64,000 nt of DNA from Gemmataceae bacterium. Its GTDB lineage: Bacteria; Planctomycetota; Planctomycetia; Gemmatales; Gemmataceae. The position numbers and the translations under genes were made by a program. Location: NCBI GenBank assembly GCA_019636445.1, contig JAHBXO010000002.1:186001-250000 (forward strand). The letters run 5' to 3'. The notes below the pieces were generated by a model. It saw only the letters and a list, made by a program, of their open reading frames with translations. It made no database searches and was not told the origin of the DNA. This document shows positions 1 through 64,000 of the stretch, in pieces (the stretch's first letter is position 1; every line of letters starts with the position of its first letter).

Positions 1-401
1 TCCGCGACGCGGGCGCGCAGCGGTGGGAGTTCTTCGGTCCGCGGCGTCCCGTTGAGCTTATCGAGAGCGGATTGGGCGCTCTCGAGCACGGCACGGCGGA
101 CGGCCAACTCGGCTTTCAGTTGTCGATCGTCGAGCCGGAACAACGGTTGGCCGGGGCGAACGCCGTCGCCGACCTTCACGAGCGTGCGCTCGACGATGCC
201 GGGCACATGCGTACCGATGGAAATATTTTCCGTCTCCGGCTCCACGATCCCGGAGCCGGCGAGTTGCTTGGCGAACGGGGACTTCGCCGGTTCGACCGGC
301 GGCACCGCCGGCGGCGCCTTCTGTTGAGCCGCGGTCATCTGCCGGACGGCGAACGCGAAGGCGATCGCGCCGAGGATCGGAAGGAGATATCGCGTCAGCA
401 T
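1..401 (-). CDS. HlyD-family membrane fusion protein, N-terminal part
   Basis: Partial gene whose 3' end lies beyond the window edge; about 133 residues are visible from an ATG at 401. It starts with a short hydrophobic signal-anchor (residues about 4-15), a Pro/Ala linker, then a biotinyl/lipoyl-like half domain (residues about 45-85, with GTHVPGIVE and VGDGVRPGQPLFRLDD) leading into a charged helix typical of the coiled-coil hairpin. This is the periplasmic adaptor of an ABC exporter, linking the inner-membrane pump to an outer-membrane channel. It begins 8 bp after the ATPase gene and is the last visible member of the regulator-permease-ATPase-adaptor operon. The substrate cannot be read from the sequence. 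The DevB/HlyD family assignment is firm; the exact subfamily is not. Confidence 0.85.
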   Translation of the reverse strand, partial: MLTRYLLPILGAIAFAFAVRQMTAAQQKAPPAVPPVEPAKSPFAKQLAGSGIVEPETENISIGTHVPGIVERTLVKVGDGVRPGQPLFRLDDRQLKAELAVRRAVLESAQSALDKLNGTPRTEELPPLRARVA

Positions 402-409
402 GATTGACC

Positions 410-1147
410 TCACTCGTGCGGGCGTTGGCCCTTGCCGAGCAATTCCACCACTTTCCCGTCGGCCATCGAAACGATCCGATCGCCGAAGTCGTACACGCGG
501 CTATCGTGCGTCACCACGATCACGGCCCGGTCCGGTTGCACGGCCACCTGTCGAATCAGATCCATCACCGTGCGCCCCGAAGCCGCATCGAGCGCCGCAG
601 TCGGTTCGTCGCACACGAGAAGGCGCGGCTCGTGAACGAGCGCCCGCGCGATCGCGACCCGCTGCTGTTGACCGCCGGACAACTGCGACGGATACGATTT
701 CAGGCGCGATCCAAGGCCGACGGACGCCAGGAGGTCCGATGCCTTTTCGATCGCCTTCGGGCGGCTCCAACCCGCGATCAACAGCGGAACGCTGGCGTTC
801 TCTACCGCCGTCAGCGCCGGCAGCAGGTTGTACTGTTGAAACACGAATCCGATATTCGCTCCGCGGAAGCGGACCTTACGGTTCCCGCCCATCCGCGTGA
901 GATTGTGTTCAAGAACCGACACTTCACCAGCGGATGCGTCGAGCAGTCCCGCGACGATGGAAATCAATGTCGTCTTGCCGCAACCGGAGGGGCCGACCAG
1001 CAGCACCAGTTCCCCGTACGGCAGGTCGAGCGAGACGGTATCGATTGCGGTCACTTTCGTGTCGCCCGTACCGAACACCTTCGAAACGCCGCGGAGTTGA
1101 ATCGCGGCGCCGCGGGTCGTTGGGTGTTGTTGCATTGTCGTCGTCAT
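410..1147 (-). CDS. ABC transporter ATP-binding protein (DevA/LolD/MacB type)
   Basis: A 245-residue ATPase that powers the exporter formed with the adjacent FtsX-type permease and HlyD protein. Walker A is GPSGCGKTT at residues 52-60, the Q-loop is near residue 104 (FQQYN), the signature LSGGQQQR is at 156-163, and Walker B (LLVCDE) is at 176-181. The length is normal for the family. The frame stays open upstream to about 1330, but that extension reads through a palindromic repeat, so the ATG at 1147, preceded by GGGAG, is chosen. The gene is separated from the permease by 189 bp containing the repeat at 1227-1286, so the operon is not tightly packed here. The family call is secure; the transported substrate is unknown. 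Confidence 0.93.
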   Translation of the reverse strand: MTTTMQQHPTTRGAAIQLRGVSKVFGTGDTKVTAIDTVSLDLPYGELVLLVGPSGCGKTTLISIVAGLLDASAGEVSVLEHNLTRMGGNRKVRFRGANIGFVFQQYNLLPALTAVENASVPLLIAGWSRPKAIEKASDLLASVGLGSRLKSYPSQLSGGQQQRVAIARALVHEPRLLVCDEPTAALDAASGRTVMDLIRQVAVQPDRAVIVVTHDSRVYDFGDRIVSMADGKVVELLGKGQRPHE

Positions 1148-1226
1148 CGCCAAGCTCCCGCGCTCTGCTGCGCAAAACCTCCGCGTCGCTGCTAGAGCGG
1201 TTCCCGAGTCGGTGTAGCCTATTCGG

Positions 1227-1286
1227 GTTAGCCCGACGCGCCAGCGAGGGCGTGGGCGCTCGCCCTCGCTGGCGCGTCGGGCTAAC
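1227..1286. repeat. Perfect 26-bp palindromic repeat between permease and ATPase genes
   Basis: Two perfectly complementary 26-base arms (1227-1252 and 1261-1286) flank an 8-base loop. The arms start with GTTAGCCCGACGCGCC. One reading frame through the element encodes LARRASEG, a peptide string that looks like repeat read-through rather than protein. It has no T-tract, so it is not a classical terminator, but an mRNA hairpin of this strength could attenuate or stabilise the exporter transcript. It probably belongs to a dispersed family. Confidence 0.85.
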
Positions 1287-1336
1287 GATCCCCCCGATCC
1301 ACTTCCGCTACACCCACTTGGGAACCGCACTAAACA

Positions 1337-2485
1337 TCAACGGAACACCACGCCCGCCTCGAGGAACAGCACGCGGCGCATGCTGAGCAGGCTCGCGGCG
1401 AGCGCGATCACCGTGACCGCCCCGGCCGTGATCCCCATGATCTGCCAACCGAAGTAGAACGCGGGGGGCGTCGAGGTCACGACGCGCTCGAACGTGTAGC
1501 CGAACAGCGCCGCGCCGCCGATGCCGAGGCCGTAACCGATCAGCCCGACCACGAGCGCCTGCAACAGGATCATGCCCACCAGCCGAATATTACTGACGCC
1601 CATCGCCTTCAAGGCGCCCCATTGCTTCAGGTTCTCGAGCGTGAACAGGTAGAACGTCTGCCCGGCGATGGCGCAGCCGACGACAAAGCCGAGCATGACC
1701 GTGATGCCGAAGTTGATCGGGATGCCGGTGCGCTGCATGTAGTACTGGATGGTGGACCAGAAGAACTGGTCGTTCGTGAGCGCTTTCAGCCCCGTCTGCT
1801 CGTGGATCGCCGCGCAGACCGATTCCGGAAAAGCGCCGTCGTTCCCCTTCGCGAGGATGAACGTCAGCGTCTTCCGCTCCTGAGGCAGGAACTGCACCGC
1901 CTGCGAATACGTGCAATACAAGATCGGGAATGTCTGAAAGGTCGGGTTGCACTTGCACATCCCGACGATCACCGCGCGCTTGTCGTTCATCTCCAACGTC
2001 CGACCGACCTGGAACGGCTCATTCCCGAACAGGTAGCGCCAGCCGAATTCGTCGATGAAGACCGCGTTCGGCTGGCGCAGGTCGCCGAGCTCGCCGTGCA
2101 GAATCCGATCCGGCCGCGGAGCGCCGACGAGCGTGGCATCGTCGAGTCCGATCAGGATCATCTGCTGGAAGTTGCCATCCGAGAGGCGCGCCCGAGCGAT
2201 CCCCTTGTAGAGCCGCACCGCCCACTGCACACCCTCGACGCCGCGGACGCGCAGGAGTTTGTTCTCGCTCATCGGTTTCACGTCGTCGACGAACTGGACG
2301 TTCTTGTCCATCACCCAGATGTCGCCGCCCTCGATGTCGCGGATCTGGCTCGTCGTGTTCCGCATCAGGCCGCAGAAGATGGAAAGCTGCTGACTCATCA
2401 AGAGCGCCGCGAACGCGACGCCGAAGATGATGCCGAGATATTTCGCGCGGTCGCCGGTCAGCATCCGCAGCGCGACCCAGTTCAT
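1337..2485 (-). CDS. ABC transporter permease, FtsX/DevC type
   Basis: A 382-residue inner-membrane permease with the classic FtsX/MacB-type layout. A first transmembrane helix at about 17-37 is followed by a large extracytoplasmic domain to about 260, then three transmembrane helices at about 262-290, 300-330 and 345-372. It would form the membrane channel of the exporter with the downstream ATPase and HlyD adaptor. Its ATG overlaps the stop of the TetR gene by 4 bp (2482-2485), so regulator and permease are translationally coupled. The single-permease architecture resembles cyanobacterial DevBCA exporters; the cargo cannot be inferred. Confidence 0.9.
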   Translation of the reverse strand: MNWVALRMLTGDRAKYLGIIFGVAFAALLMSQQLSIFCGLMRNTTSQIRDIEGGDIWVMDKNVQFVDDVKPMSENKLLRVRGVEGVQWAVRLYKGIARARLSDGNFQQMILIGLDDATLVGAPRPDRILHGELGDLRQPNAVFIDEFGWRYLFGNEPFQVGRTLEMNDKRAVIVGMCKCNPTFQTFPILYCTYSQAVQFLPQERKTLTFILAKGNDGAFPESVCAAIHEQTGLKALTNDQFFWSTIQYYMQRTGIPINFGITVMLGFVVGCAIAGQTFYLFTLENLKQWGALKAMGVSNIRLVGMILLQALVVGLIGYGLGIGGAALFGYTFERVVTSTPPAFYFGWQIMGITAGAVTVIALAASLLSMRRVLFLEAGVVFR

Positions 2486-3135
2486 GGCGCGGCCTCCCGG
2501 ATCGGTTCCCCGTGGCCAAGCGCCGCCAGCACGAACCGCGTCACGTGCTCCGCGATCATCGGCGTCGTAATGGCGTCCACCGGTTCCTTGCCGAAGATCA
2601 GCTCCGCGACCTGACGGTTCTGCCGGTAGAAGAGAATCTGCCCGATGATGCTGAAGCCGATCATCAGGATGCGCGACTCCGGCGCGGTCGGGAGCAACTC
2701 GCGAACGATGCCGCGCAGACCGAACGCCATCGGCTGGATGAACTCAGTGATGATGGCATGCGCCGCGGCCGTGGGCTGCGACATCTCCCGCATCATGAGC
2801 CGCAGGGAACTGGTCCGCGTCGGCTGCGTCATCCGCGTCGCCATCTCGTGGATGAACGCCTTCAACTTTTCGACCGGCGACACCCCTTCCAGCGCCGGCG
2901 GCAATGGCATCCCCTTCGCGGCGCAGGAGTGGGCGAACCGCACCGCCTCGATGTACAGCCGTTCCTTGTCGCCGAAATAGTAGTTGATCGCGGCGACGTT
3001 CGCGCCGGCCCGGTCGGTAATCTCGCGAATGGTGGCGGACGCGAACCCCTTCTCGGCGAAGATTTCCTCGGCCGCGAGCAGCAGGCGTTGACGGGGTTCC
3101 GGGGCGTCGTCGGGATCCGCGATCACGATGGGCAC
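2482..3135 (-). CDS. TetR/AcrR-family transcriptional regulator (CecR-like)
   Basis: About 217 residues from a GTG at 3135. The N-terminal helix-turn-helix (about residues 15-62, with IFAEKGFASATIREIT and NYYFGDKERLY) is typical of TetR proteins, and the remainder looks like a CecR/DUF1956-type ligand-binding domain. The frame stays open to a TTG at 3189, but that extension lies across a long inverted repeat that looks like an operator, so the internal GTG is preferred. It leads the exporter operon. In E. coli CecR controls an HlyD-ABC exporter in a similar arrangement (family knowledge). Autoregulation through the repeat at 3143-3180 is inferred. Confidence 0.88.
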   Translation of the reverse strand: MPIVIADPDDAPEPRQRLLLAAEEIFAEKGFASATIREITDRAGANVAAINYYFGDKERLYIEAVRFAHSCAAKGMPLPPALEGVSPVEKLKAFIHEMATRMTQPTRTSSLRLMMREMSQPTAAAHAIITEFIQPMAFGLRGIVRELLPTAPESRILMIGFSIIGQILFYRQNRQVAELIFGKEPVDAITTPMIAEHVTRFVLAALGHGEPIREAAP

Positions 3136-3142
3136 CGACCTG

Positions 3143-3180
3143 AAACGTTTGATTGAATCAACTGTACCAATCAAACGTTT
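3143..3180. promoter_or_regulatory. Probable TetR operator (13-bp inverted repeat)
   Basis: Two perfect 13-base arms, AAACGTTTGATTG at 3143-3155 and its complement at 3168-3180, are separated by 12 bases. Each arm contains the self-palindrome AAACGTTT. The site lies 8-45 bp upstream of the chosen GTG of the TetR gene, where a repressor would block its own promoter. Binding by the adjacent regulator is inferred. Confidence 0.7.
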
Positions 3181-3256
3181 GAAAAGCAAGTTTGGATTCC
3201 CGATATTTCTGGATGCCCGACGAGTCCGGCAAGAAACCGATGATATCAGAAATCAT

Positions 3257-3278
3257 AAACCATTTATATAAATGGTTT
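3257..3278. promoter_or_regulatory. 22-bp perfect palindrome in AT-rich intergenic region
   Basis: Positions 3257-3267 (AAACCATTTAT) are followed immediately by their exact complement. The palindrome lies in an AT-rich stretch between the divergent TetR and DUF962 genes. It could be a second regulator site or a cruciform-forming promoter element; nothing visible decides between these. Confidence 0.45.
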
Positions 3279-3397
3279 TACGTTTCAGATTCGAATGGGT
3301 CCGCAAAGTAAGAATGAGTCCGCCGAGGGGTGGGGAGGCATCGGCCGGACCCATTTCCCACCTTGCCGAGCGCCCGCTTGAGACTATTTCTTGCTCC

Positions 3398-3745
3398 ATG
3401 AGTGATGCCCCGCGATACTCGTTCCCGATCGCCCGGAGGTTGCTTCGATTCGCGAGTCGCGCTCGCGGGAACTGGCTGTCGCGTCATCGCAACGGCTTCA
3501 ATTTCGCCATCCACATGGTCGGCATTCCCCTCTCACTCATAGTCGCACCCGTCCTCTGGTTTCTCGCGCCCTGGACATGGGGCCTGGCCGCGTTCCTCGG
3601 CGGCTACCTGCTCCAATGGATCGGCCACCGGGTCGAGGGGAACGACGTTGGCGAGTTCATCCCCATCAAGCGGTTGCTCGGGTTGCCCGTGGTGGCGATC
3701 GCACCGTCATTTCAGCCCCCCGCTTCCCCCAGCTCCGCGCCCTGA
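3398..3745 (+). CDS. DUF962 / Mpo1-like membrane protein
   Basis: A 115-residue protein of the DUF962 (YGL010w/Mpo1-like) family. It has a motif RHRNGFN then HMVGIPL at about 29-45, two hydrophobic segments at about 41-57 and 60-75, and GHRVEGND at 76-83. His30, His39 and His77 match the conserved histidines that bind iron in yeast Mpo1, a dioxygenase acting on 2-hydroxy fatty acids (family knowledge). The frame is open further upstream, but the ATG at 3398 (MSDAPRY) precedes the conserved part, and the upstream extension lacks homology-like features. It is shorter at the C-terminus than many relatives. It is divergent from the TetR gene and has no operon partner. A role in fatty acid alpha-oxidation is only a family inference. 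Confidence 0.75.
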   Translation: MSDAPRYSFPIARRLLRFASRARGNWLSRHRNGFNFAIHMVGIPLSLIVAPVLWFLAPWTWGLAAFLGGYLLQWIGHRVEGNDVGEFIPIKRLLGLPVVAIAPSFQPPASPSSAP

Positions 3746-3925
3746 CGCCGTTTGACAGTCCGCCCAGTCTCGCAACTTGAGCGATAGTCGCCAGATTCTC
3801 GAAAAAGTCGCCAATCGGGTCGATTCCGTCGGCAAGTCCTGTGGATTTTTCCCGGCTTCGCGTCGATACGTGGGGAGATGCCCCGCGTTGTCGGGGAACG
3901 TCTGCGAGGGGGGCGCGACGTGACC

Positions 3926-6139
3926 ATGAGATTGCATCGTGTTGGACGTTGGAAGGCGCGGATCGTCGGGGGGCTTCTGGCCCTCTTGCCGGCGGTCGGC
4001 TGCAAACACCAGTTGTTTCTCGAGCCATCGGACCACAAGACGTCCTTGATGGCGGGATTGGAGAAACTGGAAACGCAGCCGCACGCTTCGATCCCGCCGA
4101 CCTTGGTCTCGCCGGGGTTGGCACCGGCGACGGCGACCGATCCCACGCGCCCGTCGCGGCCCATTTCGCTCAAGGAATGCATCGCGATCGCCGTCGAGAA
4201 GGGGAACCTCGGTTCGGTCGGCGGCAGCCAGAACGCCGGGTTCGTCAATGACGGCCTCGTGCAGTTCAACGGCCGGAGCACCGGCGGCTCCGACTCGCTG
4301 CGCGCCCTCGTCATCGATCCCGCGATCGCGGGCGCGGATATCGAGCGGTCGCTTTCGAAGTTCGACGCGCGGTGGATTTCCAGCTTGACCTGGTCCAAGA
4401 ACGATCAGCCGGTGGTGAACTTCCAGCAGCAGATCACGAACGGCGATGCCGCGACAATCAGCTCGACGCTCGCGAAGCCGCTGCCCACCGGGGGCGTTGC
4501 GGGGATTACGTTCAGCACGGATTACCGTAAGTTCGCCGTGACCAGTTCGGCGTTCGCCTCACAGGTGAACCCGGCTTACACGCCGCGGTTGCAGTTCCTC
4601 TTCGAACAGCCCCTGATGCAGGGCTTCGGCATCGAGATCAACCAGCTCTCCCAGAGCCACCCGGGCAGCCTGCTGATTCCCGGCCTGCGGCCCAGCGGCG
4701 GACAGACCACGGAAGGCATCCTTATCACGCGCATCCGCTACGATCAGCAGCGGGCCGAGTTCGATCGCCAGATCAATCAACTGCTGATCAACGTCGAGAC
4801 GGCGTACTGGAACCTCTACGCCGCCTACTACAACCTCTACGCGCAGGAAGAGACGCTGAAGCAGGCGTTCAACCTCTACACGAACATCAAGAAGCGCCAT
4901 GAGGCTGGGGCGGTCCGCCTCGGCGAACTGACGCAGACCGAATCGCAGCTCTGGACGTTCGAGCGCAACATCGTCGAGGCGCGGAACCAGGTGCTGGACG
5001 CCGAGCGCAGCCTGCGCGGCCTGCTGGGCGAGAACTCGCACGCCGACGGCATGCGGCTCGTGCCGACCGACGAGCCGACGCTCGCGCCGTACAAGCCCGA
5101 CTATTACGAGCAGGTCAACGAGGCCCTCGCCTCGCGGCCCGAACTCATCATCGCCCGGCACGACTTGAAGGCCCAGCAATTGAACCTGCTGGTCGCGAAG
5201 AACCAGCGCCGGCCCGACCTGCGCTTCTTCGCTTCGCAGGACATCGCCGGCATCGGCACGCGGCTCGACGGCTCGCCCATCATCCGCGACGCCCAAGGAA
5301 ACACCGTCCAGCAAAACGCCTTCGCCAGCCTCGCCGACAACGACGCCAACAGCTGGCAGCTCGGCCTGCGACTCGACATCCCACTCGGCTTCCGTGACGC
5401 CAACGCCGCCGTCCGCCAGGCGCAGCTCCAGATGGTCAAGAGCCACTACCAACTCCAGGACAGCGAGCGCAAGACGATGGAAGTCGTGCTCCGACAGTGG
5501 CGGAACCTCGACTTCCGCTATCGCGACATCGAACTGCGGCGCCAGACGCGGATCAAGCTGCAGGAGACCCTGGCTCTCAGCCAGAAGTTCATCGACGGCG
5601 GGGCGTTCGACGTGAACACGCTGTTCAACATCCTGCAGGTGCAGCAGAACTTCGCGGCGCAGCTCGCCGGCGAGTATCAGGCCATCGCCGCGTACAACTC
5701 GGCCCTGGCGGCGCTCGAGTTCGAGAAGGGGACGATCCAGAAGTACAACAACGTGAGCGTCGGCGAAGGGCCGCTGCCGCCGCACGTGCAGAAGAAGGCG
5801 TCGGACCACTTCAGCGCCCGGAACGCCGCGATCAAGCTGCGGGAACGTTCGGCGGAAAACCCGCTGCCGCCCTTGGCCGCGCCGATGATGCCGGCCGACG
5901 CGGCTCCGGCCGCAGCCGGAGCCAAGGTGCCCTTGGCGGCCCCCGCGGCGCAGCCGACCGGCCCGATCGCCGCCGCGCCGGTGTTGCAGGACATCCGGCC
6001 CGTCGTCAGCCCCTGGCCCGGCACCCAGGAAACCCCCGGCGCGGTCTTCTCGCCGATCGGCACCGCGCACATTCCGGCCCGCAAGATGATCCAGCCGCCC
6101 GGCACCGAACAGGTGCCGATTTCGGCCCAGCCGAAGTGA
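3926..6139 (+). CDS. TolC/OprM-like outer membrane efflux lipoprotein
   Basis: About 737 residues. The N-terminus is basic then hydrophobic and ends in AVGC, with Cys26 a plausible lipidation site. The central region (about 190-560) contains the two long alpha-helical barrel repeats of the OEP family, with YWNLYAAYYNLYAQEE in the first and YRDIELRRQTR with QKFIDGGAFDVNTLFNILQ in the second. The C-terminus is a long Pro/Ala-rich tail. It would form the outer-membrane exit duct for an efflux pump, possibly the HlyD-ABC exporter about 3 kb away; that partnership is an inference. A GTG at 3920 has better spacing from the GAGGGGGG motif than the ATG at 3926, so translation may start two codons earlier. 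It is longer than typical TolC because of the loop near 230-260 and the tail. Confidence 0.88.
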   Translation: MRLHRVGRWKARIVGGLLALLPAVGCKHQLFLEPSDHKTSLMAGLEKLETQPHASIPPTLVSPGLAPATATDPTRPSRPISLKECIAIAVEKGNLGSVGGSQNAGFVNDGLVQFNGRSTGGSDSLRALVIDPAIAGADIERSLSKFDARWISSLTWSKNDQPVVNFQQQITNGDAATISSTLAKPLPTGGVAGITFSTDYRKFAVTSSAFASQVNPAYTPRLQFLFEQPLMQGFGIEINQLSQSHPGSLLIPGLRPSGGQTTEGILITRIRYDQQRAEFDRQINQLLINVETAYWNLYAAYYNLYAQEETLKQAFNLYTNIKKRHEAGAVRLGELTQTESQLWTFERNIVEARNQVLDAERSLRGLLGENSHADGMRLVPTDEPTLAPYKPDYYEQVNEALASRPELIIARHDLKAQQLNLLVAKNQRRPDLRFFASQDIAGIGTRLDGSPIIRDAQGNTVQQNAFASLADNDANSWQLGLRLDIPLGFRDANAAVRQAQLQMVKSHYQLQDSERKTMEVVLRQWRNLDFRYRDIELRRQTRIKLQETLALSQKFIDGGAFDVNTLFNILQVQQNFAAQLAGEYQAIAAYNSALAALEFEKGTIQKYNNVSVGEGPLPPHVQKKASDHFSARNAAIKLRERSAENPLPPLAAPMMPADAAPAAAGAKVPLAAPAAQPTGPIAAAPVLQDIRPVVSPWPGTQETPGAVFSPIGTAHIPARKMIQPPGTEQVPISAQPK

Positions 6140-6153
6140 ATCGGGAATGGAAA

Positions 6154-6202
6154 AACGGCGTCGGGGGTCGAATCCTTCACGGACTCGGCCCCCGACGCCG
6201 TT
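6154..6202. terminator. Bidirectional terminator hairpin
   Basis: Arms AACGGCGTCGGGGG (6154-6167) and its exact complement (6189-6202) enclose a partly paired loop. The hairpin lies between the converging ends of the TolC-like gene and the 98-residue gene at 6215, so it can serve both strands. A run of five A bases at 6151-6155 gives a short U-tract for the minus-strand transcript. Confidence 0.75.
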
Positions 6203-6214
6203 CATTCGGGACGA

Positions 6215-6511
6215 TCAAACCTTTTCGATCTTCGTGTTCTCGTCCAGCGCGATCGAAGCCAGCTCGCCGTTATCCTTCGTGAAGTGGACCGTCGGCACGA
6301 TGATGTCGTCTTCCGGCACGCGTTCGACCGTGACACCGGTCGAGAGATATTGCAGGCCGCGGAAGACGCCGGCGGTTTCGGCCGGCCAGGTCCGCGCGCC
6401 GACGCGCACGGTCTGCACGAGCTTGATCCGGTCGCCGGGCTTCAGCCCTTTCAGCAGGTCGACGAGCGCGGGGGCGAGCCGGCGAGTCGGAAGCACGATG
6501 TTCGCGGTCAT
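6215..6511 (-). CDS. Conserved hypothetical protein, coupled to ilvN
   Basis: A 98-residue soluble protein of unknown function. Its ATG at 6511 overlaps the stop of ilvN by 4 bp, so it is almost certainly co-translated with the acetolactate synthase small subunit. It has a short helical start (LVDLLKGLKPGDRIKLVQ) followed by beta-rich sequence (ARTWPAETAGVFRGLQYLSTGVTVERV) that could be a small barrel. The context suggests a link to branched-chain amino acid synthesis, but no motif supports an enzymatic role. It ends before a strong terminator. Confidence 0.75.
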   Translation of the reverse strand: MTANIVLPTRRLAPALVDLLKGLKPGDRIKLVQTVRVGARTWPAETAGVFRGLQYLSTGVTVERVPEDDIIVPTVHFTKDNGELASIALDENTKIEKV

Positions 6512-7005
6512 TCGTCGTCCCTCGGCTTGGGCACGCCGCGCACGAGGGCGATCTGACCGGTGCGTGCCAGTTCGATGATCCCGTAAGGCCGCATCAGGTC
6601 GATGAACGCCTCGACCTTCCCTTCCGTGCCGCTCACTTCGATCATCACGTTTTCGTGCTGGATGTCGACGACGCGGCCGCGGAACGATTCGACAAGCTGG
6701 AACACCTCGGCCCGCTTCGGCCCGTCGCACGCCACCTTGATGAGCATCAGGTCGCGTTCGACGAAGTTCTCCGCGGAGATGTCGTCGACGCGGACGACGG
6801 TGACGATCTTGTCGAGTTGTTTGCGCACCTGATCGACGACATTGTCGGCCGCATTGATGACGAACGTCATGCGGGACATGTCGTGCTGTTCGGTTTCGCC
6901 GACCGCGAGGCTGTCGATATTGAAGCCCCGCGAAGCCAACATGCCGGAGATGTGCGCGAGCACGCCCGGCTGGTTCTGAACGAGTGCGGTGAGCACGTGG
7001 CGCAT
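6508..7005 (-). CDS. ilvN: Acetolactate synthase small (regulatory) subunit
   Basis: 165 residues, the normal length for IlvN/IlvH. The N-terminal ACT domain (residues 1-75) has the characteristic NQPGVLAHISGMLASRGFNIDSL motif region around residue 20 and the TFVI strand after it. The C-terminal domain (about 82-160) carries VERDLMLIKVAC and the SGTEGKVEAFIDLM segment. It binds valine and controls the catalytic subunit, which is not in this window, in valine, leucine and isoleucine synthesis in the cytoplasm. The ATG at 7005 directly starts the ACT domain. It follows the GT87-like gene by 32 bp on the same strand and overlaps a 98-residue gene downstream. The separation of the large and small subunits is worth noting. 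Confidence 0.95.
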   Translation of the reverse strand: MRHVLTALVQNQPGVLAHISGMLASRGFNIDSLAVGETEQHDMSRMTFVINAADNVVDQVRKQLDKIVTVVRVDDISAENFVERDLMLIKVACDGPKRAEVFQLVESFRGRVVDIQHENVMIEVSGTEGKVEAFIDLMRPYGIIELARTGQIALVRGVPKPRDDE

Positions 7006-7037
7006 CGAAGTTCCGAGTGGAGGAGGATGAAAAGATT

Positions 7038-8366
7038 CTACGGTTCGGCTCGCGGTGGAACAGAGTCCTCTGCGGCGGGGCTGGTTCGGCCGAACGCGGC
7101 GAGCAGGAACAACCCCGCCAGAGCGTAGTTCGGCAGTGACATGATCGCGAGATTCTGGCCAGGCCTGACGGTCGACGTTCCCATGAGGAATTCGCGGACC
7201 GCGTCCGGCCCGCCAAGCGCGAGCTTGGGAACGTAATAGTTCGGCAGCCAGACAACGGCGAAGGCGATCCAGAATGCGAGTCGCGCCATGCGGCTGACGA
7301 GGTTCATCCAGAGCCAGGCGAGGGGGACCGCCGCGATGAGGAAATAGTGCGGCCAGGCGACGGGCGAGACGAGGAGCATGCCGAGGACGGCGAGGGCGAA
7401 GGCTCGCTCGCGCTCGGCCTTCGATTGAGCGCAACGGGCGGCGCTTGCACACAAGAGCACGACCAGGAGCCGCGTGCCATAGGACAAGACGTTCGCAGCG
7501 AGCGGCGACGCGATGAGCGCCACGACCCGTTCGTTCGGGTGCGGATCGAAGATCCGCAGCCAGAAGCCGGCGAGCGAGACGTTCTGCCGGCTAGACTGGT
7601 AGTTCGCCACGCTCGGGACGACTTCGCGAAGGTAGGTATCGAATTCCGTCGGTCCAAGCACGGCGAGCGCGACGACGTTGAGGGCGAGAAATGCCGCCCC
7701 TCCCGCGACGATCGCACGGATGTTGCGCGTCGAGACGAAGTAGAGGAAGAGGAACGCCGGGAACAATTTGATGGCCGCCGCGGCGCCGATCGCCAGCCCG
7801 GTGCCGACGGATCGACTTCGCTGTTCAAGCAAGAACGCGGCGGCGACGAGCGCCATGATCACAATGTTGAGCTGACCGTGCTGGATCTGCGAGTACAGCG
7901 CGTACCAGCCGACGAGGACGACGCCGAGCGGGAGGACCGAGGGCGGCGCGAACGGGATGCGCAATTCGCGGACGATCACGACGACGGCAAGCGCCAGCAG
8001 CGGCAGGTTCACGAGGTTCCAGAACAGATGAGCTTGCGCGTAGGGGAATCGGCCGAACGGCAGCGCGAGCATCGCCGCGACCGGTGGGTGCGCGTTCCAC
8101 GGGATCATTATGGCCGCGCGTTCCGGTGGAGTGCCCAAAAAGCGGCGTGCGAGTTCACGCTGGTCGGCGTAGACCGGCCCGCCCTCGGCGAAGTTGCGGG
8201 CGGAGAGCCATTCCTGATGGAAGTCGCCGACGGTTCCGTCGGGCGGTCGAAACGCATGAAGATAGGGCGGACCAAAAATCACGATCACGAGTGCGAAGAG
8301 GACGAACCATAAGAGGATCCGCCCCTCGCTCCAGCGGCGGGGGACGGACGGGTTCGCTTCGGTCAT
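7038..8366 (-). CDS. Polytopic membrane protein, GT87 (DUF2029)-like glycosyltransferase
   Basis: A 442-residue protein with about ten hydrophobic segments from residue 17 onward. The first extracytoplasmic loop contains DGTVGDFHQEWLSARNF, matching the D-x-x-x-E-region layout of GT-C/GT87 mannosyltransferases that use polyprenyl-phosphate sugars (family knowledge). Later loops have YQSSRQNVSL and the helix LVSPVAWPHYFL, also common in DUF2029 proteins. It would transfer a sugar to a lipid or surface glycan on the outer face of the membrane. The ATG at 8366 (MTEANPS) precedes the first helix; the open frame upstream overlaps the FG-GAP gene and is rejected. It starts only 4 bp after the FG-GAP gene, so the two are co-transcribed. 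The substrate is unknown. Confidence 0.8.
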   Translation of the reverse strand: MTEANPSVPRRWSEGRILLWFVLFALVIVIFGPPYLHAFRPPDGTVGDFHQEWLSARNFAEGGPVYADQRELARRFLGTPPERAAIMIPWNAHPPVAAMLALPFGRFPYAQAHLFWNLVNLPLLALAVVVIVRELRIPFAPPSVLPLGVVLVGWYALYSQIQHGQLNIVIMALVAAAFLLEQRSRSVGTGLAIGAAAAIKLFPAFLFLYFVSTRNIRAIVAGGAAFLALNVVALAVLGPTEFDTYLREVVPSVANYQSSRQNVSLAGFWLRIFDPHPNERVVALIASPLAANVLSYGTRLLVVLLCASAARCAQSKAERERAFALAVLGMLLVSPVAWPHYFLIAAVPLAWLWMNLVSRMARLAFWIAFAVVWLPNYYVPKLALGGPDAVREFLMGTSTVRPGQNLAIMSLPNYALAGLFLLAAFGRTSPAAEDSVPPRAEP

Positions 8367-8370
8367 CGGT

Positions 8371-9588
8371 TCACTTGCGGACCTGAAGGATGACGCGGAC
8401 GCCCTTCTTGTTGGACGACACGAAGTCGAGCTTGCCGTCGCCGTCGACATCCTCGATGGCGAACTGAGTGCCGACGCCGGAGTCGTCATCGATGAGTTGC
8501 GGCAGGAACGAGGTGAAACCGTCCTTCTCCTTGGAGGCCTTGAGCCAGTAGACGCGGGCGTCCCAGCTCGATCCCGGCTCGCTCCGGCCATGGGACCACC
8601 AGCGCTTGCCCGTCACGAGGTCCTTGAGTCCGTCGCCGTCGATGTCGACGAAGTGGGCGGCGTGCGTTTCCGACACGAGCCGGCCGTAGAGTTCGACCTT
8701 CTCGAACGGTGGCTGTCCGGGCTTCGGCTTGGCGTTCTGCTTGTGGAACCAGATGCCGAACTTGTGAGCCGACGTGCTAAGGATGTCGTTCACGCCGTCG
8801 CCGTCGACGTCGTGGGCAAACATGTCGGCACAGGCGTCGCCGAGGTTGGCGGCGTGCCAGCTCCACGGCGTCTTGCCATCGGCGTTCGCCGGTTGCTCCC
8901 ACCAGCCGGCGTTGCAGATCACGTCGTTCCGGCCATCCTTGTTCACATCGCCGACACCGAGGCCATGCGCGTAGCGCATCGTGCCGGGGATCGCCTTGCC
9001 CGGTGCGCTCGGCTCGCTGATCGGGTGCATCTCCCATTCGGCCGTCGGATCGCCCTTCTTCGGCGTGAAGTACGCCATCTGGCCCTCGTTCCCGTCCGGC
9101 TTCTTCCCTTTCGGCTGGAACGCCATCACGAGCACCTTCTGACCATTTCCCAGGAGGTCGACGTACATCGGTGTTTCGTTGCAGGCACTATGCCAGAGGA
9201 CGTGCTTCTTCCAGTGCCCCGGCTTCCCCTTTGGATTCTCCAGCCAGAAGCACGGCTCGCCGGGGAAGTCGATGCTGATCGCGTCCGGGTAGCCGTCGCC
9301 GTTGATGTCGTCCGCGAAGACGGCGAAGACGTGGCTGTAACCCCGCTCGCCCGTCCCGTAGTCGCCCGGTTTCTGCATCTCGTGGGGCGTCCAGTCGGGC
9401 GCTTCGTACCAGATTTCGCCGGCGATGATGTCCTTCTTGCCGTCCTTGTTCACGTCCGCGACCGCGACGCCCTCGGACCGGAACGCGCGGTCGAGCACGG
9501 TCTTCTTCCACGTGATCGAAATCGGATCGGCCGCGACGGCCGGCATCGCCAACCCGGCGAACAGGAGCAAGAAGAGAAATCGACGCAT
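8371..9588 (-). CDS. Secreted FG-GAP/VCBS repeat protein
   Basis: 405 residues with a cleavable signal peptide (MRRFLFLLLFAGLAMPAVAA). The body contains at least six calcium-binding repeats of the D-x-[DN]-x-DG type: DVNKDGKKD, DINGDGYPD, DVNKDGRND, DVDGDGVND, DIDGDGLKD and DVDGDGKLD. Such repeats fold into a beta-propeller as in integrin alpha chains and are very common in planctomycete surface proteins. It is expected to be extracellular or periplasmic and calcium-stabilised. A ligand cannot be predicted. The ATG at 9588 was chosen because it starts the signal peptide. It lies upstream of the GT87-like gene with only 4 bp between them. A second FG-GAP gene diverges from it at 9880. Confidence 0.88.
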   Translation of the reverse strand: MRRFLFLLLFAGLAMPAVAADPISITWKKTVLDRAFRSEGVAVADVNKDGKKDIIAGEIWYEAPDWTPHEMQKPGDYGTGERGYSHVFAVFADDINGDGYPDAISIDFPGEPCFWLENPKGKPGHWKKHVLWHSACNETPMYVDLLGNGQKVLVMAFQPKGKKPDGNEGQMAYFTPKKGDPTAEWEMHPISEPSAPGKAIPGTMRYAHGLGVGDVNKDGRNDVICNAGWWEQPANADGKTPWSWHAANLGDACADMFAHDVDGDGVNDILSTSAHKFGIWFHKQNAKPKPGQPPFEKVELYGRLVSETHAAHFVDIDGDGLKDLVTGKRWWSHGRSEPGSSWDARVYWLKASKEKDGFTSFLPQLIDDDSGVGTQFAIEDVDGDGKLDFVSSNKKGVRVILQVRK

Positions 9589-9670
9589 GGGAGAGGACCC
9601 TGGAGGCGGGACGAAAGCGGATGCGGGGATTATCGCCGAACGGGTGCGAGAAGCAAGACACTCGCGGACG

Positions 9671-9815
9671 CGGAGGAGAGAGAGCACGAATTGCACGAAT
9701 CGCACGAATCGAATCCAAATCGAGAATCACCACGCTGACCCATCCGCGCCCGCTATCAGAATCTGGATTTTCCATTCGTGGTATTCGTCTTATTCGTGGT
9801 CCTCTCTCTTGTTCC
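9671..9815. repeat. Foldback repeat of ACGAAT motifs between two FG-GAP genes
   Basis: The left half (9671-9710) carries three spaced copies of GCACGAAT-like sequence and the right half (about 9771-9815) carries the complement, with ATTCGTGG or a variant three times and CTCTCTC at the edge opposite GAGAGAG. The halves form an imperfect inverted repeat. The whole 291-bp gap between the divergent FG-GAP genes has no other recognisable feature apart from the GAGGG ribosome binding site before 9880. Confidence 0.6.
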
Positions 9816-9879
9816 CTTCGATCGGCGCAAGTCTCCCTATTCCCGCCGTACAATTATCAGCATCATCGAGGGTATTCCC

Positions 9880-11661
9880 ATGCGCGGCCCCGTGGCTTTG
9901 TTCGTGCTGCTCTCCGCGGTAGCGCCGCTTGCCGCCCAGCCCCCGCGCCCCGGATTCCCGTACAAGCCGATCGGCGGATTCGGCGGCATCTCCACCGATC
10001 AATTCTTCCAATCGCAGGTTCAACACGCCGCCGGACAGTTGCATTCGGAGCTAGGCAACCTTCGGAACGAGACGGCACGATTGAAGGCCCCGCTGCCCGT
10101 GAAGGTGGAACTGAGCCGACTCGCCGATCGCGCCGTGAAGGAGGCCGACGACCTGCGCCGCCTTGCCGCCGTCACGGCCGACCGCCGCAGGTTGCTCGCG
10201 GCCGACCGACAACTGGACGAAGCCGTCGATGCGTTCGTCGCCCGCGCCCAGCAACTTGGTGCCGGTTCCCCCGGTCTCAACACCGCCATCGCCCGCGCGC
10301 AGTACGCCGACCAGCAGTTGCATGCTCTCTTTGGCACGGTCGATCCGAACCCCGGCCTTGGCCGTATCCTCCGCACGGCCAACGCGGTCGTCGATCAGGT
10401 CGGGAACCTTCGCGAAGAAGCGCGGGACGAATTCCCCGGGAACATCTATACACCGCAACTCGACCGTTCCATTCGCTCCATCGGGTTCCGGATTGGTTCG
10501 CTGGCGCGCGGGCTGGAGACCGGTGGCACCATCGCGGCCGCCCAGATCGAGTACGAGGCGGCATCCCAGCGATGGCGGGCGCTCGCGCCGGGCTTGAACG
10601 CCCTCGCGGGAAATCCGTCGGTTCGCCTGCAGATCGCTCGCGTTGAAGGCTTGTTCCGCCAACTTGGGGATCAACTCGGCGCGGGAATCGGGCCAAACCC
10701 GCCAGACTTTGGCTTCCTCAACAAAGGGATGTTCGCTTGCGGTGCCGGCGAGGGCGGCGGGCCGCGCGTCAGCGTTTTCGCCCAGGTCGGCGGCCGCCCG
10801 ATCTTTGACTTCTATGCGTTCGATCCCCTTTTTCGCGGCGGCGTCCGCGTCACCGTGGCGGACCTGAACGGCGACGGGTTCCCAGAACTCGTGGCCGCGC
10901 CCGGCGGGCCGTTGCCCGGGCAGATCGGCCTGCCGCCCATCGTTCGTGTCTTCGATGGCCGCACCATGATGCTGACCAGCGAGTTCCTCGCTTACGACCG
11001 TACCTGGACCGGCGGCGTGCAGGTTGCCGCAGCGAACCTCACGCGCCAGGGCAAGGCGATCATCGTCACCGGTGCCGACGTCGGCGCGGGGCCGCATGTC
11101 AAGGCCTTCGACCTCGCCACCGGTCGGGAAGTCGCCAGCTTCTTCGCCTACGATCGGAACTTCCGCGGCGGCGTCCGCGTCGCGCTTGGCGATGTCGACG
11201 GCGACGGTCTGCCCGATATCGTTACCGCTCCCGGCCCGCAGCACCCGCCGCAGATCAAGGTCTTTTCCGGGTTGAACTCCCGCCTGCTCGCAAACTGGCT
11301 GGCGTACGACGCCACCCATGTCGTGGGCGCCTACGTCGCCACGGCGGACATCACCAAGAACGGCCGCGCGGATGTGATCGTCGGGCCGGACGTGAACGGC
11401 AGCGGTGTCGTGCGCGTCTTCGATCCGTTGCGGGGCACGCGCCTCGGCGAAGTCGCGCCCTACCCTGCGAAATTCCGCGGCGGTATTCGCGTCGCCGGCC
11501 ACGACGTGAACAACGACGGCGTGCTGGACATCGTCTGCGCCCCCGGCCCCGACGTGCCCGCACCGGTGCGAGTCTTCGACGGCCGGAACTCCAAACCATT
11601 GGTGGAGTTCTACCCATTCGAACGCACCTTCGCCGGCGGCGTGTTCATCGGCGCGAAGTGA
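9880..11661 (+). CDS. Secreted protein with helical N-terminus and FG-GAP repeats
   Basis: 593 residues. A signal peptide (MRGPVALFVLLSAVAPLAAQ) is followed by an alpha-helical region up to about residue 280, rich in heptad-like Leu/Ala and Arg. The C-terminal half has beta-propeller FG-GAP repeats with four visible D-x-x-x-DG/NG loops: DLNGDGFPE, DVDGDGLPD, DITKNGRAD and DVNNDGVLD. Each is accompanied by a phrase of the type VRVFDG..L..EFLAYD. The ATG at 9880 follows GAGGG with good spacing. The protein is probably extracellular; the helical domain could mediate assembly or surface anchoring. No catalytic motif is visible. It diverges from the FG-GAP gene at 8371-9588 and converges with the small gene at 11674. 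Confidence 0.82.
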   Translation: MRGPVALFVLLSAVAPLAAQPPRPGFPYKPIGGFGGISTDQFFQSQVQHAAGQLHSELGNLRNETARLKAPLPVKVELSRLADRAVKEADDLRRLAAVTADRRRLLAADRQLDEAVDAFVARAQQLGAGSPGLNTAIARAQYADQQLHALFGTVDPNPGLGRILRTANAVVDQVGNLREEARDEFPGNIYTPQLDRSIRSIGFRIGSLARGLETGGTIAAAQIEYEAASQRWRALAPGLNALAGNPSVRLQIARVEGLFRQLGDQLGAGIGPNPPDFGFLNKGMFACGAGEGGGPRVSVFAQVGGRPIFDFYAFDPLFRGGVRVTVADLNGDGFPELVAAPGGPLPGQIGLPPIVRVFDGRTMMLTSEFLAYDRTWTGGVQVAAANLTRQGKAIIVTGADVGAGPHVKAFDLATGREVASFFAYDRNFRGGVRVALGDVDGDGLPDIVTAPGPQHPPQIKVFSGLNSRLLANWLAYDATHVVGAYVATADITKNGRADVIVGPDVNGSGVVRVFDPLRGTRLGEVAPYPAKFRGGIRVAGHDVNNDGVLDIVCAPGPDVPAPVRVFDGRNSKPLVEFYPFERTFAGGVFIGAK

Positions 11662-11673
11662 TTCGACGCCGCT

Positions 11674-12111
11674 TCACCGTACGGGAAAGTACGGCGACAG
11701 ATCCAACTCCGCGAGTTGCCGCGCCAACGCCTCCGACGACGCGCGGAGCACCATCGCCGCCTGCCCCGGCGTTCCGACGCGGTGTTCGCCCGAGTGCCAG
11801 AGGTCGTCGGAATCGCTGAATCCGTGGCCGAGATACCGCCACACCGCGACCCGCGCGGAAACAAACGGTCCTTCGGGATCTTCCAACAGCAACAGTTCGC
11901 ACGAAAGGGAATCGTGAGGGTCTGCGAGGTCGAGCCACCACTCGACCCAGCGGCTGATCGACTCGTTCGGATTCGAGCCGTATTGCGGGGCGCGCGGAGT
12001 GACGCCAAAGGGCTGAACGGCCCGCGCGAACGCGGTTCCGACGGTCCGTTCCGCCTCGGCGAACGCCGCGTCCAATTCGGCCTGTTCCTCGCCTCGCGGT
12101 TCCCAAGTCAT
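11674..12111 (-). CDS. Hypothetical protein, acidic, 145 residues
   Basis: A small soluble protein with no recognised domain. It is rich in Glu, Ala and Trp near the N-terminus (EEQAELDAAFAEAERTV) and contains WVEWWLDLADP and a SCELLLLEDPEGPFVSARVAVW segment. The ATG at 12111 has GAGG about 6 bp upstream; an in-frame ATG at 12129 has no such site. It ends 12 bp from the convergent FG-GAP gene. The frame continues open far upstream, but that part is antisense to the cytochrome gene and is not believed. Base composition and codon use look like the neighbours, so it is probably a real single gene. Confidence 0.6.
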   Translation of the reverse strand: MTWEPRGEEQAELDAAFAEAERTVGTAFARAVQPFGVTPRAPQYGSNPNESISRWVEWWLDLADPHDSLSCELLLLEDPEGPFVSARVAVWRYLGHGFSDSDDLWHSGEHRVGTPGQAAMVLRASSEALARQLAELDLSPYFPVR

Positions 12112-12228
12112 GCACGCCTCGGAACTCATTAAAGTTAAAGGTGAACCTCGCTGAATCCAGTTCCCGTGCGCGAGTGCCGATACTATAATGCCAATAAGAC
12201 CTCCCCCGCCGGTTCGCTTCCGCGAACG

Positions 12229-14553
12229 ATGAATTCCGCCATGATTCGACTGTACGGTATCACCGTCCTGCTCCTTTTCGCCAATGGCGTGCGCGCCGAA
12301 ACGGGCGAACAGCTCTACGCTGCGCAATGCGCCCGCTGCCACGGCAAAGCCGGTGAAGGATCGAAAAAGTATCCCAAGGCTCTCGTCGGCGAACGCTCCG
12401 TCGCGCAGCTCGCCGAGCAGATCCAGAAAACGATGCCGGAAAACGACCCCGGCTCGCTCTCGAAAGCGGACTCGCTGAAGATCGCCCAATACTGCTACGA
12501 CGGGTTCTATTCCCAGGCGGCGCGCGATAAAAACAAACCGGTTCGCGTCGAACTCGCCCGTCTCACCGTGCCGCAATACAAGAACGCCCTCGCCGACATC
12601 GTCGGCAGCTTCCGTTCGTCGAACACGAAATTGGACGACAAGCGCGGCCTCAAGGGCGAGTACTTCAAGAACCGCAACCACGGCGTTCGCGTCTTCGAAC
12701 GGCTCGACCCCGGCGTGAAGTTCGATTTCCAGACCGAAGCCCCCGGTGGGAAGGAGTTCGAGGCGAAGTCGAAGGAGTTCGACCCGAAGGAGTTCTCCAT
12801 CCGCTGGTCCGGCAGCGTATTCATTCCCGAGACGGGCGACTACACGTTCATCGTGAAGAGCGATCAATCGGTGCGGATGTGGGTCAACGATCCCAAGAAC
12901 CCGGTCGCCGACGGGTATGTGAAGTCGGGCAGCGACAACGAATACCAGGCCACGCTCTTCCTGCTGGGTGGGCGGGCGTACCCGATCCGCGTTGACTTCT
13001 CGAAGGCTCTGCAGGGTGTCAAGGACAAGAACCCGAAGCCGAAACCGGCATCGGTCGAACTGCTCTGGCAACCGCCGCACGGCGTGGTCGAGACGATCCC
13101 CGCCCGTGTCCTGTCGCCGCAGTTTTCGACGGAAATCTACATCGACCAAACGAAGTTCCCGCCCGACGACCGAAGTTATGGATGGGAGCGCGGCACGACC
13201 GTGTCGAAGGCGTGGGATCAGGCCACCACCGATGGCGCGCTCGACGCCGCCAACTACGTCTCGATCCGCATCGAGGAACTCGCCAAGACACGCCTCAACG
13301 ACGACAAACGCTTCGACAAGCTGAAAGTCTTCCTCCGGCAGTTCGCCAAGCTCGCGTTCCGTCGGCCGTTGACCGAGGACATCGAGAAGCTCTACATCAC
13401 ACGGCCGATCGAAACGGCGGGCAACGACCTGCAAGCCGCGGCGAAGCGGGCGGTGCTGCTGATCCTCAAGTCGCCGCGATTCCTGTACCGCGAACCGGCT
13501 ACAGATGCGAACCCCTACGACGTGGCATCCCGGCTTGCATTCTCGCTCTGGGATTCGATCCCGAACCAGGATCTGCACGACCTCGCCGCGGCCGGGAAGC
13601 TGAAGACGCCGGTCGAAGTCCGCCTGCAAGCCGAGAAGATGCTGGCCGACACGCGGGCGAAGGCACGCATTCGCGGCTTCCTGCACCACTGGCTGAAGAC
13701 CGACCACGCCCGCGACGCCGTGAAGGACGCCAAGAAGTTCCCCGGCTTCGATTCCGCCATCGTCGCGGACCTGCGGACGTCGCTCGACCTCTTCCTCGAG
13801 AATGTCGTCTGGAGCGAGAAGTCCGACTTCCGCCAACTGCTCGTGAACGACGAGATGTTCCTGAATGGCAAGCTCGCGAAGTACTACGGGGCGAACCTTC
13901 CGGATGATGCGCCGTTCCAGAAGGTTGCGTTCGAGAAGGGCCGACGGCAGGGCGTGCTGACTCACCCCTTCCTGATGGCGACTTTCTCCTACACGGCCGA
14001 AACCTCGCCGATCCACCGGGGCGTATTCGTGGCGCGGGGCCTGCTCGGCGTCGGCCTCAAGCCGCCGAACGAGGCATTCACCCCGCTGGCCCCGGACCTG
14101 CACCCGACGCTCTCCACTCGCGAGCGTGTCGAGTTGCAGACGAAGGGCGTGAACTGCCAGTCGTGCCACCTGGTCATCAACCCGGTCGGCTTCGCGCTTG
14201 AGAACTTCGACGCCGTCGGCCGTTACCGGGAGCAGGACAACAAGAAGCCGGTGAACGCACAGGGAAGCTACACGACCCGCGCCGGCGAGTCGAAGACGTT
14301 CAATGGGCCGGTCGAACTGGCGAAGTTCGTCGCCGGCAGCGAGGACGCCCACCGCGCCTTCGCCGAGCAGATGTTCCACCACCTGGTGCAGCAGTCGATC
14401 CGCGCCTACGGGCCGAACACCGGGGAGGACCTCCGGGAAAAGTTTGCCAAGGGCGGCTACCATGTGCGACAATTGGCCGTCGAGATCGTCACGACGGCGG
14501 CATTGAAAGAAAGAAAAAGCGAGCCGCCGATAAACGCAGATAAGACACGATAA
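12229..14553 (+). CDS. Planctomycete cytochrome c / DUF1592-family protein with PA14-like domain
   Basis: 774 residues exported by a signal peptide (cleavage near ANGVRA). Domains in order: cytochrome c with heme motif CARCH at 34-38; DUF1587 (PSD3) start near VELARLTVPQY; a PA14-like beta domain at about 140-280 (GLKGEYFKNRNHG, PETGDYTFIV); DUF1595/DUF1592 (PSD5, PSD4) with SPRFLYRE and ASRLAFSLWDS; DUF1588 (PSCyt3) with a second heme site CQSCH; and DUF1585 (PSD2) at the end. The protein is periplasmic and of unknown biochemical role; the family is almost confined to Planctomycetota and is usually encoded beside a DUF1552 gene, as here. The start could be ATG 12229 or 12241. The last ten codons lie in a repeat (14523-14603), so the natural C-terminus may have been altered. 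Confidence 0.88.
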   Translation: MNSAMIRLYGITVLLLFANGVRAETGEQLYAAQCARCHGKAGEGSKKYPKALVGERSVAQLAEQIQKTMPENDPGSLSKADSLKIAQYCYDGFYSQAARDKNKPVRVELARLTVPQYKNALADIVGSFRSSNTKLDDKRGLKGEYFKNRNHGVRVFERLDPGVKFDFQTEAPGGKEFEAKSKEFDPKEFSIRWSGSVFIPETGDYTFIVKSDQSVRMWVNDPKNPVADGYVKSGSDNEYQATLFLLGGRAYPIRVDFSKALQGVKDKNPKPKPASVELLWQPPHGVVETIPARVLSPQFSTEIYIDQTKFPPDDRSYGWERGTTVSKAWDQATTDGALDAANYVSIRIEELAKTRLNDDKRFDKLKVFLRQFAKLAFRRPLTEDIEKLYITRPIETAGNDLQAAAKRAVLLILKSPRFLYREPATDANPYDVASRLAFSLWDSIPNQDLHDLAAAGKLKTPVEVRLQAEKMLADTRAKARIRGFLHHWLKTDHARDAVKDAKKFPGFDSAIVADLRTSLDLFLENVVWSEKSDFRQLLVNDEMFLNGKLAKYYGANLPDDAPFQKVAFEKGRRQGVLTHPFLMATFSYTAETSPIHRGVFVARGLLGVGLKPPNEAFTPLAPDLHPTLSTRERVELQTKGVNCQSCHLVINPVGFALENFDAVGRYREQDNKKPVNAQGSYTTRAGESKTFNGPVELAKFVAGSEDAHRAFAEQMFHHLVQQSIRAYGPNTGEDLREKFAKGGYHVRQLAVEIVTTAALKERKSEPPINADKTR

Positions 14554-14603
14554 GAATGAAATGATTTATTCTGATCGGTTTTCTATCTGCGTTTATCGGC
14601 GGC
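14523..14603. repeat. 20-bp inverted repeat spanning the 3' end of a cytochrome gene
   Basis: Perfect 20-base arms at 14523-14542 (beginning GCCGCCGATAAACGC) and 14584-14603 are separated by 41 AT-rich bases. The left arm is inside the coding sequence of the cytochrome gene and encodes its final residues; the right arm ends about 20 bp before the DUF1552 start. It may act as a transcript hairpin within the two-gene unit. Confidence 0.8.
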
Positions 14604-14623
14604 AATAATCCGGAGTTCAATCA

Positions 14624-15940
14624 GTGAATCAGAATCGTCGCGACTTTGTCCGCAACCTCGGCATCTCGGCCGCCGCCGTGCCGTTCGTGCTGAACCTGCC
14701 GAGTCTGGGCTTCGCGAATCAATCCAAGCGCAAACAACGGCTCGTGATCATGTTCACCCCCAACGGCGTCTGCCCGTGGAACTTCTGGCCGAAGGAGACC
14801 GGCTCGGAGTTCACGCTGCCGAAGTCGGTGGTGTCGCTCGAGCCGTTCAAGAAGCAGACGCTCTTCCTGCACGGCGTCGCCGACAAGATTCGCGGCGACG
14901 GCGACGGCCACATGCGCGGCATCGGTTGCCTGCTGACGGGGATCGAACTGTTCCCCGGCAACATCCAGGGCGGCTCGGACACCCCCGCCGGCTGGGCGAA
15001 GGGCCTCTCGATCGACCAGGAGATCCGCAACTACCTCCAGAAGGACGCGGCTACCAAGACGCGCTTCGGCAGCCTCGAGTTCGGCGTACTCGTGCCGGAC
15101 CGGGCCGACACCTGGACGCGCATGATCTACACCGGCCCGAACAAGCCGGTCGCGCCGATCGACGACCCGTACCAGATGTTCAAGAAGCTCTACGGCCGTA
15201 CGACCGACAACAAGGTGCTGGCGAGCGTGCTGGACGACCTGAACGCGGACCTGAAGAAGGTGGCCGGGGCCGTGAGCGCCGAGGACCGCAAGCTGCTGGA
15301 CGAGCACGCGACTTTCGTGCGGGAGCTGGAGCAGGAGTTGAAGAGCGCGAAGGCGCACGGCGAGCTTGGGCACAAGGTGCCGGAAATTGAGCCGGGCGTG
15401 CGCGAGGACAACGACAACATCCCGAAGATCAGCAAGATGCAGATCGAGATGATGGTGAATTCGTTCGCGAACGACTTCAACCGCGTGGCGTCGATCCAGT
15501 TCACGAACAGCGTCGGCATGGCCCGCATGAAGTGGCTTGGCATCACGGAAGGCCACCACGAGCTGTCGCACGAGCCGAACAGCAACGAGAAGGCGCAGGC
15601 GAAGATCACGCAGATCGACACCTGGTTCTGCGAGCAGCTCGCGTACCTCGCGAAGCGGCTGGCCGAGACACCGGAGCCGGGCGGCGGCGGGAGCCTGCTG
15701 GACAACACGACCATCGTCTGGACGAACGAGCTGGGCCAGGGGAACTCGCACACGCACAACGACACGCCGTTCCTCTTGGTCGGCGGCGGCTTGAACTTCA
15801 AGATGGGCCGTTCGCTGAAGTACAAGCAGGTCCCGCACAACCGCCTGCTGATGTCGATGGCCCACGCTTTCGGGCACAACGTAAAGAGTTTCGGGAACAA
15901 GAACTACTGCGGCGACGGGCCGCTGAATGATCTGACGTGA
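14624..15940 (+). CDS. DUF1552 family Tat-exported protein
   Basis: 438 residues. The N-terminus [20 protein letters not shown] is a twin-arginine signal, so the protein is probably folded before export. Conserved DUF1552 segments include [38 protein letters not shown] and [15 protein letters not shown]. The family resembles alkaline-phosphatase-superfamily DUF1501 proteins in context but has no confirmed reaction. It almost always pairs with a DUF1592-type cytochrome gene, which here lies 70 bp upstream. The start is GTG with GGAG nine bases before it. The length is normal. The periplasmic location and partnership with the upstream cytochrome are inferred from leader and context. Confidence 0.9.
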
Positions 15941-15944
15941 TCCC

Positions 15945-16027
15945 GTAGGGTGGGCCGAGGCTCTGCGAGGCCCACCGCGTGGACAATCGTCAGGAACGGT
16001 GGGCCTCGAAGACTCGGCCCACCCTAC
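15945..16027. repeat. Compound palindromic repeat, terminator-like, after DUF1552 gene
   Basis: Outer arms GTAGGGTGGGCCGAG (15945-15959) and its complement (16013-16027) enclose a second pair, CGAGGCCCACCG (15966-15977) and its complement (15997-16008). The nested pairs give a long branched hairpin five bases after the DUF1552 stop. No T-run follows. It could terminate or protect the transcript and looks like a dispersed intergenic family. The rest of the gap to 16191 is AT-rich, with a TATAAT at 16087-16092 but no well-spaced -35. Confidence 0.75.
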
Positions 16028-16191
16028 GAAAATCGAGTTACCACATAGAGTTACGTTGACGGTAGACAGTTAACACAAGTAATTCGTATAATTGGAAGAA
16101 TTTCAGAAAATCCGATTTCAAAGTAGTGACGATGCTATCCTGATCGGCTAACCTGCGATGGTCGCCCATAACCTTTCGCTAGGAGACAGCC

Positions 16192-16578
16192 GTGATTATG
16201 GACTATGTGAGCCGAGCGAACGCAGTTCACGTTTCCGACATGCCTCGTCTGTTTCGGGAGTGGATTGCCGCATCAAGCGAATCAGACAGGATCATAGGAC
16301 CCGGCAAAGAAGATCGACATGAACGTAACAAGTGGGTCCACTGCCGGGACGGGGATCGTCTATTTGGCTTCGATCCAGATACTACGCGCGAATCGGTAAA
16401 GGATTTCCTACTGCTTGCGGATTCGCTAGGTGATGAAATGGAATGGACGGTTGTCGAAAGCGCGGAAGGGAATCTAAGTGCCGTAGCATTTGGGCCTGAA
16501 ATAGTACGACCCATTAACACACTCTACGTCTACTTTATGGGATTATCCAAGCCCAGACGAAGTAAGGCGATGGCATGA
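16192..16578 (+). CDS. Orphan hypothetical protein of lower GC content
   Basis: 128 residues from a GTG with AGGAG eight bases upstream. No family is recognised. The sequence is soluble and acidic in the middle (FDPDTTRESVKDFLLLADSLGDEMEWTVVES), which suggests a small alpha/beta fold. Its base composition and that of the 160 bp before it are clearly less GC-rich than the surrounding genes, which points to recent acquisition. It sits alone between two conserved planctomycete gene pairs (DUF1592/DUF1552 and DUF1501/DUF1549). Possible roles such as an immunity or antitoxin protein are speculation. Confidence 0.6.
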   Translation: MIMDYVSRANAVHVSDMPRLFREWIAASSESDRIIGPGKEDRHERNKWVHCRDGDRLFGFDPDTTRESVKDFLLLADSLGDEMEWTVVESAEGNLSAVAFGPEIVRPINTLYVYFMGLSKPRRSKAMA

Positions 16579-16669
16579 TGACTGAGTGCCCTCGAGGGCT
16601 TCGTGATCCACGAAGCTCTTTGTAAAGCCAGGATAATACCGAAATCCTGAATAGGCCGGACCCTCCCCC

Positions 16670-18049
16670 ATGCTCCTCCTCGGCCAGCAGACGCAGCGGA
16701 CCTGCCAGACGCTCGATCGACGGGCGTTCGTGCAGGTCGGCGCGTCGTCGGTGCTCGGCCTCTCGCTTGCCGACCTCCTGCAAGCCCGCGAATCGGGGCT
16801 GAACTCCGGCTCCGCGAAGGCCGTCATCCTCGTCTGGCTCTGGGGCGGGCCGAGCCAGCTCGATACCTTCGACCCGAAGCCGAACGCGCCGCTCGAATTC
16901 CGCGGGCCGTTCGCCACCATCCCGACGCGCATCCCCGGCGTCCGCTTCACCGAACTCTTCCCGAAACTCGCCGGCATCACCGACAAGCTCGCCGTCCTCC
17001 GCACACTCACGACGCAGTCGAACGACCACGGCATCGCCGGCACCATCGGCCTCACGGGCAGCCCCGCCGGCGGCACCGGCCTCGACGGCAAGCCGCTCCC
17101 CGGATCGCCCCGCCCGGCCACCGGCTCCGTCGTCGCGAAGGCGCTCGCGAGCAAGTCCCGCGGCATCGCCTCGCCCTTCCTCGTGATCGGCGGCAAGCTG
17201 CACCAGGGGAAGAAACCGATCATCGGCGAGGGCGGCGGCCCGCTCGGCCCGGCCTACGACCCTTTCCGCCTCGAATACGACCCCGCGAAGGGGACGAAGG
17301 TGCCGGCCCTGCAACTGCCGCCGGAGCTGACGCCCGAGCGCCTCGCCGACCGGCAGAAGCTGATGGAATCGCTCTCGATCACGGAGCGGAAGCTGGAATC
17401 GTCGCTCGCCGTCGCCACGCTCGACGACTACCGCACGCGCGCCATCTCGATGCTGACGAGCACGAAGACGCAGGCGATGTTCGACCTGTCGCGGGAGTCG
17501 CCGAAGGCGGCGAACGCCTACGGGCGGACGCGGTTCGGGCAGTCGTGCCTGCTCGCGCGCCGGCTCGTCGAGGCGGGCGTGCCGTTCGTGCAGGTGAACT
17601 GGAGCGACCACGTCGAGGCCGAGGAGGATTCGGGCGACGGCGGCTGGGACCACCACTACCGGAACTTCCAGATCATGCAGGACCGCCACGCGATGTGGCT
17701 GGACCAGACGCTCTCGGCACTCATCCGCGATCTCGCCGAGCGTGGCCTGTTGGCGAGCACGCTGGTGCTGGCGGTGGGCGAGTTCGGCCGCGACCCGAAG
17801 GTGAACGACAAGGCCGGTCGCGAGCACTGGCCGGGCTGCTACAGCGCGCTGGCCGCCGGCGGGGGTGTGCAAGGCGGCCGGGTTCTCGGAACGAGCGACG
17901 CGAAGGCGGGCAAGCCGGCCGACACGCCGCTGACGCCGGGCGACCTGTGCGCGACGATTCAGCACGCCGTCGGCCTGACGAGCGAGCAGATCGCCGGCCT
18001 GGGCCTGGCGACGCCCGGCCGCGTGATCGAGGAGCTGTTCGCGAAGTAG
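16670..18049 (+). CDS. DUF1501 family exported protein
   Basis: 459 residues. The leader region has DRRAFVQVGASSVLGLSLADLL, a Tat-like signal. The body shows DUF1501 hallmarks: VILVWLWGGPSQLDTFDPKP, TQSNDHGIAGT, FGQSCLLARRLVEAGVPFVQVN, DHHYRNF and VLAVGEFGRDPKVN near the C-terminus. These match the metal-site pattern of the sulfatase/alkaline phosphatase superfamily, but no reaction is known. DUF1501 genes normally sit next to DUF1549/DUF1553 genes; here the partner is downstream but separated by 455 bp of repeat-rich DNA. The ATG at 16670 gives a normal N-terminus. It is predicted to be periplasmic. Confidence 0.9.
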   Translation: MLLLGQQTQRTCQTLDRRAFVQVGASSVLGLSLADLLQARESGLNSGSAKAVILVWLWGGPSQLDTFDPKPNAPLEFRGPFATIPTRIPGVRFTELFPKLAGITDKLAVLRTLTTQSNDHGIAGTIGLTGSPAGGTGLDGKPLPGSPRPATGSVVAKALASKSRGIASPFLVIGGKLHQGKKPIIGEGGGPLGPAYDPFRLEYDPAKGTKVPALQLPPELTPERLADRQKLMESLSITERKLESSLAVATLDDYRTRAISMLTSTKTQAMFDLSRESPKAANAYGRTRFGQSCLLARRLVEAGVPFVQVNWSDHVEAEEDSGDGGWDHHYRNFQIMQDRHAMWLDQTLSALIRDLAERGLLASTLVLAVGEFGRDPKVNDKAGREHWPGCYSALAAGGGVQGGRVLGTSDAKAGKPADTPLTPGDLCATIQHAVGLTSEQIAGLGLATPGRVIEELFAK

Positions 18050-18110
18050 TTGAAAAGAATGACTCAGTTCGTTGGCAATCGTTCAACGAAAATGGCGTAG
18101 CCGGATTGGA

Positions 18111-18441
18111 TGCCCCGGAGGGGCATCGGGCTGTAGCCACGGGTGGAGCGAAGCGGAACCCGTGGTCGAATCGAATACTCGAATCGCCCCGAAGGGGCGA
18201 AGGAACGAAGGATGTGAACGTCCCTCGACCCCTGCCGGGGTCGCGTTGTCCGCGATAGCCACCACGGGTGGAGCGAAGCGGAACCCGTGGTCGAATCGAA
18301 TACTCGAATCGCCCCGAAGGGGCGAAGGAACGAAGGATGTGAACGTCCCTCGACCCCTGCCGGGGTCGTGTTGTCCGCGATAACCACCACGGGTTGCGCT
18401 GCGCTACACCCGTGGCTACACTCCGCGGCCCCTCCGGGGCC
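18111..18441. repeat. Repeat-rich region: 125-bp tandem duplication of palindromic units
   Basis: Two direct copies of a 125-bp unit (18137-18261 and 18262-18386) are followed by a partial third from 18387. Each unit begins with a hairpin CCACGGGT...ACCCGTGG and contains GCCCCGAAGGGGC and CCCCTGCCGGGG hairpins. The block is bounded by GCCCCGGAGGGGC at 18112 and GGCCCCTCCGGGGCC at 18427-18441, so the whole is a foldback. The same motifs recur at 62699-62895. It separates the DUF1501 and DUF1549 genes that are normally adjacent, and contains no credible gene. Confidence 0.88.
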
Positions 18442-18504
18442 AAAACCCACGGGATCGAATGGCATCACGAGTTGGCCGATAGACCTCGAAATGCCCTGCG
18501 AAAC

Positions 18505-20730
18505 ATGCTTCGATCACAATTCCTATTATCCGTCCTTCTGTTCATCTCCCCGGCCGCCGCCCGGGCCGGGGAGCCGTCCGTTTCGTTCGAGCGCGACGTG
18601 TCGGCGGTGCTCTCGCGCGCCGGATGCAACATGGGCGCCTGCCACGGGAACCTGAACGGCAAGGGCGGCCTCAAGCTCTCGCTGCGCGGCGAGGACCCGG
18701 CGTACGACCACGCGGCCCTCACGCGCGGCGCGCTCGGCCGGCGCATCGACGTCTCTTCCCCGGACGAAAGCCTACTGTTGCAGAAAGCCGTCGGCCGCGT
18801 GCCCCACGAAGGCGGCGTGCGATTCAGCGCATCAAGCACCGAATACGCCACGCTGCGAAACTGGATCGCCGCCGGCGGCCGGTCCGACGCCGGGGGGAAT
18901 CCGAAACTCGTGGCGCTGGACGTCACACCAAAGTCGGCGATCCTCACGGCACCGAAGGATTCGTTCCGCCTGAAGGCCGTCGCCCGCTTCGCCGACGGGA
19001 CCACGCGCGATGTGACGCCGTTCGTCGCCGTCGAGACGACGACCGTCGGCATCGTGACGGTTCACGCGGACGGCACGGTCGAGAAGGAGCAGGACGGCGA
19101 GACGACCGTGCTCGTGCGCTACCTCGGCCGGCAGGTGCCGGTACGCGTCGCCTTCCTGCCTGACGTTCCGCCGCCGGACGTGAGCGTGCTGAATTCCTCG
19201 AACAAGATCGATTCCTTGGTGTCGAAGCAGTTGAAGGAATTGCGCATCCCGCCGTCGGCGCTCGCGGACGATGCCACGTTCCTTCGCCGCGCGTCGCTGG
19301 ACGCCACCGGCACGCTGCCGACGGCGAGCGAAGTGCGGGCCTTCCTCGTGGACCGCTCGCCGGACAAGCGCGAGAAGCTGATCGATGCTCTTCTCGGCAA
19401 GCCGGAGTTCGCCGAGTACTGGGCGATGAAGTGGAGCGACCTGCTGCGGAACGAGGAGAAATCGCTCGACCGCAAGGGCGTGCAGGTCTACCACCGCTGG
19501 ATCAAGACCTGGTTCGCCGAGGACCGGCCGCTCAACGAATTCGCCCGCGAGATCCTCTCCGCCCGCGGCAGCACGTACGCGAACCCGCCGGCGAACTTCT
19601 ACCGGGCCGTGCGCGACCCGCAGGCGCGGGCGGAGGCGGTGGCGCAAGTCTTCCTCGGCGTGCGCGTCAACTGTGCGAAGTGCCACAACCACCCGTTCGA
19701 CGTCTGGACGCAGGACGACTACCACCGCTTCGCCGCGTTCTTCCCGCGGGTGCAATACCGCGTGCTATCGAACGCGCGCAAGGACGACCTCGACAAGCAC
19801 GAGTTCGTCGGCGAGCAGATCGTCTTCACCTCGCGTTCGGCCGAGATGACTCTGCCACGCACGGGCGAGACGGCCGTGCCGAAGACGCTCGGCGACGATC
19901 GGTCACCGATGATGGATTCCGATCGTCTCGGCATGCTCGCGGACTGGATCGCGGACCCGGCGAATCCGTTCTTCGCGAAGGCGCAGGCGAACCGCGTCTG
20001 GTACCACCTCTTCGGCCGCGGGATCGTGGAGCCGAACGACGACTTCAAGGCGGCGAACCCGCCGTCGAATCCGGAGTTGCTGGACCACCTCGCGGCCGAG
20101 TTCAAGGCCGGAGGCTTCCGCCTGAAGCCATTGGTGAAGACGATTCTCCTGTCCCGGACGTATCAGCTTTCCAGTTCGACCGTTGAAGCCAACGCCCACG
20201 ATGCCTCTCACTTCTCGCACGCGCTCGTTCAGCCGCTGGAGGCGGAGCAACTGCTGGACGCGATGAGTCGCGTGCTGGACGTCGAGCCGCGATTCAACGG
20301 CTATCCGGCCGGCGTGCGTGCGGGGGCCGTGCCGGCGATGTCGCAGGCGGGCACGGGCAGCCGGCGCGGCGGCGCGGCCATGGGCGAGCGGTTCCTGCGC
20401 GTCTTCGGCAAGCCCGAGCGCCTGCTGACGTGCGACTGCGAGCGCAGCGAGGAGGCGGGCCTCTTGCAGGCGTTCCAGATGATCAACGGCGAGCAGATGA
20501 ACGCCATGCTGCGAAAATCCGACAATCGCCTCGGCCGCATGCTCGACGCTGGCGCAGCCGACGCGGAATTGCTGGACGAGCTTTATCTCTCGGCGCTCGG
20601 CCGTTTCCCGAACCCGACCGAGAAATCGAAACTGGGCAACTACATCAAGGCCGCCCCCGACCGCCGCAAGGCACGGGAGGATGTGGCGTGGGGCGTTCTG
20701 AACTCGAAGGAGTTCCTGCTGCGGCGTTGA
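18505..20730 (+). CDS. DUF1549/DUF1553 planctomycete cytochrome-type protein
   Basis: 741 residues with a signal peptide (MLRSQFLLSVLLFISPAAARA). Residues 41-47 form CNMGACH, a CX4CH heme-like site typical of this family. An Ig-like Big2 domain follows at about 130-220 (LDVTPKSAILTAPKDSFRL). DUF1549 (PSCyt2) spans about 230-440 and includes a normal CAKCH heme motif at 390-394 followed by NHPFDVW. DUF1553 (PSD1) fills the rest (GMLADWIADPANPFFAKAQANRVWYHLFGRG). The protein is predicted periplasmic, with unknown function; it is usually paired with a DUF1501 gene, present upstream beyond the repeat block. The open frame extends upstream into the repeats, but the ATG at 18505 starts the signal peptide. 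The length is normal for the family. Confidence 0.9.
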   Translation: MLRSQFLLSVLLFISPAAARAGEPSVSFERDVSAVLSRAGCNMGACHGNLNGKGGLKLSLRGEDPAYDHAALTRGALGRRIDVSSPDESLLLQKAVGRVPHEGGVRFSASSTEYATLRNWIAAGGRSDAGGNPKLVALDVTPKSAILTAPKDSFRLKAVARFADGTTRDVTPFVAVETTTVGIVTVHADGTVEKEQDGETTVLVRYLGRQVPVRVAFLPDVPPPDVSVLNSSNKIDSLVSKQLKELRIPPSALADDATFLRRASLDATGTLPTASEVRAFLVDRSPDKREKLIDALLGKPEFAEYWAMKWSDLLRNEEKSLDRKGVQVYHRWIKTWFAEDRPLNEFAREILSARGSTYANPPANFYRAVRDPQARAEAVAQVFLGVRVNCAKCHNHPFDVWTQDDYHRFAAFFPRVQYRVLSNARKDDLDKHEFVGEQIVFTSRSAEMTLPRTGETAVPKTLGDDRSPMMDSDRLGMLADWIADPANPFFAKAQANRVWYHLFGRGIVEPNDDFKAANPPSNPELLDHLAAEFKAGGFRLKPLVKTILLSRTYQLSSSTVEANAHDASHFSHALVQPLEAEQLLDAMSRVLDVEPRFNGYPAGVRAGAVPAMSQAGTGSRRGGAAMGERFLRVFGKPERLLTCDCERSEEAGLLQAFQMINGEQMNAMLRKSDNRLGRMLDAGAADAELLDELYLSALGRFPNPTEKSKLGNYIKAAPDRRKAREDVAWGVLNSKEFLLRR

Positions 20731-20772
20731 GCGGCGTAGAATGGCAACGTCTCGACTGGTGGAGGAATCGTC

Positions 20773-21030
20773 TTGCCACTCACGTTGGAACTTCCGGCCG
20801 ATCTTGCGGCCGGACTTTGCGAAGAAGCGACCCGGTTGGGCATCACCTTGCCCGATTACGCTCTTCGGATTCTGATGGAATCCCGTCCGAAGTCCGTATC
20901 CCCGATGACCGGGGCCGAACTGGTTGAGCGGTGGCAACGCGAAGGTGTGATTGGATCGCGTTCGGATCTCGGCGATAGCCAGGAAATCGCACGGTCGCTG
21001 CGCTCGCGGGCCGAACGACGCGGGGCGTGA
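20773..21030 (+). CDS. VapB-type antitoxin
   Basis: 85 residues from a TTG with an ideal GGAGG eight bases upstream. The N-terminal strand-helix (PLTLELPADLAAGLCEEATRLGITLPDYAL) resembles ribbon-helix-helix DNA-binding antitoxins. The C-terminal part (TGAELVERWQREGVIGSR) looks like the toxin-wrapping segment of PIN-domain antitoxins. It overlaps the PIN toxin gene by 4 bp (GTGA). It is expected to repress its own operon and neutralise VapC. No operator was identified in the 42 bp upstream. Confidence 0.8.
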   Translation: MPLTLELPADLAAGLCEEATRLGITLPDYALRILMESRPKSVSPMTGAELVERWQREGVIGSRSDLGDSQEIARSLRSRAERRGA

Positions 21031-21413
21031 GCGTGTACCTCCTCGACACGGACATCCTCATCGATATCCAGCGCGGTCATGCCGGCGCGGTTACATGGTT
21101 TCAAAGCCTGACCAAAGCGCCGACCGTGCCTGGCATCGTCGTGATGGAATTGATTCAGGGCGCGCAGGACGCAAAACAGGTGCGGACGGTGCTGCAACTC
21201 GTGGCGCCCTTGCCCATGGTGTGGCCGACCGAGACCGATTTCAGTCGGGCGCTGGCCGATTTCACCTCGTTTCACCTATCCCACAATCTCGGGCTGCTCG
21301 ATGCGATCATCGCCGCGTGCGCGGTCGGATTGTCGGCCGAACTCTGCACGTTCAACGACAAGCACTACCGGATCGTGCCCGGGTTGAAAACTCTCCGACC
21401 CTACTCGAAGTGA
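21027..21413 (+). CDS. vapC: VapC-type PIN-domain ribonuclease toxin
   Basis: 128 residues, the normal PIN length. The acidic catalytic residues are all visible: Asp7 in LLDTDILID, Glu41 in VVMELIQG, Asp92 in LGLLDAIIA, and the terminal TFNDKHY (Asn110, Asp111) followed by the IVPGLK strand. PIN toxins cut tRNA or rRNA when free of their antitoxin. Start is GTG at 21027, overlapping the antitoxin stop. The pair lies directly behind the DUF1549 gene on the same strand with a 42-bp gap, and it converges with the large cytochrome gene at 21448. Confidence 0.92.
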   Translation: MSVYLLDTDILIDIQRGHAGAVTWFQSLTKAPTVPGIVVMELIQGAQDAKQVRTVLQLVAPLPMVWPTETDFSRALADFTSFHLSHNLGLLDAIIAACAVGLSAELCTFNDKHYRIVPGLKTLRPYSK

Positions 21414-21447
21414 AAGATTTTCGAATGTCGGGGCTGCGATCGAACCC

Positions 21448-24400
21448 TCACTCCCCCGCGTCCGCGCCGCGGACCATGCGGAACTGCGGGCTGGCCACGA
21501 TCACCCTCACGGCGGCCGAGACCCGGCCGTCCGCCTTTTTCAATTCCACCACCATTTCGTCCAGCACCGATGTATCCGAGAGCGTGACGGATCGGCCAAG
21601 GGCGTAGCCGAGCAGGCGCTTGCAGAAGAGCCGGACGATCACGTCCTGTTTCTTCGACAGAAGATAGTTCCGCAGGCCGTCGATGCCATCGAACTCCGAA
21701 CCATCGCGAAGCTTGGCCTTGGAGTCCAATGGCAGGCCGCCGAAGTCCTTGTCGCGCCGCCGGCCGATCGGGTCGTACTTCTCGAGCGCGAACCCGAACG
21801 GGTCGATGCGCACGTGGCAGGCAGCGCAGCTCGCGTCCGAGACGTGGCGCTCGGTCAGCTGACGCGTCGTCAACTTCTCCGTCCCCTCCTCTTCCGGCAG
21901 CTTCGGCACGTTCGGCGGCGGCTTCGGCAGCTTCTCGCCGAGCAGCGTCTCGACGACCCAGTTCCCGCGCAGCACCGGGCTGGTCCGCGAGGCCCCCGAT
22001 TGCTTCGCCTGCACGCTCGCGAAGCCGAGGATGCCGCCGCGACCGTACTGCTTGACACCCTCGACGCGCCGCCAGTCGGGGCCGGTCACACCCGGGATGC
22101 CGTAGTGTTTCGCCAGCGTTTCGTTGAGGAACGTCGCGTCCGAATCGAGCAGGGCCGTGACCTTGCGGTCGGCCTGGAAGAGATCCTGGAAGAAGCGGAT
22201 GCCTTCCTCGTTCATCGCCGAGCGCAGGTCCGGCGTGAAGTTCGGGAAGAGCTTCTCGTTCTTCTCGTTGTGCTCGTCGAAGCCGCGAACGTGGATCCAC
22301 TGCGTGCCGAACTCGATGGCCAGCGATCGCGTGCGGCCGTCGGCGAGCATCCGCCGCGTCTGCGCCTCGAGCGTCTTCGGATCGTTCAGCTTCCCCTCGG
22401 CCGCGAGGCGGCGCAACTCGTCGTCGGGCATCGACGACCAGAGGAAGTAGCTGAGGCGGGACGCCAGTTCCCAATCGCTCACGGGTTTCGGGGCCTTCCC
22501 GGGCGGAGCGGCTTCGATGCGGAAGAGGAACGACGGCGACACGAAGACTCGCATCAGCGCGCCGCGGAACGCTTCGACATAGCTCGCCCCGGTGGCACGC
22601 ACCGAGCGCACGAGCTTGCGGAGTTCCTCCGCTTCGCCGGGCTTGAGTGGCCGGCGGTACGCTTTCGCCGCGAAGGCGACGAGCGCGTCCAACTGCTTCG
22701 GCTCTGCCGCAATCTCCGATGCGAGCAAATCGTCGGCCCGTTTCTGGAACGTCGGCTTCTGACCGAGGAAATACAACTCCATCGCCTTCGGTTGGTCCTG
22801 CGTCACGAAGCCGATGAACTGCGGCAGGTGCTCGTTTTCCAGACGATATTGCTTGCTGACGAACCGGTGCTCGGCCCAGAGGTGGTCGAGTTCCTTCGCC
22901 TGTGCATCGTTCAGGAACAACCGGACGAGCGGTTCGTCCTCACGATGGAACATCTTCAGCGACACGACTTCGTCGGTCGGGATCACCGGCGGGAAGCAGA
23001 GATAGAACGGGAACGCATCGCGGAAGGCGTCGAAACCCGCCTTCAATTTCGCAAGGCCACCGGGGCCGACGAGCAGCGGCGACTTACCGTCCCATCGCGG
23101 CGCGTCGGCGGGGAGAGTCGCGGCTTGCACGAGCGCGGCCCGGCCCTCCGCCGGCGCGGACAGTACCGCTTCCGCGACGAGCGCCCGACCCGCGAACAGC
23201 GCCGCCGGCAGGCGGAGATCCACGAAGCCGTTCGCCGGGAGAATCAGGTTCCCATCGCGGTCGAACACCTCACCCGACGGACCGAACTGCTTGGCCAACG
23301 GCTTGCGGAACGGCGTCGCGTCCAGCCCCTTCAGGAGTGGACTTTCGACGGACGCGAGGTTGTCGTACAGGATCCGGTTCGCATCCTTTGCATTCGACGG
23401 TCGCGGGCCGGTCAGGAGCGTTTTCAATTCGCCTGCGAGCTTTGGCAGTTCGTCCCGCTTCATCGCGTCGACGGCGGCAACCTTCCAGCGACCGAGAATG
23501 GAGTCGACCGGAATCGGCAGAGCACCGGCGGCGACGGCGCGGGCCGGCCCTTTCCCGAAACTCCAGACCGCCGTGTTCCCGTGCCCGTCGGCGTGCGGAT
23601 TTCCGTCGTGGATCGAGCCCGCAATCTCCTTCGCCAGATCCCAGACGCGGCCGGGCTTCGCTGTCTCGGTGATCGTGAACGCGACCCCGGTGAGGTCGCA
23701 GACGTGGTCGGCGCTCTTCGCGTCGACAGCAAGGATCAACTGATCGCCGATCTGCACGGCCCGCGTGAGTTCGTGCTTCGCCTCCTTGCCGAGCGCGATG
23801 CCGCCGCCGGCGATCTCGGTTGCCTTCAGGCCGCGGCGGGCTTCCAGCCACCACGCGACGCCGTTGCCACAGGCCGGGTGCGCGTGCGAGACTTTCGTTT
23901 CGATCTTCACCGTCCCCGCAATCGGGCTGGTCCAGGCGATGCCGACGTATTCCTGCGGCATCGGGTGAACGACGACCGACTTCGCCTTCGCAAGGCCCGG
24001 AATGCGTTCGTCCTGATCGGAGGAATTGGCCATCACCACGGGCAGCCCGCTCGTGCGCGAGTGCCAGCCGTTGATCCACGCCTTGCCGTCGATCCGCTCC
24101 GCCTTCGTGTCGAACAGCTTGAACTCAGCGAACGGCACCGGCTTGCCATCGACCGGCTTCGCACCGGTGAGGTCGAGGTCCACGAAATCGACCCAGCGCT
24201 TCAGCAGGTCCGCGTTCAGTCCCTTCGATTCCTGCTTCGGGTTCTTGGCTTGCTCGAAAACGGCCGCGAGATACTTGTCCGCATCGGCGAAGACGGTGGG
24301 GAAATCGAACTCGAACTTCGCGCCGTAGGAGGCGTATTCCGCGAGGCGCAGCGGCGGGCCGTTCCCCTCGAATCGCGGATTTCGCACGAGCACCTTCGCC

Positions 24401-25542
24401 CCGGTGCCGACGGGGAGAAGCTCCCGCGCCGACAGCCGGATCGCCACCTCGGCGTTCCCCGGCTCCGGCTTTACGACGACGCGAATGGATTGCGAATCCA
24501 CCCCCGTCGGCTCGGTCGGGAACTGCCGACTAAGGTTCTCCGTGTAGGTGGATCCCAGCGGGCGGAAGTAGTTGCCGACGCGCGCCGTCTGCCAGAGCGC
24601 ATTCTGCCAACTCACGATGTCAGCCAGGAGCGACGGCACTTCGTTCGCGTTCGCCGTCTTCCATTTCCTGCGGATCGTGTCGAGCGGCTCCGACGGCGTC
24701 GGGTCGGTCAGCGTCGAATACAAGGCCCGCAGATACTTCTCGTTCAGCTTCTCCTTCGCGGCGATCTCGGCGAACTTCCCCTCCGCTAGGGCTGTGCGGT
24801 GATTCACCGTCGCAGCGACGTAGCCCTGGAATGGCAGCCGCCCTTCCGGTCCGACGTGCTTCGAATAGAAGGCCCGAATCTTCGCCACGCCCTCGTCGCT
24901 CCAGTCGCGGCGGGTCTTGGCCGGCGAGAAGCGGAAGCCGTCCGGCAGCAGCACGGCACGGTCGGCGATCTCCTTCGCGGCGGCGAGGTACTTGGTGAAG
25001 AGCGCCGGCGAGATGTCCGTGAGCGCCTCGGCCGCGTTCGTGAAGCCTTCGCCGGCCGCGCCGTCGGCCGGGAACTCGCGCGTCGGGCGTAGGTCCACGC
25101 CGGTGAGGTCGCGAATGGTGGCGTCGTACTCGGCGTTACTCAGCCGGCGGAGCGGCACGCGACCGGGGTCGCCTTTCCGCGCCTTCGCCTCCGATTCGAT
25201 GAACTGCCGCACCCACTGCACGAGTTGCTTTTTCTCTTCGGCCGTCGGTTGCGGCTTATCCTTCGGCGGCATCTCGCCCGTCTCGATCTGCTCGATCATC
25301 GCCAGCCACGGCTTTGAGTCTTTGCGGATGTCGTCGAGCGTCGCGAACCGTTCGAGGTCGAGTTCGCCTTTCATCGCCTTCGTCGAGTGGCAATTCAAGC
25401 AATGCATCTTGAGCAACGGCCGGATGGTCTTGGCGAACGACTCGGCCTGCGCATCCTGTGCCACGGCTGGCCGTGCCGGCTGGAAGTACGCGACCGCGAC
25501 GAGTCCAACGCCGACGAGGGAGAGCGGAAGCCAACGGGACAT
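21448..25542 (-). CDS. Giant DUF1592-family planctomycete cytochrome protein
   Basis: 1364 residues with a signal peptide. Heme motifs are CLNCH at 48-52 (PSCyt1-like domain, with GELDLERF after it) and CAACH at 1239-1243 (PSCyt3). DUF1587 (PSD3) spans about 120-200 (PLRRLSNAEYDATIRDLTG). A long central region of roughly 700 residues has beta-rich carbohydrate-binding-like stretches and no recognised domain. DUF1595, DUF1592, DUF1588 and DUF1585 occupy the last 450 residues (AYRRPLKPGEAEELRKLV, ASRLSYFLWSSMPDDELRRL, CHVRIDPFGFALEKYD). The ATG at 25542 follows GAGGA. Unlike the 12.2-kb homologue it has no DUF1552 partner nearby. It is presumably periplasmic; function unknown. Confidence 0.88.
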   Translation of the reverse strand: MSRWLPLSLVGVGLVAVAYFQPARPAVAQDAQAESFAKTIRPLLKMHCLNCHSTKAMKGELDLERFATLDDIRKDSKPWLAMIEQIETGEMPPKDKPQPTAEEKKQLVQWVRQFIESEAKARKGDPGRVPLRRLSNAEYDATIRDLTGVDLRPTREFPADGAAGEGFTNAAEALTDISPALFTKYLAAAKEIADRAVLLPDGFRFSPAKTRRDWSDEGVAKIRAFYSKHVGPEGRLPFQGYVAATVNHRTALAEGKFAEIAAKEKLNEKYLRALYSTLTDPTPSEPLDTIRRKWKTANANEVPSLLADIVSWQNALWQTARVGNYFRPLGSTYTENLSRQFPTEPTGVDSQSIRVVVKPEPGNAEVAIRLSARELLPVGTGAKVLVRNPRFEGNGPPLRLAEYASYGAKFEFDFPTVFADADKYLAAVFEQAKNPKQESKGLNADLLKRWVDFVDLDLTGAKPVDGKPVPFAEFKLFDTKAERIDGKAWINGWHSRTSGLPVVMANSSDQDERIPGLAKAKSVVVHPMPQEYVGIAWTSPIAGTVKIETKVSHAHPACGNGVAWWLEARRGLKATEIAGGGIALGKEAKHELTRAVQIGDQLILAVDAKSADHVCDLTGVAFTITETAKPGRVWDLAKEIAGSIHDGNPHADGHGNTAVWSFGKGPARAVAAGALPIPVDSILGRWKVAAVDAMKRDELPKLAGELKTLLTGPRPSNAKDANRILYDNLASVESPLLKGLDATPFRKPLAKQFGPSGEVFDRDGNLILPANGFVDLRLPAALFAGRALVAEAVLSAPAEGRAALVQAATLPADAPRWDGKSPLLVGPGGLAKLKAGFDAFRDAFPFYLCFPPVIPTDEVVSLKMFHREDEPLVRLFLNDAQAKELDHLWAEHRFVSKQYRLENEHLPQFIGFVTQDQPKAMELYFLGQKPTFQKRADDLLASEIAAEPKQLDALVAFAAKAYRRPLKPGEAEELRKLVRSVRATGASYVEAFRGALMRVFVSPSFLFRIEAAPPGKAPKPVSDWELASRLSYFLWSSMPDDELRRLAAEGKLNDPKTLEAQTRRMLADGRTRSLAIEFGTQWIHVRGFDEHNEKNEKLFPNFTPDLRSAMNEEGIRFFQDLFQADRKVTALLDSDATFLNETLAKHYGIPGVTGPDWRRVEGVKQYGRGGILGFASVQAKQSGASRTSPVLRGNWVVETLLGEKLPKPPPNVPKLPEEEGTEKLTTRQLTERHVSDASCAACHVRIDPFGFALEKYDPIGRRRDKDFGGLPLDSKAKLRDGSEFDGIDGLRNYLLSKKQDVIVRLFCKRLLGYALGRSVTLSDTSVLDEMVVELKKADGRVSAAVRVIVASPQFRMVRGADAGE

Positions 25543-25689
25543 TTCCAATCCTCGGAGAGTTCGACGACGAGCCAACCGGCGGAGAGTCATCTTATCCTGA
25601 AAGCGTCTTCGTAGGCTGGACCGAGTCTTCGAAGGCCGACATGTATGGTGCCGGCGACGACCGAGTTGGGTAAGACTGTCGCGCGCCGA

Positions 25690-25931
25690 GTCTTCAGGCC
25701 GAAGGCCTGGGAGTGCTTAGCCCAGGGCAACGCCCTGGGTCGCACGTACCCGGAGCCAGCAGCCTGAAAGGCTGCGACGAGGCCACGATCCACCTCACGT
25801 TTGCGTACATCTCATCCCGGTTGGGTTCATCCATAAGCCTTCGTGTCGCAGCCTTTCAGGCTGCGGTTTGGTCGCACCCCTAACCCAGGGCGTTGCCCTG
25901 GGCTAAGCAATCCCAGGCCTTCGGCCTGAAG
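25690..25931. repeat. Foldback repeat of the CCCAGGGC family
   Basis: The left arm (25690-25740) reads GTCTTCAGGCCGAAGGCCTG then GGAGTGCTTAGCCCAGGGC..., and the right arm (25883-25931) is its near-exact complement. Between them are CAGCCTGAAAGGCTG and its inverted copy, so the element is a nested hairpin about 240 bp long. The same family forms the tandem block at 61605-62606. The 426-bp gap between the large cytochrome gene and the Tat protein gene holds nothing else recognisable. Confidence 0.88.
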
Positions 25932-25968
25932 AGTTCAATCCTGAAGAGTTCTACGTTACAGCCCACCC

Positions 25969-27210
25969 TTACTCCCGCGCGAACAGCGATTCCTTCGGGG
26001 CCGTGTACTTCACGGCCAGGTGCGGCGTCTCCAGCCGCTTCTGGTCCTTCGCCAGCGATTGCATCCCGGCTTCGACGAGGCCGGCGGTCAGCAGCGTCCG
26101 CTCGACCGGATACGGAGCGACGCCGGTGAGGAACATCTCCTCCGCCTTCGACATGAGCGAGGCTGAGTAGGTCACGTTCGGATTCGGCGGCAGGTAGAAG
26201 AGCGTCGAGAGCGGCTCGTCCTTCCCTTTCAGCTTCGCGGAGAAGGTGAAGTCGCCGACGAGGCCGTTCAAGAGCAGCATCGTCGCCTTCAGGCCGTCGG
26301 CGTACTCAAAGCGGTAGCAGACCGGCGACTTCACCATCGCCTTCATCTGCGCGAGCGTCGGCATCCGGTGGCTGTAGGTCGGCGGCTGGGCGAGCGTCTG
26401 GCTGCGGGCGAGGCAGGCGTCGAAGAGCTTCGCGCTCCAATCGCCGGCCTCCATCGCCTTCCAGACCGAATCGCCGCGCAGGGCTTGCAGGGACTTGACG
26501 CCGGTCTCGCCCCCCTTACGGCGCTCGGCCATGCACTGGATCACTTCGAGGGCGTGGAAGTCGTAGCTGTCCACGCCGCCCATCGCCACGCACATCACTT
26601 CATCGAGTTCGGCTCCGTAGGGCATATCGATCGCCGGCATCCGCCACGTCACGGGCAAACTCGACCCCGCGAGGAACGGGAACTTCATCGTGCGCGAGAG
26701 GTTCACCATCTCCTTCGCCCACTCCCACTTCCACGAGAGGTGCTTGTCGTTGAAGATCGGCACGACCTTGCCGTCCTTCTGGAAGACTTCGACGCACTGC
26801 TTGAAGAATTCGTAGCGCGGGTACTTCTTCTGGCCGAACTCGTTGTCGGGGTAGTTGCCGTGCTCGCCGATGATGAGCACCGCGTCGACGGCGAGCTTGT
26901 CGGTGCCGTTCCGCAGGGCCTCGGCAACGGACTTATAGATCGTGAAGCCCGATTCCTTCGCCCGCCCGCGGCTGAGGTCGTTCTTTGGGAACTGATCGAC
27001 ATAAGCGGAGACGACGTCGATCGGCGGCCGGTGCCATTTGCCCTTGATCGGGTAGCCGCCGAGGAAGCGCTCGGCCATGTGCCAGGCGTGCGAGCGCTCG
27101 CGCCACTCGGTGGTGACGACGGCGAGTCGTTTCCGCGCGAGCGGCTCGGCGAAGGCGGGGGCGGCGATACCGGCGGCGACAGTGCCGAGAAACTTGCGAC
27201 GTGAAAACAT
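25969..27210 (-). CDS. Tat-exported conserved protein of unknown function
   Basis: 413 residues. The N-terminus MFSRRKFLGTVAAGIAAPAFA is a clear twin-arginine signal. The mature part has an alpha/beta start (KRLAVVTTEWRERSHAWHMAERFLGGYP), and motifs GEHGNYPDNEFGQKKYPRYEF, VPIFNDKHLSW and ELDEVMCVAMGGVDSYDFHALE. These are conserved-looking in planctomycetes, and a Gfo/Idh-like or nucleotide-binding fold is possible, but I do not recognise the family. The ATG at 27210 begins the signal. It diverges from the WD40 gene at 27312 with 101 bp between starts. A substrate is not evident. Confidence 0.8.
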   Translation of the reverse strand: MFSRRKFLGTVAAGIAAPAFAEPLARKRLAVVTTEWRERSHAWHMAERFLGGYPIKGKWHRPPIDVVSAYVDQFPKNDLSRGRAKESGFTIYKSVAEALRNGTDKLAVDAVLIIGEHGNYPDNEFGQKKYPRYEFFKQCVEVFQKDGKVVPIFNDKHLSWKWEWAKEMVNLSRTMKFPFLAGSSLPVTWRMPAIDMPYGAELDEVMCVAMGGVDSYDFHALEVIQCMAERRKGGETGVKSLQALRGDSVWKAMEAGDWSAKLFDACLARSQTLAQPPTYSHRMPTLAQMKAMVKSPVCYRFEYADGLKATMLLLNGLVGDFTFSAKLKGKDEPLSTLFYLPPNPNVTYSASLMSKAEEMFLTGVAPYPVERTLLTAGLVEAGMQSLAKDQKRLETPHLAVKYTAPKESLFARE

Positions 27211-27311
27211 GGCGAGGTACCGGAATGGAGGTGGGGCGGGTTTTCTCGTTTTATCCGGGATCGGCTTGCATTACCTTACACCTGATCCGAAATCCTCATC
27301 CCGAGTCGCAC

Positions 27312-29339
27312 ATGACATCCGCCAAAATGTTGATCGCGCTCGCCCTCCTCGGCTGCGCTCCGCTCGCGGCGCAGGACCGCGCGGCCACGCTCGAATACGC
27401 GCATGCCGTCTACCGGGCGCACGCGGAGTTCCGCAACGGCCAGTCGGCGCGGGCGCTCGCGCTGCTGGAATCCTGCCGCGAAGACCTGCGCGGCTGGGAA
27501 TGGCACTACGTGAACCGCCTCTGTCGGCCCGAACAACTGACGCTCCCCGCGGCGAAACCGGACGGAACGAAGCGCAACTTCCAGACGGCGAGCTACAGCC
27601 CCGACGGCAAACTCATCCTCACCGCCGACGGCGACGCGAACGCGAGCCTCTGGGACGCCGACACCGGCGCGCTGGCGCGGACGTTCACCGAACAGAATTT
27701 CAAAGTCCGCCACGCGCACTTCAGCCCCGACGGCAAACAGGTCCTGACCAGCGGCGACGCCACCACCGCGACGATCTGGGACACCGCCACCGGCAAGCCG
27801 GTCCGCACGCTCGAACGGAAGCAGCGCGCCATCGGCGCGGCGAACTGGAGCCATGACGGCAAACGGCTCGTCACCAGCGGCAACCGCGACATCACCGTCT
27901 GGGACACCCAAACGGGAACGGAACTCCGCTCCTTCCCCAGCATCGCCTTTTATTCCTGCCGCCCGAGCTTCAACAAGGACGGCACACGTATCGTCTCCAA
28001 TGGCTTCGGCGCGTCCGGCACTTTCGACCCCGAGACCGGCAAGCAGCTCGTCCGCGTGCCCCCGGGCGGCAACGGCACCACGAACATCGCCCGCTTCCAC
28101 CCCGACGGCACCCGCTTCGTCGCCTCCGCCACCGATGGCATCGCCCGCGTTCACAAAACCGACGATGGTTCCATCGTTCTCGAAATCAAGGGCCACAAGA
28201 CCGGTGTCGGCTCGTCTGCATATAGCGCCGACGGCAAACGGATCGTCACCACGTCGGACCGGACCCTCCGCCTCTGGGACGCCGAGAGCGGCAAGGAACT
28301 GAAGAGTTGGCTGACGACCGGCGGCCTGCTCGACGCGACGTTCCACCCGAACGGCGACCGGATCCTGAGCGTCGAGGCCGGCGCGGTCAAGGTGTGGGCG
28401 ATCGACGCCGAGCCGGTGCAGGTCCTCCCCGTCGAACCGGGAAGCTGGATCATCGACGCCACGTTCAGCCCGGACGGGAAGGAAGTCGCCGCCGGCAGCA
28501 CGGGCAAGGTCGGCTGGTACGCCGACGTCTGGGACCTTGCGACTAACAAAACCAGACTGCAGCTCGGCAACCACGACTATGTCGTCCATCAGGTGATTTA
28601 CAGCCCCGATGGATCGCGCATTCTCACGCGCACCGGCACCGGACGCAGCACGATCTGGGATGCCAAGTCCGGCAAGGAGTTGCTCGATCCCGACACCCAG
28701 AAGGATCAAAAGGATTGGTCCGACATTTCGGGATTCAACCGCGACGGCACGAAGCTCGTCTCGCTCAAGGGCGGCTCGCTCCAGCTTCGGGACCTCAAGA
28801 CCGGCGCGGTGCTCCGAGAGATGAAAGGCGACGCGGCGTTCCGAACCTACTGGCCCGGGCCGGGCGATGGCGAACTGACCACGTATTCCGGCGGCAAGCT
28901 GAGCCGTTGGAATGAAGACAAGGGAGAGGTCAAGTCCGCCGTAGCATGCGACGGCGCGCCGAAGGGCATCGAGTACCTCTGGCTCTCCCCGGACGCCAAG
29001 CGTCTAATCGTCTCGGAACGCAACGGGCCGGCGACGCTGTGGGACGCGACGAATGGCCGGAAGATCGGCCCGCTTCCGGCGCTGACGGTGTACTCGAAGT
29101 CGAAGATCGCGTTCACGCCCGACGGCTCCCGATTCGCCGTGGCCACGGCCGGCGATACGAACGCTCACATTCTGGACGCCGCGACCGGGATCGAACTGCT
29201 CGCGTTCCCCGCCCTGCCGAAGAACGTCGGCTGTCTGGCGTTCAGCCCCGACGGCACGCGCCTGCTCGCGGGCACCTCCAACGACGACCCGCTGCGCATC
29301 CATACCGGTGGGCCGGGGCCAAAGGCCAAAAGAAAGTGA
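27312..29339 (+). CDS. WD40-repeat beta-propeller protein
   Basis: About 675 residues. A hydrophobic signal (MLIALALLGCAPLAAQ) is followed by a short helical region (YAHAVYRAHAEFRNGQSARALALLESC) and the phrase LRGWEWHYVNRLC, which is often found before WD40 arrays in Gemmata-type proteins. Around ten to twelve WD40 repeats follow, each with a SPDGK..L..GD..ASLWD pattern, sufficient for one or two seven-bladed propellers. It is probably a periplasmic or secreted protein-interaction scaffold. Codons upstream of 27312 are in frame but lack leader character; an ATG at 27327 is an alternative. It has no catalytic motif. It precedes icd with 90 bp between. Confidence 0.85.
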   Translation: MTSAKMLIALALLGCAPLAAQDRAATLEYAHAVYRAHAEFRNGQSARALALLESCREDLRGWEWHYVNRLCRPEQLTLPAAKPDGTKRNFQTASYSPDGKLILTADGDANASLWDADTGALARTFTEQNFKVRHAHFSPDGKQVLTSGDATTATIWDTATGKPVRTLERKQRAIGAANWSHDGKRLVTSGNRDITVWDTQTGTELRSFPSIAFYSCRPSFNKDGTRIVSNGFGASGTFDPETGKQLVRVPPGGNGTTNIARFHPDGTRFVASATDGIARVHKTDDGSIVLEIKGHKTGVGSSAYSADGKRIVTTSDRTLRLWDAESGKELKSWLTTGGLLDATFHPNGDRILSVEAGAVKVWAIDAEPVQVLPVEPGSWIIDATFSPDGKEVAAGSTGKVGWYADVWDLATNKTRLQLGNHDYVVHQVIYSPDGSRILTRTGTGRSTIWDAKSGKELLDPDTQKDQKDWSDISGFNRDGTKLVSLKGGSLQLRDLKTGAVLREMKGDAAFRTYWPGPGDGELTTYSGGKLSRWNEDKGEVKSAVACDGAPKGIEYLWLSPDAKRLIVSERNGPATLWDATNGRKIGPLPALTVYSKSKIAFTPDGSRFAVATAGDTNAHILDAATGIELLAFPALPKNVGCLAFSPDGTRLLAGTSNDDPLRIHTGGPGPKAKRK

Positions 29340-29429
29340 TCCCGCACGGGGAACTCCGGCAACTTCTGTCCGACTTGCGGTGCCGTCCTAGACTAACCGC
29401 TTTCGCATTCCCCGCACCGGAGCCTCCCC

Positions 29430-30644
29430 GTGGCCAAGATCAAGGTGAAGAACCCCGTCGTCGAGATGGACGGCGACGAGATGACCCGCATCATCTGGCA
29501 GAAGATCCGCGAAAAGCTCATCCTCCCTTACCTCGATATCGACCTGAAGTACTTCGACCTCGGCATCGAACACCGCGACGCCACCGACGACAAGGTGACG
29601 TTCGAGTCGGCAGAGGCCACCAAGAAGTACGGCGTCGCCGTCAAGTGCGCCACCATCACGCCCGACGAAGCCCGCGTCAAGGAGTTCAACCTCAAGCGGA
29701 TGTACCCATCGCCCAACGGCACCATCCGGAACATTCTCGACGGTACCATCTTCCGCGAGCCGATCGTCTGCAAGAACGTCCCGCGGCTCGTCGGCCACTG
29801 GGACAAGCCCGTCGTCGTCGCCCGCCACGGCTTCGGCGACCAGTACAAGGCCAGCGAAATCCTCTTCCCGGACGCGGGCACGGTGAAGCTCACCTACACC
29901 CCGGCCGACGGCGGCACGGCCATCGAGAAGGAGGTCTTCAAGGCACCGAGCGCCGGTGTCACGCTCGCCATGTACAACCTCGACAGCTCCATCAAGGGCT
30001 TCGCCCGCGCCTGCTTCAACTACGGACTCGGCCGCGACTACTCCGTCTACCTCAGCACCAAGAACACGATCCTCAAAATCTACGACGGCCGGTTCAAGAA
30101 CCTCTTCCAGGAAGTCTTCGACACCGAATTCAAGGCCGCCTTCGACGCCAAGAAGTTGACCTACGAGCACCGCCTCATCGACGACATGGTCGCCGCCAAC
30201 ATGAAGTGGACCGGCGGCTACCTCTGGGCCTGCAAGAACTACGATGGCGACGTGCAATCCGACACGGTCGCCCAGGGCTACGGCTCGCTCGGCCTCATGA
30301 CCAGCGTGCTCACGACGCCCGACGGCAAGACCGTCGAGGCCGAGGCCGCCCACGGCACGGTCACGCGCCACTACCGCGAGCACCAGAAGGGTAAGCCCAC
30401 CAGCACGAACCCGATCGCCAGCATTTACGCCTGGACCCGCGGCCTCATCTACCGCGGCAAGATGGACGGCACGCCGGACGTCATCAAGTTCGCCGAGACG
30501 CTCGAGAAGGTCTGCGTCGACATGGTCGAGTCCGGCAAGATGACGAAGGACCTGGCGACCCTGATCAGCGACAAGACGCCGTACCTGACGACCGACGGCT
30601 ACCTCGACGCCGTGGACGCGGAGTTGAAAAAGCGAATGGGGTGA
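29430..30644 (+). CDS. icd: Isocitrate dehydrogenase (NADP+), eukaryote-like subfamily
   Basis: 404 residues, starting at GTG with GGAG nearby. It catalyses oxidative decarboxylation of isocitrate to 2-oxoglutarate in the TCA cycle in the cytoplasm. Motifs match the IDH1/2-like homodimeric subfamily rather than E. coli Icd: [14 protein letters not shown] at the start, [19 protein letters not shown] (substrate loop, near 94-112), [20 protein letters not shown] (metal-site aspartates, about 250) and [17 protein letters not shown] (nucleotide site, about 305). The length fits the subfamily. It stands alone, with no operon partner, between the WD40 gene and an inverted repeat. Confidence 0.95.
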
Positions 30645-30703
30645 TCCTGTTCCCAGAAAGGATTTGCCGGTTTGTTGTCCAGTCGATCGGTCGTGAACTC
30701 CAG

Positions 30704-30779
30704 ACTCAGAACTCATCCCTCAGCACTCACAACTCGTTTTTTAATTTGAGTCGTGAGTTCTGAGGGATGAGTGCTGAGC
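30704..30779. repeat. 32-bp imperfect inverted repeat with T-rich loop after icd
   Basis: The left arm (about 30704-30735) contains CTCATCCCTCAG and the right arm (about 30748-30779) its complement CTGAGGGATGAG, with about three mismatches over 32 bases and a T-rich loop at 30736-30747. It lies in the 178-bp gap between the convergent ends of icd and the DUF4256 gene and could act as a bidirectional terminator. It may also be a dispersed repeat. Confidence 0.6.
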
Positions 30780-30822
30780 CAAGAGAATCGACTCGAGCGG
30801 CAAATATCACGTGACAACCGTA

Positions 30823-31395
30823 TCACACCCGCAGTAGTCCGCGGAAGCCGCGCACGGCGTAATAGGATTGGGCGCCGTTGTGATAGATGAAAACGGTATC
30901 GTAGCGGCGGTCGCCGAACAGGGCGCCGCCGAGTTCGAGGATGGCGGGCGGCGTTCGCACCCAACTCGACGTGGCCCGGTCGAATTCGCCCAGTTCCTGC
31001 AAGTCGCGGTATTGGGTTTCGGTCAGCAGTTCGATGCCCATCTCTTCGGCCCACTCGACGGCGGAATGCGCCGGCTTGTGCTCTTTCCGCGATTCGAGCG
31101 CGGCGCGGTCGTAGCAGACGCTGCGGCGGCCCTTGGGGCTTTCCGCGGAACAATCGACGAAGTGGAATTCCCCCGTCTTCCGGTCGAAACCGATCACGTC
31201 CGGTTCGCCGCCCGTGCGCTCCATTTCTGACAGCGACCAGAGTTTCTCCGGTCGCGCCTCCAACCGGGCCACGACCTTCGCCCAGGCCACGCCCTCGTGT
31301 CGTTGCGGGTTTTTCTCGAATCGGATTCGCAGGATGTCCAGCAGCGCCGCGCGTTCCGCGGATGACACGGCCGGTTTACTGGAGTTGCGGCTCAT
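30823..31395 (-). CDS. DUF4256 family protein
   Basis: 190 residues, matching the usual length of DUF4256 proteins. Conserved-looking segments are LLDILRIRFEKNPQRHEGV near the N-terminus, ERTGGEPDVIGFD and SAESPKGRRSVCYDRAALE in the centre, and ALFGDRRYDTVFIYHNGAQSYY near the C-terminus. The family is cytoplasmic and of unknown function, often found in diverse bacteria. The ATG at 31395 lies about 50 bp from the 3' end of the TPR-GT41 gene on the same strand, so it may be co-transcribed with it. No signal peptide or membrane segment is present. Confidence 0.82.
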   Translation of the reverse strand: MSRNSSKPAVSSAERAALLDILRIRFEKNPQRHEGVAWAKVVARLEARPEKLWSLSEMERTGGEPDVIGFDRKTGEFHFVDCSAESPKGRRSVCYDRAALESRKEHKPAHSAVEWAEEMGIELLTETQYRDLQELGEFDRATSSWVRTPPAILELGGALFGDRRYDTVFIYHNGAQSYYAVRGFRGLLRV

Positions 31396-31448
31396 GTGAG
31401 TTTCCCGAAAGAGGTCGACCAAAGGCACGAACACCGGATCCCAACCGT

Positions 31449-33503
31449 TCAGGCGCGAATGCGTTCCTTCCATGCCTGGCGGAGAGCGCTTTCCAGTCGG
31501 GTCGTGTAAGCCTTTCCATCGGCGATCGTCTTCGCCACCTGCGAGCGCAGGCCGGTGCGGATGTCGTCGAGCATCTCGCGGTTCTCGGCCCACGTCTTCG
31601 CGAGTTCCACCAGTTGCTCCGGCGACTCGGCCGCGAACTCCGGCAGCCCGACGTGCGTCAGAACGGCCACGCCCTGCCGCGAGACGTAGCTGCGGCCCGC
31701 GACGGCGAGCACCGGTACGCCCATCCAGAGCGCGTCGCCGGTCGTCACGCCGCCGTTGTACGGGAACGGATCGAGCGCGAGGTCGCAGCGCGAATACGCT
31801 TCGAAATAGTCCCGCTTGGGCAGTCGCATCACAAGTTCTAGGCGATCGGGCGGAAGTCCGGCGACGGCGAATCGCTCCTTCAGGATCGCCGCCCCTTCCG
31901 TCGACTGGCCGGCGAGCAAGACCAGCTTCGCATTCGGCACCGCGGCGACCAGTTTCGCCCAGGCCAGCACACAGGCGTCGGAGATCTTGGCGGCGTTGTT
32001 CAGGCAGCCGAAGGTGAACGGCTGACCTGCCAGGGACGGGAGCGGCGTCACGGGCGGCGCGTCCGCCGGCGGCTGATACGCCCAGGCGAGGCCCTCGAGC
32101 CGGAGCAACTTCTCCACGTTGAACGTCTCGGTTTCCCCGGGCGGGTCGGAGACGGCATCGGTGATGCGATAGTCGATCGCCGCGATACCGGTCGTGTTCG
32201 GGTAGCCGAAGAGCAGACACTGGATCGGGGCGGGCCGTCGCGTGAGCGCGAACAGTCGGTTGCCGGCGGTATGGCCGGCGAGGTCGATGAGGATGTCGAT
32301 CTTGTCCGCGCGGATCGTCGCGGCGATGGCGTCGTCGGCCTGCCCGTTGATGAAGCGCCAGCGATCGGCGAGCTTTTGCAGTCGGGCCGTCATGTCGTCC
32401 GGTCGCGGGACGTTGGCGTAGCACGAGACATGCACGCGATCGCGGTCGTGCTTCGCGAGCAGCAACTCGATGAACCCGGCGACGGTGTGGTGCCGGAAAT
32501 CGGCGGAGAGGTAGCCGATCCGCAAGCGGCGTTCGGGGTCCGGGTCCAGCGGTGCCGGGGATTCGGGCACGTTCGGCACGAACCGCGCGGCGAACGAGCG
32601 GTGCTCGGCCGCCACCTGTTCCGGCGAGAGATCCGACAGGTAGTTCAAGGTCAGCAGCAGATTGCTGTGGATCGGCGGGGCGTTCGGGCGGATTTCCAGC
32701 GATCGCCGAATCGCGTCAATCGCCTCGCCGACACGGCCCTGCTCCGTCAGGTTCGTGCCGAGGTTGCTCCAGGCGTCCGCGAAGTTCGGGTTCAGCCGCA
32801 CGGCCTCGCGGTAGTGGCGGCAGGCATCGTCCTTCTGCCCGAGCGCCTCGTAGGCGAGCCCGAGTGTATTGTTCGCGTCCGGGTAGCTCGGATTCAATGC
32901 GAGCGATTTCTTCAGTAGCTCGACGGCTTCCGCGGGGCGACCGGCGTTGGCGATCGCGAGGCCGAGGTTGTTGTAGCCGCGGGCGTCGTCCGGCTTGATC
33001 GCCACGTATTTGCGGAACTGTTCGATCGCGTCGTTCAGATGGCCCGTTCGCAGCATCACGTCGCCGAGCCGGTTGAAGGCGTCCGCGTGGTTCGGATCGA
33101 TCCCCACGGTCTGTCGGAAGCATTCGGCCGCGGCGGTCAGTTCCCCGAGCGAGACGAAGGCCAGCCCCATGTTGAAGTAGGCGCTCGCGTGGGTGGGGTT
33201 GCCCTTCACACAGTCCTGATACTGGGCGACGGCATCACGGTACCGTCCGACTCGGCGGAGCAGGTTGCCGAAATTGAAGTGCGCATCCGGGTAGCCGGGA
33301 TTCGCGGCGAGGCAGAGGGAGTAGCAGTGCGCGGCCTCGTCGAACTTCTCCGCGCGCACAAGAAGGACGCCCAGATTGCACAAGGACGGGGCATGGCCGG
33401 GCAGCTTGTGCAGGATGGAGCGGTAGAGCCGTTCGGCCTCGGCGATATCGCCGGCATGGTGGCGATCGACCGCGGCGGCGAAGATCTGCGTGACGTCGGC
33501 CAT
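31449..33503 (-). CDS. TPR-containing O-GlcNAc transferase-like protein (GT41)
   Basis: 684 residues. Residues about 5-285 hold about eight tetratricopeptide repeats (for example DAHFNFGNLLRRVGRYRDAVAQY, ARGYNNLGLAIANAGRPAEAVELL). From about 310 the GT41 catalytic region begins: RIGYLSADFRHHTVAGF, ILIDLAGHTAGNRL, RPAPIQCLLFGYPNTTG, FGCLNNAAKISD and LDPFPYNGGVTTGDALWMGVPVL. Eukaryotic OGT/SPINDLY members transfer a sugar from a nucleotide donor to Ser/Thr of proteins; bacterial members of this type exist with unknown targets. No signal peptide is seen from the ATG at 33503; a start further upstream at 33542 is open but adds a weak leader overlapping the S18 terminator. It lies downstream of rpsR, separated by that terminator. 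Confidence 0.9.
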   Translation of the reverse strand: MADVTQIFAAAVDRHHAGDIAEAERLYRSILHKLPGHAPSLCNLGVLLVRAEKFDEAAHCYSLCLAANPGYPDAHFNFGNLLRRVGRYRDAVAQYQDCVKGNPTHASAYFNMGLAFVSLGELTAAAECFRQTVGIDPNHADAFNRLGDVMLRTGHLNDAIEQFRKYVAIKPDDARGYNNLGLAIANAGRPAEAVELLKKSLALNPSYPDANNTLGLAYEALGQKDDACRHYREAVRLNPNFADAWSNLGTNLTEQGRVGEAIDAIRRSLEIRPNAPPIHSNLLLTLNYLSDLSPEQVAAEHRSFAARFVPNVPESPAPLDPDPERRLRIGYLSADFRHHTVAGFIELLLAKHDRDRVHVSCYANVPRPDDMTARLQKLADRWRFINGQADDAIAATIRADKIDILIDLAGHTAGNRLFALTRRPAPIQCLLFGYPNTTGIAAIDYRITDAVSDPPGETETFNVEKLLRLEGLAWAYQPPADAPPVTPLPSLAGQPFTFGCLNNAAKISDACVLAWAKLVAAVPNAKLVLLAGQSTEGAAILKERFAVAGLPPDRLELVMRLPKRDYFEAYSRCDLALDPFPYNGGVTTGDALWMGVPVLAVAGRSYVSRQGVAVLTHVGLPEFAAESPEQLVELAKTWAENREMLDDIRTGLRSQVAKTIADGKAYTTRLESALRQAWKERIRA

Positions 33504-33523
33504 TCCAGCACCTGCACGGGCGT

Positions 33524-33552
33524 AAAAAAACCCGGCACGCAACGGCCGGGTT
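33524..33552 (-). terminator. Rho-independent terminator of rpsR
   Basis: Reading the minus strand, AACCCGGC (33552-33545) pairs with GCCGGGTT (33536-33529) and runs directly into seven consecutive T bases. This is a textbook intrinsic terminator 22 bp after the S18 stop. It separates rpsR from the TPR-GT41 gene. Confidence 0.9.
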
Positions 33553-33573
33553 GAATCCGGTACAAGCCGGCCG

Positions 33574-33825
33574 TTACTCGCCCACGTACGGCAGCAGAGC
33601 CATGAACCGGGCGCGCTTGACTGCGGCCGACACGGCCCGCTGGTACGTCGCGCACAGACCGCTCCGCTTGCGGCTGAAGAGTTTCCCCTGACCAGACACC
33701 AGTTTCTTCAAGCTGGTGACGTCCTTATAATCGACGAACGTGGGGCGGGGGCAGCCTTCCTTCGTGCAGAACCGGCAGCGCGTCTTGCCTTTGCGTCGCG
33801 AGACTTTCCGAATCGTCGTTTCCAT
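33574..33825 (-). CDS. rpsR: 30S ribosomal protein S18
   Basis: 83 residues, normal length. The basic N-terminus is followed by CRFCTKEGCPRPTFVDYKDV, and the core has LKKLVSGQGKLFSRKRSGLCATYQRAVSAAVKRARFMALLPYV, diagnostic of S18 in the small subunit platform with S6. The cysteines at 17, 20, 25 and 58 form a cysteine-rich (possibly zinc-binding) variant. It is a single-gene unit here, not in the usual rpsF-ssb-rpsR-rplI order. A strong terminator follows. The ATG at 33825 is unambiguous. Confidence 0.96.
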   Translation of the reverse strand: METTIRKVSRRKGKTRCRFCTKEGCPRPTFVDYKDVTSLKKLVSGQGKLFSRKRSGLCATYQRAVSAAVKRARFMALLPYVGE

Positions 33826-33985
33826 CGGGGTCGATCCACCTGATATTTGGGGAATCGGTAGAGTAGTAAGTACGGCGAGCGACGGCAACGGAAAAAGACA
33901 CCGCGGAAACCAAGGCAATCTCGGTTTTCATCCCTCACGAAAACGCGACGCTGCGATCCGGTCAAACCTTACCACCGCGAACCCG

Positions 33986-34459
33986 ATGCGCCATCCACAG
34001 ATTGTCATTCTCGGCTTTGACGATTGGATCGGCAAACAACTCGCCGATTGCGCGGCGGAGCACCGCTGGCTGGTCAAGGAAGTCCGCCAGACCGGCGCCG
34101 CGCTCGCCCTGCTCCGCCCTCCCCGACCGACCGTGCTGTTCGTGCAATTCGATCCGCTGGCGGATTCGGTCCCCGCGACTCTCGAGTTCCTTCTGGAGTT
34201 GCAAGCCCGGCACGCCTCGGTGAGCACGGTTGCCGTCAGTGACGTGAAAATGAACGAAGCCGATCGTGCCGCCTGGACCGCGACGATCCTCGATCTGGGC
34301 GCGCGGTTCGTGCTCTTCCCGCCGCTCACGCGGCCGGTCCTCGAAGACCTGGCCGGCGGCCTGATGGGGGTGCAACTCGAACGGGCCGGCCGCGAAGCGC
34401 CGGCCCCGCGAGCGGCCGATCCGGTGATCGACCTTGCCGAGGAAGGACTCGCCGAATGA
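33986..34459 (+). CDS. Receiver-like (CheY-fold) protein coupled to a ferredoxin
   Basis: 157 residues. The first 120 residues have the alternating beta-alpha pattern of a response-regulator receiver (QIVILGFDDWIGKQLADCA, TVLFVQFDPLADSVPATLEFLLELQ, VSTVAVSDVKMNEADRAAW, ARFVLFPPLTRPVLEDLAG). The position expected for the phosphoacceptor Asp holds FDPLAD, so whether it is phosphorylated is unclear. A 30-residue Ala/Arg-rich tail follows. The stop overlaps the ferredoxin ATG by 4 bp, so the two are translated together. The start at 33986 was chosen as the first Met of the fold. Function is unknown. Confidence 0.7.
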   Translation: MRHPQIVILGFDDWIGKQLADCAAEHRWLVKEVRQTGAALALLRPPRPTVLFVQFDPLADSVPATLEFLLELQARHASVSTVAVSDVKMNEADRAAWTATILDLGARFVLFPPLTRPVLEDLAGGLMGVQLERAGREAPAPRAADPVIDLAEEGLAE

Positions 34460-34656
34460 GCCGGTTGCCCATGGTGGACGAACGAACGTGCATCGGCTGT
34501 GCCGAGTGTGTGGAGATCTGTCCGACGGCTTGTCTGGAGATGGCGGGACCGCGACCGTGGCTGCCGCGACCACGCGATTGCACGGCATGCACCGCTTGCG
34601 AATTGATCTGCCCGACGAACGCGATCGAAATGCGTGAACCGAACCCGAACGAATAG
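34456..34656 (+). CDS. Small 2x[4Fe-4S] ferredoxin
   Basis: 66 residues with two complete iron-sulfur motifs: CIGCAECVEICP (Cys12, 15, 18, 22) and CTACTACELICP (Cys42, 45, 48, 52). This is the bacterial clostridial-type electron carrier, cytoplasmic and low potential. The length is normal. It overlaps the receiver-like gene upstream by ATGA. The redox partner is not evident in the neighbourhood; the receiver-like protein might be its partner or a redox-dependent regulator (inference). A 35-bp gap separates it from the convergent Gfo/Idh gene. Confidence 0.92.
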   Translation: MSRLPMVDERTCIGCAECVEICPTACLEMAGPRPWLPRPRDCTACTACELICPTNAIEMREPNPNE

Positions 34657-34691
34657 GGCGGGTCGGCATCGCGCCGACCCGCACCATTTCA

Positions 34692-35969
34692 TTACACGAA
34701 CTTCGACTTGCCGGGTTGCGGCACCGGGCCGATCTTGTGCTCGGCTTTGAGGTCGAGGCTCTTCGGCATCGTGTCCTCCTGGCTCGCCAGCGCCTGTTCC
34801 CAAGTCAGCGTCGGCTTGACGGAGTAGTAGCACGCCATGCGGCCCATGATGGCGGACATGGTGCTCTCGGTCACGTTCTGCAATTCGTTGATGAGCTTGC
34901 CGCCGGCCTTGATGCTCGCGACGAGGTCGATGTGCTCCTGCACGTACGGGTCCTTGCCGCCGCCCAGTTCGACGCGCTTGCCGTTGATGACGACGTTGTC
35001 GCCGCCGGAGGTTCGGATGGTGCCCTTGGTGCCGACGACCATTTCGGACACGTCTTCCGGACCGGGGTAGTGGCGGCAATAGCTGGCGATCTTCACGCCG
35101 TTGGCGTATTCGAATTCCACGGCGAAGTGGTCGAAGATGTGGCCGACCTCGTTCGGATCGCCGTCCGGCCGCGCGGCGGAACCGCCGATGCGGCCGCCCA
35201 TGCCGACCGCCTTGAGCGGGTGGCCGCCGGTGAACCAGTTGATGACGTCGATGTTGTGGACGTGCTGCTCGACGATGTGGTCGCCGCAGACCCAGAGGAA
35301 GTGGTACCAGTTGCGGAGTTGGTACTCGATGTCGGATTCGCCGGCCTTGCGCTTGTTGAACCAGATGCCGTTGCCATTCCAGGAGCAACGACCTCCAACG
35401 ATTTCACCGATGACGCCATCCTGGATGCGCTTGGCGACTTCCAGGTAAGGGCGCTGGTGGCGGCGCTGGGTGCCGGCGACGATGGCGAGGTTCTTCTTCT
35501 TGGCGACTTCCACGAGTTCGAGGCACTTGCGGATGCCGGGGGCGTCGACGGCGACGGGTTTTTCGCAGAAGACGTGCTTGCCGGCGTTGATGGCGTATTC
35601 GAGGTGCATCGGGCGGAAGCCGGGGGGCGTCGCCAGCAGCACGAGGTTCACGCCGGAGTCGACGACCTTCTTGTAGGCGTCCAGACCGCTGAACGTGCGG
35701 TCCACCACGTCGACGCGTTCTTTGAACTGTTTCTTGATGTCGGCTTCGAGGTACGTGACCTTCGGCTCGAAGACGTCGCCGAGGGCGTGAACGACCACCG
35801 AAGGATCGGAGGCCAGACTCTGCCGGATGGCACCGCTGCCGCGGCCGCCGCAGCCGATCAGGCCGACCTTGATCTTGTCGTCGCCGGCCGCGTGAACGGC
35901 GGGCGCGGCGGCCGCCAGCGCGACGGCGCCGCCGGCCTTGAGGAAGTCGCGGCGATTCGATTCGGCCAT
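34692..35969 (-). CDS. Tat-exported Gfo/Idh/MocA family oxidoreductase
   Basis: 425 residues. The leader NRRDFLKAGGAVALAAAAPAVHA is a twin-arginine signal. The Rossmann NAD(P) domain starts at KVGLIGCGGRGSGAIRQSL (GxGxxG-like), with LLATPP and the EKP motif in KHVFCEKPVAVD characteristic of the Gfo/Idh/MocA family. A C-terminal alpha/beta domain follows with HNIDVINWFTGGHP. The enzymes oxidise or reduce sugars or cyclitols; the Tat-exported planctomycete subset has unknown substrates. The start is ATG at 35969 with GGAG eight bases upstream. It is 38 bp downstream of the FGE-like gene and probably co-transcribed with it. Confidence 0.92.
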   Translation of the reverse strand: MAESNRRDFLKAGGAVALAAAAPAVHAAGDDKIKVGLIGCGGRGSGAIRQSLASDPSVVVHALGDVFEPKVTYLEADIKKQFKERVDVVDRTFSGLDAYKKVVDSGVNLVLLATPPGFRPMHLEYAINAGKHVFCEKPVAVDAPGIRKCLELVEVAKKKNLAIVAGTQRRHQRPYLEVAKRIQDGVIGEIVGGRCSWNGNGIWFNKRKAGESDIEYQLRNWYHFLWVCGDHIVEQHVHNIDVINWFTGGHPLKAVGMGGRIGGSAARPDGDPNEVGHIFDHFAVEFEYANGVKIASYCRHYPGPEDVSEMVVGTKGTIRTSGGDNVVINGKRVELGGGKDPYVQEHIDLVASIKAGGKLINELQNVTESTMSAIMGRMACYYSVKPTLTWEQALASQEDTMPKSLDLKAEHKIGPVPQPGKSKFV

Positions 35970-36007
35970 GGGAGAAGCTCCATTCGAAAGGAAATCAACG
36001 GGAGGGT

Positions 36008-37081
36008 TCAATCGTCGGTCACGGGATCGTGTTCCGATTTCTTCACGACCATCGGCTTGAGGCCGATGAGTTCCTTCTGTTCCTCGACCGGCAGCACGAC
36101 GCGGAAGCCGACCTCGTCGCGCTTCGTCAGCCACCAGATGCTGCGGGGCGATTGCGGGTCGTTCCGCATCCAGGTGTGGTCCGAGACGCGCCGCGCGGCG
36201 CTGCGCAATTTGTCGGCACCATCCTTGAACGAGCCGCCGCGGACGATGTGGCCCCACTTCGCGTCCGTCGGCACGTTCACCGGTTGCACCGCCGGCGCCT
36301 TCTTGTAGAACTCCGCGTCGTACTTGTCGAGGACCCATTCGGCGACATTCCCGTGCAGATCGTGCAGGCCAAACGCGTTCGGCTTCTTGCTCCCGCACTT
36401 CGTCGTCGTCCCCTTCGGGCGCTCGTCGTCCTTTTCGGTGTTCTCCTGATAGTTCGCGATCTCGACGAGTTTCGTCTCTTCGCAGGCGAACGGACCGCTG
36501 GTGCCGGCGCGGCAGGCGTATTCCCACTCGGCCTCCGTCGGGAGGCGGTAGCCCTTCTTCGTCGTCAGCCGCAGCCAGTGGCAGTACATCATCGCGGCGT
36601 GGTGGCTCATGCAGATCGCCGGATAGCCGTCGTGGCCGTGGTTGTAGTCTTCCGGCACGAACGGGGGCGTCGGCCGCGAGAGCGCGTCCGCCGTTTTCGG
36701 GAACGGCGCGTCCTTCGGGTAAACAATGATCGATTCGTTCTTCACCCAGCGATCGAAGGCTTCCCAGGTCGTTTCCGTCTTCGCGACCCACATCGGCTTG
36801 ACGGTAACCTTGCGGCGCGGTCCTTCGTCCGCGTTGCGGCCCGCCTCGCCGTCCGGGCTGCCCATATCGAACTCGCCCCCGGGCACGTACACCATCTCGA
36901 ACTTGATGCCGCCCGGCAGTTCCTCAACGTAGTTTTTCGGCGGCATGTCCACCTTCACGGGCACCTTCACCGGTGCCGGCGTTTCGAGCGCCTTCGCGTC
37001 GTCCTGGGCCGGTACAATCGAGGTGAGCGCCGCGAGCGACGTGCCGGCCGCGACCGCGAAAAGTTGGAATCGGCGGATCAT
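36008..37081 (-). CDS. Exported FGE-sulfatase-fold protein without catalytic cysteines
   Basis: 357 residues with an N-terminal signal (MIRRFQLFAVAAGTSLAALT). The FGE-sulfatase domain has its hallmarks: PGGEFDMGSPDGE, ETTWEAFDRWV, AAMMYCHWL, GYRLPTEAEWEYACRAG, GLHDLHGNVAEWV and GGSFKDGADKLRSAARR near the C-terminus. In true formylglycine-generating enzymes the GGSY region carries two active-site cysteines; here that stretch has none, so sulfatase activation is unlikely. It is probably a binding or structural relative, exported to the periplasm. It is followed after 38 bp by the Tat Gfo/Idh gene. Its ATG faces apbE with only 13 bp between the two start codons. Confidence 0.85.
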   Translation of the reverse strand: MIRRFQLFAVAAGTSLAALTSIVPAQDDAKALETPAPVKVPVKVDMPPKNYVEELPGGIKFEMVYVPGGEFDMGSPDGEAGRNADEGPRRKVTVKPMWVAKTETTWEAFDRWVKNESIIVYPKDAPFPKTADALSRPTPPFVPEDYNHGHDGYPAICMSHHAAMMYCHWLRLTTKKGYRLPTEAEWEYACRAGTSGPFACEETKLVEIANYQENTEKDDERPKGTTTKCGSKKPNAFGLHDLHGNVAEWVLDKYDAEFYKKAPAVQPVNVPTDAKWGHIVRGGSFKDGADKLRSAARRVSDHTWMRNDPQSPRSIWWLTKRDEVGFRVVLPVEEQKELIGLKPMVVKKSEHDPVTDD

Positions 37082-37094
37082 GGAGTGTGTCCTG

Positions 37095-38114
<1,020 letters not shown>

Positions 38115-39176
38115 TCAATCCAATCGCGTCAGCGCCGCGTCGCGTTCCGCCGCGGTCGGCGCGTTCACTGTTACGTGTCCAATCTTGCGCCGCGCCCTTG
38201 GTTCCTTCCCGTACCAGTGCAGTTTCGCCAGCGGCTCCCGCAACACCGACTCGAACGGCGGATGCGTGCCGATCCAGTTGAGCATGCCCGAATACCCCTT
38301 CGCGGCCGGAGAGCCGAGCGGCCATCCGCAGACGGCGCGGACATGGTTCTCGAACTGGCTCGCCACAGCGCCGTCGATCGTCCAGTGGCCGGAATTGTGC
38401 ACGCGCGGCGCCATCTCGTTCGCCACCGCCTGGCCGCCCACGTCGAACCACTCGATCGCCAGCACGCCGACATAGTCGAGTTCCTCGAGCACGCGGCGGT
38501 GGTGGTCTTGGACCTCCGGCAACGGCGCCGTCGGCGCGATCGACCGGTGCAGCATGCCCTCGCGATGCTCGTTCTCGGTGAGCGGATAGACCACGATCGA
38601 ACCATCGCGGCCGCGCGCGGCGATCGTCGACACTTCCCGCCGGAATGGTACGAAGCCTTCGAGGATCAGCGGCCGTCCGCCGAGCGATTCCCACGCCGCC
38701 TCCGCCTCCGCCGGCGTCCGCAGCACGGCCTGGCCCTTCCCGTCGTACCCGAACCGCCGGGTCTTCAGCACCGCCGGCAGACCGACTTCCGCAATCGCGC
38801 GGTCGAAGTCTTCGCGAGACTCGATGGCGGCGAACGGCGGCGTGGGAATTCCGAGGTTTCGGAAGAACGACTTCTCGACGAACCGGTCCTGCGACACCTC
38901 GAGCGCCCGCGGCGGCGGGAAGACCGGTACGCGCTCCGCCAGCCAGCGCGCGGTCTCGACCGGCACGTTTTCGAACTCGAAGGTGACGACGTCCGAGGCC
39001 TGCACGAGGCGGAACAGCGACTGGTGGTCGTCGAACTCGCCGCGGAGGGCGTCGCAGACCTGGCCGGCGCACGGATCGGGCGCGGGGTCGTACACGGTGC
39101 AACGGATACCGAGGGGATGAGCCGCGAGGGCGATCATGCGGCCGAGTTGCCCGCCGCCGAGGATGCCGAGTTTCAC
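38115..39176 (-). CDS. purK: N5-carboxyaminoimidazole ribonucleotide synthase
   Basis: 353 residues starting from a GTG that overlaps the purE stop (GTGA). PurK converts AIR, ATP and bicarbonate to N5-CAIR in purine synthesis. The N-terminal nucleotide-binding motif is [18 protein letters not shown], followed by FEFENVP, and the ATP-grasp core [25 protein letters not shown] and [14 protein letters not shown]. The C-terminal extension is normal. It is the last gene of the zwf-purE-purK unit. The stop codon shares the palindrome TGATCA with the apbE stop. Confidence 0.95.
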
Positions 39177-39691
39177 GGATTCACGCGCGGGTCGGGATGG
39201 TCGAAGACGTCCTGGGTTTGCGTCCGGCGGTATTCCTTGAGCTTGTCGCGCAGGGCCGGATACTTTCGGGCGAGAATCGCGATGGCGAGAAGGGCGGCGT
39301 TCTTCGCGCCGCTCTTGCCGATGGCGAGCGTGCCGACCGGGATGCCGCCGGGCATCTGCACGATGGACAGCAGCGAATCGACGCCGCGGAGCATCGCCGA
39401 CTCCACCGGCACGCCAAGCACCGGCAGAATCGTCTTCGCCGCGCACATGCCGGGCAGGTGGGCGGCGCCGCCCGCGCCGGCGACGATCACTTCCAAACCG
39501 CGCTGTTCGGCGCTCTCGGCGTAATCGAAGAGCTTGTCGGGCGTGCGATGCGCGGAGACGACCTCGACCTCGTAAGGGACGGCGAAGTCGTCGAGGAGAC
39601 CGGCGGCGGCCTCCATGGTCGGCCAGTCGGACCGCGAACCCATGATGACGCCGACGACCGGCCGCGCGGGCAAGGAAAGAGTTTCACTCAT
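39173..39691 (-). CDS. purE: N5-carboxyaminoimidazole ribonucleotide mutase
   Basis: 172 residues. PurE class I converts N5-CAIR to CAIR. Hallmarks: [20 protein letters not shown] (substrate and phosphate loop), [42 protein letters not shown] and [25 protein letters not shown]. Length is normal with a short C-terminal tail. It starts 4 bp after the zwf stop and overlaps purK by 4 bp, so all three genes are one unit. Confidence 0.97.
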
Positions 39692-39695
39692 GGTG

Positions 39696-41168
<1,473 letters not shown>

Positions 41169-41285
41169 GGGTCCACCGGAGTTGGAGGAGAAAGCGATGG
41201 GGGAATCGTATCGGACGCCACGCGACCTGCAAGAAATCGCCCGCGAGGAAACGCAAAATCCGGTCGGACCCGACGGAAAACGCGA

Positions 41286-41319
41286 AAGCGTCGGCACGCC
41301 CCGCGGCGCGCCGACGCTT
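41286..41319 (-). terminator. Terminator hairpin after CotH-like gene
   Basis: AAGCGTCGGC (41286-41295) pairs with its exact complement at 41310-41319 around a GC-rich partly paired loop, 15 bp past the stop of the CotH-like gene. A T-rich stretch (TTTTCC) follows on the minus strand a few bases later. It separates this gene from zwf. Confidence 0.65.
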
Positions 41320-41334
41320 CGGAATCCATCGGAT

Positions 41335-43215
41335 CTACTTCTTCTCGCCGTAGCTCATCAGATACTTCCGCCGCTGGTCGGCAAAGGCCCGTAACGGCAT
41401 TTCACGACCGCCGCGAGCGCCCGCGTCCACCGTGTCCGCCGTCGTGCGCAGGAACGCCTCGTGCGATTCCAGCTTTCGGGTGTCGATTTTCAATTCGTCA
41501 CTGACGAGATTGCGATAGCTGGCGACCACCGGGCCGAGAGTCTTCCAGTCGAGCGACTTCTCGGCGATCGTCTTCACGTTCTTCAGGTACTGTTCCTTCA
41601 GTTTCGGCACGGCGAAGAGCTTGCTCCGCAGCGGCATCCGCGTACTCGTGAGGCCGACGAACGGATCGAGTTCCACGCCACCTCCACCAGGACCGCCCGG
41701 CCCGCCAAAGCCGCCGGGGCCGCCTCGCCCTCCACCAGGACCGCCAAAACCGCCCGGCCCTTGTGGGGGACCACCGGGACCGCCCGGAGGAGGTCCACCG
41801 GGGAAGCCACCGGGACCGCCCGGAGGCGGACCGCCCGGGAAGCCGCCGCCCGGCGGGCCGCCGAAGCCGGGCCGCAGGACGTTGTCGCGCATCTCCTTCA
41901 GTTGCTTCCGCTGTTCCGGCGTCAGCAGTTTCTCGAGCGCCTCATCCGTTTCCTTTTGAATCGCTGCAAGCTCCTTCTTCTGCTTCTCCGTGAGTCGAAG
42001 CATATCCTGGAGCGGCTCGGGCATCACCTCGCCGGGGCGTGGCATCACGAACATGCGACCGCCCCCCGGGCCGCCGCCGGGGTGGAACGATTCGTTCATG
42101 TCGCCGGGGATGATGTGGAACTTGCCTTTCTCGTCGAGGTAGATGCTGTAGTCGCTGGCACGGGTCCAGTAGCCGTCGTTGTTGATGAGGGCCACGTCCA
42201 GCGCGAGGAACCAGAGGAGTTCGTCGAGGTCGATCATCGGTCGGAGGGCATCTTCAAGCTTGTCCGGCGGGGTCGTGTTCAGCGTTTTGCAGAGCTTGAT
42301 GAGTGCCTCCCACGACTTCTTCTCGTCCTTGCTCTTGATCGTGTAGCGGCGTTTGTAGTCCTCGACGTTGTCGCCGGTGTATTCGAGGCCGGACTGCGCG
42401 CCGGGGTTGCCGCGGACCTTCCAGCGGGCACCCTTCTCGCTGCCGTAGAACTCCTTCGTGAATTCCTTGTTGAACTGCTGGAGGTTCGTGTAGATGCCCC
42501 AACTCTCGCCGTTGATGACGACCTTGACGAAGTTCGCCTTCGGCGCCGGCATGTACTGCCGGGCGATGTGCGAGTAGAGGATGGCGCTGAGCTGCGTGGC
42601 GTCCTCGTGGTTGTTGAGGAGGTTGAGGGTCTTGTAGCCGGCGATGCGCTGCTTGTCGTCGGCCATGTCGACGGCGAGATTCATAGATCGCTTGCTGCCG
42701 GCTCGAACGCCCATGTAGGAGGACATGCCGCGGAAGTGGATGCCGACGTTTTTGTACGTCTTGCCGTCGACGGTGACGGTCGCGGGCACGTCGACGTCGG
42801 TGCCGTGGAAGTCTTCCAGTTCCTGTTCCCAGTCGTTGTTCTCGAACTCGATGAAGAATGTGCGCAGGACGTTCGGGTCGTAGAGCTTGGCGTCGGGGTA
42901 GGACTTCACGTCCTTCGGTTCGACGTGGGGGCCGGGCTTGCCCGGTTCGCCGCGCCCACCGCCCGGTCCGCCGAATCCGCCGCGTCGGCCGCCTCCGGGG
43001 CCATCGCGCTTGATCGCTTCGCGGGCGACCTTGCGTTCCTCAGCGTTGAGCCAGCCGTCCTTATTTTTGTCATAGTCCTTCAGGATCTTCCGCTCCTGCC
43101 CGCCGGGCGGACCGCCGAACGGACGATCGGGACCGCCAAAGCCGCCAGGAGGCTGGGCGAATACGGTCGCGGCGGACAGCAGCAATCCGGCGACTCCAAA
43201 TCCACGCGGAATCAT
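41335..43215 (-). CDS. Exported CotH-like kinase with EF-hand and LTxxQ module
   Basis: 626 residues with a signal peptide (ending TVFAQ). Region 1 (about 20-110) is Gly/Pro-rich with an EF-hand-like loop [14 protein letters not shown]. The CotH kinase domain follows: [42 protein letters not shown]-type [25 protein letters not shown], and [12 protein letters not shown]...[22 protein letters not shown]. Between about 405 and 445 sits [15 protein letters not shown]...[13 protein letters not shown], then a long Gly/Pro linker, then a C-terminal segment completing the fold. CotH proteins phosphorylate spore-coat proteins in Bacillus (family knowledge). Here the protein is extracytoplasmic with unknown targets. 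The LTxxQ module also occurs in the gene just upstream. Confidence 0.85.
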
Positions 43216-43293
43216 CGTCGAACCTTCATGGATGGGGGAAAAGAAACGCGGCGCGGTGGGCGATCCGCGCCGCGCGTAGGGAACACATGTTCG

Positions 43294-43836
43294 TTACTTC
43301 TTTTCAGGCGGCCGCTCGCCGCCCGGACGCCGTTCGCCTTCCGGGCGATCGCCACCCGGGCGCCGTTCGCCCGGCCGGTCGCCGCCGGGACGACCTTCGG
43401 CTCCGGGGCGACCGCGATCGCCACCAGGGCCGCCAGGGCCGCGTTCGCGCATGTCCTTGAGTTGCTTCTTCTGGTCGTCCGTGAGCAATTTATCGAGCTT
43501 GTCTTCCGTCTCCTTTTGCAGCTTGGCAAGTTCCTTCTTTTGGTCCTCAGTCAGCTTGAGCATCTCCACAAGGAATGGCGGCAGGACTTGGCCCGGCTGC
43601 ATCATGCCACCGCGAGCGAACCCGCCGGGGCCGCCCGGCTGGCCGCGACCTTCCCCGGGTCGTCCTTCGGGACGGGCGCCGGGGCGACCTTCCGGGCGCT
43701 CCCCCGGGCGGCCTTCGGGGCGAGCGCCGGGGCGACCTTCCTTGGGTTGTTCCTTTTCACGCGGCGGCTGCGCGTTGCCGACGGTCGCGAGTGCGAGGAA
43801 GCCGGCGGCCATCATCAGTTTCGCGGAGAAACGCAT
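43294..43836 (-). CDS. Exported Arg/Gly/Pro-rich protein with LTxxQ module
   Basis: 180 residues. A signal peptide (MRFSAKLMMAAGFLALATVGNA) is followed by repeats of the type EGRPGARP, then a central segment at about 92-132, LTEDQKKELAKLQKE...LLTDDQKKQLKDM, matching the CpxP/Spy-type LTxxQ motif, and a C-terminal tail of GGDRPGERRPGG-like repeats. It is periplasmic or secreted, strongly basic and probably disordered outside the helix. The ATG at 43836 has GGAG upstream. It lies 78 bp upstream of the CotH-like kinase gene on the same strand, and both share the same helical module. The repeats have no Ser or Thr, so they are not obvious kinase targets. Confidence 0.78.
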   Translation of the reverse strand: MRFSAKLMMAAGFLALATVGNAQPPREKEQPKEGRPGARPEGRPGERPEGRPGARPEGRPGEGRGQPGGPGGFARGGMMQPGQVLPPFLVEMLKLTEDQKKELAKLQKETEDKLDKLLTDDQKKQLKDMRERGPGGPGGDRGRPGAEGRPGGDRPGERRPGGDRPEGERRPGGERPPEKK

Positions 43837-43939
43837 GGAGTGCTCCAGTAGTTGGGATTGGTCCACCAGAAGAGAAACGGAGCGCCCACGCGGCCGCGAC
43901 CGCGTCGGACCGGAGATCGTGAATTTTTGGATGAAAAGT

Positions 43940-45016
43940 TCAGGACTGCAACGGGAGCCGGCGCTGGCGCATCCAGGCGGGAGCGAGTGGCGGGAAGAGC
44001 TGGCCGCCGAGCCAGGCGCCGGCGGTCACGAGAATCAGGATCACCGACGCGGTGATCGCCGCGGAAGCGGGGTCGAGCAACGATTCGAACGGCTGGTCCA
44101 GGTAGGCAAAGAGGCCCGCAATCGGCGGATCGATCGGGTAGCCGCGAACGATCGAGGAGATGAACAGGTTCACGCACGTCAGCAGGGCCGCGAACAGGCC
44201 GTGGCGGAATCCGGCTCCCGTGTTCGCACCGGCGATCATGCCGCCGACCACCAGCAGGATCGCGGCGAGCTGCGCACCGACGGCGGCGGCACGGGACGAA
44301 CCGCCGGTGTTGAAGATGCCGATCGAAGCCTTGGCGAGAAACAGGCGAATGTGATCCGAAGCGACGATCGCGGCAAAGGCGATCAACGAGCCGAAGAAGA
44401 TTCTCAACCAGATGGTCGGCCGCTGGCCCTCTCGCGAGGAGATGCCATCGCCGATGCGGGAATAGAAGCTGGCCCGGGAGGCGGACACGGCTACGGGCGC
44501 GGCCACGTTGGGGAGATCGATCGGTGCGGGCCAGATCCGCGAGCCGATCCAGCCGCCGGCACCGGCGACGAGCGGATACCCGGCCGCGATGCCGATCGGC
44601 CACCACATCGCCGTGCCGCCGGAAAGAAGGATATCGTTGACCGTCAACAGTCCGCCGACCAGCACTCCGACGAGCAATCCGGGTTGCGAACCATTCGAGC
44701 GGCTGGCGCCGGTCAGGAGAGAGCCGCCCAGCACCGCGAGGAACCGGAGCAGGCAGACCGTCGTCGCGTCCAAGTCCCGCGGGCCCAGAATGGCCAGGCC
44801 GAGTTCTCGGAAGGCCAACAGGAAACCGAGCGAGCAGATGGAACCGACGAACACGCGTCCAGGAAACGTACCCGGCACCGTTTCCGGTTCGTCCGACGGA
44901 TTGGAATAATCGGCTTCGACGATGGCTTCTTGAGGGGCGATCAGGCGCAGACCGCACTTGGGGCAGTTCTGGGTGCCCGCGTACGCCAACTGACATTCGG
45001 AGCAGAATAGTTGCAT
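43940..45016 (-). CDS. Zinc-ribbon polytopic membrane protein
   Basis: 358 residues. The N-terminus is a zinc ribbon, CSEC at 5-8 and CPKC at 18-21, followed by an acidic linker and about eight predicted transmembrane helices (for example VFVGSICSLGFLLAFREL, LLRFLAVLGGSLLTGA, LIAFAAIVASDHIRLFLA, AAILLVVGGMIAGANTG). No known transporter or enzyme motif is apparent. This ribbon-plus-membrane architecture is common among planctomycete hypothetical proteins. The ATG at 45016 directly precedes the ribbon. It lies upstream of the LTxxQ gene by 103 bp on the same strand and downstream of fur by 94 bp. Function unknown. Confidence 0.75.
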   Translation of the reverse strand: MQLFCSECQLAYAGTQNCPKCGLRLIAPQEAIVEADYSNPSDEPETVPGTFPGRVFVGSICSLGFLLAFRELGLAILGPRDLDATTVCLLRFLAVLGGSLLTGASRSNGSQPGLLVGVLVGGLLTVNDILLSGGTAMWWPIGIAAGYPLVAGAGGWIGSRIWPAPIDLPNVAAPVAVSASRASFYSRIGDGISSREGQRPTIWLRIFFGSLIAFAAIVASDHIRLFLAKASIGIFNTGGSSRAAAVGAQLAAILLVVGGMIAGANTGAGFRHGLFAALLTCVNLFISSIVRGYPIDPPIAGLFAYLDQPFESLLDPASAAITASVILILVTAGAWLGGQLFPPLAPAWMRQRRLPLQS

Positions 45017-45110
45017 TCGATCGTAAACCGCCCGTCGGGATGCACGGCCCTACGGCAACCATAGTTCACGGAACGCAGGTATGCCAATCGGCGGGCGGAA
45101 TCGCCGGAGC

Positions 45111-45599
45111 TTACATGACCAATCGGCGTCGACCGGCCTGCTCGCTCGCCAGGCACGCCGAACAGGTCCCCCGCACAACCAGCGTATGTTCGGTCGCCCG
45201 AAAACCATGTTGGGCCGCGATCTCCTTCAAGGCGTCGTCGATGCCGGGATGCTGAAACTCGACGATCTCGTTGCAACGGTCGCAGACCAGGTGCTCATGC
45301 CAGGGGTAGCCGTAGTCATGGTCGAAGATGGTCCGCGCGCCGATTTCGACCTTCCGGAGCAGGCCGGCGTCCACGAGTTTCGCCAGCGTGCGGTACACGG
45401 TGGCGCGGCTCGCGAGCTTGCCGGCACGGTGCAATTCGTCCACGAGCTGCTCCGCCTCGAAATGCGAATGCTTGCGGAACACATGCTCGACGAGTTCGCG
45501 CTGCTGTTCCGTGAACCGTTGCGGTTTCGGCCGACTGGCCAGATATTCGCGGAAACGCTCTTCGGGCGATTGCGACACCGCGATCGACGGCAAGGACAC
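45111..45599 (-). CDS. fur: Fur-family metal-dependent transcriptional regulator
   Basis: 162 residues from a GTG with GGAG eight bases upstream. The winged-helix DNA-binding domain includes ERFREYLASRPKPQRFTEQQRELVEHVF and ATVYRTLAKLVDAGL. The dimer domain has DHDYGYPWHEHLVCDRCNEIVEF and GTCSACL, so both CxxC pairs of the structural zinc site and the HxH metal ligand are kept. It represses target genes with Fe2+ (or acts as a Zur/Mur/PerR relative). The exact metal cannot be told. It follows the FlgM-like gene with terminator hairpins between them. No Fur box was identified. Confidence 0.9.
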   Translation of the reverse strand: MSLPSIAVSQSPEERFREYLASRPKPQRFTEQQRELVEHVFRKHSHFEAEQLVDELHRAGKLASRATVYRTLAKLVDAGLLRKVEIGARTIFDHDYGYPWHEHLVCDRCNEIVEFQHPGIDDALKEIAAQHGFRATEHTLVVRGTCSACLASEQAGRRRLVM

Positions 45600-45610
45600 G
45601 AGGAAACTCC

Positions 45611-45683
45611 AAAACGCCGGACGGCCGGGAGCCTCGCGGTTCCCGGCCGTCGGTTCGGTCCGGTCGGGGAGGCTCTCCCCGAC
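45611..45683 (-). terminator. Double terminator hairpin between FlgM-like gene and fur
   Basis: One stem pairs ACGGCCGGGA (45621-45630) with its complement (45641-45650) and is followed on the minus strand by a TTTT run at 45614-45611. A second stem pairs GTCGGGGA (45663-45670) with its complement (45676-45683). Both lie between the stop of the FlgM-like gene and the start of fur, so fur probably has its own promoter or depends on read-through. Confidence 0.7.
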
Positions 45684-45693
45684 AGTATACGGT

Positions 45694-45939
45694 TCATCCC
45701 CCTCCGGCGACGCGATCGATCAGGCGGTGTTCGGCCATCGCCCACTTCTCGCCGTCGTCGTAGGTGCCGGCCGCGATCTCCGCGCGGATCCGGTTCACCA
45801 GTCCCCAGCGGATCCCGTCCGGTCCCGGTTCCTCGTCGGCGGGAACCGGATAGCCGGCGCGATCGGCGGAGTCGGTCGATTCCGTCGACCGGTCGCCGGG
45901 CTGCCATGCGAAACGTGGGGCGAAATTCGGCATGTCCAT
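45694..45939 (-). CDS. Small protein with FlgM (anti-sigma-28)-like C-terminus
   Basis: 81 residues from an ATG at 45939 with AGGGGAG close upstream. The N-terminal half is polar and probably disordered (DRSTESTDSADRAGYPVPADEEPGPDG). The C-terminal half, VNRIRAEIAAGTYDDGEKWAMAEHRLIDRV, resembles the IRxxIxxGxY..-.-.A..L pattern of FlgM anti-sigma factors that bind sigma-28. No flagellar genes are in the window, so it could be an anti-sigma factor for another system or a stand-alone homologue. This is a pattern match only. It is followed by terminator hairpins and fur. Confidence 0.5.
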   Translation of the reverse strand: MDMPNFAPRFAWQPGDRSTESTDSADRAGYPVPADEEPGPDGIRWGLVNRIRAEIAAGTYDDGEKWAMAEHRLIDRVAGGG

Positions 45940-46441
45940 AGGTCTCCCCTGACGCCGCGGCCGCCCGGACGGGACGGGGACGCAACGGCAGAGCCGGAAA
46001 ATCGGTCGCGGATCGAACCTCGATCCGCCGCGGACCGCGCGACCCGGTGGACAGCGGGGGTCGAGTGCGGCGGTCCTGTGTTCACGGTTCGGCCCGAAAT
46101 TCCGTTCTCGTTGCCGCTTCCGCGCCGACGGAACGCGAACGTCCCTCGGCCGGGAAATTGTACGCACGGACAGCGGTCGTGCGCGTCCTCGCCCACGGGA
46201 AAATCGGATAACCGATTTCCCCGGTTCCTTCGGTAGCCGTTGTTGATTCGATTCGCGTCGCCGGCGAGGGCCGGCGGAAAGCTGCGCGGGTGGATTGCGT
46301 CGTGTTCGTTGCGTTCAGTTTAAGGTTTCGATAGGAAAGCGAAACTGCGCAATGGCCGTATTTTGCGGGAACTGTCCGACCGTCGACCGCATTCCCGGCA
46401 ATCCCGCCGTACCCGATCCGTCTTGCGGAACCCCGACGCTT
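45940..46441. other. Intergenic region, about 500 bp
   Basis: No gene is supported here. The stretch contains a GCCGGCGAGGGCCGGC hairpin at about 46261-46276 and otherwise unremarkable GC-rich sequence. It lies upstream of the FlgM-like gene, so it must contain that gene's promoter, but no clear -35/-10 pair was found. Confidence 0.5.
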
Positions 46442-46975
46442 TCACTCGAAAAGTTGGCCGACCGACTTGCGAATCCGCGCGGCGTCGGTTTGGGTCAGCT
46501 CCCCCGCGCGGAACGCCGCGTTCACGACGACCTTCTCCTTGACGAAAAGCAGCACGGTCACGTCGGCGTCCTTGTTCAGCCGGTAGGCCGGCGGTCCGTC
46601 CGCGTCCTCGAACGCGCCCACCGGCACGTTTTTCAACCCTTGCTTCTGGCTCCATTTCGCCAGCGCGTCCAGGTCCGCCGTCGTGGCGAGTTGCGTCATC
46701 CACACCTTGAAACCCTTGTCCTTGCGCGCCACCGCTTCCGCGTCCAACTCGTTCAGCAGCTTGCCGAGCGGTTCGGAGAGGGTCCGGGCGAAGACGACGG
46801 CGGTGGGCTTCTTTTCCTGTTCGCAGATGTAGCAGGTCTGCTGGCCGCGCTGTGCCCCGGTCGCCACCAGGAAGCTGTAGGGGCCGGGCCGTTTGCCGAC
46901 GGGCACGCCCGACACGATCGGATCGGCGGCGAGAGTGGAGGAAGTCAGCAAGATGAGCATGACGAGCGCGCGCAT
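46442..46975 (-). CDS. Secreted thioredoxin-like protein with CxxC
   Basis: 177 residues with a signal peptide (MRALVMLILLTSSTLAA). The mature protein begins with SGVPVGKRPGPYSFLVATGAQRGQQTCYICEQEKKP, where CYIC is a CxxC motif placed as in thioredoxin-fold proteins, followed by beta-strand TAVVFAR and helical segments, and a late strand-pair ADVTVLLFVKEKVVVNAAF. I infer a thioredoxin-like fold in the periplasm; the sequence is short of canonical WCxxC. This family is common in planctomycetes. It lies just beyond a strong terminator at the end of the tad genes, so it is probably transcribed separately. Function unknown. Confidence 0.75.
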   Translation of the reverse strand: MRALVMLILLTSSTLAADPIVSGVPVGKRPGPYSFLVATGAQRGQQTCYICEQEKKPTAVVFARTLSEPLGKLLNELDAEAVARKDKGFKVWMTQLATTADLDALAKWSQKQGLKNVPVGAFEDADGPPAYRLNKDADVTVLLFVKEKVVVNAAFRAGELTQTDAARIRKSVGQLFE

Positions 46976-47021
46976 GGTGCGATCCCGGAATCGGAAACGA
47001 TCATTGTACGAGGGCAAAAGC

Positions 47022-47048
47022 GAAACCGGGGCCGCTGGCCCCGGTTCG
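47022..47048 (-). terminator. Terminator of the tad operon
   Basis: AACCGGGGCC (47024-47033) and its complement (47037-47046) form a perfect 10-bp stem with a 3-base loop, followed on the minus strand by CGCTTTT. It lies 23-50 bp after the tadC stop and ends the tad transcript. Confidence 0.85.
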
Positions 47049-47070
47049 AGACTTCCTTTTCGGACGTCGA

Positions 47071-48120
47071 TTACGACTCCGGCACGGCGGGGCCTTGCGG
47101 CGCCGGGGGTTCGAGGCCGGCGGCTTTCCGTTGCGCCGCCCGCAATCGCTCGAACTCCGCCTGAAGGTCGTTCTTCTGGCTGGACGCGTCGTTGAAGTGT
47201 TGCTGCACTTCCGGCAAGGTTCGGAGGCCGAGGTGCAGCGGCGGTCCGATCAGCATCAGGCCCGCCGCCGTCACGAGGCACAGAACGGTCGGGAAGATCA
47301 GATAGAAATTCGTGCGGTTCGCGGCCGCTTCCGCGCGGTGGCGGGCGTTGGTGCGATAGTTCGTCGAGAGTTCATGCAACCCCTGGACCACGCTGTTGCC
47401 GTAGCGGTCCGACGAGGAGAGCAGGAAGACGAGACCGGCGACTTCCGGCAGCGGGATGCGCTTCTTCCACTGCATCAAGGCATGGTCGAGGCTGCGGAGT
47501 TCGGCATGCCGCTTTACGATGCGCACTTCGTTCGACACGTCGGGGTGCCCGCGGCGGATCGCCTCGCCGGCGCGGCCGAGGGAATCGGTTAGGCCGTTAC
47601 CCGACGACACGCACATGCCGAGGGCGTCGATCAGGACCGGCAGGCCGCGTTCGAGGCGTTCCTTGCGGGCCTTCGCCTGCGAACGGAGCACGAGGCGGGG
47701 GATCGAGAAGCCGAGAATGCCGAAGACGATACCGAGGCCGGCGTAGATCAGGCCTTCGGGCACGCGATAGAAGCTGCCGCGGAGGTTGAGATCGTAGCGT
47801 GCTTCGCTGGCCATGAGCGCCGAGGCGAACCCGAGCAGGACGGGTACGATCGCGAACAGATTGCGGATGACCAGGAAGTTGTTCAAGGCCGCGGGCTGGT
47901 GGTAGCCGGCCATCCAGAGGTCTTGCTGGATGGACGCACGTCCGGAGTCGGTGGAGGGCAGCAGGCCGGCGAGCGCGCCGTTGGCGGGGCCGAACAGCGG
48001 GCGCGCCGGCTCTTCGCTCGTGTCTTCGCCCGGATCGCGCAAGCCCAGAAGGGCCATGCCGAGGAAGGCGACGAGCGCCGTCGCGACGCCGATCAGGATC
48101 AGTGCGGTGGTCGGGTCCAT
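47071..48120 (-). CDS. tadC: Tad pilus inner-membrane protein TadC (GspF domain)
   Basis: 349 residues. Transmembrane helices at about 8-28, 82-103, 120-140 and 285-310 flank a cytoplasmic T2SSF domain with RLERGLPVLIDALGMCVSSGNGLTDSLGRAG and LPEVAGLVFLLSSSDRYGNSVVQGLHELS, typical of TadC. It forms the platform with TadB on which the TadA ATPase acts. The long C-terminal tail (DASSQKNDLQAEFERLRAAQRKAAG) is unusual and may be a coiled-coil. It is the last gene of the tad operon, 24 bp after tadB, followed by a terminator. Confidence 0.9.
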   Translation of the reverse strand: MDPTTALILIGVATALVAFLGMALLGLRDPGEDTSEEPARPLFGPANGALAGLLPSTDSGRASIQQDLWMAGYHQPAALNNFLVIRNLFAIVPVLLGFASALMASEARYDLNLRGSFYRVPEGLIYAGLGIVFGILGFSIPRLVLRSQAKARKERLERGLPVLIDALGMCVSSGNGLTDSLGRAGEAIRRGHPDVSNEVRIVKRHAELRSLDHALMQWKKRIPLPEVAGLVFLLSSSDRYGNSVVQGLHELSTNYRTNARHRAEAAANRTNFYLIFPTVLCLVTAAGLMLIGPPLHLGLRTLPEVQQHFNDASSQKNDLQAEFERLRAAQRKAAGLEPPAPQGPAVPES

Positions 48121-48144
48121 GGTCGCAAACCGTGGGTGATTCGG

Positions 48145-49071
48145 TTAATAATCTTCGCGGCGGCGGAGCAGCCAGAAGATCCAGAGCAGGCCGAGGATCT
48201 CGAGGACGACGGCGACGGCGATCATGGTGATGCCGAAGGCCGAGGTCGCGAACGGCATGAACAGATCGGGGTGGAACCAGAAGTAGATCAGCGCGGCGAT
48301 GGGCGCGGCGGCGGCGATGAACATCGCTGACAATCGGGCCAAAGCCGTCACCGAGCGGAAGAAACCGCGATAGTGGTTCCGTTCCCGGATGTTCGTGCCG
48401 AGGCGTTCGAGCAAGGTGGGCAGGTCGCCACCGGTCTCGGCGTTGAGGGCGACGGCGGCCGCGAACTGATCGAAGTCGGTCAGGCGGATCTCCGCGGCCG
48501 CTCGGTTCAGGACCGCCGGAGCCGACAGACCCAGTGCGATATTCTTGCCGGTCGATTCAAAGATCCCGCCGAGGGGTGCCGGTGTGAATTCGGCCGATTG
48601 CTGGAGCGCACCGGGCAGGGCCAGGCCGGCGCGCAAGCTGCGGGCGAGTTGGAAACACCCATCCGGGAGTTGCTCCTGGACGGCACGACGACGGCGGTCC
48701 TGGCAGATGATGAAGTAGAGGTAGGTCAGCGCCATGCCGACGAGGAAGCCCGTGACGGTCGGCATCCAGTCGGCGGACAGGGCGAACGACAGCGTTGCGA
48801 CGATCGCTCCGACGAGGAGCATCCAGAGGATGGCAGCTTCGGTGGTGAGGCCGAGGTGGGCATCGCGGACGGTGCGGGCGAAGGCGCGGTCGGTCTCGCC
48901 GAAGAAATTGCGAGGCGGGAGGAACTCCTCGGCACGCTCGGCGAGTGATTGTTCCTTCGGTTCCGGGGCGCGCTCGGGCAGGAACGCCGCCACGACGGCA
49001 TAGAGCAGGAGCACGCCGAAGACGACGGCCAACACGATTCCGACGAGAATCAGTTCAGGGGACAACATCAC
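48145..49071 (-). CDS. tadB: Tad pilus inner-membrane protein TadB (GspF domain)
   Basis: 308 residues. An N-terminal helix (LILVGIVLAVVFGVLLLYAVVAAFL), a second hydrophobic segment near 85-125, then the T2SSF domain at about 145-270 (LPDGCFQLARSLRAGLALPGALQQSA, FAAAVALNAETGGDLPTLLERLGTNIRER) and two C-terminal transmembrane helices. It pairs with TadC in the platform. The ATG overlaps the tadA stop by 4 bp, so the two are translationally coupled. The length is normal for TadB. Confidence 0.9.
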   Translation of the reverse strand: MMLSPELILVGIVLAVVFGVLLLYAVVAAFLPERAPEPKEQSLAERAEEFLPPRNFFGETDRAFARTVRDAHLGLTTEAAILWMLLVGAIVATLSFALSADWMPTVTGFLVGMALTYLYFIICQDRRRRAVQEQLPDGCFQLARSLRAGLALPGALQQSAEFTPAPLGGIFESTGKNIALGLSAPAVLNRAAAEIRLTDFDQFAAAVALNAETGGDLPTLLERLGTNIRERNHYRGFFRSVTALARLSAMFIAAAAPIAALIYFWFHPDLFMPFATSAFGITMIAVAVVLEILGLLWIFWLLRRREDY

Positions 49072-50393
49072 TTGTCCTCGAGGAAAATGTTGCTGTTCGA
49101 GTCGAATTCGCGGGCGCGGAAGGTGTCGTTGGGCACCAGGATCCCCGCGGATTCGAGCTGGGCGAGCAGTTTTTCCGGCTTGTGGCCGAAGACCTGGAAG
49201 GCCCCGTAGGCCCGGCCTTCGTCCACGCCGCGCTGTTCGAACGAGAAGAGATCGCGAACGATGTAGCGATGCCGCCGGCTGAGGCCGCGGAGTTCCGAGA
49301 TGCGTGTGAGTTTCCGCTCGCCGCCGGCGAGCCGCGACACGTGGACGATCAACTGGACGGCCGAGGCGATATAGGCCCGCATCACGTGCACGGGGACTTC
49401 GAACCCCGCCAGCCCCAGCATCATTTCCAGGCGCTTCAAGGCGTCGCGCGTATCGTTGGCGTGGACCGTCGTCAGCGATCCTTCATGCCCGGTGTTCATG
49501 GCCTGGAGCATGTCGATGACTTCCGGCCCGCGGCACTCGCCGACAATGATCCGGTCGGGCCGCATCCGCAGGCTGTTGCGGAGCAACTCCCGCGTGCCGA
49601 CGCCGCCCTTGCCTTCCAGGTTGACGTTCCGGGATTCCATCCGCACCACGTGCGGTTGCTGGAGCTTGAGTTCGGCCGTGTCTTCGATCGTGACGACGCG
49701 CTCGTTCGCCGGGATGGACGCGGAGAGGATGTTGAGCAGCGTGGTCTTGCCGGCCCCCGTCCCGCCGGAGACGACGATGTTGACCTTGCCGGCGACGCAC
49801 TGCTGGAGGAACTTGAGCACCGGTGCCGGCACGCTGTTGAGTTTCACCAACTCGTCGGCCGTCATCCCCGCGCCGAACCGCCGAATGGCGAGCGTGGGGG
49901 CGTCCGGCGTGAGCGGTGGCAGCACGGCGTTGACGCGCGAACCGTCGGGCAGCCGCGCGTCCACCATCGGCGACGATTCGTCGATCCGCCGGCCGACTCG
50001 CGACGCGATCCGCTGGATCACGCGCGTCAGGTGCCCGGCATCGACGAACCGCGCGTCGACTTTCTGGAGACGGCCAAAGCGTTCCACGTAAACCTGATCG
50101 GGGCCGTTCACCAGGATTTCCGTGACCTTCGGATCCTGCAAGTACGGCTCGATCGGACCGAGACCGAAGACTTCATCGATCACTTCGTTCGTGGCGCCGT
50201 CCACCGAGGACTTCGACAGCGAACGATCGACGCGCGGGGCCATCTTCTCCGCGAGCGCCTTCACTTCCGTGCGGACGCGTTCGGGGCTCCAGCGGTCGAT
50301 CCGGGAGAGGTCCAGCGATTCGACGACGGTGCGGTGCAGTTCGTCGCGGAATCGCGCGGCACGGGGATCGGCGGTGTCGGGGGTAGCGGCCAT
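49068..50393 (-). CDS. tadA: Tad pilus assembly ATPase TadA/CpaF
   Basis: 441 residues. This is the hexameric GspE/PilT-family ATPase that powers Flp pilus assembly. Walker A is SGGTGAGKTTLLNILSAS, the Asp-box is TIEDTAELKLQQPHVVRME, the Walker B region is RPDRIIVGECRGPEVIDMLQAMNTGHEGS, and the His-box lies in LTTVHANDTRDALKRLE, all in the right order. The N-terminal domain (IDEVFGLGPIEPYLQDPKVTEILVNGPDQVYVE) is CpaF-like. It is cytoplasmic and works with TadB/TadC. It follows cpaB by 55 bp and overlaps tadB by 4 bp. Confidence 0.95.
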   Translation of the reverse strand: MAATPDTADPRAARFRDELHRTVVESLDLSRIDRWSPERVRTEVKALAEKMAPRVDRSLSKSSVDGATNEVIDEVFGLGPIEPYLQDPKVTEILVNGPDQVYVERFGRLQKVDARFVDAGHLTRVIQRIASRVGRRIDESSPMVDARLPDGSRVNAVLPPLTPDAPTLAIRRFGAGMTADELVKLNSVPAPVLKFLQQCVAGKVNIVVSGGTGAGKTTLLNILSASIPANERVVTIEDTAELKLQQPHVVRMESRNVNLEGKGGVGTRELLRNSLRMRPDRIIVGECRGPEVIDMLQAMNTGHEGSLTTVHANDTRDALKRLEMMLGLAGFEVPVHVMRAYIASAVQLIVHVSRLAGGERKLTRISELRGLSRRHRYIVRDLFSFEQRGVDEGRAYGAFQVFGHKPEKLLAQLESAGILVPNDTFRAREFDSNSNIFLEDK

Positions 50394-50448
50394 GGTGATG
50401 TTCGGTGAAGGAGGACGTCCGCGGTCGTGTCACCGCGGACGACGAAAG

Positions 50449-51645
50449 TCACTTGCCCTTTTCGGCGGGGGCCGGAGCGGCCGGCTTCGAGAAGACGTAT
50501 TCGGCCGGCTTCGGCGGCGCCGGTTGCTGCACCACGATGATCGGCGTGGGCGGGGGCACGGGCTGCGGGGCCGGTTGCGGCGGAACCTTCGCGGGGAAGA
50601 TCGCCGACGGTTGCTTCGTCGTGCCCGAGAAGACTTCGATCGTGGTCGGCGGCGGGGGCGGCGTCGGGGCCGGGGGCAGCGGTTGCGGCGGCGGGATCAT
50701 CGGTGCCGGCGGGGGCGGGGGAACCGGGATCGGCTTCAGCGCCAGCACCCGCATGAGGTCGTCGGTACCGATCCCCAGATTGCCGTCCTCGTACTTCTTC
50801 ACGCGTTCCAGTTCGGCGTTGCCTTCGGACGTTTCGGTATTACCGATCGTCAGGGCGGCGGCCTTGGTCGGATCCTTCATCGCGGTGTCGCGCAGGCCGT
50901 CGAGCTTCTTCTTTTCCTCGGCGGAAACCGGAACGAGCGAGAGCGAACCGATGGTGCGGGCATACTCGATCAGGGCGATGCGGTAAGGATTCGCGGCCAG
51001 GGTGAACTGCACGCTATCGGACGGCAGGCCGGAGTAGATCTTGTGGAGCGTGTCCCGCTTGGCGACGACTTGCGCCGCCTTGGCGACGAGGCCGGTGTGC
51101 GGCGTCTTCACGGGCGAGTCGGTCCGGGACACTTCCGTCGTCACATACACGTCCACCCAGTCGCCGACCTGAATCAGGCCGCCGGCGGATTGCGTCTTCA
51201 AGATGGTCACGCCCATGGCCCGCGTGCCGGGCGTCAGCCGTGCGTGCAGAGCCTCCGGCTTCGCCATCTCCAACAGGTCCGCCTTCTTCAGCGGCGTGTC
51301 GGCTTCCAGGTTCCGCGTCGGCGTGCGGAACAGCGCGATCGCCTCGTTCGGCGGCAGGTACTCGGCCTTGTTGGCCTCGTACTCCTTCTTCTCCTCGTCC
51401 TTGAGAGGCCGGGAACGGATATCCGTGTACTCGATCGTATCGCCGGCGAAGACGTTCCGCACCGTCGCGAGCACGCGCGGCACCGGCGGCGGGGCCGGCT
51501 TCGGCTCCGGCTTCGGGTCGGGCTTCTCGACCAACGGCTGCGGCGCCGGCGGCGGGTTCAACAACCCGGAATACCGAACGCCCATCGCCACCAGCAGGCC
51601 GACCACCACGGCCACGACCAGCACGAGGAGGAAACTGGCTCTCAT
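50449..51645 (-). CDS. cpaB: Flp pilus assembly protein CpaB/RcpC
   Basis: 398 residues with an N-terminal membrane anchor (FLLVLVVAVVVGLLVAMGVRYSG) and a Pro-rich stretch, then a SAF-like domain (VLATVRNVFAGDTIEYTDIRSRPL, LEADTPLKKADLLEMAKPEALHARLTPGTRAMGV, VGDWVDVYVTTEV). The C-terminal third is a long Pro/Ala-rich region. CpaB/RcpC is a periplasmic component that normally works beside the secretin CpaC/RcpA. No secretin gene follows here. The ATG at 51645 begins the anchor. It lies 28 bp after tadV. Confidence 0.88.
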   Translation of the reverse strand: MRASFLLVLVVAVVVGLLVAMGVRYSGLLNPPPAPQPLVEKPDPKPEPKPAPPPVPRVLATVRNVFAGDTIEYTDIRSRPLKDEEKKEYEANKAEYLPPNEAIALFRTPTRNLEADTPLKKADLLEMAKPEALHARLTPGTRAMGVTILKTQSAGGLIQVGDWVDVYVTTEVSRTDSPVKTPHTGLVAKAAQVVAKRDTLHKIYSGLPSDSVQFTLAANPYRIALIEYARTIGSLSLVPVSAEEKKKLDGLRDTAMKDPTKAAALTIGNTETSEGNAELERVKKYEDGNLGIGTDDLMRVLALKPIPVPPPPPAPMIPPPQPLPPAPTPPPPPTTIEVFSGTTKQPSAIFPAKVPPQPAPQPVPPPTPIIVVQQPAPPKPAEYVFSKPAAPAPAEKGK

Positions 51646-51673
51646 TGGAAGACACCTCGAAGAAGCACGTGAA

Positions 51674-52273
51674 TCAGGAGTTCGATAGCCCCAGCGGGAC
51701 CCGGAAAATCAACAGGAAGACGATCAGGGTCGCCACCGCCAGGGGCAGCGAGAAGGACATCAGTCGTCGCTTGCCCGGCTTCGCGGCCGTCGGCGCGTCG
51801 CCCTGCGGCTTGCCCTTCGCCAGACCCGAGAGCAACGAGACCACGGTCAGCACCGCGACCACGAGCATCGAGAAGAACAGGATGCCGAGGAAGAACCGCG
51901 GCCCGACCCACGCCCCGAGCGCGGTCGCATGTTTCACGTCGCCGCCACCCGCCACGCTCATGATCCAGAAGCCGAAGAAGATCGCGAATCCGGTGATCGC
52001 GCCGGCGAGGCTGAACAGCAGGCCGTCAATCAGCCCGAGCGCCACACTGCCGTCGAGGAGCCAGCCGGGGCGGCCCTGCGACCCGAGCCAGGCGCCGCCG
52101 ATCAGTTGCATGACCACGCCGAGGGCGAACATTCCGACCGTCAGCTTCTTCGGGATGCGCCAGGTCTTCCAGTCGATCCAGGCGGCCGTGCCCATCAGGC
52201 CCGTCAGCAGAATTGCGACGGCGATCAGGTACTCGGCCGAGGGCATCGGATAATACGGAGGCGCGATCGGCAT
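51674..52273 (-). CDS. tadV: Prepilin peptidase TadV/CpaA (A24 family)
   Basis: 199 residues with about five transmembrane helices. The two catalytic aspartates of the aspartyl prepilin peptidase are visible: Asp34 in AWIDWKTWRIPK and Asp112 in the GGGDVKHATALGAW motif (the GxGD site at 109-112). It cleaves the pilin leader at the inner face of the membrane. The length is normal for TadV. It lies between the pilin genes and cpaB, the usual order of tad loci. Confidence 0.92.
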   Translation of the reverse strand: MPIAPPYYPMPSAEYLIAVAILLTGLMGTAAWIDWKTWRIPKKLTVGMFALGVVMQLIGGAWLGSQGRPGWLLDGSVALGLIDGLLFSLAGAITGFAIFFGFWIMSVAGGGDVKHATALGAWVGPRFFLGILFFSMLVVAVLTVVSLLSGLAKGKPQGDAPTAAKPGKRRLMSFSLPLAVATLIVFLLIFRVPLGLSNS

Positions 52274-52323
52274 TCGTCTCGTCCTGCTTTGCGGTCTTGA
52301 GTCTCATTCTGACGGCCGGCGCG

Positions 52324-52363
52324 AATTCCCGAAAGAATGCACCGGCGGAATCGGTCGGGAATT
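52324..52363 (-). terminator. Hairpin after first pilin gene
   Basis: AATTCCCGA (52324-52332) pairs with its complement (52355-52363), about 38 bp after the first pilin stop. A T-run is lacking, so termination is likely weak or is an mRNA end-protection element, allowing some read-through to tadV. Confidence 0.5.
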
Positions 52364-52400
52364 TTCCGGCGATCCCGACGGCTTTGCCGGTCCCAACGGA

Positions 52401-52748
52401 TCACGGGGCCGGAGCCACGATCGCCTCCGGCGGAATCGGAATCGGAGCGGTCTGATCGACTGTCAGGATCTGGTTGTTCGGCGTGAACTGGAATCCATCC
52501 ACCTGAAGAATCGTGATCGGGTTGTTCATGCCGTCCACGCCGGTGACGGCGAATCCCGAGAACGTGAAGTTGGGGATCAGCGTCACGATCAGGTTGCCGA
52601 GCGAGACCATCGCCGCGTTGAGGCTGTTCCGCATCGCGACCAGGCCGGGGATCAGGCCGAAGATCAGGATGCTGACAATCAGCAGGATCTCGACGGAGAC
52701 GACGGCACCGCTGTCGTCGTTCCAAAGTCGGGTCAGGAGGTCGCGCAT
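52401..52748 (-). CDS. Flp-type pilin paralogue 1
   Basis: 115 residues. The leader MRDLLTRLWNDDSGA is followed by VVSVEILLIVSILIFGLIPGLVAMRNSLNAAM, a hydrophobic helix typical of type IVb pilins. The glutamate is five residues after the cleavage point if the site is after Ala (GA|VVSVE), not after Gly. The C-terminal 65 residues form a beta-rich globular part much larger than in canonical Flp pilins (about 50 residues). This is the most divergent of three tandem pilin paralogues (compare 52996-53343 and 53607-53954). It is presumably processed by TadV and exported as the fibre or minor subunit. Confidence 0.78.
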   Translation of the reverse strand: MRDLLTRLWNDDSGAVVSVEILLIVSILIFGLIPGLVAMRNSLNAAMVSLGNLIVTLIPNFTFSGFAVTGVDGMNNPITILQVDGFQFTPNNQILTVDQTAPIPIPPEAIVAPAP

Positions 52749-52943
52749 GGTATCGCCCCGTGGAGTGTGTGCGAGTCCCGGCAGCGGCCGCGAGGGGGGA
52801 AACGGATGCGACCGCCACCGGGATGGCGATTTCACTCTGGAACGATTTCGGGATTTGCAAAAGTTGCAAAAAAGGATTCGATGGGAAAAGCCTGTTAAGC
52901 TGTAACGGGAAATGGAGGGGCAACGATTGACCGGGGGTAACGA

Positions 52944-52973
52944 CAACGGGCACGGCGAACGCCGTGCCCGTTG
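52944..52973 (-). terminator. Terminator-like hairpin after second pilin gene
   Basis: CAACGGGCACGGC (52944-52956) and its complement (52961-52973) make a perfect 13-bp stem with a tetraloop, 23-52 bp after the second pilin stop. No strong T-run follows on the minus strand. It could stabilise the pilin mRNA 3' end and separate it from the first pilin gene. Confidence 0.65.
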
Positions 52974-52995
52974 CGGAATCCGATTGGGTCCGTTC

Positions 52996-53343
52996 TCACG
53001 GAGCCGGCGGAATCAGGATGATCGTCGGCAGCAGGACCGGAGTGGTCTGGTCGGCGGTCAGGTAGGTCGTCTGGTCGAAGTCGCGCTGGTAGCCGTTGAT
53101 CTGCGCGACGTTCTGTTCCGGCGGGCCACCGCTCGGGCCGACGATCCAGCCGGAGAACGTGAAGCTCGGCAACAGAGCGTTCAACAGGTTCCCGGTCGAG
53201 GTCAGGGCGGCGTTGATGCTGTTGCGCAGCGCCACCAGGCCGGGGATGATCCCGAAGATCAGGATGCTCACCACAAGGATGAACTCGACGGAGATGATGG
53301 CCCCATCATCGTCCGCCCACAACTTCCGCAAAAGACTCGCCAT
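52996..53343 (-). CDS. Flp-type pilin paralogue 2
   Basis: 115 residues, starting MASLLRKLWADDDGA and then IISVEFILVVSILIFGIIPGLVALRN. It is nearly identical in leader and helix to the third paralogue (53607-53954) and closely related in the C-terminal part (LLPSFTFSGWIVGP..., DQTTPVLLP). The Glu is again five residues after Ala in a GA|IISVE context. These genes lie immediately upstream (in transcription) of the tad assembly genes. The abundance of such subunits suggests this is a major or co-major pilin. Signal processing by TadV is inferred. Confidence 0.8.
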   Translation of the reverse strand: MASLLRKLWADDDGAIISVEFILVVSILIFGIIPGLVALRNSINAALTSTGNLLNALLPSFTFSGWIVGPSGGPPEQNVAQINGYQRDFDQTTYLTADQTTPVLLPTIILIPPAP

Positions 53344-53540
53344 GTTGCGACACCTCACGTGCACCGGGTGGATGACTGTTGGTCTCGGCGCGCTAACCCG
53401 GCGGAACATCACGCGCAGACCGCATGTTCGGCCGGGAAAGAGTAATCGGGAGAATTGACGGATTCAACCTAAAAAGACGATTCTTCCTATTTTGCCCATT
53501 TCGGGCGGTTTGAAACTCCGATTTTTCCGACTGTAACGCC

Positions 53541-53579
53541 AAAAAAACGAAAGCGAACCCGGCTGCCGCCAGGCTCGCT
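53541..53579 (-). terminator. Rho-independent terminator after third pilin gene
   Basis: AGCGAACCCGGC (53552-53563) pairs with GCCAGGCTCGCT (53568-53579) with two mismatched or wobble positions, and the minus strand then runs through TTTCG into seven T bases (A-run at 53541-53547). It lies about 28 bp past the stop and is the clearest terminator in the pilin cluster. Confidence 0.88.
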
Positions 53580-53606
53580 TCGCACTTGAGATGTTCGCAA
53601 CCCGAC

Positions 53607-53954
53607 TTACGGAGCCGGAGACACGATCAACAGCGCCGGGAGTTGAATCGGAGGCACTTGATCACCAGTGAGGGTCTCGGCAGCGGTGTAATCGGTCTGG
53701 TAACCGTTGACCTGGGCTACGTTCTGACCAAGGTTGCCGTTAATGTTCGCGACGACCCAACCGGAGAAAGTGAAGCTTGGCAGGAGTGAGCCAAGAAGGT
53801 TGCCGGTGGAGGTCAGGGCGGCGTTCACGCTGTTACGCAGCGCGACCAAGCCCGGGATGATCCCGAAGATCAGGATGCTCACCACAAGGATGAACTCGAT
53901 GGAGATGACGGCTCCGTCATCGTCCGCCCACAGCTTCTGGAACAGATTCGTCAT
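53607..53954 (-). CDS. Flp-type pilin paralogue 3
   Basis: 115 residues with leader MTNLFQKLWADDDGA and helix VISIEFILVVSILIFGIIPGLVALRNSVNAAL. It shares with paralogue 2 the core LLPSFTFSGW, NVAQVNGYQTD and VPPIQLPALLI-type C-terminus. It is the first gene in the cluster and has its own intrinsic terminator, which suggests separate strong expression. The Gly-Ala junction before the helix is the likely TadV cleavage site. The other two pilins follow on the same strand with 260-bp gaps. Confidence 0.8.
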   Translation of the reverse strand: MTNLFQKLWADDDGAVISIEFILVVSILIFGIIPGLVALRNSVNAALTSTGNLLGSLLPSFTFSGWVVANINGNLGQNVAQVNGYQTDYTAAETLTGDQVPPIQLPALLIVSPAP

Positions 53955-54314
53955 TGAGCGACTCCTCGGCGTGACCGGGTGGAAGGGGTAGGTTTGACCG
54001 GCCCGCGCACGTCATCCCGGTGATCCCTGTCGTGCGAGGCGTTCAGTCGTCCCCCTCAGAGTAATTGCCAGAGTTTCGCTGATCAATTCATTTTGCCCAC
54101 TTTAGCCATATTATCCATTTTTCCATGATTGCCCAAATAGATTATGCGGAACAAACCGCACATTCGGCACAACGCGCATTCCACCGGAAAAAACCGTTGT
54201 GTCGATTCGTCGGCGCACGGCGATTCGAACGCTGCGCAAACGGCACAAACTCCGTCGGTCTTGCCGGTTCTGCTTGCGGGAACGGGGCGATCGGTAAAAT
54301 GACGGCACCGCGAG
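53955..54314. other. Divergent intergenic region between pilin and glycan operons
   Basis: A 360-bp gap between divergent starts, AT-rich near 54084-54180 (runs such as TTATCCATTTTTCC). No gene or repeat was recognised. It should contain the promoters of the third pilin gene and of the membrane protein at 54315, but no convincing -35/-10 pair could be assigned. Confidence 0.5.
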
Positions 54315-56057
54315 ATGTCTGAAATGTCTGATGCCGAACCGCCCAAAATCGAGCCGGATGCGCCGAACCAGGTGGGGGCCGGGTTCGATTTCGCCGACCC
54401 GAACTCCCCGCTGGCCCCCTATTACCTGCGCACCACGCATGTCGTCGCGATCGCGTTCCTCGCCCTGCTCTTTGTGGTGAACACGATGTTCCCGCTCTGG
54501 CACACCGACGTGTGGGGCCACGTGCGCTACGGCCAGTGGATGGTCGAGAACCGCGCGATCCCGGAGCGCGAGCCGTTCTGCCCGTGGTGGGACGGTCGGC
54601 AGCGCTTCACGCAGTTCTACACGATCAGCCATTTGATCATGTACGCCGTCTATGCGGTCGGCGCGGCGCTCGCCGCCGGCGACGACCTCGCGAAATTCAC
54701 CGGCGGGGTCGAAGCGCTCCGCGGCCTGCACGCCCTGCTCGTCGCACTCCGTTACGCCCTGCTCTACCTCGCGTTCGGTCGGCTCGCGCGGAACTGGTCG
54801 GTCGCGTTCGTCGGAATCGTCGCCGTCGTGCTGTTGGACCTCTCGAACATGGCGGTGTTCCGTCCCCAGAGTTTCGGGCAGGTCTTCTTCGCCCTCGCGC
54901 TCATCCCGCTCTCCGCGCCGATCCTCAGTCGGCGGGCGATCGTCGGGCTGTCGATCCTGACGGCGATCTGGGCGAACACCCACGGCAGTTATCTCGTCGT
55001 GCACGGATTGCTGTTCGCGCTCCTGGCGGGGCGGATCGCGGAGTGCCTTTTCCCCGCTGAAGGTCGTGCCGTCGCGCCGTGGCGCGATCCGGCGGCTCGC
55101 CAGTACGCGATCGCACTCGCGGCGGTGACGCTCGCGGCGTGCGGCAATCCCTACGGTGCCGGGTTGTACGCCCGGACCTTTGAGATGACGCGCCACCCCA
55201 GCCTTGTCACCGCTGTTGGCGAATGGCAGCCGCTCTCCTTCACGATGGGGCCGGGCTGGCACTGGCCGTTCCTCGCCTCGATCGCGATTCTCGCGGGCCT
55301 CGCGCTGGCGTCGCGCCGGCCGATCCCCTACGGCACGCTCTTCGCCGTGCTCCTCTTCGGCGTCGGCGCGTGCATCCAGAACCGCATGGTGATCTGGTGG
55401 GCGATGGTGCTGCCGTGGGCGCTGGTGCCGCTGCTCGCCGACGTGGCCGAGAGGATTCCGGAGCGGTTCGCGCCGACGAGCGTGCCGAGTCTGCGCAAGA
55501 CGATGCTGGCGGTCGTGCTCGCGCTGGCGATCCTGAACTGGTCTGGCCTCGCGGAGACGCTGCGCAGCGGCCTGCCGAAACTGCAGGACGCCGTCTCCGG
55601 CGGGACCCCGTGGCCGGTGGCCCGGCAGATCGCGGACCCCGACAAGCCGTTCGTCGCCGACTGGCAGACGGAATTCCAGGCGATTCTGAATCGGAATTAC
55701 GGCGGACGCTTCCGCGGCGCCATACTCGCTACGCCGATGCAGGGCGACTACCTCATGTGGTCGCTCGCGCCAGACGTGCCCGTGACCTACGCGCACATCC
55801 ACCTCTTCCACCCCGACTTCTGGGACGAACTCGGCGTCGTCGGCCAGGGGAACGCCGGCTGGTGGGACATCGTGGACAAGTACGGCGTGAACCTGATGGT
55901 CATGGAAGCCGAGTACTGCGCGAAGTTGCTCGCGGAGATCCGCAAGCGGCCGGAGGTCTGGAAGGTCCTGCTCGATGAGACCGGCAGCACGGAAAAGGTC
56001 CAGAAACTGAACCGGCAACTGATCGTCGTCCGCATCCATCCCATTGGAACGCGATGA
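54315..56057 (+). CDS. Polytopic membrane protein, GT-C-like, first gene of glycan operon
   Basis: 580 residues with about twelve hydrophobic segments. The first loop contains WHTDVWGHVRYGQWMVENRAIPEREPF, similar to the W..D.W.H...G..M....IP pattern found in GT-C membrane glycosyltransferases with polyprenyl-phosphate donors. Other loops have HTDVW-like Asp/His and a long extracytoplasmic tail after about 440 with VADWQTEFQAILNRNYGGRF. An N-terminal ATG pair exists (54315 and 54324). It is the first gene of the seven-gene unit and overlaps the next gene by ATGA. Transferase activity is inferred from the architecture. Confidence 0.75.
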   Translation: MSEMSDAEPPKIEPDAPNQVGAGFDFADPNSPLAPYYLRTTHVVAIAFLALLFVVNTMFPLWHTDVWGHVRYGQWMVENRAIPEREPFCPWWDGRQRFTQFYTISHLIMYAVYAVGAALAAGDDLAKFTGGVEALRGLHALLVALRYALLYLAFGRLARNWSVAFVGIVAVVLLDLSNMAVFRPQSFGQVFFALALIPLSAPILSRRAIVGLSILTAIWANTHGSYLVVHGLLFALLAGRIAECLFPAEGRAVAPWRDPAARQYAIALAAVTLAACGNPYGAGLYARTFEMTRHPSLVTAVGEWQPLSFTMGPGWHWPFLASIAILAGLALASRRPIPYGTLFAVLLFGVGACIQNRMVIWWAMVLPWALVPLLADVAERIPERFAPTSVPSLRKTMLAVVLALAILNWSGLAETLRSGLPKLQDAVSGGTPWPVARQIADPDKPFVADWQTEFQAILNRNYGGRFRGAILATPMQGDYLMWSLAPDVPVTYAHIHLFHPDFWDELGVVGQGNAGWWDIVDKYGVNLMVMEAEYCAKLLAEIRKRPEVWKVLLDETGSTEKVQKLNRQLIVVRIHPIGTR

Positions 56058-58009
56058 AATCCTCCCCCGCGATCTCCGGCCCCACGCTTCGCCAGGCCAT
56101 CGTCGTGTTCGCGCTGGCGGGCCTGGCCGCGTACTTCAACTCCTTCCAGGGCGTCTTCGTCTTCGACGACAAGGGGATGATCGTCGACCCCGACATCGGC
56201 AAGCCGCTCGCCGGCCGCCTCGCCGGGCGGCCCGTCGTGTCGCTGACCTTCACGCTGAACTACTGGCTCGACGGTTTCAACACCCGCGGCTACCACCTGG
56301 CGAACCTGATCATCCACGTCCTCGCCGCGGTCACGTTGTTCGACCTCGTCCGCCGCACGCTGGTCCTGCCCCGCTTCGGCGACCGCTATGCCAACACCGC
56401 CGGCTGGCTCGCCTTCACCATCGCGATCGTCTGGCTCGTCCATCCGCTCAACACGCAAGCGGTGACCTACCTCGTGCAGCGCTGCGAATCACTCATGGGC
56501 ATGCTGGTGCTCGTGTCGCTCTGGTGCTATCTGCGCGGCGTCCAGACCGCGGGAAATCGCTGGTACTGGCTCGGCGGACTGGCGTGTGTGCTCGCCTCCG
56601 GTTGTAAGGAGCTGACGCTCGCCGTGCCCGTCCTCGCCGCGTTCTACGATCGCCTCTTCCTCGCCGGGTCGTGGCGTGAGACGATGACCCGCTGGAAGCC
56701 CCTGGCGATCCTCGGGATCGGGCCGGCGCTGGGCATCGCGCTGCTGCTCGCCCGCGGCGTCCTCGCCGACACCGGCGGCACCGTGGGTTTCGGCGTTCCG
56801 CGTTTCACGCCCCTCACTTATGCCCTCACGCAGACGGAAGTCGTCCCCCACTACATCCGGCTGGCGTTGTGGCCGAAGGATCTCTGCATCGACTACATCG
56901 ACTGGCCAGTGCGAAACCACATCGCGCAAGTCTGGCCGTACGCGCTCGGCCTCGTTGCGGTGCTCGGCGCGACCGCGTGGGGACTTCTTCGCAATCGGCC
57001 GTGGGCGTTCCTGGCCGCCTGGTTCTTCGTCATCCTCGCACCCACGTCGAGCATTGTGCCGATCCAGGACCCGGCGTTCGAACACCGCATGTACCTCTCG
57101 CTAATCGCGGTCGTCGCCGGCCTCGCCTTCGCCGCCGAATCGCTCCTGCGTCCGCTGCCGGCCACCCTGCGTTCGACCCTTGCGACGCTCGCCCTCCTCG
57201 GATTGTTCGTCGCGCTGTCGGGGCGGACGATCCTGCGGAATGAGGACTATTCGAGCGAAGCGAAGTTGATCGCCTCCAACCTGGCGCTGCGACCGGAGAA
57301 CGCGCGGAGCCGTGTGGTCCATGCCGGGTACCTGCTGCGCTATGGTCGCGCGCAGGATGCGCTCGATCAGGCCAAGAAGGCGCTCGAACGCGCCGACCTC
57401 GTTGGCGATTTCACGATCCTCGCGAGTTGCTATCAGGAATTGGGGAAGACCGCCGAAGCGGAAGCGGTGTTGCGTTCGCTGCTGGAAGCCCGCCCCGACG
57501 ACGGGAAGCGGAACTACGCGTTCGCCTTGTTGCTGCTCCAGAACGGCAAGCCCGCCGAGGCCGAAGCCCCGGCCCGCATCGCGATGAAATCCATCGGCGA
57601 CGTGCGTACCCGTCTGCTCCTGGCGGTGATCCTCGAAGAGCAAGGGAAATCCACCGAGGCCGAAACCGTCTATTCCGAAACGCGCCGGCTCGCGCCGGAG
57701 GGGTTCCGGCACGCTATGGCGACCTCCGCCCGTCGCACGGCACTCGCCGAGGACGCGACCGCCTACCGGTTGCGGCAGGCCTACCTCGACGCCGTCGCGG
57801 TTGTGCGGCTGAACCCCGAAATCGACTGGGAGGAATGGGACACCTACGCCATCGTGCTGGCGCGGATTGGCCGTTACCCGGACGCCGTGGCCGCCGGGGA
57901 AAAGGCGCTCGCCGCCGCGCCGGGCGACTACGAACGCGACTGGATCGCCAAGCGCGTGGCGCTCTTCCGGGCCGGGAAGCCGTACTCGCAGCCCGGTCCG
58001 TCGTCATGA
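56054..58009 (+). CDS. Membrane protein with C-terminal TPR repeats (TMTC-like)
   Basis: 651 residues. The N-terminal two-thirds has about ten transmembrane helices. An early loop reads FVFDDKGMIVDPDIGKPL, and the sequence NYWLDGFNTRGYHLANLIIHVLAAV resembles the motif found in TMTC-type O-mannosyltransferases and related planctomycete proteins (FxFDDxxxI...NxxLxGxxxxxxHLxNxxxH). The C-terminal part, from about 400, contains tetratricopeptide repeats (SRVVHAGYLLRYGRAQDALDQAKKALE, KTAEAEAVLRSLLEA). It is likely a membrane mannosyl/glycosyltransferase or scaffold. It overlaps its neighbours on both sides by ATGA-type junctions. Confidence 0.8.
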   Translation: MKSSPAISGPTLRQAIVVFALAGLAAYFNSFQGVFVFDDKGMIVDPDIGKPLAGRLAGRPVVSLTFTLNYWLDGFNTRGYHLANLIIHVLAAVTLFDLVRRTLVLPRFGDRYANTAGWLAFTIAIVWLVHPLNTQAVTYLVQRCESLMGMLVLVSLWCYLRGVQTAGNRWYWLGGLACVLASGCKELTLAVPVLAAFYDRLFLAGSWRETMTRWKPLAILGIGPALGIALLLARGVLADTGGTVGFGVPRFTPLTYALTQTEVVPHYIRLALWPKDLCIDYIDWPVRNHIAQVWPYALGLVAVLGATAWGLLRNRPWAFLAAWFFVILAPTSSIVPIQDPAFEHRMYLSLIAVVAGLAFAAESLLRPLPATLRSTLATLALLGLFVALSGRTILRNEDYSSEAKLIASNLALRPENARSRVVHAGYLLRYGRAQDALDQAKKALERADLVGDFTILASCYQELGKTAEAEAVLRSLLEARPDDGKRNYAFALLLLQNGKPAEAEAPARIAMKSIGDVRTRLLLAVILEEQGKSTEAETVYSETRRLAPEGFRHAMATSARRTALAEDATAYRLRQAYLDAVAVVRLNPEIDWEEWDTYAIVLARIGRYPDAVAAGEKALAAAPGDYERDWIAKRVALFRAGKPYSQPGPSS

Positions 58010-58071
58010 CCGCGCCCGTGTGTCTGTATTGCGGCGGAACGGAACCGGGAGGCGACCATGCTGCCGCGTGA
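58006..58071 (+). CDS. Possible 21-codon mini-gene with CxxC, coupling peptide
   Basis: The frame from 58006 encodes MTAPVCLYCGGTEPGGDHAAA and then stops. Its ATG overlaps the upstream stop (ATGA), and it ends 14 bases inside the next gene, whose ATG is at 58058. It may only serve to bring ribosomes from the TPR gene to the methyltransferase start. The CLYC pair suggests the start of a zinc ribbon, so a frameshifted N-terminus of the methyltransferase is an alternative. Whether the peptide is made is not shown. Confidence 0.35.
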   Translation: MTAPVCLYCGGTEPGGDHAAA

Positions 58072-58753
58072 GGCCCGCTGGTTCGCGGCGCAAGCCGCCG
58101 TGCTCGGCGATGCGATCTTCCCCGCACTAAACATTGGCAGCCACACCGCCGAATTCCGCGCGAAGACCCAGCCGTGGATCGATCGCCACATCTTCGGTCC
58201 GTTCGCCGCACACGGGCGCGAGGTCGTCCATACCGACATCCAGGCCGCGCCGGGCGTCGATCTCGTCGGCGACCTCACCGACCCGACGTTCCAGGAGGAA
58301 CTCCGCAAGCGGAAGTTCCGCTCGGCCTTCTGCAACAACCTGATCGAGCACGTCGAGAATCCCGAACCCATCTGCCGCGCCGTCGCCGCCGCCGTCGAAC
58401 CGGGTGGGTACCTGTTCGTCTCGGTGCCGCATAAGTTCCCGTACCACGCCGACCCGATCGACACGATGTTCCGCCCGTCGCCGGAAGAGTTGGCCGCACT
58501 GTTCCCCGGCACGGAGATCGTCGTGGGCGAAGCGCTGCGCTGCGGGAACCTGACGACCTACGCCGCGATGCGCCTGGTTCGGAATTCCGGCGCGATGCTG
58601 CGCACGCTCGGCGAGCGCCTGCGCGGCCGCAGCGGCGCCGACCGGGCCAAGCCGCACCAGTCGAACGCACGCTCCGGCAGCGCCCTGCGCTTCCTCCCCT
58701 GGCTCGTGCGGCCGTTCGTCATCACCTGCCTCGTGCTGCGGGTGAAGCCGTGA
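58058..58753 (+). CDS. Class I SAM-dependent methyltransferase (Methyltransf_11-like)
   Basis: 231 residues. The SAM-binding fold is degenerate at the start (ALNIGSHTAEFRAKTQPWIDRH), followed by VVHTDIQAAPGVDLVGDLTD and FCNNLIEHVENPEPICRAVAAAVEPGGYLFVSVPHKFPYHADPIDTMFRPSPEELAALFPG, which match Methyltransf_11 motif order (acidic motif, post-II and GGxLxxxxP). It probably methylates a sugar or lipid intermediate of the glycan pathway; the substrate is unknown. The ATG at 58058 has GGGAGG upstream. The stop overlaps the GT4 start by GTGA. Confidence 0.8.
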   Translation: MLPREARWFAAQAAVLGDAIFPALNIGSHTAEFRAKTQPWIDRHIFGPFAAHGREVVHTDIQAAPGVDLVGDLTDPTFQEELRKRKFRSAFCNNLIEHVENPEPICRAVAAAVEPGGYLFVSVPHKFPYHADPIDTMFRPSPEELAALFPGTEIVVGEALRCGNLTTYAAMRLVRNSGAMLRTLGERLRGRSGADRAKPHQSNARSGSALRFLPWLVRPFVITCLVLRVKP

Positions 58754-59850
58754 TCGTGCTCGTCGTCTCGCATCTGGCGTTGCCCCATGTCGGCGGAGTC
58801 GAGAACCTCGTCGATCTGGAACTCCGCGCCCTCGTGCAGGCCGGGCACTCCGCCACCCTCGTGACGAGCAACGGCACCGGTCGCGGCCTCGACCCGGACT
58901 ACGGGCCGCGCGTGCGCATCGAACGCGTCCGCGCCTGGCACGGCCTCGAACGCCGCGCCGGCATCCCGTACCCGCTCTTCGCCCCGCGATTGCTCGCCGT
59001 CCTCGCCCGCGAGGTCCGCCGCGCCGACGTCGTCCATGCGCACGGCTTCCTCTTCCCCGGTACGGTCATCGCGCTCGCGCTGGCACGGCTGTTTGGGAAG
59101 CCGAGCATCCTGACCGACCACGGCGGCATCCAGACCTTCGGCTCGAAGTTCACGACGGCCATCGCGCGACTCGGCGCCGAAACCGTCGGCCGGCTGAGCG
59201 CCCTGCTGGCGACCCGCGCCGTCGTCTACAACGCCCGCATCGGCGCCACGCTCGCAAAGTTCCGCCGGCGGAACGATGTCGAATTCCTCTTCAATCCGGT
59301 CGATGCGAATCTCTTCCATCCGCCGTCGACGGAGCAACGTGCCGCCGCGCGCAAGGCCCTCGGTTGGTGCGAGCGACCACGCGTCCTCTTCGTCGGCCGG
59401 CTCATCGCCACCAAGGGCGTACCCCTCGTGCTGGGCCTTGCGAATGCTCAATGGGAACTGGTCTTCTGCGGCCCCGGCGATCCCGCGATCCTCGGCCCGC
59501 TGCCGCGTACCGGCGTCGAGTACCTGCCGCCCCGACCGCAATCGGAACTGACCACACTCTACCAAGCCGCCGACGTGCTCGTGCTCCCCGCCGCCGTCCG
59601 CGAAGGCTTCCCGCTCGTCGTGCAGGAAGCGCTCGCCTGCGGCCTGCCCGTCGTCCTCGGCGACGACCCCGGCTTCGATCCCTACCGCGGCATCGCCGGG
59701 CTGACGTTCACGGATCGATCGCCCGCCGACCTGCGCGCGAAGGTCGAACGCGCCCTCGCCGCCGGGCGGATTGTCGGCGAACGCCCGTTCCCCGCCCTGC
59801 TAGACTGGATTGCCACGCTCTTCCCGGAGGTGCCCGGTGCCCGGCCCTGA
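58750..59850 (+). CDS. GT4-family glycosyltransferase
   Basis: 366 residues from GTG at 58750. N-terminal half: LPHVGGVENLVDLELRALVQAGHSATLVTS and VVHAHGFLFPGT. C-terminal half: RVLFVGRLIATKGVPLVLGLAN, PRTGVEYLPPRPQSELTTLYQAADVLVLPA and REGFPLVVQEALACGLPVVLGDDPG (the E-x7-E motif). This GT-B fold transfers a sugar from an NDP donor, probably to a lipid-linked acceptor on the cytoplasmic side of the membrane. It overlaps the methyltransferase gene by 4 bp and the GT2 gene by 14 bp. Confidence 0.92.
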   Translation: MIVLVVSHLALPHVGGVENLVDLELRALVQAGHSATLVTSNGTGRGLDPDYGPRVRIERVRAWHGLERRAGIPYPLFAPRLLAVLAREVRRADVVHAHGFLFPGTVIALALARLFGKPSILTDHGGIQTFGSKFTTAIARLGAETVGRLSALLATRAVVYNARIGATLAKFRRRNDVEFLFNPVDANLFHPPSTEQRAAARKALGWCERPRVLFVGRLIATKGVPLVLGLANAQWELVFCGPGDPAILGPLPRTGVEYLPPRPQSELTTLYQAADVLVLPAAVREGFPLVVQEALACGLPVVLGDDPGFDPYRGIAGLTFTDRSPADLRAKVERALAAGRIVGERPFPALLDWIATLFPEVPGARP

Positions 59851-60535
59851 CCCGCGCGTGCCCGAGTCCGTCTGGACCGTCATCGCGGCCTACAACGAAG
59901 GCGAACGCCTCGCCGTCACGCTCGCGGCGCTCCTGCCCGTCTGCTGCAACGTCGTCGTCGTGGACGACGGCTCGCGGGACGACACCGCCGCCGTCGCCCG
60001 CCGCTTCCCCGTCTGGGTTCTCCGACACCCCATCAACCGCGGCCAGGGGGCGGCGCTCCAGACCGGCCTCGACTTCGCGCTCGCGAAGGGGGCCGAAGTC
60101 CTCGTCACCTTCGACGCTGACAACCAGCACGACGCCGCCGACCTGCCCGCCGTCATCGCTCCCGTCCTCGCCGGCACCGCCGATGTCGCCCTCGGCTCGC
60201 GCTTTCTCGGCCGCGCCGAGAACATCCCCGCTTCCCGCCGCCTCGTCCTCAAGCTCGGCGTGCTCTTCACGCGCTTCGTCTCCCGCATCGCCGTCACGGA
60301 TACGCACAACGGATTCCGCGCCTTCTCCCGCGAGGCCGCCGCGCGCATCCGCATCACGCAGGACCGCATGGCCCACGCCTCGGAAATCCTGGACGAGATC
60401 CGCGCCCTCGGCCTGCGCTATGTCGAAGTGCCCGTCACCATCCGCTATTCCGACGCGACGCTGGCGAAGGGCCAGAGTTCGTGGAACGCCGTCCGCGTCG
60501 CGTGGCAGTTCCTGATCGGCAAGGTGATCCGATGA
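59837..60535 (+). CDS. GT2-family glycosyltransferase (dolichol-phosphate mannose synthase-like)
   Basis: 232 residues from a GTG at 59837 with GGAGG seven bases before it. The GT-A motifs are VIAAYNEGERLAVTLAALLP, VVVVDDGSRDDT, HPINRGQGAALQTGL, and the DxD motif in LVTFDADNQHDAADL; the C-terminal part has HNGFRAFSREAA and IRYSDATLAKGQSSWNAVRVAW. It resembles DPM1-like synthases that make polyprenyl-phosphate sugars. An earlier in-frame ATG at 59810 would be possible but lacks a good ribosome site. It overlaps the upstream GT4 gene and DUF2304 downstream by ATGA. Confidence 0.93.
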   Translation: MPGPDPRVPESVWTVIAAYNEGERLAVTLAALLPVCCNVVVVDDGSRDDTAAVARRFPVWVLRHPINRGQGAALQTGLDFALAKGAEVLVTFDADNQHDAADLPAVIAPVLAGTADVALGSRFLGRAENIPASRRLVLKLGVLFTRFVSRIAVTDTHNGFRAFSREAAARIRITQDRMAHASEILDEIRALGLRYVEVPVTIRYSDATLAKGQSSWNAVRVAWQFLIGKVIR

Positions 60536-60894
60536 GTACGTTCCAGATCGTCGCCGTCGCGGTGCTGGGCAGCCTGACGCTGCGGGAATTGATCGTGTCG
60601 TTCACGCGCGCCCGGGGCCGCGGCATGCGCCTCGCTCGCATGGTCGTGTGGGGCACGGCCACGGCGGCGATCCTGAACCCCGGCCTGCCGCAGGCCCTCG
60701 CGAACCTCCTCGGCATCGGCCGCGGGGCGGACGTTGTCCTGTATCTCTTCGTGCTGGCGTTCCTGTGGGTGTCGTTCTTCCTCTACTCGTGCCACCTCCG
60801 CGTGCAGCGCCAGGTGACGCAGCTCGCCCGCCACATCGCCATCCAGGAAGCGGCTCGCGGGGGGCAAGGGGAGGCAACTCATTTTCAGGGATGA
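60532..60894 (+). CDS. DUF2304 membrane protein
   Basis: 120 residues with three or so hydrophobic segments (IVAVAVLGSLTLRELIVSF, MVVWGTATAAILNPGLPQALANLLGIGRGADVVLYLFVLAFLWVSFFLYS) and a C-terminal cytoplasmic helix (RVQRQVTQLARHIAIQEAA). DUF2304 proteins are often encoded directly after a DPM-like GT2, as here, and may help it at the membrane. Its ATG overlaps the GT2 stop by 4 bp. It is the last gene of the unit, and its 3' end overlaps the convergent nuclease-like gene by 10 bp. Confidence 0.88.
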   Translation: MSTFQIVAVAVLGSLTLRELIVSFTRARGRGMRLARMVVWGTATAAILNPGLPQALANLLGIGRGADVVLYLFVLAFLWVSFFLYSCHLRVQRQVTQLARHIAIQEAARGGQGEATHFQG

Positions 60895-61379
60895 AAGGCG
60901 ACTCCGTTTTCATCTTCTGGTGCTACACCTGTCACGAGCAGCCACCACCGCCCCGGCCCCATCCGGAATGGCTCCAGAAGTCCGATCAACTGCTGGCTCG
61001 GCCGGCTGGTGCTATAGCCGCCAGTCTTCCATGAGGGTGTAGCGGTCCAACCCAATGCCTCCGCCAATTCAACGGCCTGCGGGTAAGTCATCGCGTAGGT
61101 CACCGCGGCCGCCGGATCGCCAAGGTGCCAGACATACGCAAGGATCAAGTCGGCCAGTCGTTCATACTTGCTGAACACCCCGAACCCACTGGTGGTAGAG
61201 GCCTTCATTTGGATCGGCCGCGCGGCAAACCGATCAACTTGCCGGCTTAGGTCGGAATACGCGATCAGGTCCACCCCACGGTCCCGGACTGGCAGGGCAA
61301 CCTCCAACCCGTCTCGCACCAATTCGGCGATCAGCCGCTGGCGGCCCAACAGTTCGACGACCTGCGTGTCCAACTTCAC
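60885..61379 (-). CDS. Possible PD-(D/E)XK nuclease-like protein
   Basis: 164 residues from GTG at 61379 with GGAGGGAG close upstream. The segment RDRGVDLIAYSD (Asp37) followed by ARPIQMKAS (Gln57, Lys59) fits the PD-(D/E)XK pattern, with Gln in place of Asp/Glu, and an earlier Glu19 in a helix (RQRLIAELVRDGLEV). Similar small proteins are annotated as group I intron-associated or restriction-related nucleases. The C-terminal half (SWKTGGYSTSRPSQQLIGLLEPF) is not recognised. It stands alone, convergent with the DUF2304 gene and next to the repeat block. Defence or DNA repair are possible but unproven. Confidence 0.6.
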   Translation of the reverse strand: MKLDTQVVELLGRQRLIAELVRDGLEVALPVRDRGVDLIAYSDLSRQVDRFAARPIQMKASTTSGFGVFSKYERLADLILAYVWHLGDPAAAVTYAMTYPQAVELAEALGWTATPSWKTGGYSTSRPSQQLIGLLEPFRMGPGRWWLLVTGVAPEDENGVAFHP

Positions 61380-61604
61380 GTCGCTCCCTCCACCGTCGAA
61401 AGTTTCCAGGTATGCCGGGCACGTCGGCTACGCTGGCCGATGTCGCCCCTTCTGCCACCGAGGCATGCGATGGAATCGTCGACACGGCTCATTCTCGCTG
61501 TCGATCGGGATCGGTGCAACGACGAAACCGATTCTCGGCGAGCGGCGCGGCGTTCACATGCGGCCAGACGGGAGACAGAAAGTTAAAGGGGACGCGGCGC
61601 GTCA

Positions 61605-62606
61605 GTGTCTTCAGGCCAAAGGCCTGGGAGTGCTTAGCCCAGGGCGAGGAGGCTCTGAGACGACGCCCTGGGTGGCACGGAGGAAAACGGTCAGCCCGAA
61701 GGGCTGAGACAAAGGGCCGATCGACATCGCTCCTGTCGCAGTCCTTCGGACTGCCGGCTCGTGGACACGATCACCCAGGGCGTCGCCGAAGCGGCTAGCC
61801 CTGGGCTAAGCACTCCCAGGCCTTCGGCCTGAAGACCGAATCAATCAGGCCTTCGGCATGAAGACCAAACTAATCCGTCCTTCGGATCGAAGAGAACCCG
61901 CGGTGTCGACATTTGCACCACGGGTGTGAAACGGGGTCTAGTGTCGATTCCGCCGAAGAAACATATCGGGAACGCATTTCATTCCGGGCGTTTGTGTCTT
62001 CAGTCCGAAGGACTGGGAGTGCTTAGCCCAGGGCGAGGAGGCTCGGCGACGACGCCCTGGGTTTCGGGGCAAAAAACGGTCAGCCCGAAGGGCTGAGACA
62101 ACGGGCCGATCGACGGCGCGTTTGTCGCAGCCCTTCGGACTGCCGATCGATTCGACGGCGAACCCAGGGCGTCGCCGAAGCGGCTCGCCCTGGGCAAAGC
62201 ACTCCCAGGCCTTCGGCCTGAAGACCGAACCAATCAGTCCTTCGGCCTGAAGAGAACCCGCCAATCGGTCCTTCGGACTGAAGCGAACGCGCGGTGTCGA
62301 TAGATGCACCACGGGTGTGAAACGGGGTCGGGAGTCGATTCCGCGGCGGGAAATAGAAAGGGGACGCCTCCGGGCGTCTGTGTCTTCAGTCCGAAGGACT
62401 GGGAGTGCTTAGCCCAGGGCGAGGAGGCTCGGCGACGACGCCCTGGGTGGCACGGAGAAAAACGGTCAGCCCGAAGGGCTGAGACAAAGAGTCGATCGAC
62501 ATCGCTCTTGTCGCAGTCCTTCGGACTGCCGGCTCGTGGACACGATCACCCAGGGCGTTGCCCTGGGCTAAGCACTCCCAGTCCTTCGGATTGAAGAGGG
62601 CCGGCG
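61605..62606. repeat. Three tandem units of a ~388-bp foldback repeat
   Basis: The signature GTGTCTTCAG starts at 61605, 61994 and 62380, giving periods of 389 and 386 bp. The third copy is cut short near 62606. Each unit contains an outer inverted pair (for example 61607-61673 with 61773-61836), an inner CAGCCCGAAGGGCTG hairpin and a CAGTCCTTCGGACTG hairpin. The copies differ by scattered substitutions. The same sequence family occurs at 25690-25931. Many short open frames run through it but none looks coding. Confidence 0.9.
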
Positions 62607-62630
62607 GAATCGACTCCCGACCCCGTTTCA
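62318..62630. repeat. 313-bp foldback with 27-bp terminal inverted repeats
   Basis: Positions 62318-62344 (TGAAACGGGGTCGGGAGTCG...) are exactly complementary to 62604-62630. Within are the two inverted halves of the third repeat unit. It is shaped like a non-autonomous mobile element or foldback, but no obvious target-site duplication was seen and no transposase is present. Confidence 0.75.
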
Positions 62631-62698
62631 TACGATTCCCAGTTATTATCCATCGCCATTGACTGGTCAAACATCCCCACGAATGCTCTTGGTTTTTT

Positions 62699-62895
62699 GC
62701 CCCGAATGGGGCAACGGGTTGTAGCCACGGGTGGAGCGCAGCGAAACCCGTGGAAACATCGGGACCCCGTCGCCCCGGAGGGGCGAAGGAACGTTCGCCT
62801 GCCCCTCCGGGGCAGTTCCAACCGGTTCGAGTGTCGAGTACCACGGGTTCCGCTTCGCTCCACCCGTGGCTACACACCGCGGCCCCTCCGGGGCC
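62699..62895. repeat. Second copy of the CCACGGGT foldback family
   Basis: Bounded by GCCCCGAATGGGGC (62699-62712) and GGCCCCTCCGGGGCC (62881-62895). Inside are CCACGGGT...ACCCGTGG hairpins at 62725-62753 and 62841-62869 in opposite orientations. This is the same family as the 18111-18441 block but without its tandem duplication. Confidence 0.85.
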
Positions 62896-62997
62896 AAGAA
62901 CGGTCTCCACCGGGCACGGCGGTCCGACTCTTGCAAACAGGACGGCAAGTATTTTTTGGGAAGCGTATCACACACTCACACGCCCACACTTCCGGCT

Positions 62998-64000
62998 TCA
63001 ATAATCCGTCGATTTGAACTCGAACGCGGCAAAGAACAGCACCACCGGCGCGAAGAGCGCGCTCGCGAGCGCCGACAACTCCGGCCGGAACAGGCCCTTC
63101 TTCTGCACCGCGTCCAACTCGGGCACCGGGGCCGCGAAGCCGGTGGCGCGCATCGAATCGTAGAAGATGCCGCCCAGGTCCAACGGCTTCGGCAGGATCC
63201 AGTAGATCGCATCCAACAGAACGCCCGACATCGCGCCGAGGCCTTCGACCGGCTGCGCGAGCAGGCGCAGGTGCGTGTAGTTCACCGTCCAGCAGAGCAG
63301 CCAGAAGAGCAGCGTGCCGAAGATGCAGACGACGGTGCTGCGGCTGACGACGGCGAGGAACGCCGACACGGAATAGAAGATACCGAAGTTCAGGACGAGC
63401 AACGGCACGGCGAGCCAGTAAGTGCCGTTCCAGACGCCGGTCTTGAAGCCGAGGGCGAGCCAGGTGGCGCCGACGAAGATCGTGGCCTGCACGGCGACGA
63501 ACAAGACGACGCCGAGATACTTGCCGAGCAGGATCGCCCAGCGCGGCGCGGGCTTCGCCAGCAGCACCGTGGACGACTGCGGTTCGAGGAACGTCGGCAG
63601 GAACCCGGCCGTCCAGAGCAGCGCGAGCAGCACGCCGGCGGTGTCGGCGAGGATCGCCGCGAGCCAGATCTGCACGTAGCGCACGGCGTCGTCCTTGTAT
63701 CGCGCGATCGGCACCGTCATCAGCCCGAAGCCGAACGACACTTCCCCGGACACGACCTTCAACTTCTCCTTCTTGACCTTCTCCTCGCCGAGTTCCTTCG
63801 CCTGCGCGGGCGTGATGAACCCGCCCGCGTCGTAGTCCTTGCCGCTCGACGGCGTGTCGCCCGACACGGTCATGCTCAGGCAGAAGAGCGTGCAGACGAC
63901 GGTGATGGCGAGCATCGCCCAAAAGAGTTTGGTCGCGACGGACTGTCGAAAGGTGTCCCGCACCATCCAGCGGAGCGTGCGGATCGCGAAGGCGAGGTTC
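62998..64000 (-). CDS. ABC-2 type transporter permease, 5' end beyond the window
   Basis: At least 334 residues; the frame stays open to the window edge, and an ATG at 63966 is probably internal because upstream codons (NLAFAIRTLRW) continue the family's N-terminal pattern. Six or more transmembrane segments are seen: KLFWAMLAITVVCTLFCLSM, WLAAILADTAGVLLALLWTAGFL, GVVLFVAVQATIFVGATWLAL, LVLNFGIFYSVSAFLAVV, LLFWLLCWTVNY and a C-terminal helix. A large extracytoplasmic loop follows the first helix. It resembles NosY/ABC-2 permeases of gliding or export systems. The ATPase partner is not in the window. The stop is 103 bp past the repeat block. Confidence 0.85.
   Translation of the reverse strand, partial: NLAFAIRTLRWMVRDTFRQSVATKLFWAMLAITVVCTLFCLSMTVSGDTPSSGKDYDAGGFITPAQAKELGEEKVKKEKLKVVSGEVSFGFGLMTVPIARYKDDAVRYVQIWLAAILADTAGVLLALLWTAGFLPTFLEPQSSTVLLAKPAPRWAILLGKYLGVVLFVAVQATIFVGATWLALGFKTGVWNGTYWLAVPLLVLNFGIFYSVSAFLAVVSRSTVVCIFGTLLFWLLCWTVNYTHLRLLAQPVEGLGAMSGVLLDAIYWILPKPLDLGGIFYDSMRATGFAAPVPELDAVQKKGLFRPELSALASALFAPVVLFFAAFEFKSTDY

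Follow-up and report, generated by a model that had tools for sequence, protein, structure and literature searches.

The window, i.e. the whole 64,000-nt stretch of DNA that was analysed, carries a tandem array between two convergent genes, one at 60534-60894 (plus strand) and an ABC-transporter gene at 62998-63966 (minus strand). Tandem Repeats Finder placed the array at 61599-62562, with a period of 389 bp, 2.5 copies and 84% matches, and a repeat search of the window recovered a 189-nt repeat three times at spacings of 389 and 386, the second and third copies having 81% and 94% identity to the first over these 189 nt, so that the duplication supposed in the original prediction stands up in self-comparison. 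A palindrome of 216-230 bp is present in every unit, with the sequence GTCTTCAG...CTGAAGA(C) in the array core, and the 389-bp period is made of one such palindrome plus a spacer of about 155 bp. Thus, the three foldback units of about 388 bp originally predicted exist as three units of about that length, but not as single foldbacks, and their near-constant spacing holds, although unit 3 differs by a shortened right arm that leaves a palindrome of 216 bp. The features of the array, and of a second pair of arms elsewhere in the window, are the following (no strand is assigned except where given):

61607..61836, core palindrome of unit 1, formed by two inverted three-hairpin arms
61837..61995, spacer after unit 1, with short hairpins repeated every 29 bp, followed by what is left of the outer MITE ends
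61996..62225, core palindrome of unit 2
62001..62015, HP2 of unit 2, left arm, CAGTCCGAAGGACTG
62027..62061, HP1 of unit 2, left arm, preceded by the foot TTAG
62081..62095, HP3 of unit 2, left arm, CAGCCCGAAGGGCTG
62127..62143, HP3 of unit 2, right arm
62163..62194, HP1 of unit 2, right arm
62206..62220, HP2 of unit 2, right arm
62226..62381, spacer after unit 2, 87% identical over 82 nt to the first spacer
62315..62344, plus strand, left arm of an inverted repeat of 30 nt that encloses unit 3, a degenerate outer end (97% complementary)
62382..62597, core palindrome of unit 3, with a short right arm; the one copy that the relative G001 has at the corresponding position is 93% identical to it
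62604..62633, minus strand, right arm of the 30-nt inverted repeat around unit 3 (97% complementary)
25690..25932, further pair of these transposase arms, with no gene between them

The open reading frames across the array (for example, 62386-62910 on the minus strand) are by-products of the repeats through which they run and none is a believable gene, in agreement with the absence of coding content noted at first. A 164-aa ORF adjoining the array (60885-61379, minus strand) has no Pfam match, and no counterpart of it was found at the corresponding junction of the relatives G001 and G003.

When unit 2 was folded as single-stranded DNA, a value of -105 kcal/mol was obtained, compared to -48.7 (sd 3.8) for dinucleotide shuffles. 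The resulting z-score was -14.9 (about -14.5 for DNA and RNA folding alike), indicating folding far beyond chance. The array had also been described as neither a CRISPR nor a normal terminator, and this was correct: the short regular direct repeats with unique spacers of a CRISPR are absent, and the array is too large, dispersed and insertion-like for a simple terminator. Rfam matches to MIR1437 and other miRNAs lay far below their cut-offs (50 bits against 168) and were rejected as chance hits from strong hairpins.

Pairing was then counted over 26 aligned cores, which are related copies, so that the counts are not independent events. Local hairpins were paired in 98.3% of the cells with 25 double changes, whereas pairing along the whole palindrome reached 95.0% with 14 double changes and failed in 23 of the 26 cores at one HP3 position. 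These counts disfavour one long foldback as the conserved structure and favour the local hairpins as the conserved units, as an HUH enzyme or an RNA would need.

The genome that contains the window (G000; 5.9 Mb in 98 contigs) holds about 17 full palindromes, including the three of the array, and many partial copies. Among the relatives searched, clear full copies in number were detected only in G001, a close relative of the same genus, and related arms in G035, G036 and G042; the further copies anticipated in the original prediction are therefore present both in the genome itself and in a close relative. The gene neighbours of the array are kept in G001 with a single core between them, and also in G003, where the matched segments are only 42 bp apart and hold no copy. 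Because one core is found in G001 and none in G003 at this junction, multiplication of the array would be local to this lineage, unless G001 lost units, which might have happened instead of a gain here.

The genome encodes eight Y1_Tnp genes, one of which (C1:58755-59201) is linked to the palindrome. This gene has 118-nt inverted arms on both sides and an array of REPs of about 77 bp upstream, and stretches of 38 nt in both the REP array and the arms match the window core with identities of up to 100%; the window palindrome amounts to the three-hairpin arm of this gene present twice in inverted orientation. The same gene is found at the same locus in G001, with the REP array expanded differently. 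The encoded TnpA (148 aa, with a Pfam Y1_Tnp match) scored 55.5 against the NCBIfam IS200 model, just over the cut-off of 55, and only 20.7 of 80 bits against the REP-associated model. In 26 homologues, D54, H55, H57, W93, Q94, Q117 and H121 are invariant and Y113 and H120 nearly so. Because a profile of 26 relatives matches the structures of the ISDra2 and IS608 TnpA proteins, an HUH single-strand transposase fold is well founded.

The residues DHxH, WQ and Y---Q--HH of this protein coincide with those of TnpAY1 subclass 1.2 (Y---Q--HH with DH[IV]H and WQ), as do its size and its copy number, with two members in the genome, one of them with window-type arms. It matches this subclass by published signature residues rather than by a tree of the published sequences. 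The survey by Quentin et al., 2018 lists for subclass 1.2 no REPs and no flanking terminal secondary structures (PMC6006769). This was tested on 80 loci with subclass-1.2-type genes from named genomes (Planctomycetota, Verrucomicrobiota, Bacteroidota, Acidobacteriota and others), 79 of them testable, with arms scored as inverted repeats at no more than 350 bp from the gene on both sides. Inverted hairpin arms were present at 60 of the 79 genes, compared to 0/79 for shuffled flanks and 4/63 for control windows away from the gene; flanks mispaired between loci were positive in 14/79, the motif being partly common to genomes. The arms contradict the published description of the subclass, not its signature.

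From the gene outwards, a common arm consists of a hairpin like GCCCTGAAAGGGC, a second hairpin like CCCAGGGC-AAC-GCCCTGGG, which carries N[CTA]AG at the outer foot, and a third hairpin. AG feet were found at 80 of 229 outward ends and at 25 of 232 inner ends, and the letters of the stems vary by locus while the foot is constant, as in REPs. The foot is NTAG in the window family (GTAG in some copies only) and N[CTA]AG across phyla, not the GT[AG]G of REPs and REPINs, with which the family nevertheless shares dispersed copies and a low-copy Y1 transposase gene.

The second subclass-1.2 gene of the genome (L021; G000:C1:49668-50117) has HAH replacing HVH and is flanked by 105-nt inverted arms (92%) with the same layout as the window family and a different sequence, so that arm families appear to be particular to each gene. 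Next to the array, at 62690-62905, there is another palindrome family, CCACGGGTGGAGC..., which is found also at 18111-18449, where a tandem pair of 125-bp units occupies 18137-18394. As it also flanks other subclass-1.2 transposase genes in G001 (L151, L150), it has the appearance of arms that belong to a sister transposase.

The core of the transposase arm corresponds to the two-hairpin consensus of Rfam RF01687, 'Acido-Lenti-1', an RNA of Acidobacteria and Lentisphaerae called from comparative data (PMC2864571). Matches were detected in the window at 61774-61831 (33.2 bits) and 62549-62593 (27.1 bits), both below the gathering score of 37, and one place elsewhere in the genome passes it with 37.4 bits. 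Matches at or above this score were found in 54 of 95 genomes of the same family. The motif lies beside the gene in 17/20 of the closest relatives and 3/10 more distant ones, in 13/20 loci of other phyla and in 8/20 further loci chosen as more distant. When presence of protein and motif was compared in the 95 genomes, both were found in 50, only the protein in 8, only the motif in 13 (many assemblies being incomplete) and neither in 24 (Fisher p = 4e-7, for genomes that are not independent and whose size may contribute). In genomes picked for the gene the motif was present in 18/22, with up to 119 copies, compared to 0/14 control genomes at the same threshold. It was concluded that RF01687 is mainly a putative DNA end of the transposase system, though some RNA role may exist. 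In the literature searched, no report was found of RF01687 as a transposon end, nor of MITEs in Gemmata.

In the dispersed copies, the likeness extends beyond the palindrome, and many of them lie within a larger MITE of about 322 bp with its own ends. These outer ends, GGGTG[AT]GCGTCA-N5-GTTGGTGG, form inverted pairs, at a distance of 320-324 bp in 11 of the 14 copies, and the 9-mers that flank them are alike at 6.64 of 9 positions compared to 4.69 by chance (0 of 2000 shuffles). A clean empty site was found at L140, where G000 lacks the insertion and has GCTGAGCGG once, and G001 has GCTGAGCGG on both sides of the insertion; for L132, orthologous flanks on both sides were not found. The dispersed composite copies therefore show the terminal inverted repeats and fixed-length target duplication of DDE-type MITEs. 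The L140 copy of G001 has its left end and some flank tandemly duplicated, which may be an example of how an array begins. There is also a short form of 118 bp, with the core cut down to about one hairpin. The core has the same orientation with respect to the outer ends in 12 of 13 scored copies, as if one composite had been amplified. In the window units the outer ends are degenerate, with no clear target duplication, and such ends are not recognisable at the locus of the transposase gene or at 25690-25932.

A search of the two draft assemblies for an autonomous parent with these outer ends, allowing up to 3 mismatches, returned only the known copies, the 118-bp form and probable chance matches. 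Characterised Y1 HUH elements (IS200/IS605) are not known to produce a target duplication; the 9-bp duplications of the copies, and these only, point to a DDE-type transposase, working in trans, as the most likely agent that moved the composite copies. Two copies depart from the general pattern: L136 (G001:C5:201488-201717), the sole scored copy with the core flipped with respect to the outer ends, suggests a palindrome inverted in place, and L031 (G000:C42:19069-19317) has a flanking direct repeat of about 20 bp, GGAAGTGACTCATGGAACC, instead of the usual 9 bp.

The arms and the transposase belong together, and composite copies insert with 9-bp duplications. We consider it likely that the array is a nested, non-autonomous mobile element in three tandem copies, now decayed, with a REPIN-like core and an outer MITE layer, and that it was multiplied locally. 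The inner layer would be a REPIN-like palindrome of two inverted arms (HP1 with an NTAG 5' foot, HP2 and HP3) of a subclass-1.2-type Y1 HUH transposase, whose TnpA would bind the hairpins as single strands during replication and nick or join beside them, allowing the arms to spread and multiply. As for the outer layer, in many dispersed copies the palindrome is carried in the MITE of about 322 bp, with ends GGGTG[AT]GCGTCA and 9-bp target duplications, and a DDE enzyme in trans would have amplified the composite. In the window, one inherited copy, unit 3, common to G001, would have given rise to three through recombination or replication slippage, and the outer ends of the window units would have decayed. 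The array owes its tandem copies to a local event apart from the mobility of the element. The amplified mobile or structural element first proposed was right in kind, but the mobile unit is the REP-like palindrome and not the 388-bp period.

The RF01687 matches could also mean that the repeats encode a structured small RNA, with the tandem array raising its dose, and the compensatory changes in the local hairpins would be expected for an RNA too. Nevertheless, both window matches score below the gathering threshold, the matches flank a transposase gene as inverted pairs and also lie inside inserted elements, there are dozens to 119 copies per genome, and the comparative basis of the family cannot separate DNA hairpins from RNA. 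This explanation is consequently quite improbable, and the window hairpins are probably not the 'Acido-Lenti-1' small RNA.

An explanation in which the Y1 TnpA alone moved and multiplied everything, the outer ends and 9-bp repeats being its own element, would account for the clear linkage of arms and gene, and this is the only transposase found tied to the palindrome. It is unlikely all the same, as the copies have 9-bp duplications, which characterised Y1 HUH elements are not known to make, no outer ends are recognisable at the gene's own locus or at 25690-25932, and the constant orientation of core and outer ends in 12/13 copies is that expected from one amplified composite. The position of the array between the convergent genes, with GC-rich hairpins that can be read both ways, would also suit a bidirectional terminator or mRNA stabiliser kept for that role; we regard this as highly improbable, because G001 has a single copy at this junction and G003 has none, so that both sequence and copy number turn over fast, although such a role may exist as a side effect of the array.

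Extending the nested-element explanation beyond this locus, we propose, as a possibility with an even chance of being right, that the subclass-1.2 HUH transposases make up a REP system that spans phyla and has so far escaped recognition, with inverted arms of three hairpins and a foot N[CTA]AG, and that Rfam lists this system as a small RNA; in this genus, its REPIN would also have been captured by a DDE MITE. If true, the repeat could be spread by two unrelated transposition machineries. The findings assign putative hairpin substrates to a transposase subclass reported without any, making its chemistry testable. They also put on record a nested element, with the ends of one transposon class carried inside another, and suggest that a curated RNA family is transposon DNA, in which case annotations in many phyla may need revision.

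Among known systems, the family resembles the REPs, REPINs and REPtrons of RAYT/TnpAREP (PMC3733652, PMC3116915, PMC6006769) in its hairpins, which carry a foot, form inverted pairs and are dispersed in many copies, and in being tied to a Y1 transposase of low copy number that sits at a fixed locus. It differs from them in a transposase of subclass 1.2, nearer to IS200, a foot N[CTA]AG instead of GT[AG]G, arms of three hairpins and a core nested in a MITE with target duplications. The TIRYT/TIRtron systems (PMC3733652) also have a Y1 transposase between long terminal inverted repeats, some self-complementary and some multicopy, but most TIRYTs belong to subclass 2.1 with GGGGWSAS motifs, according to Quentin et al., whereas the present family has the Y---Q--HH signature and trains of hairpins as arms. 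With TnpAY1 subclass 1.2 (PMC6006769) the linked protein shares its 148 aa, DHxH, WQ and Y---Q--HH and its low copy number; that subclass was reported mostly from Cyanobacteria and Bacteroidetes (PMC6006769), whereas the genes described here have arms and REP arrays and occur in Planctomycetota and many other phyla. Compared to RF01687 as described (PMC2864571), the motif appears here as a DNA end beside transposase genes in many phyla. Finally, like the MITEs of DDE transposases, the composite copies are short and non-coding, of near-constant length, with inverted ends and a 9-bp target duplication, but inside they hold a REPIN that belongs to an unrelated transposase class, and no parent transposase was found in the two draft assemblies.
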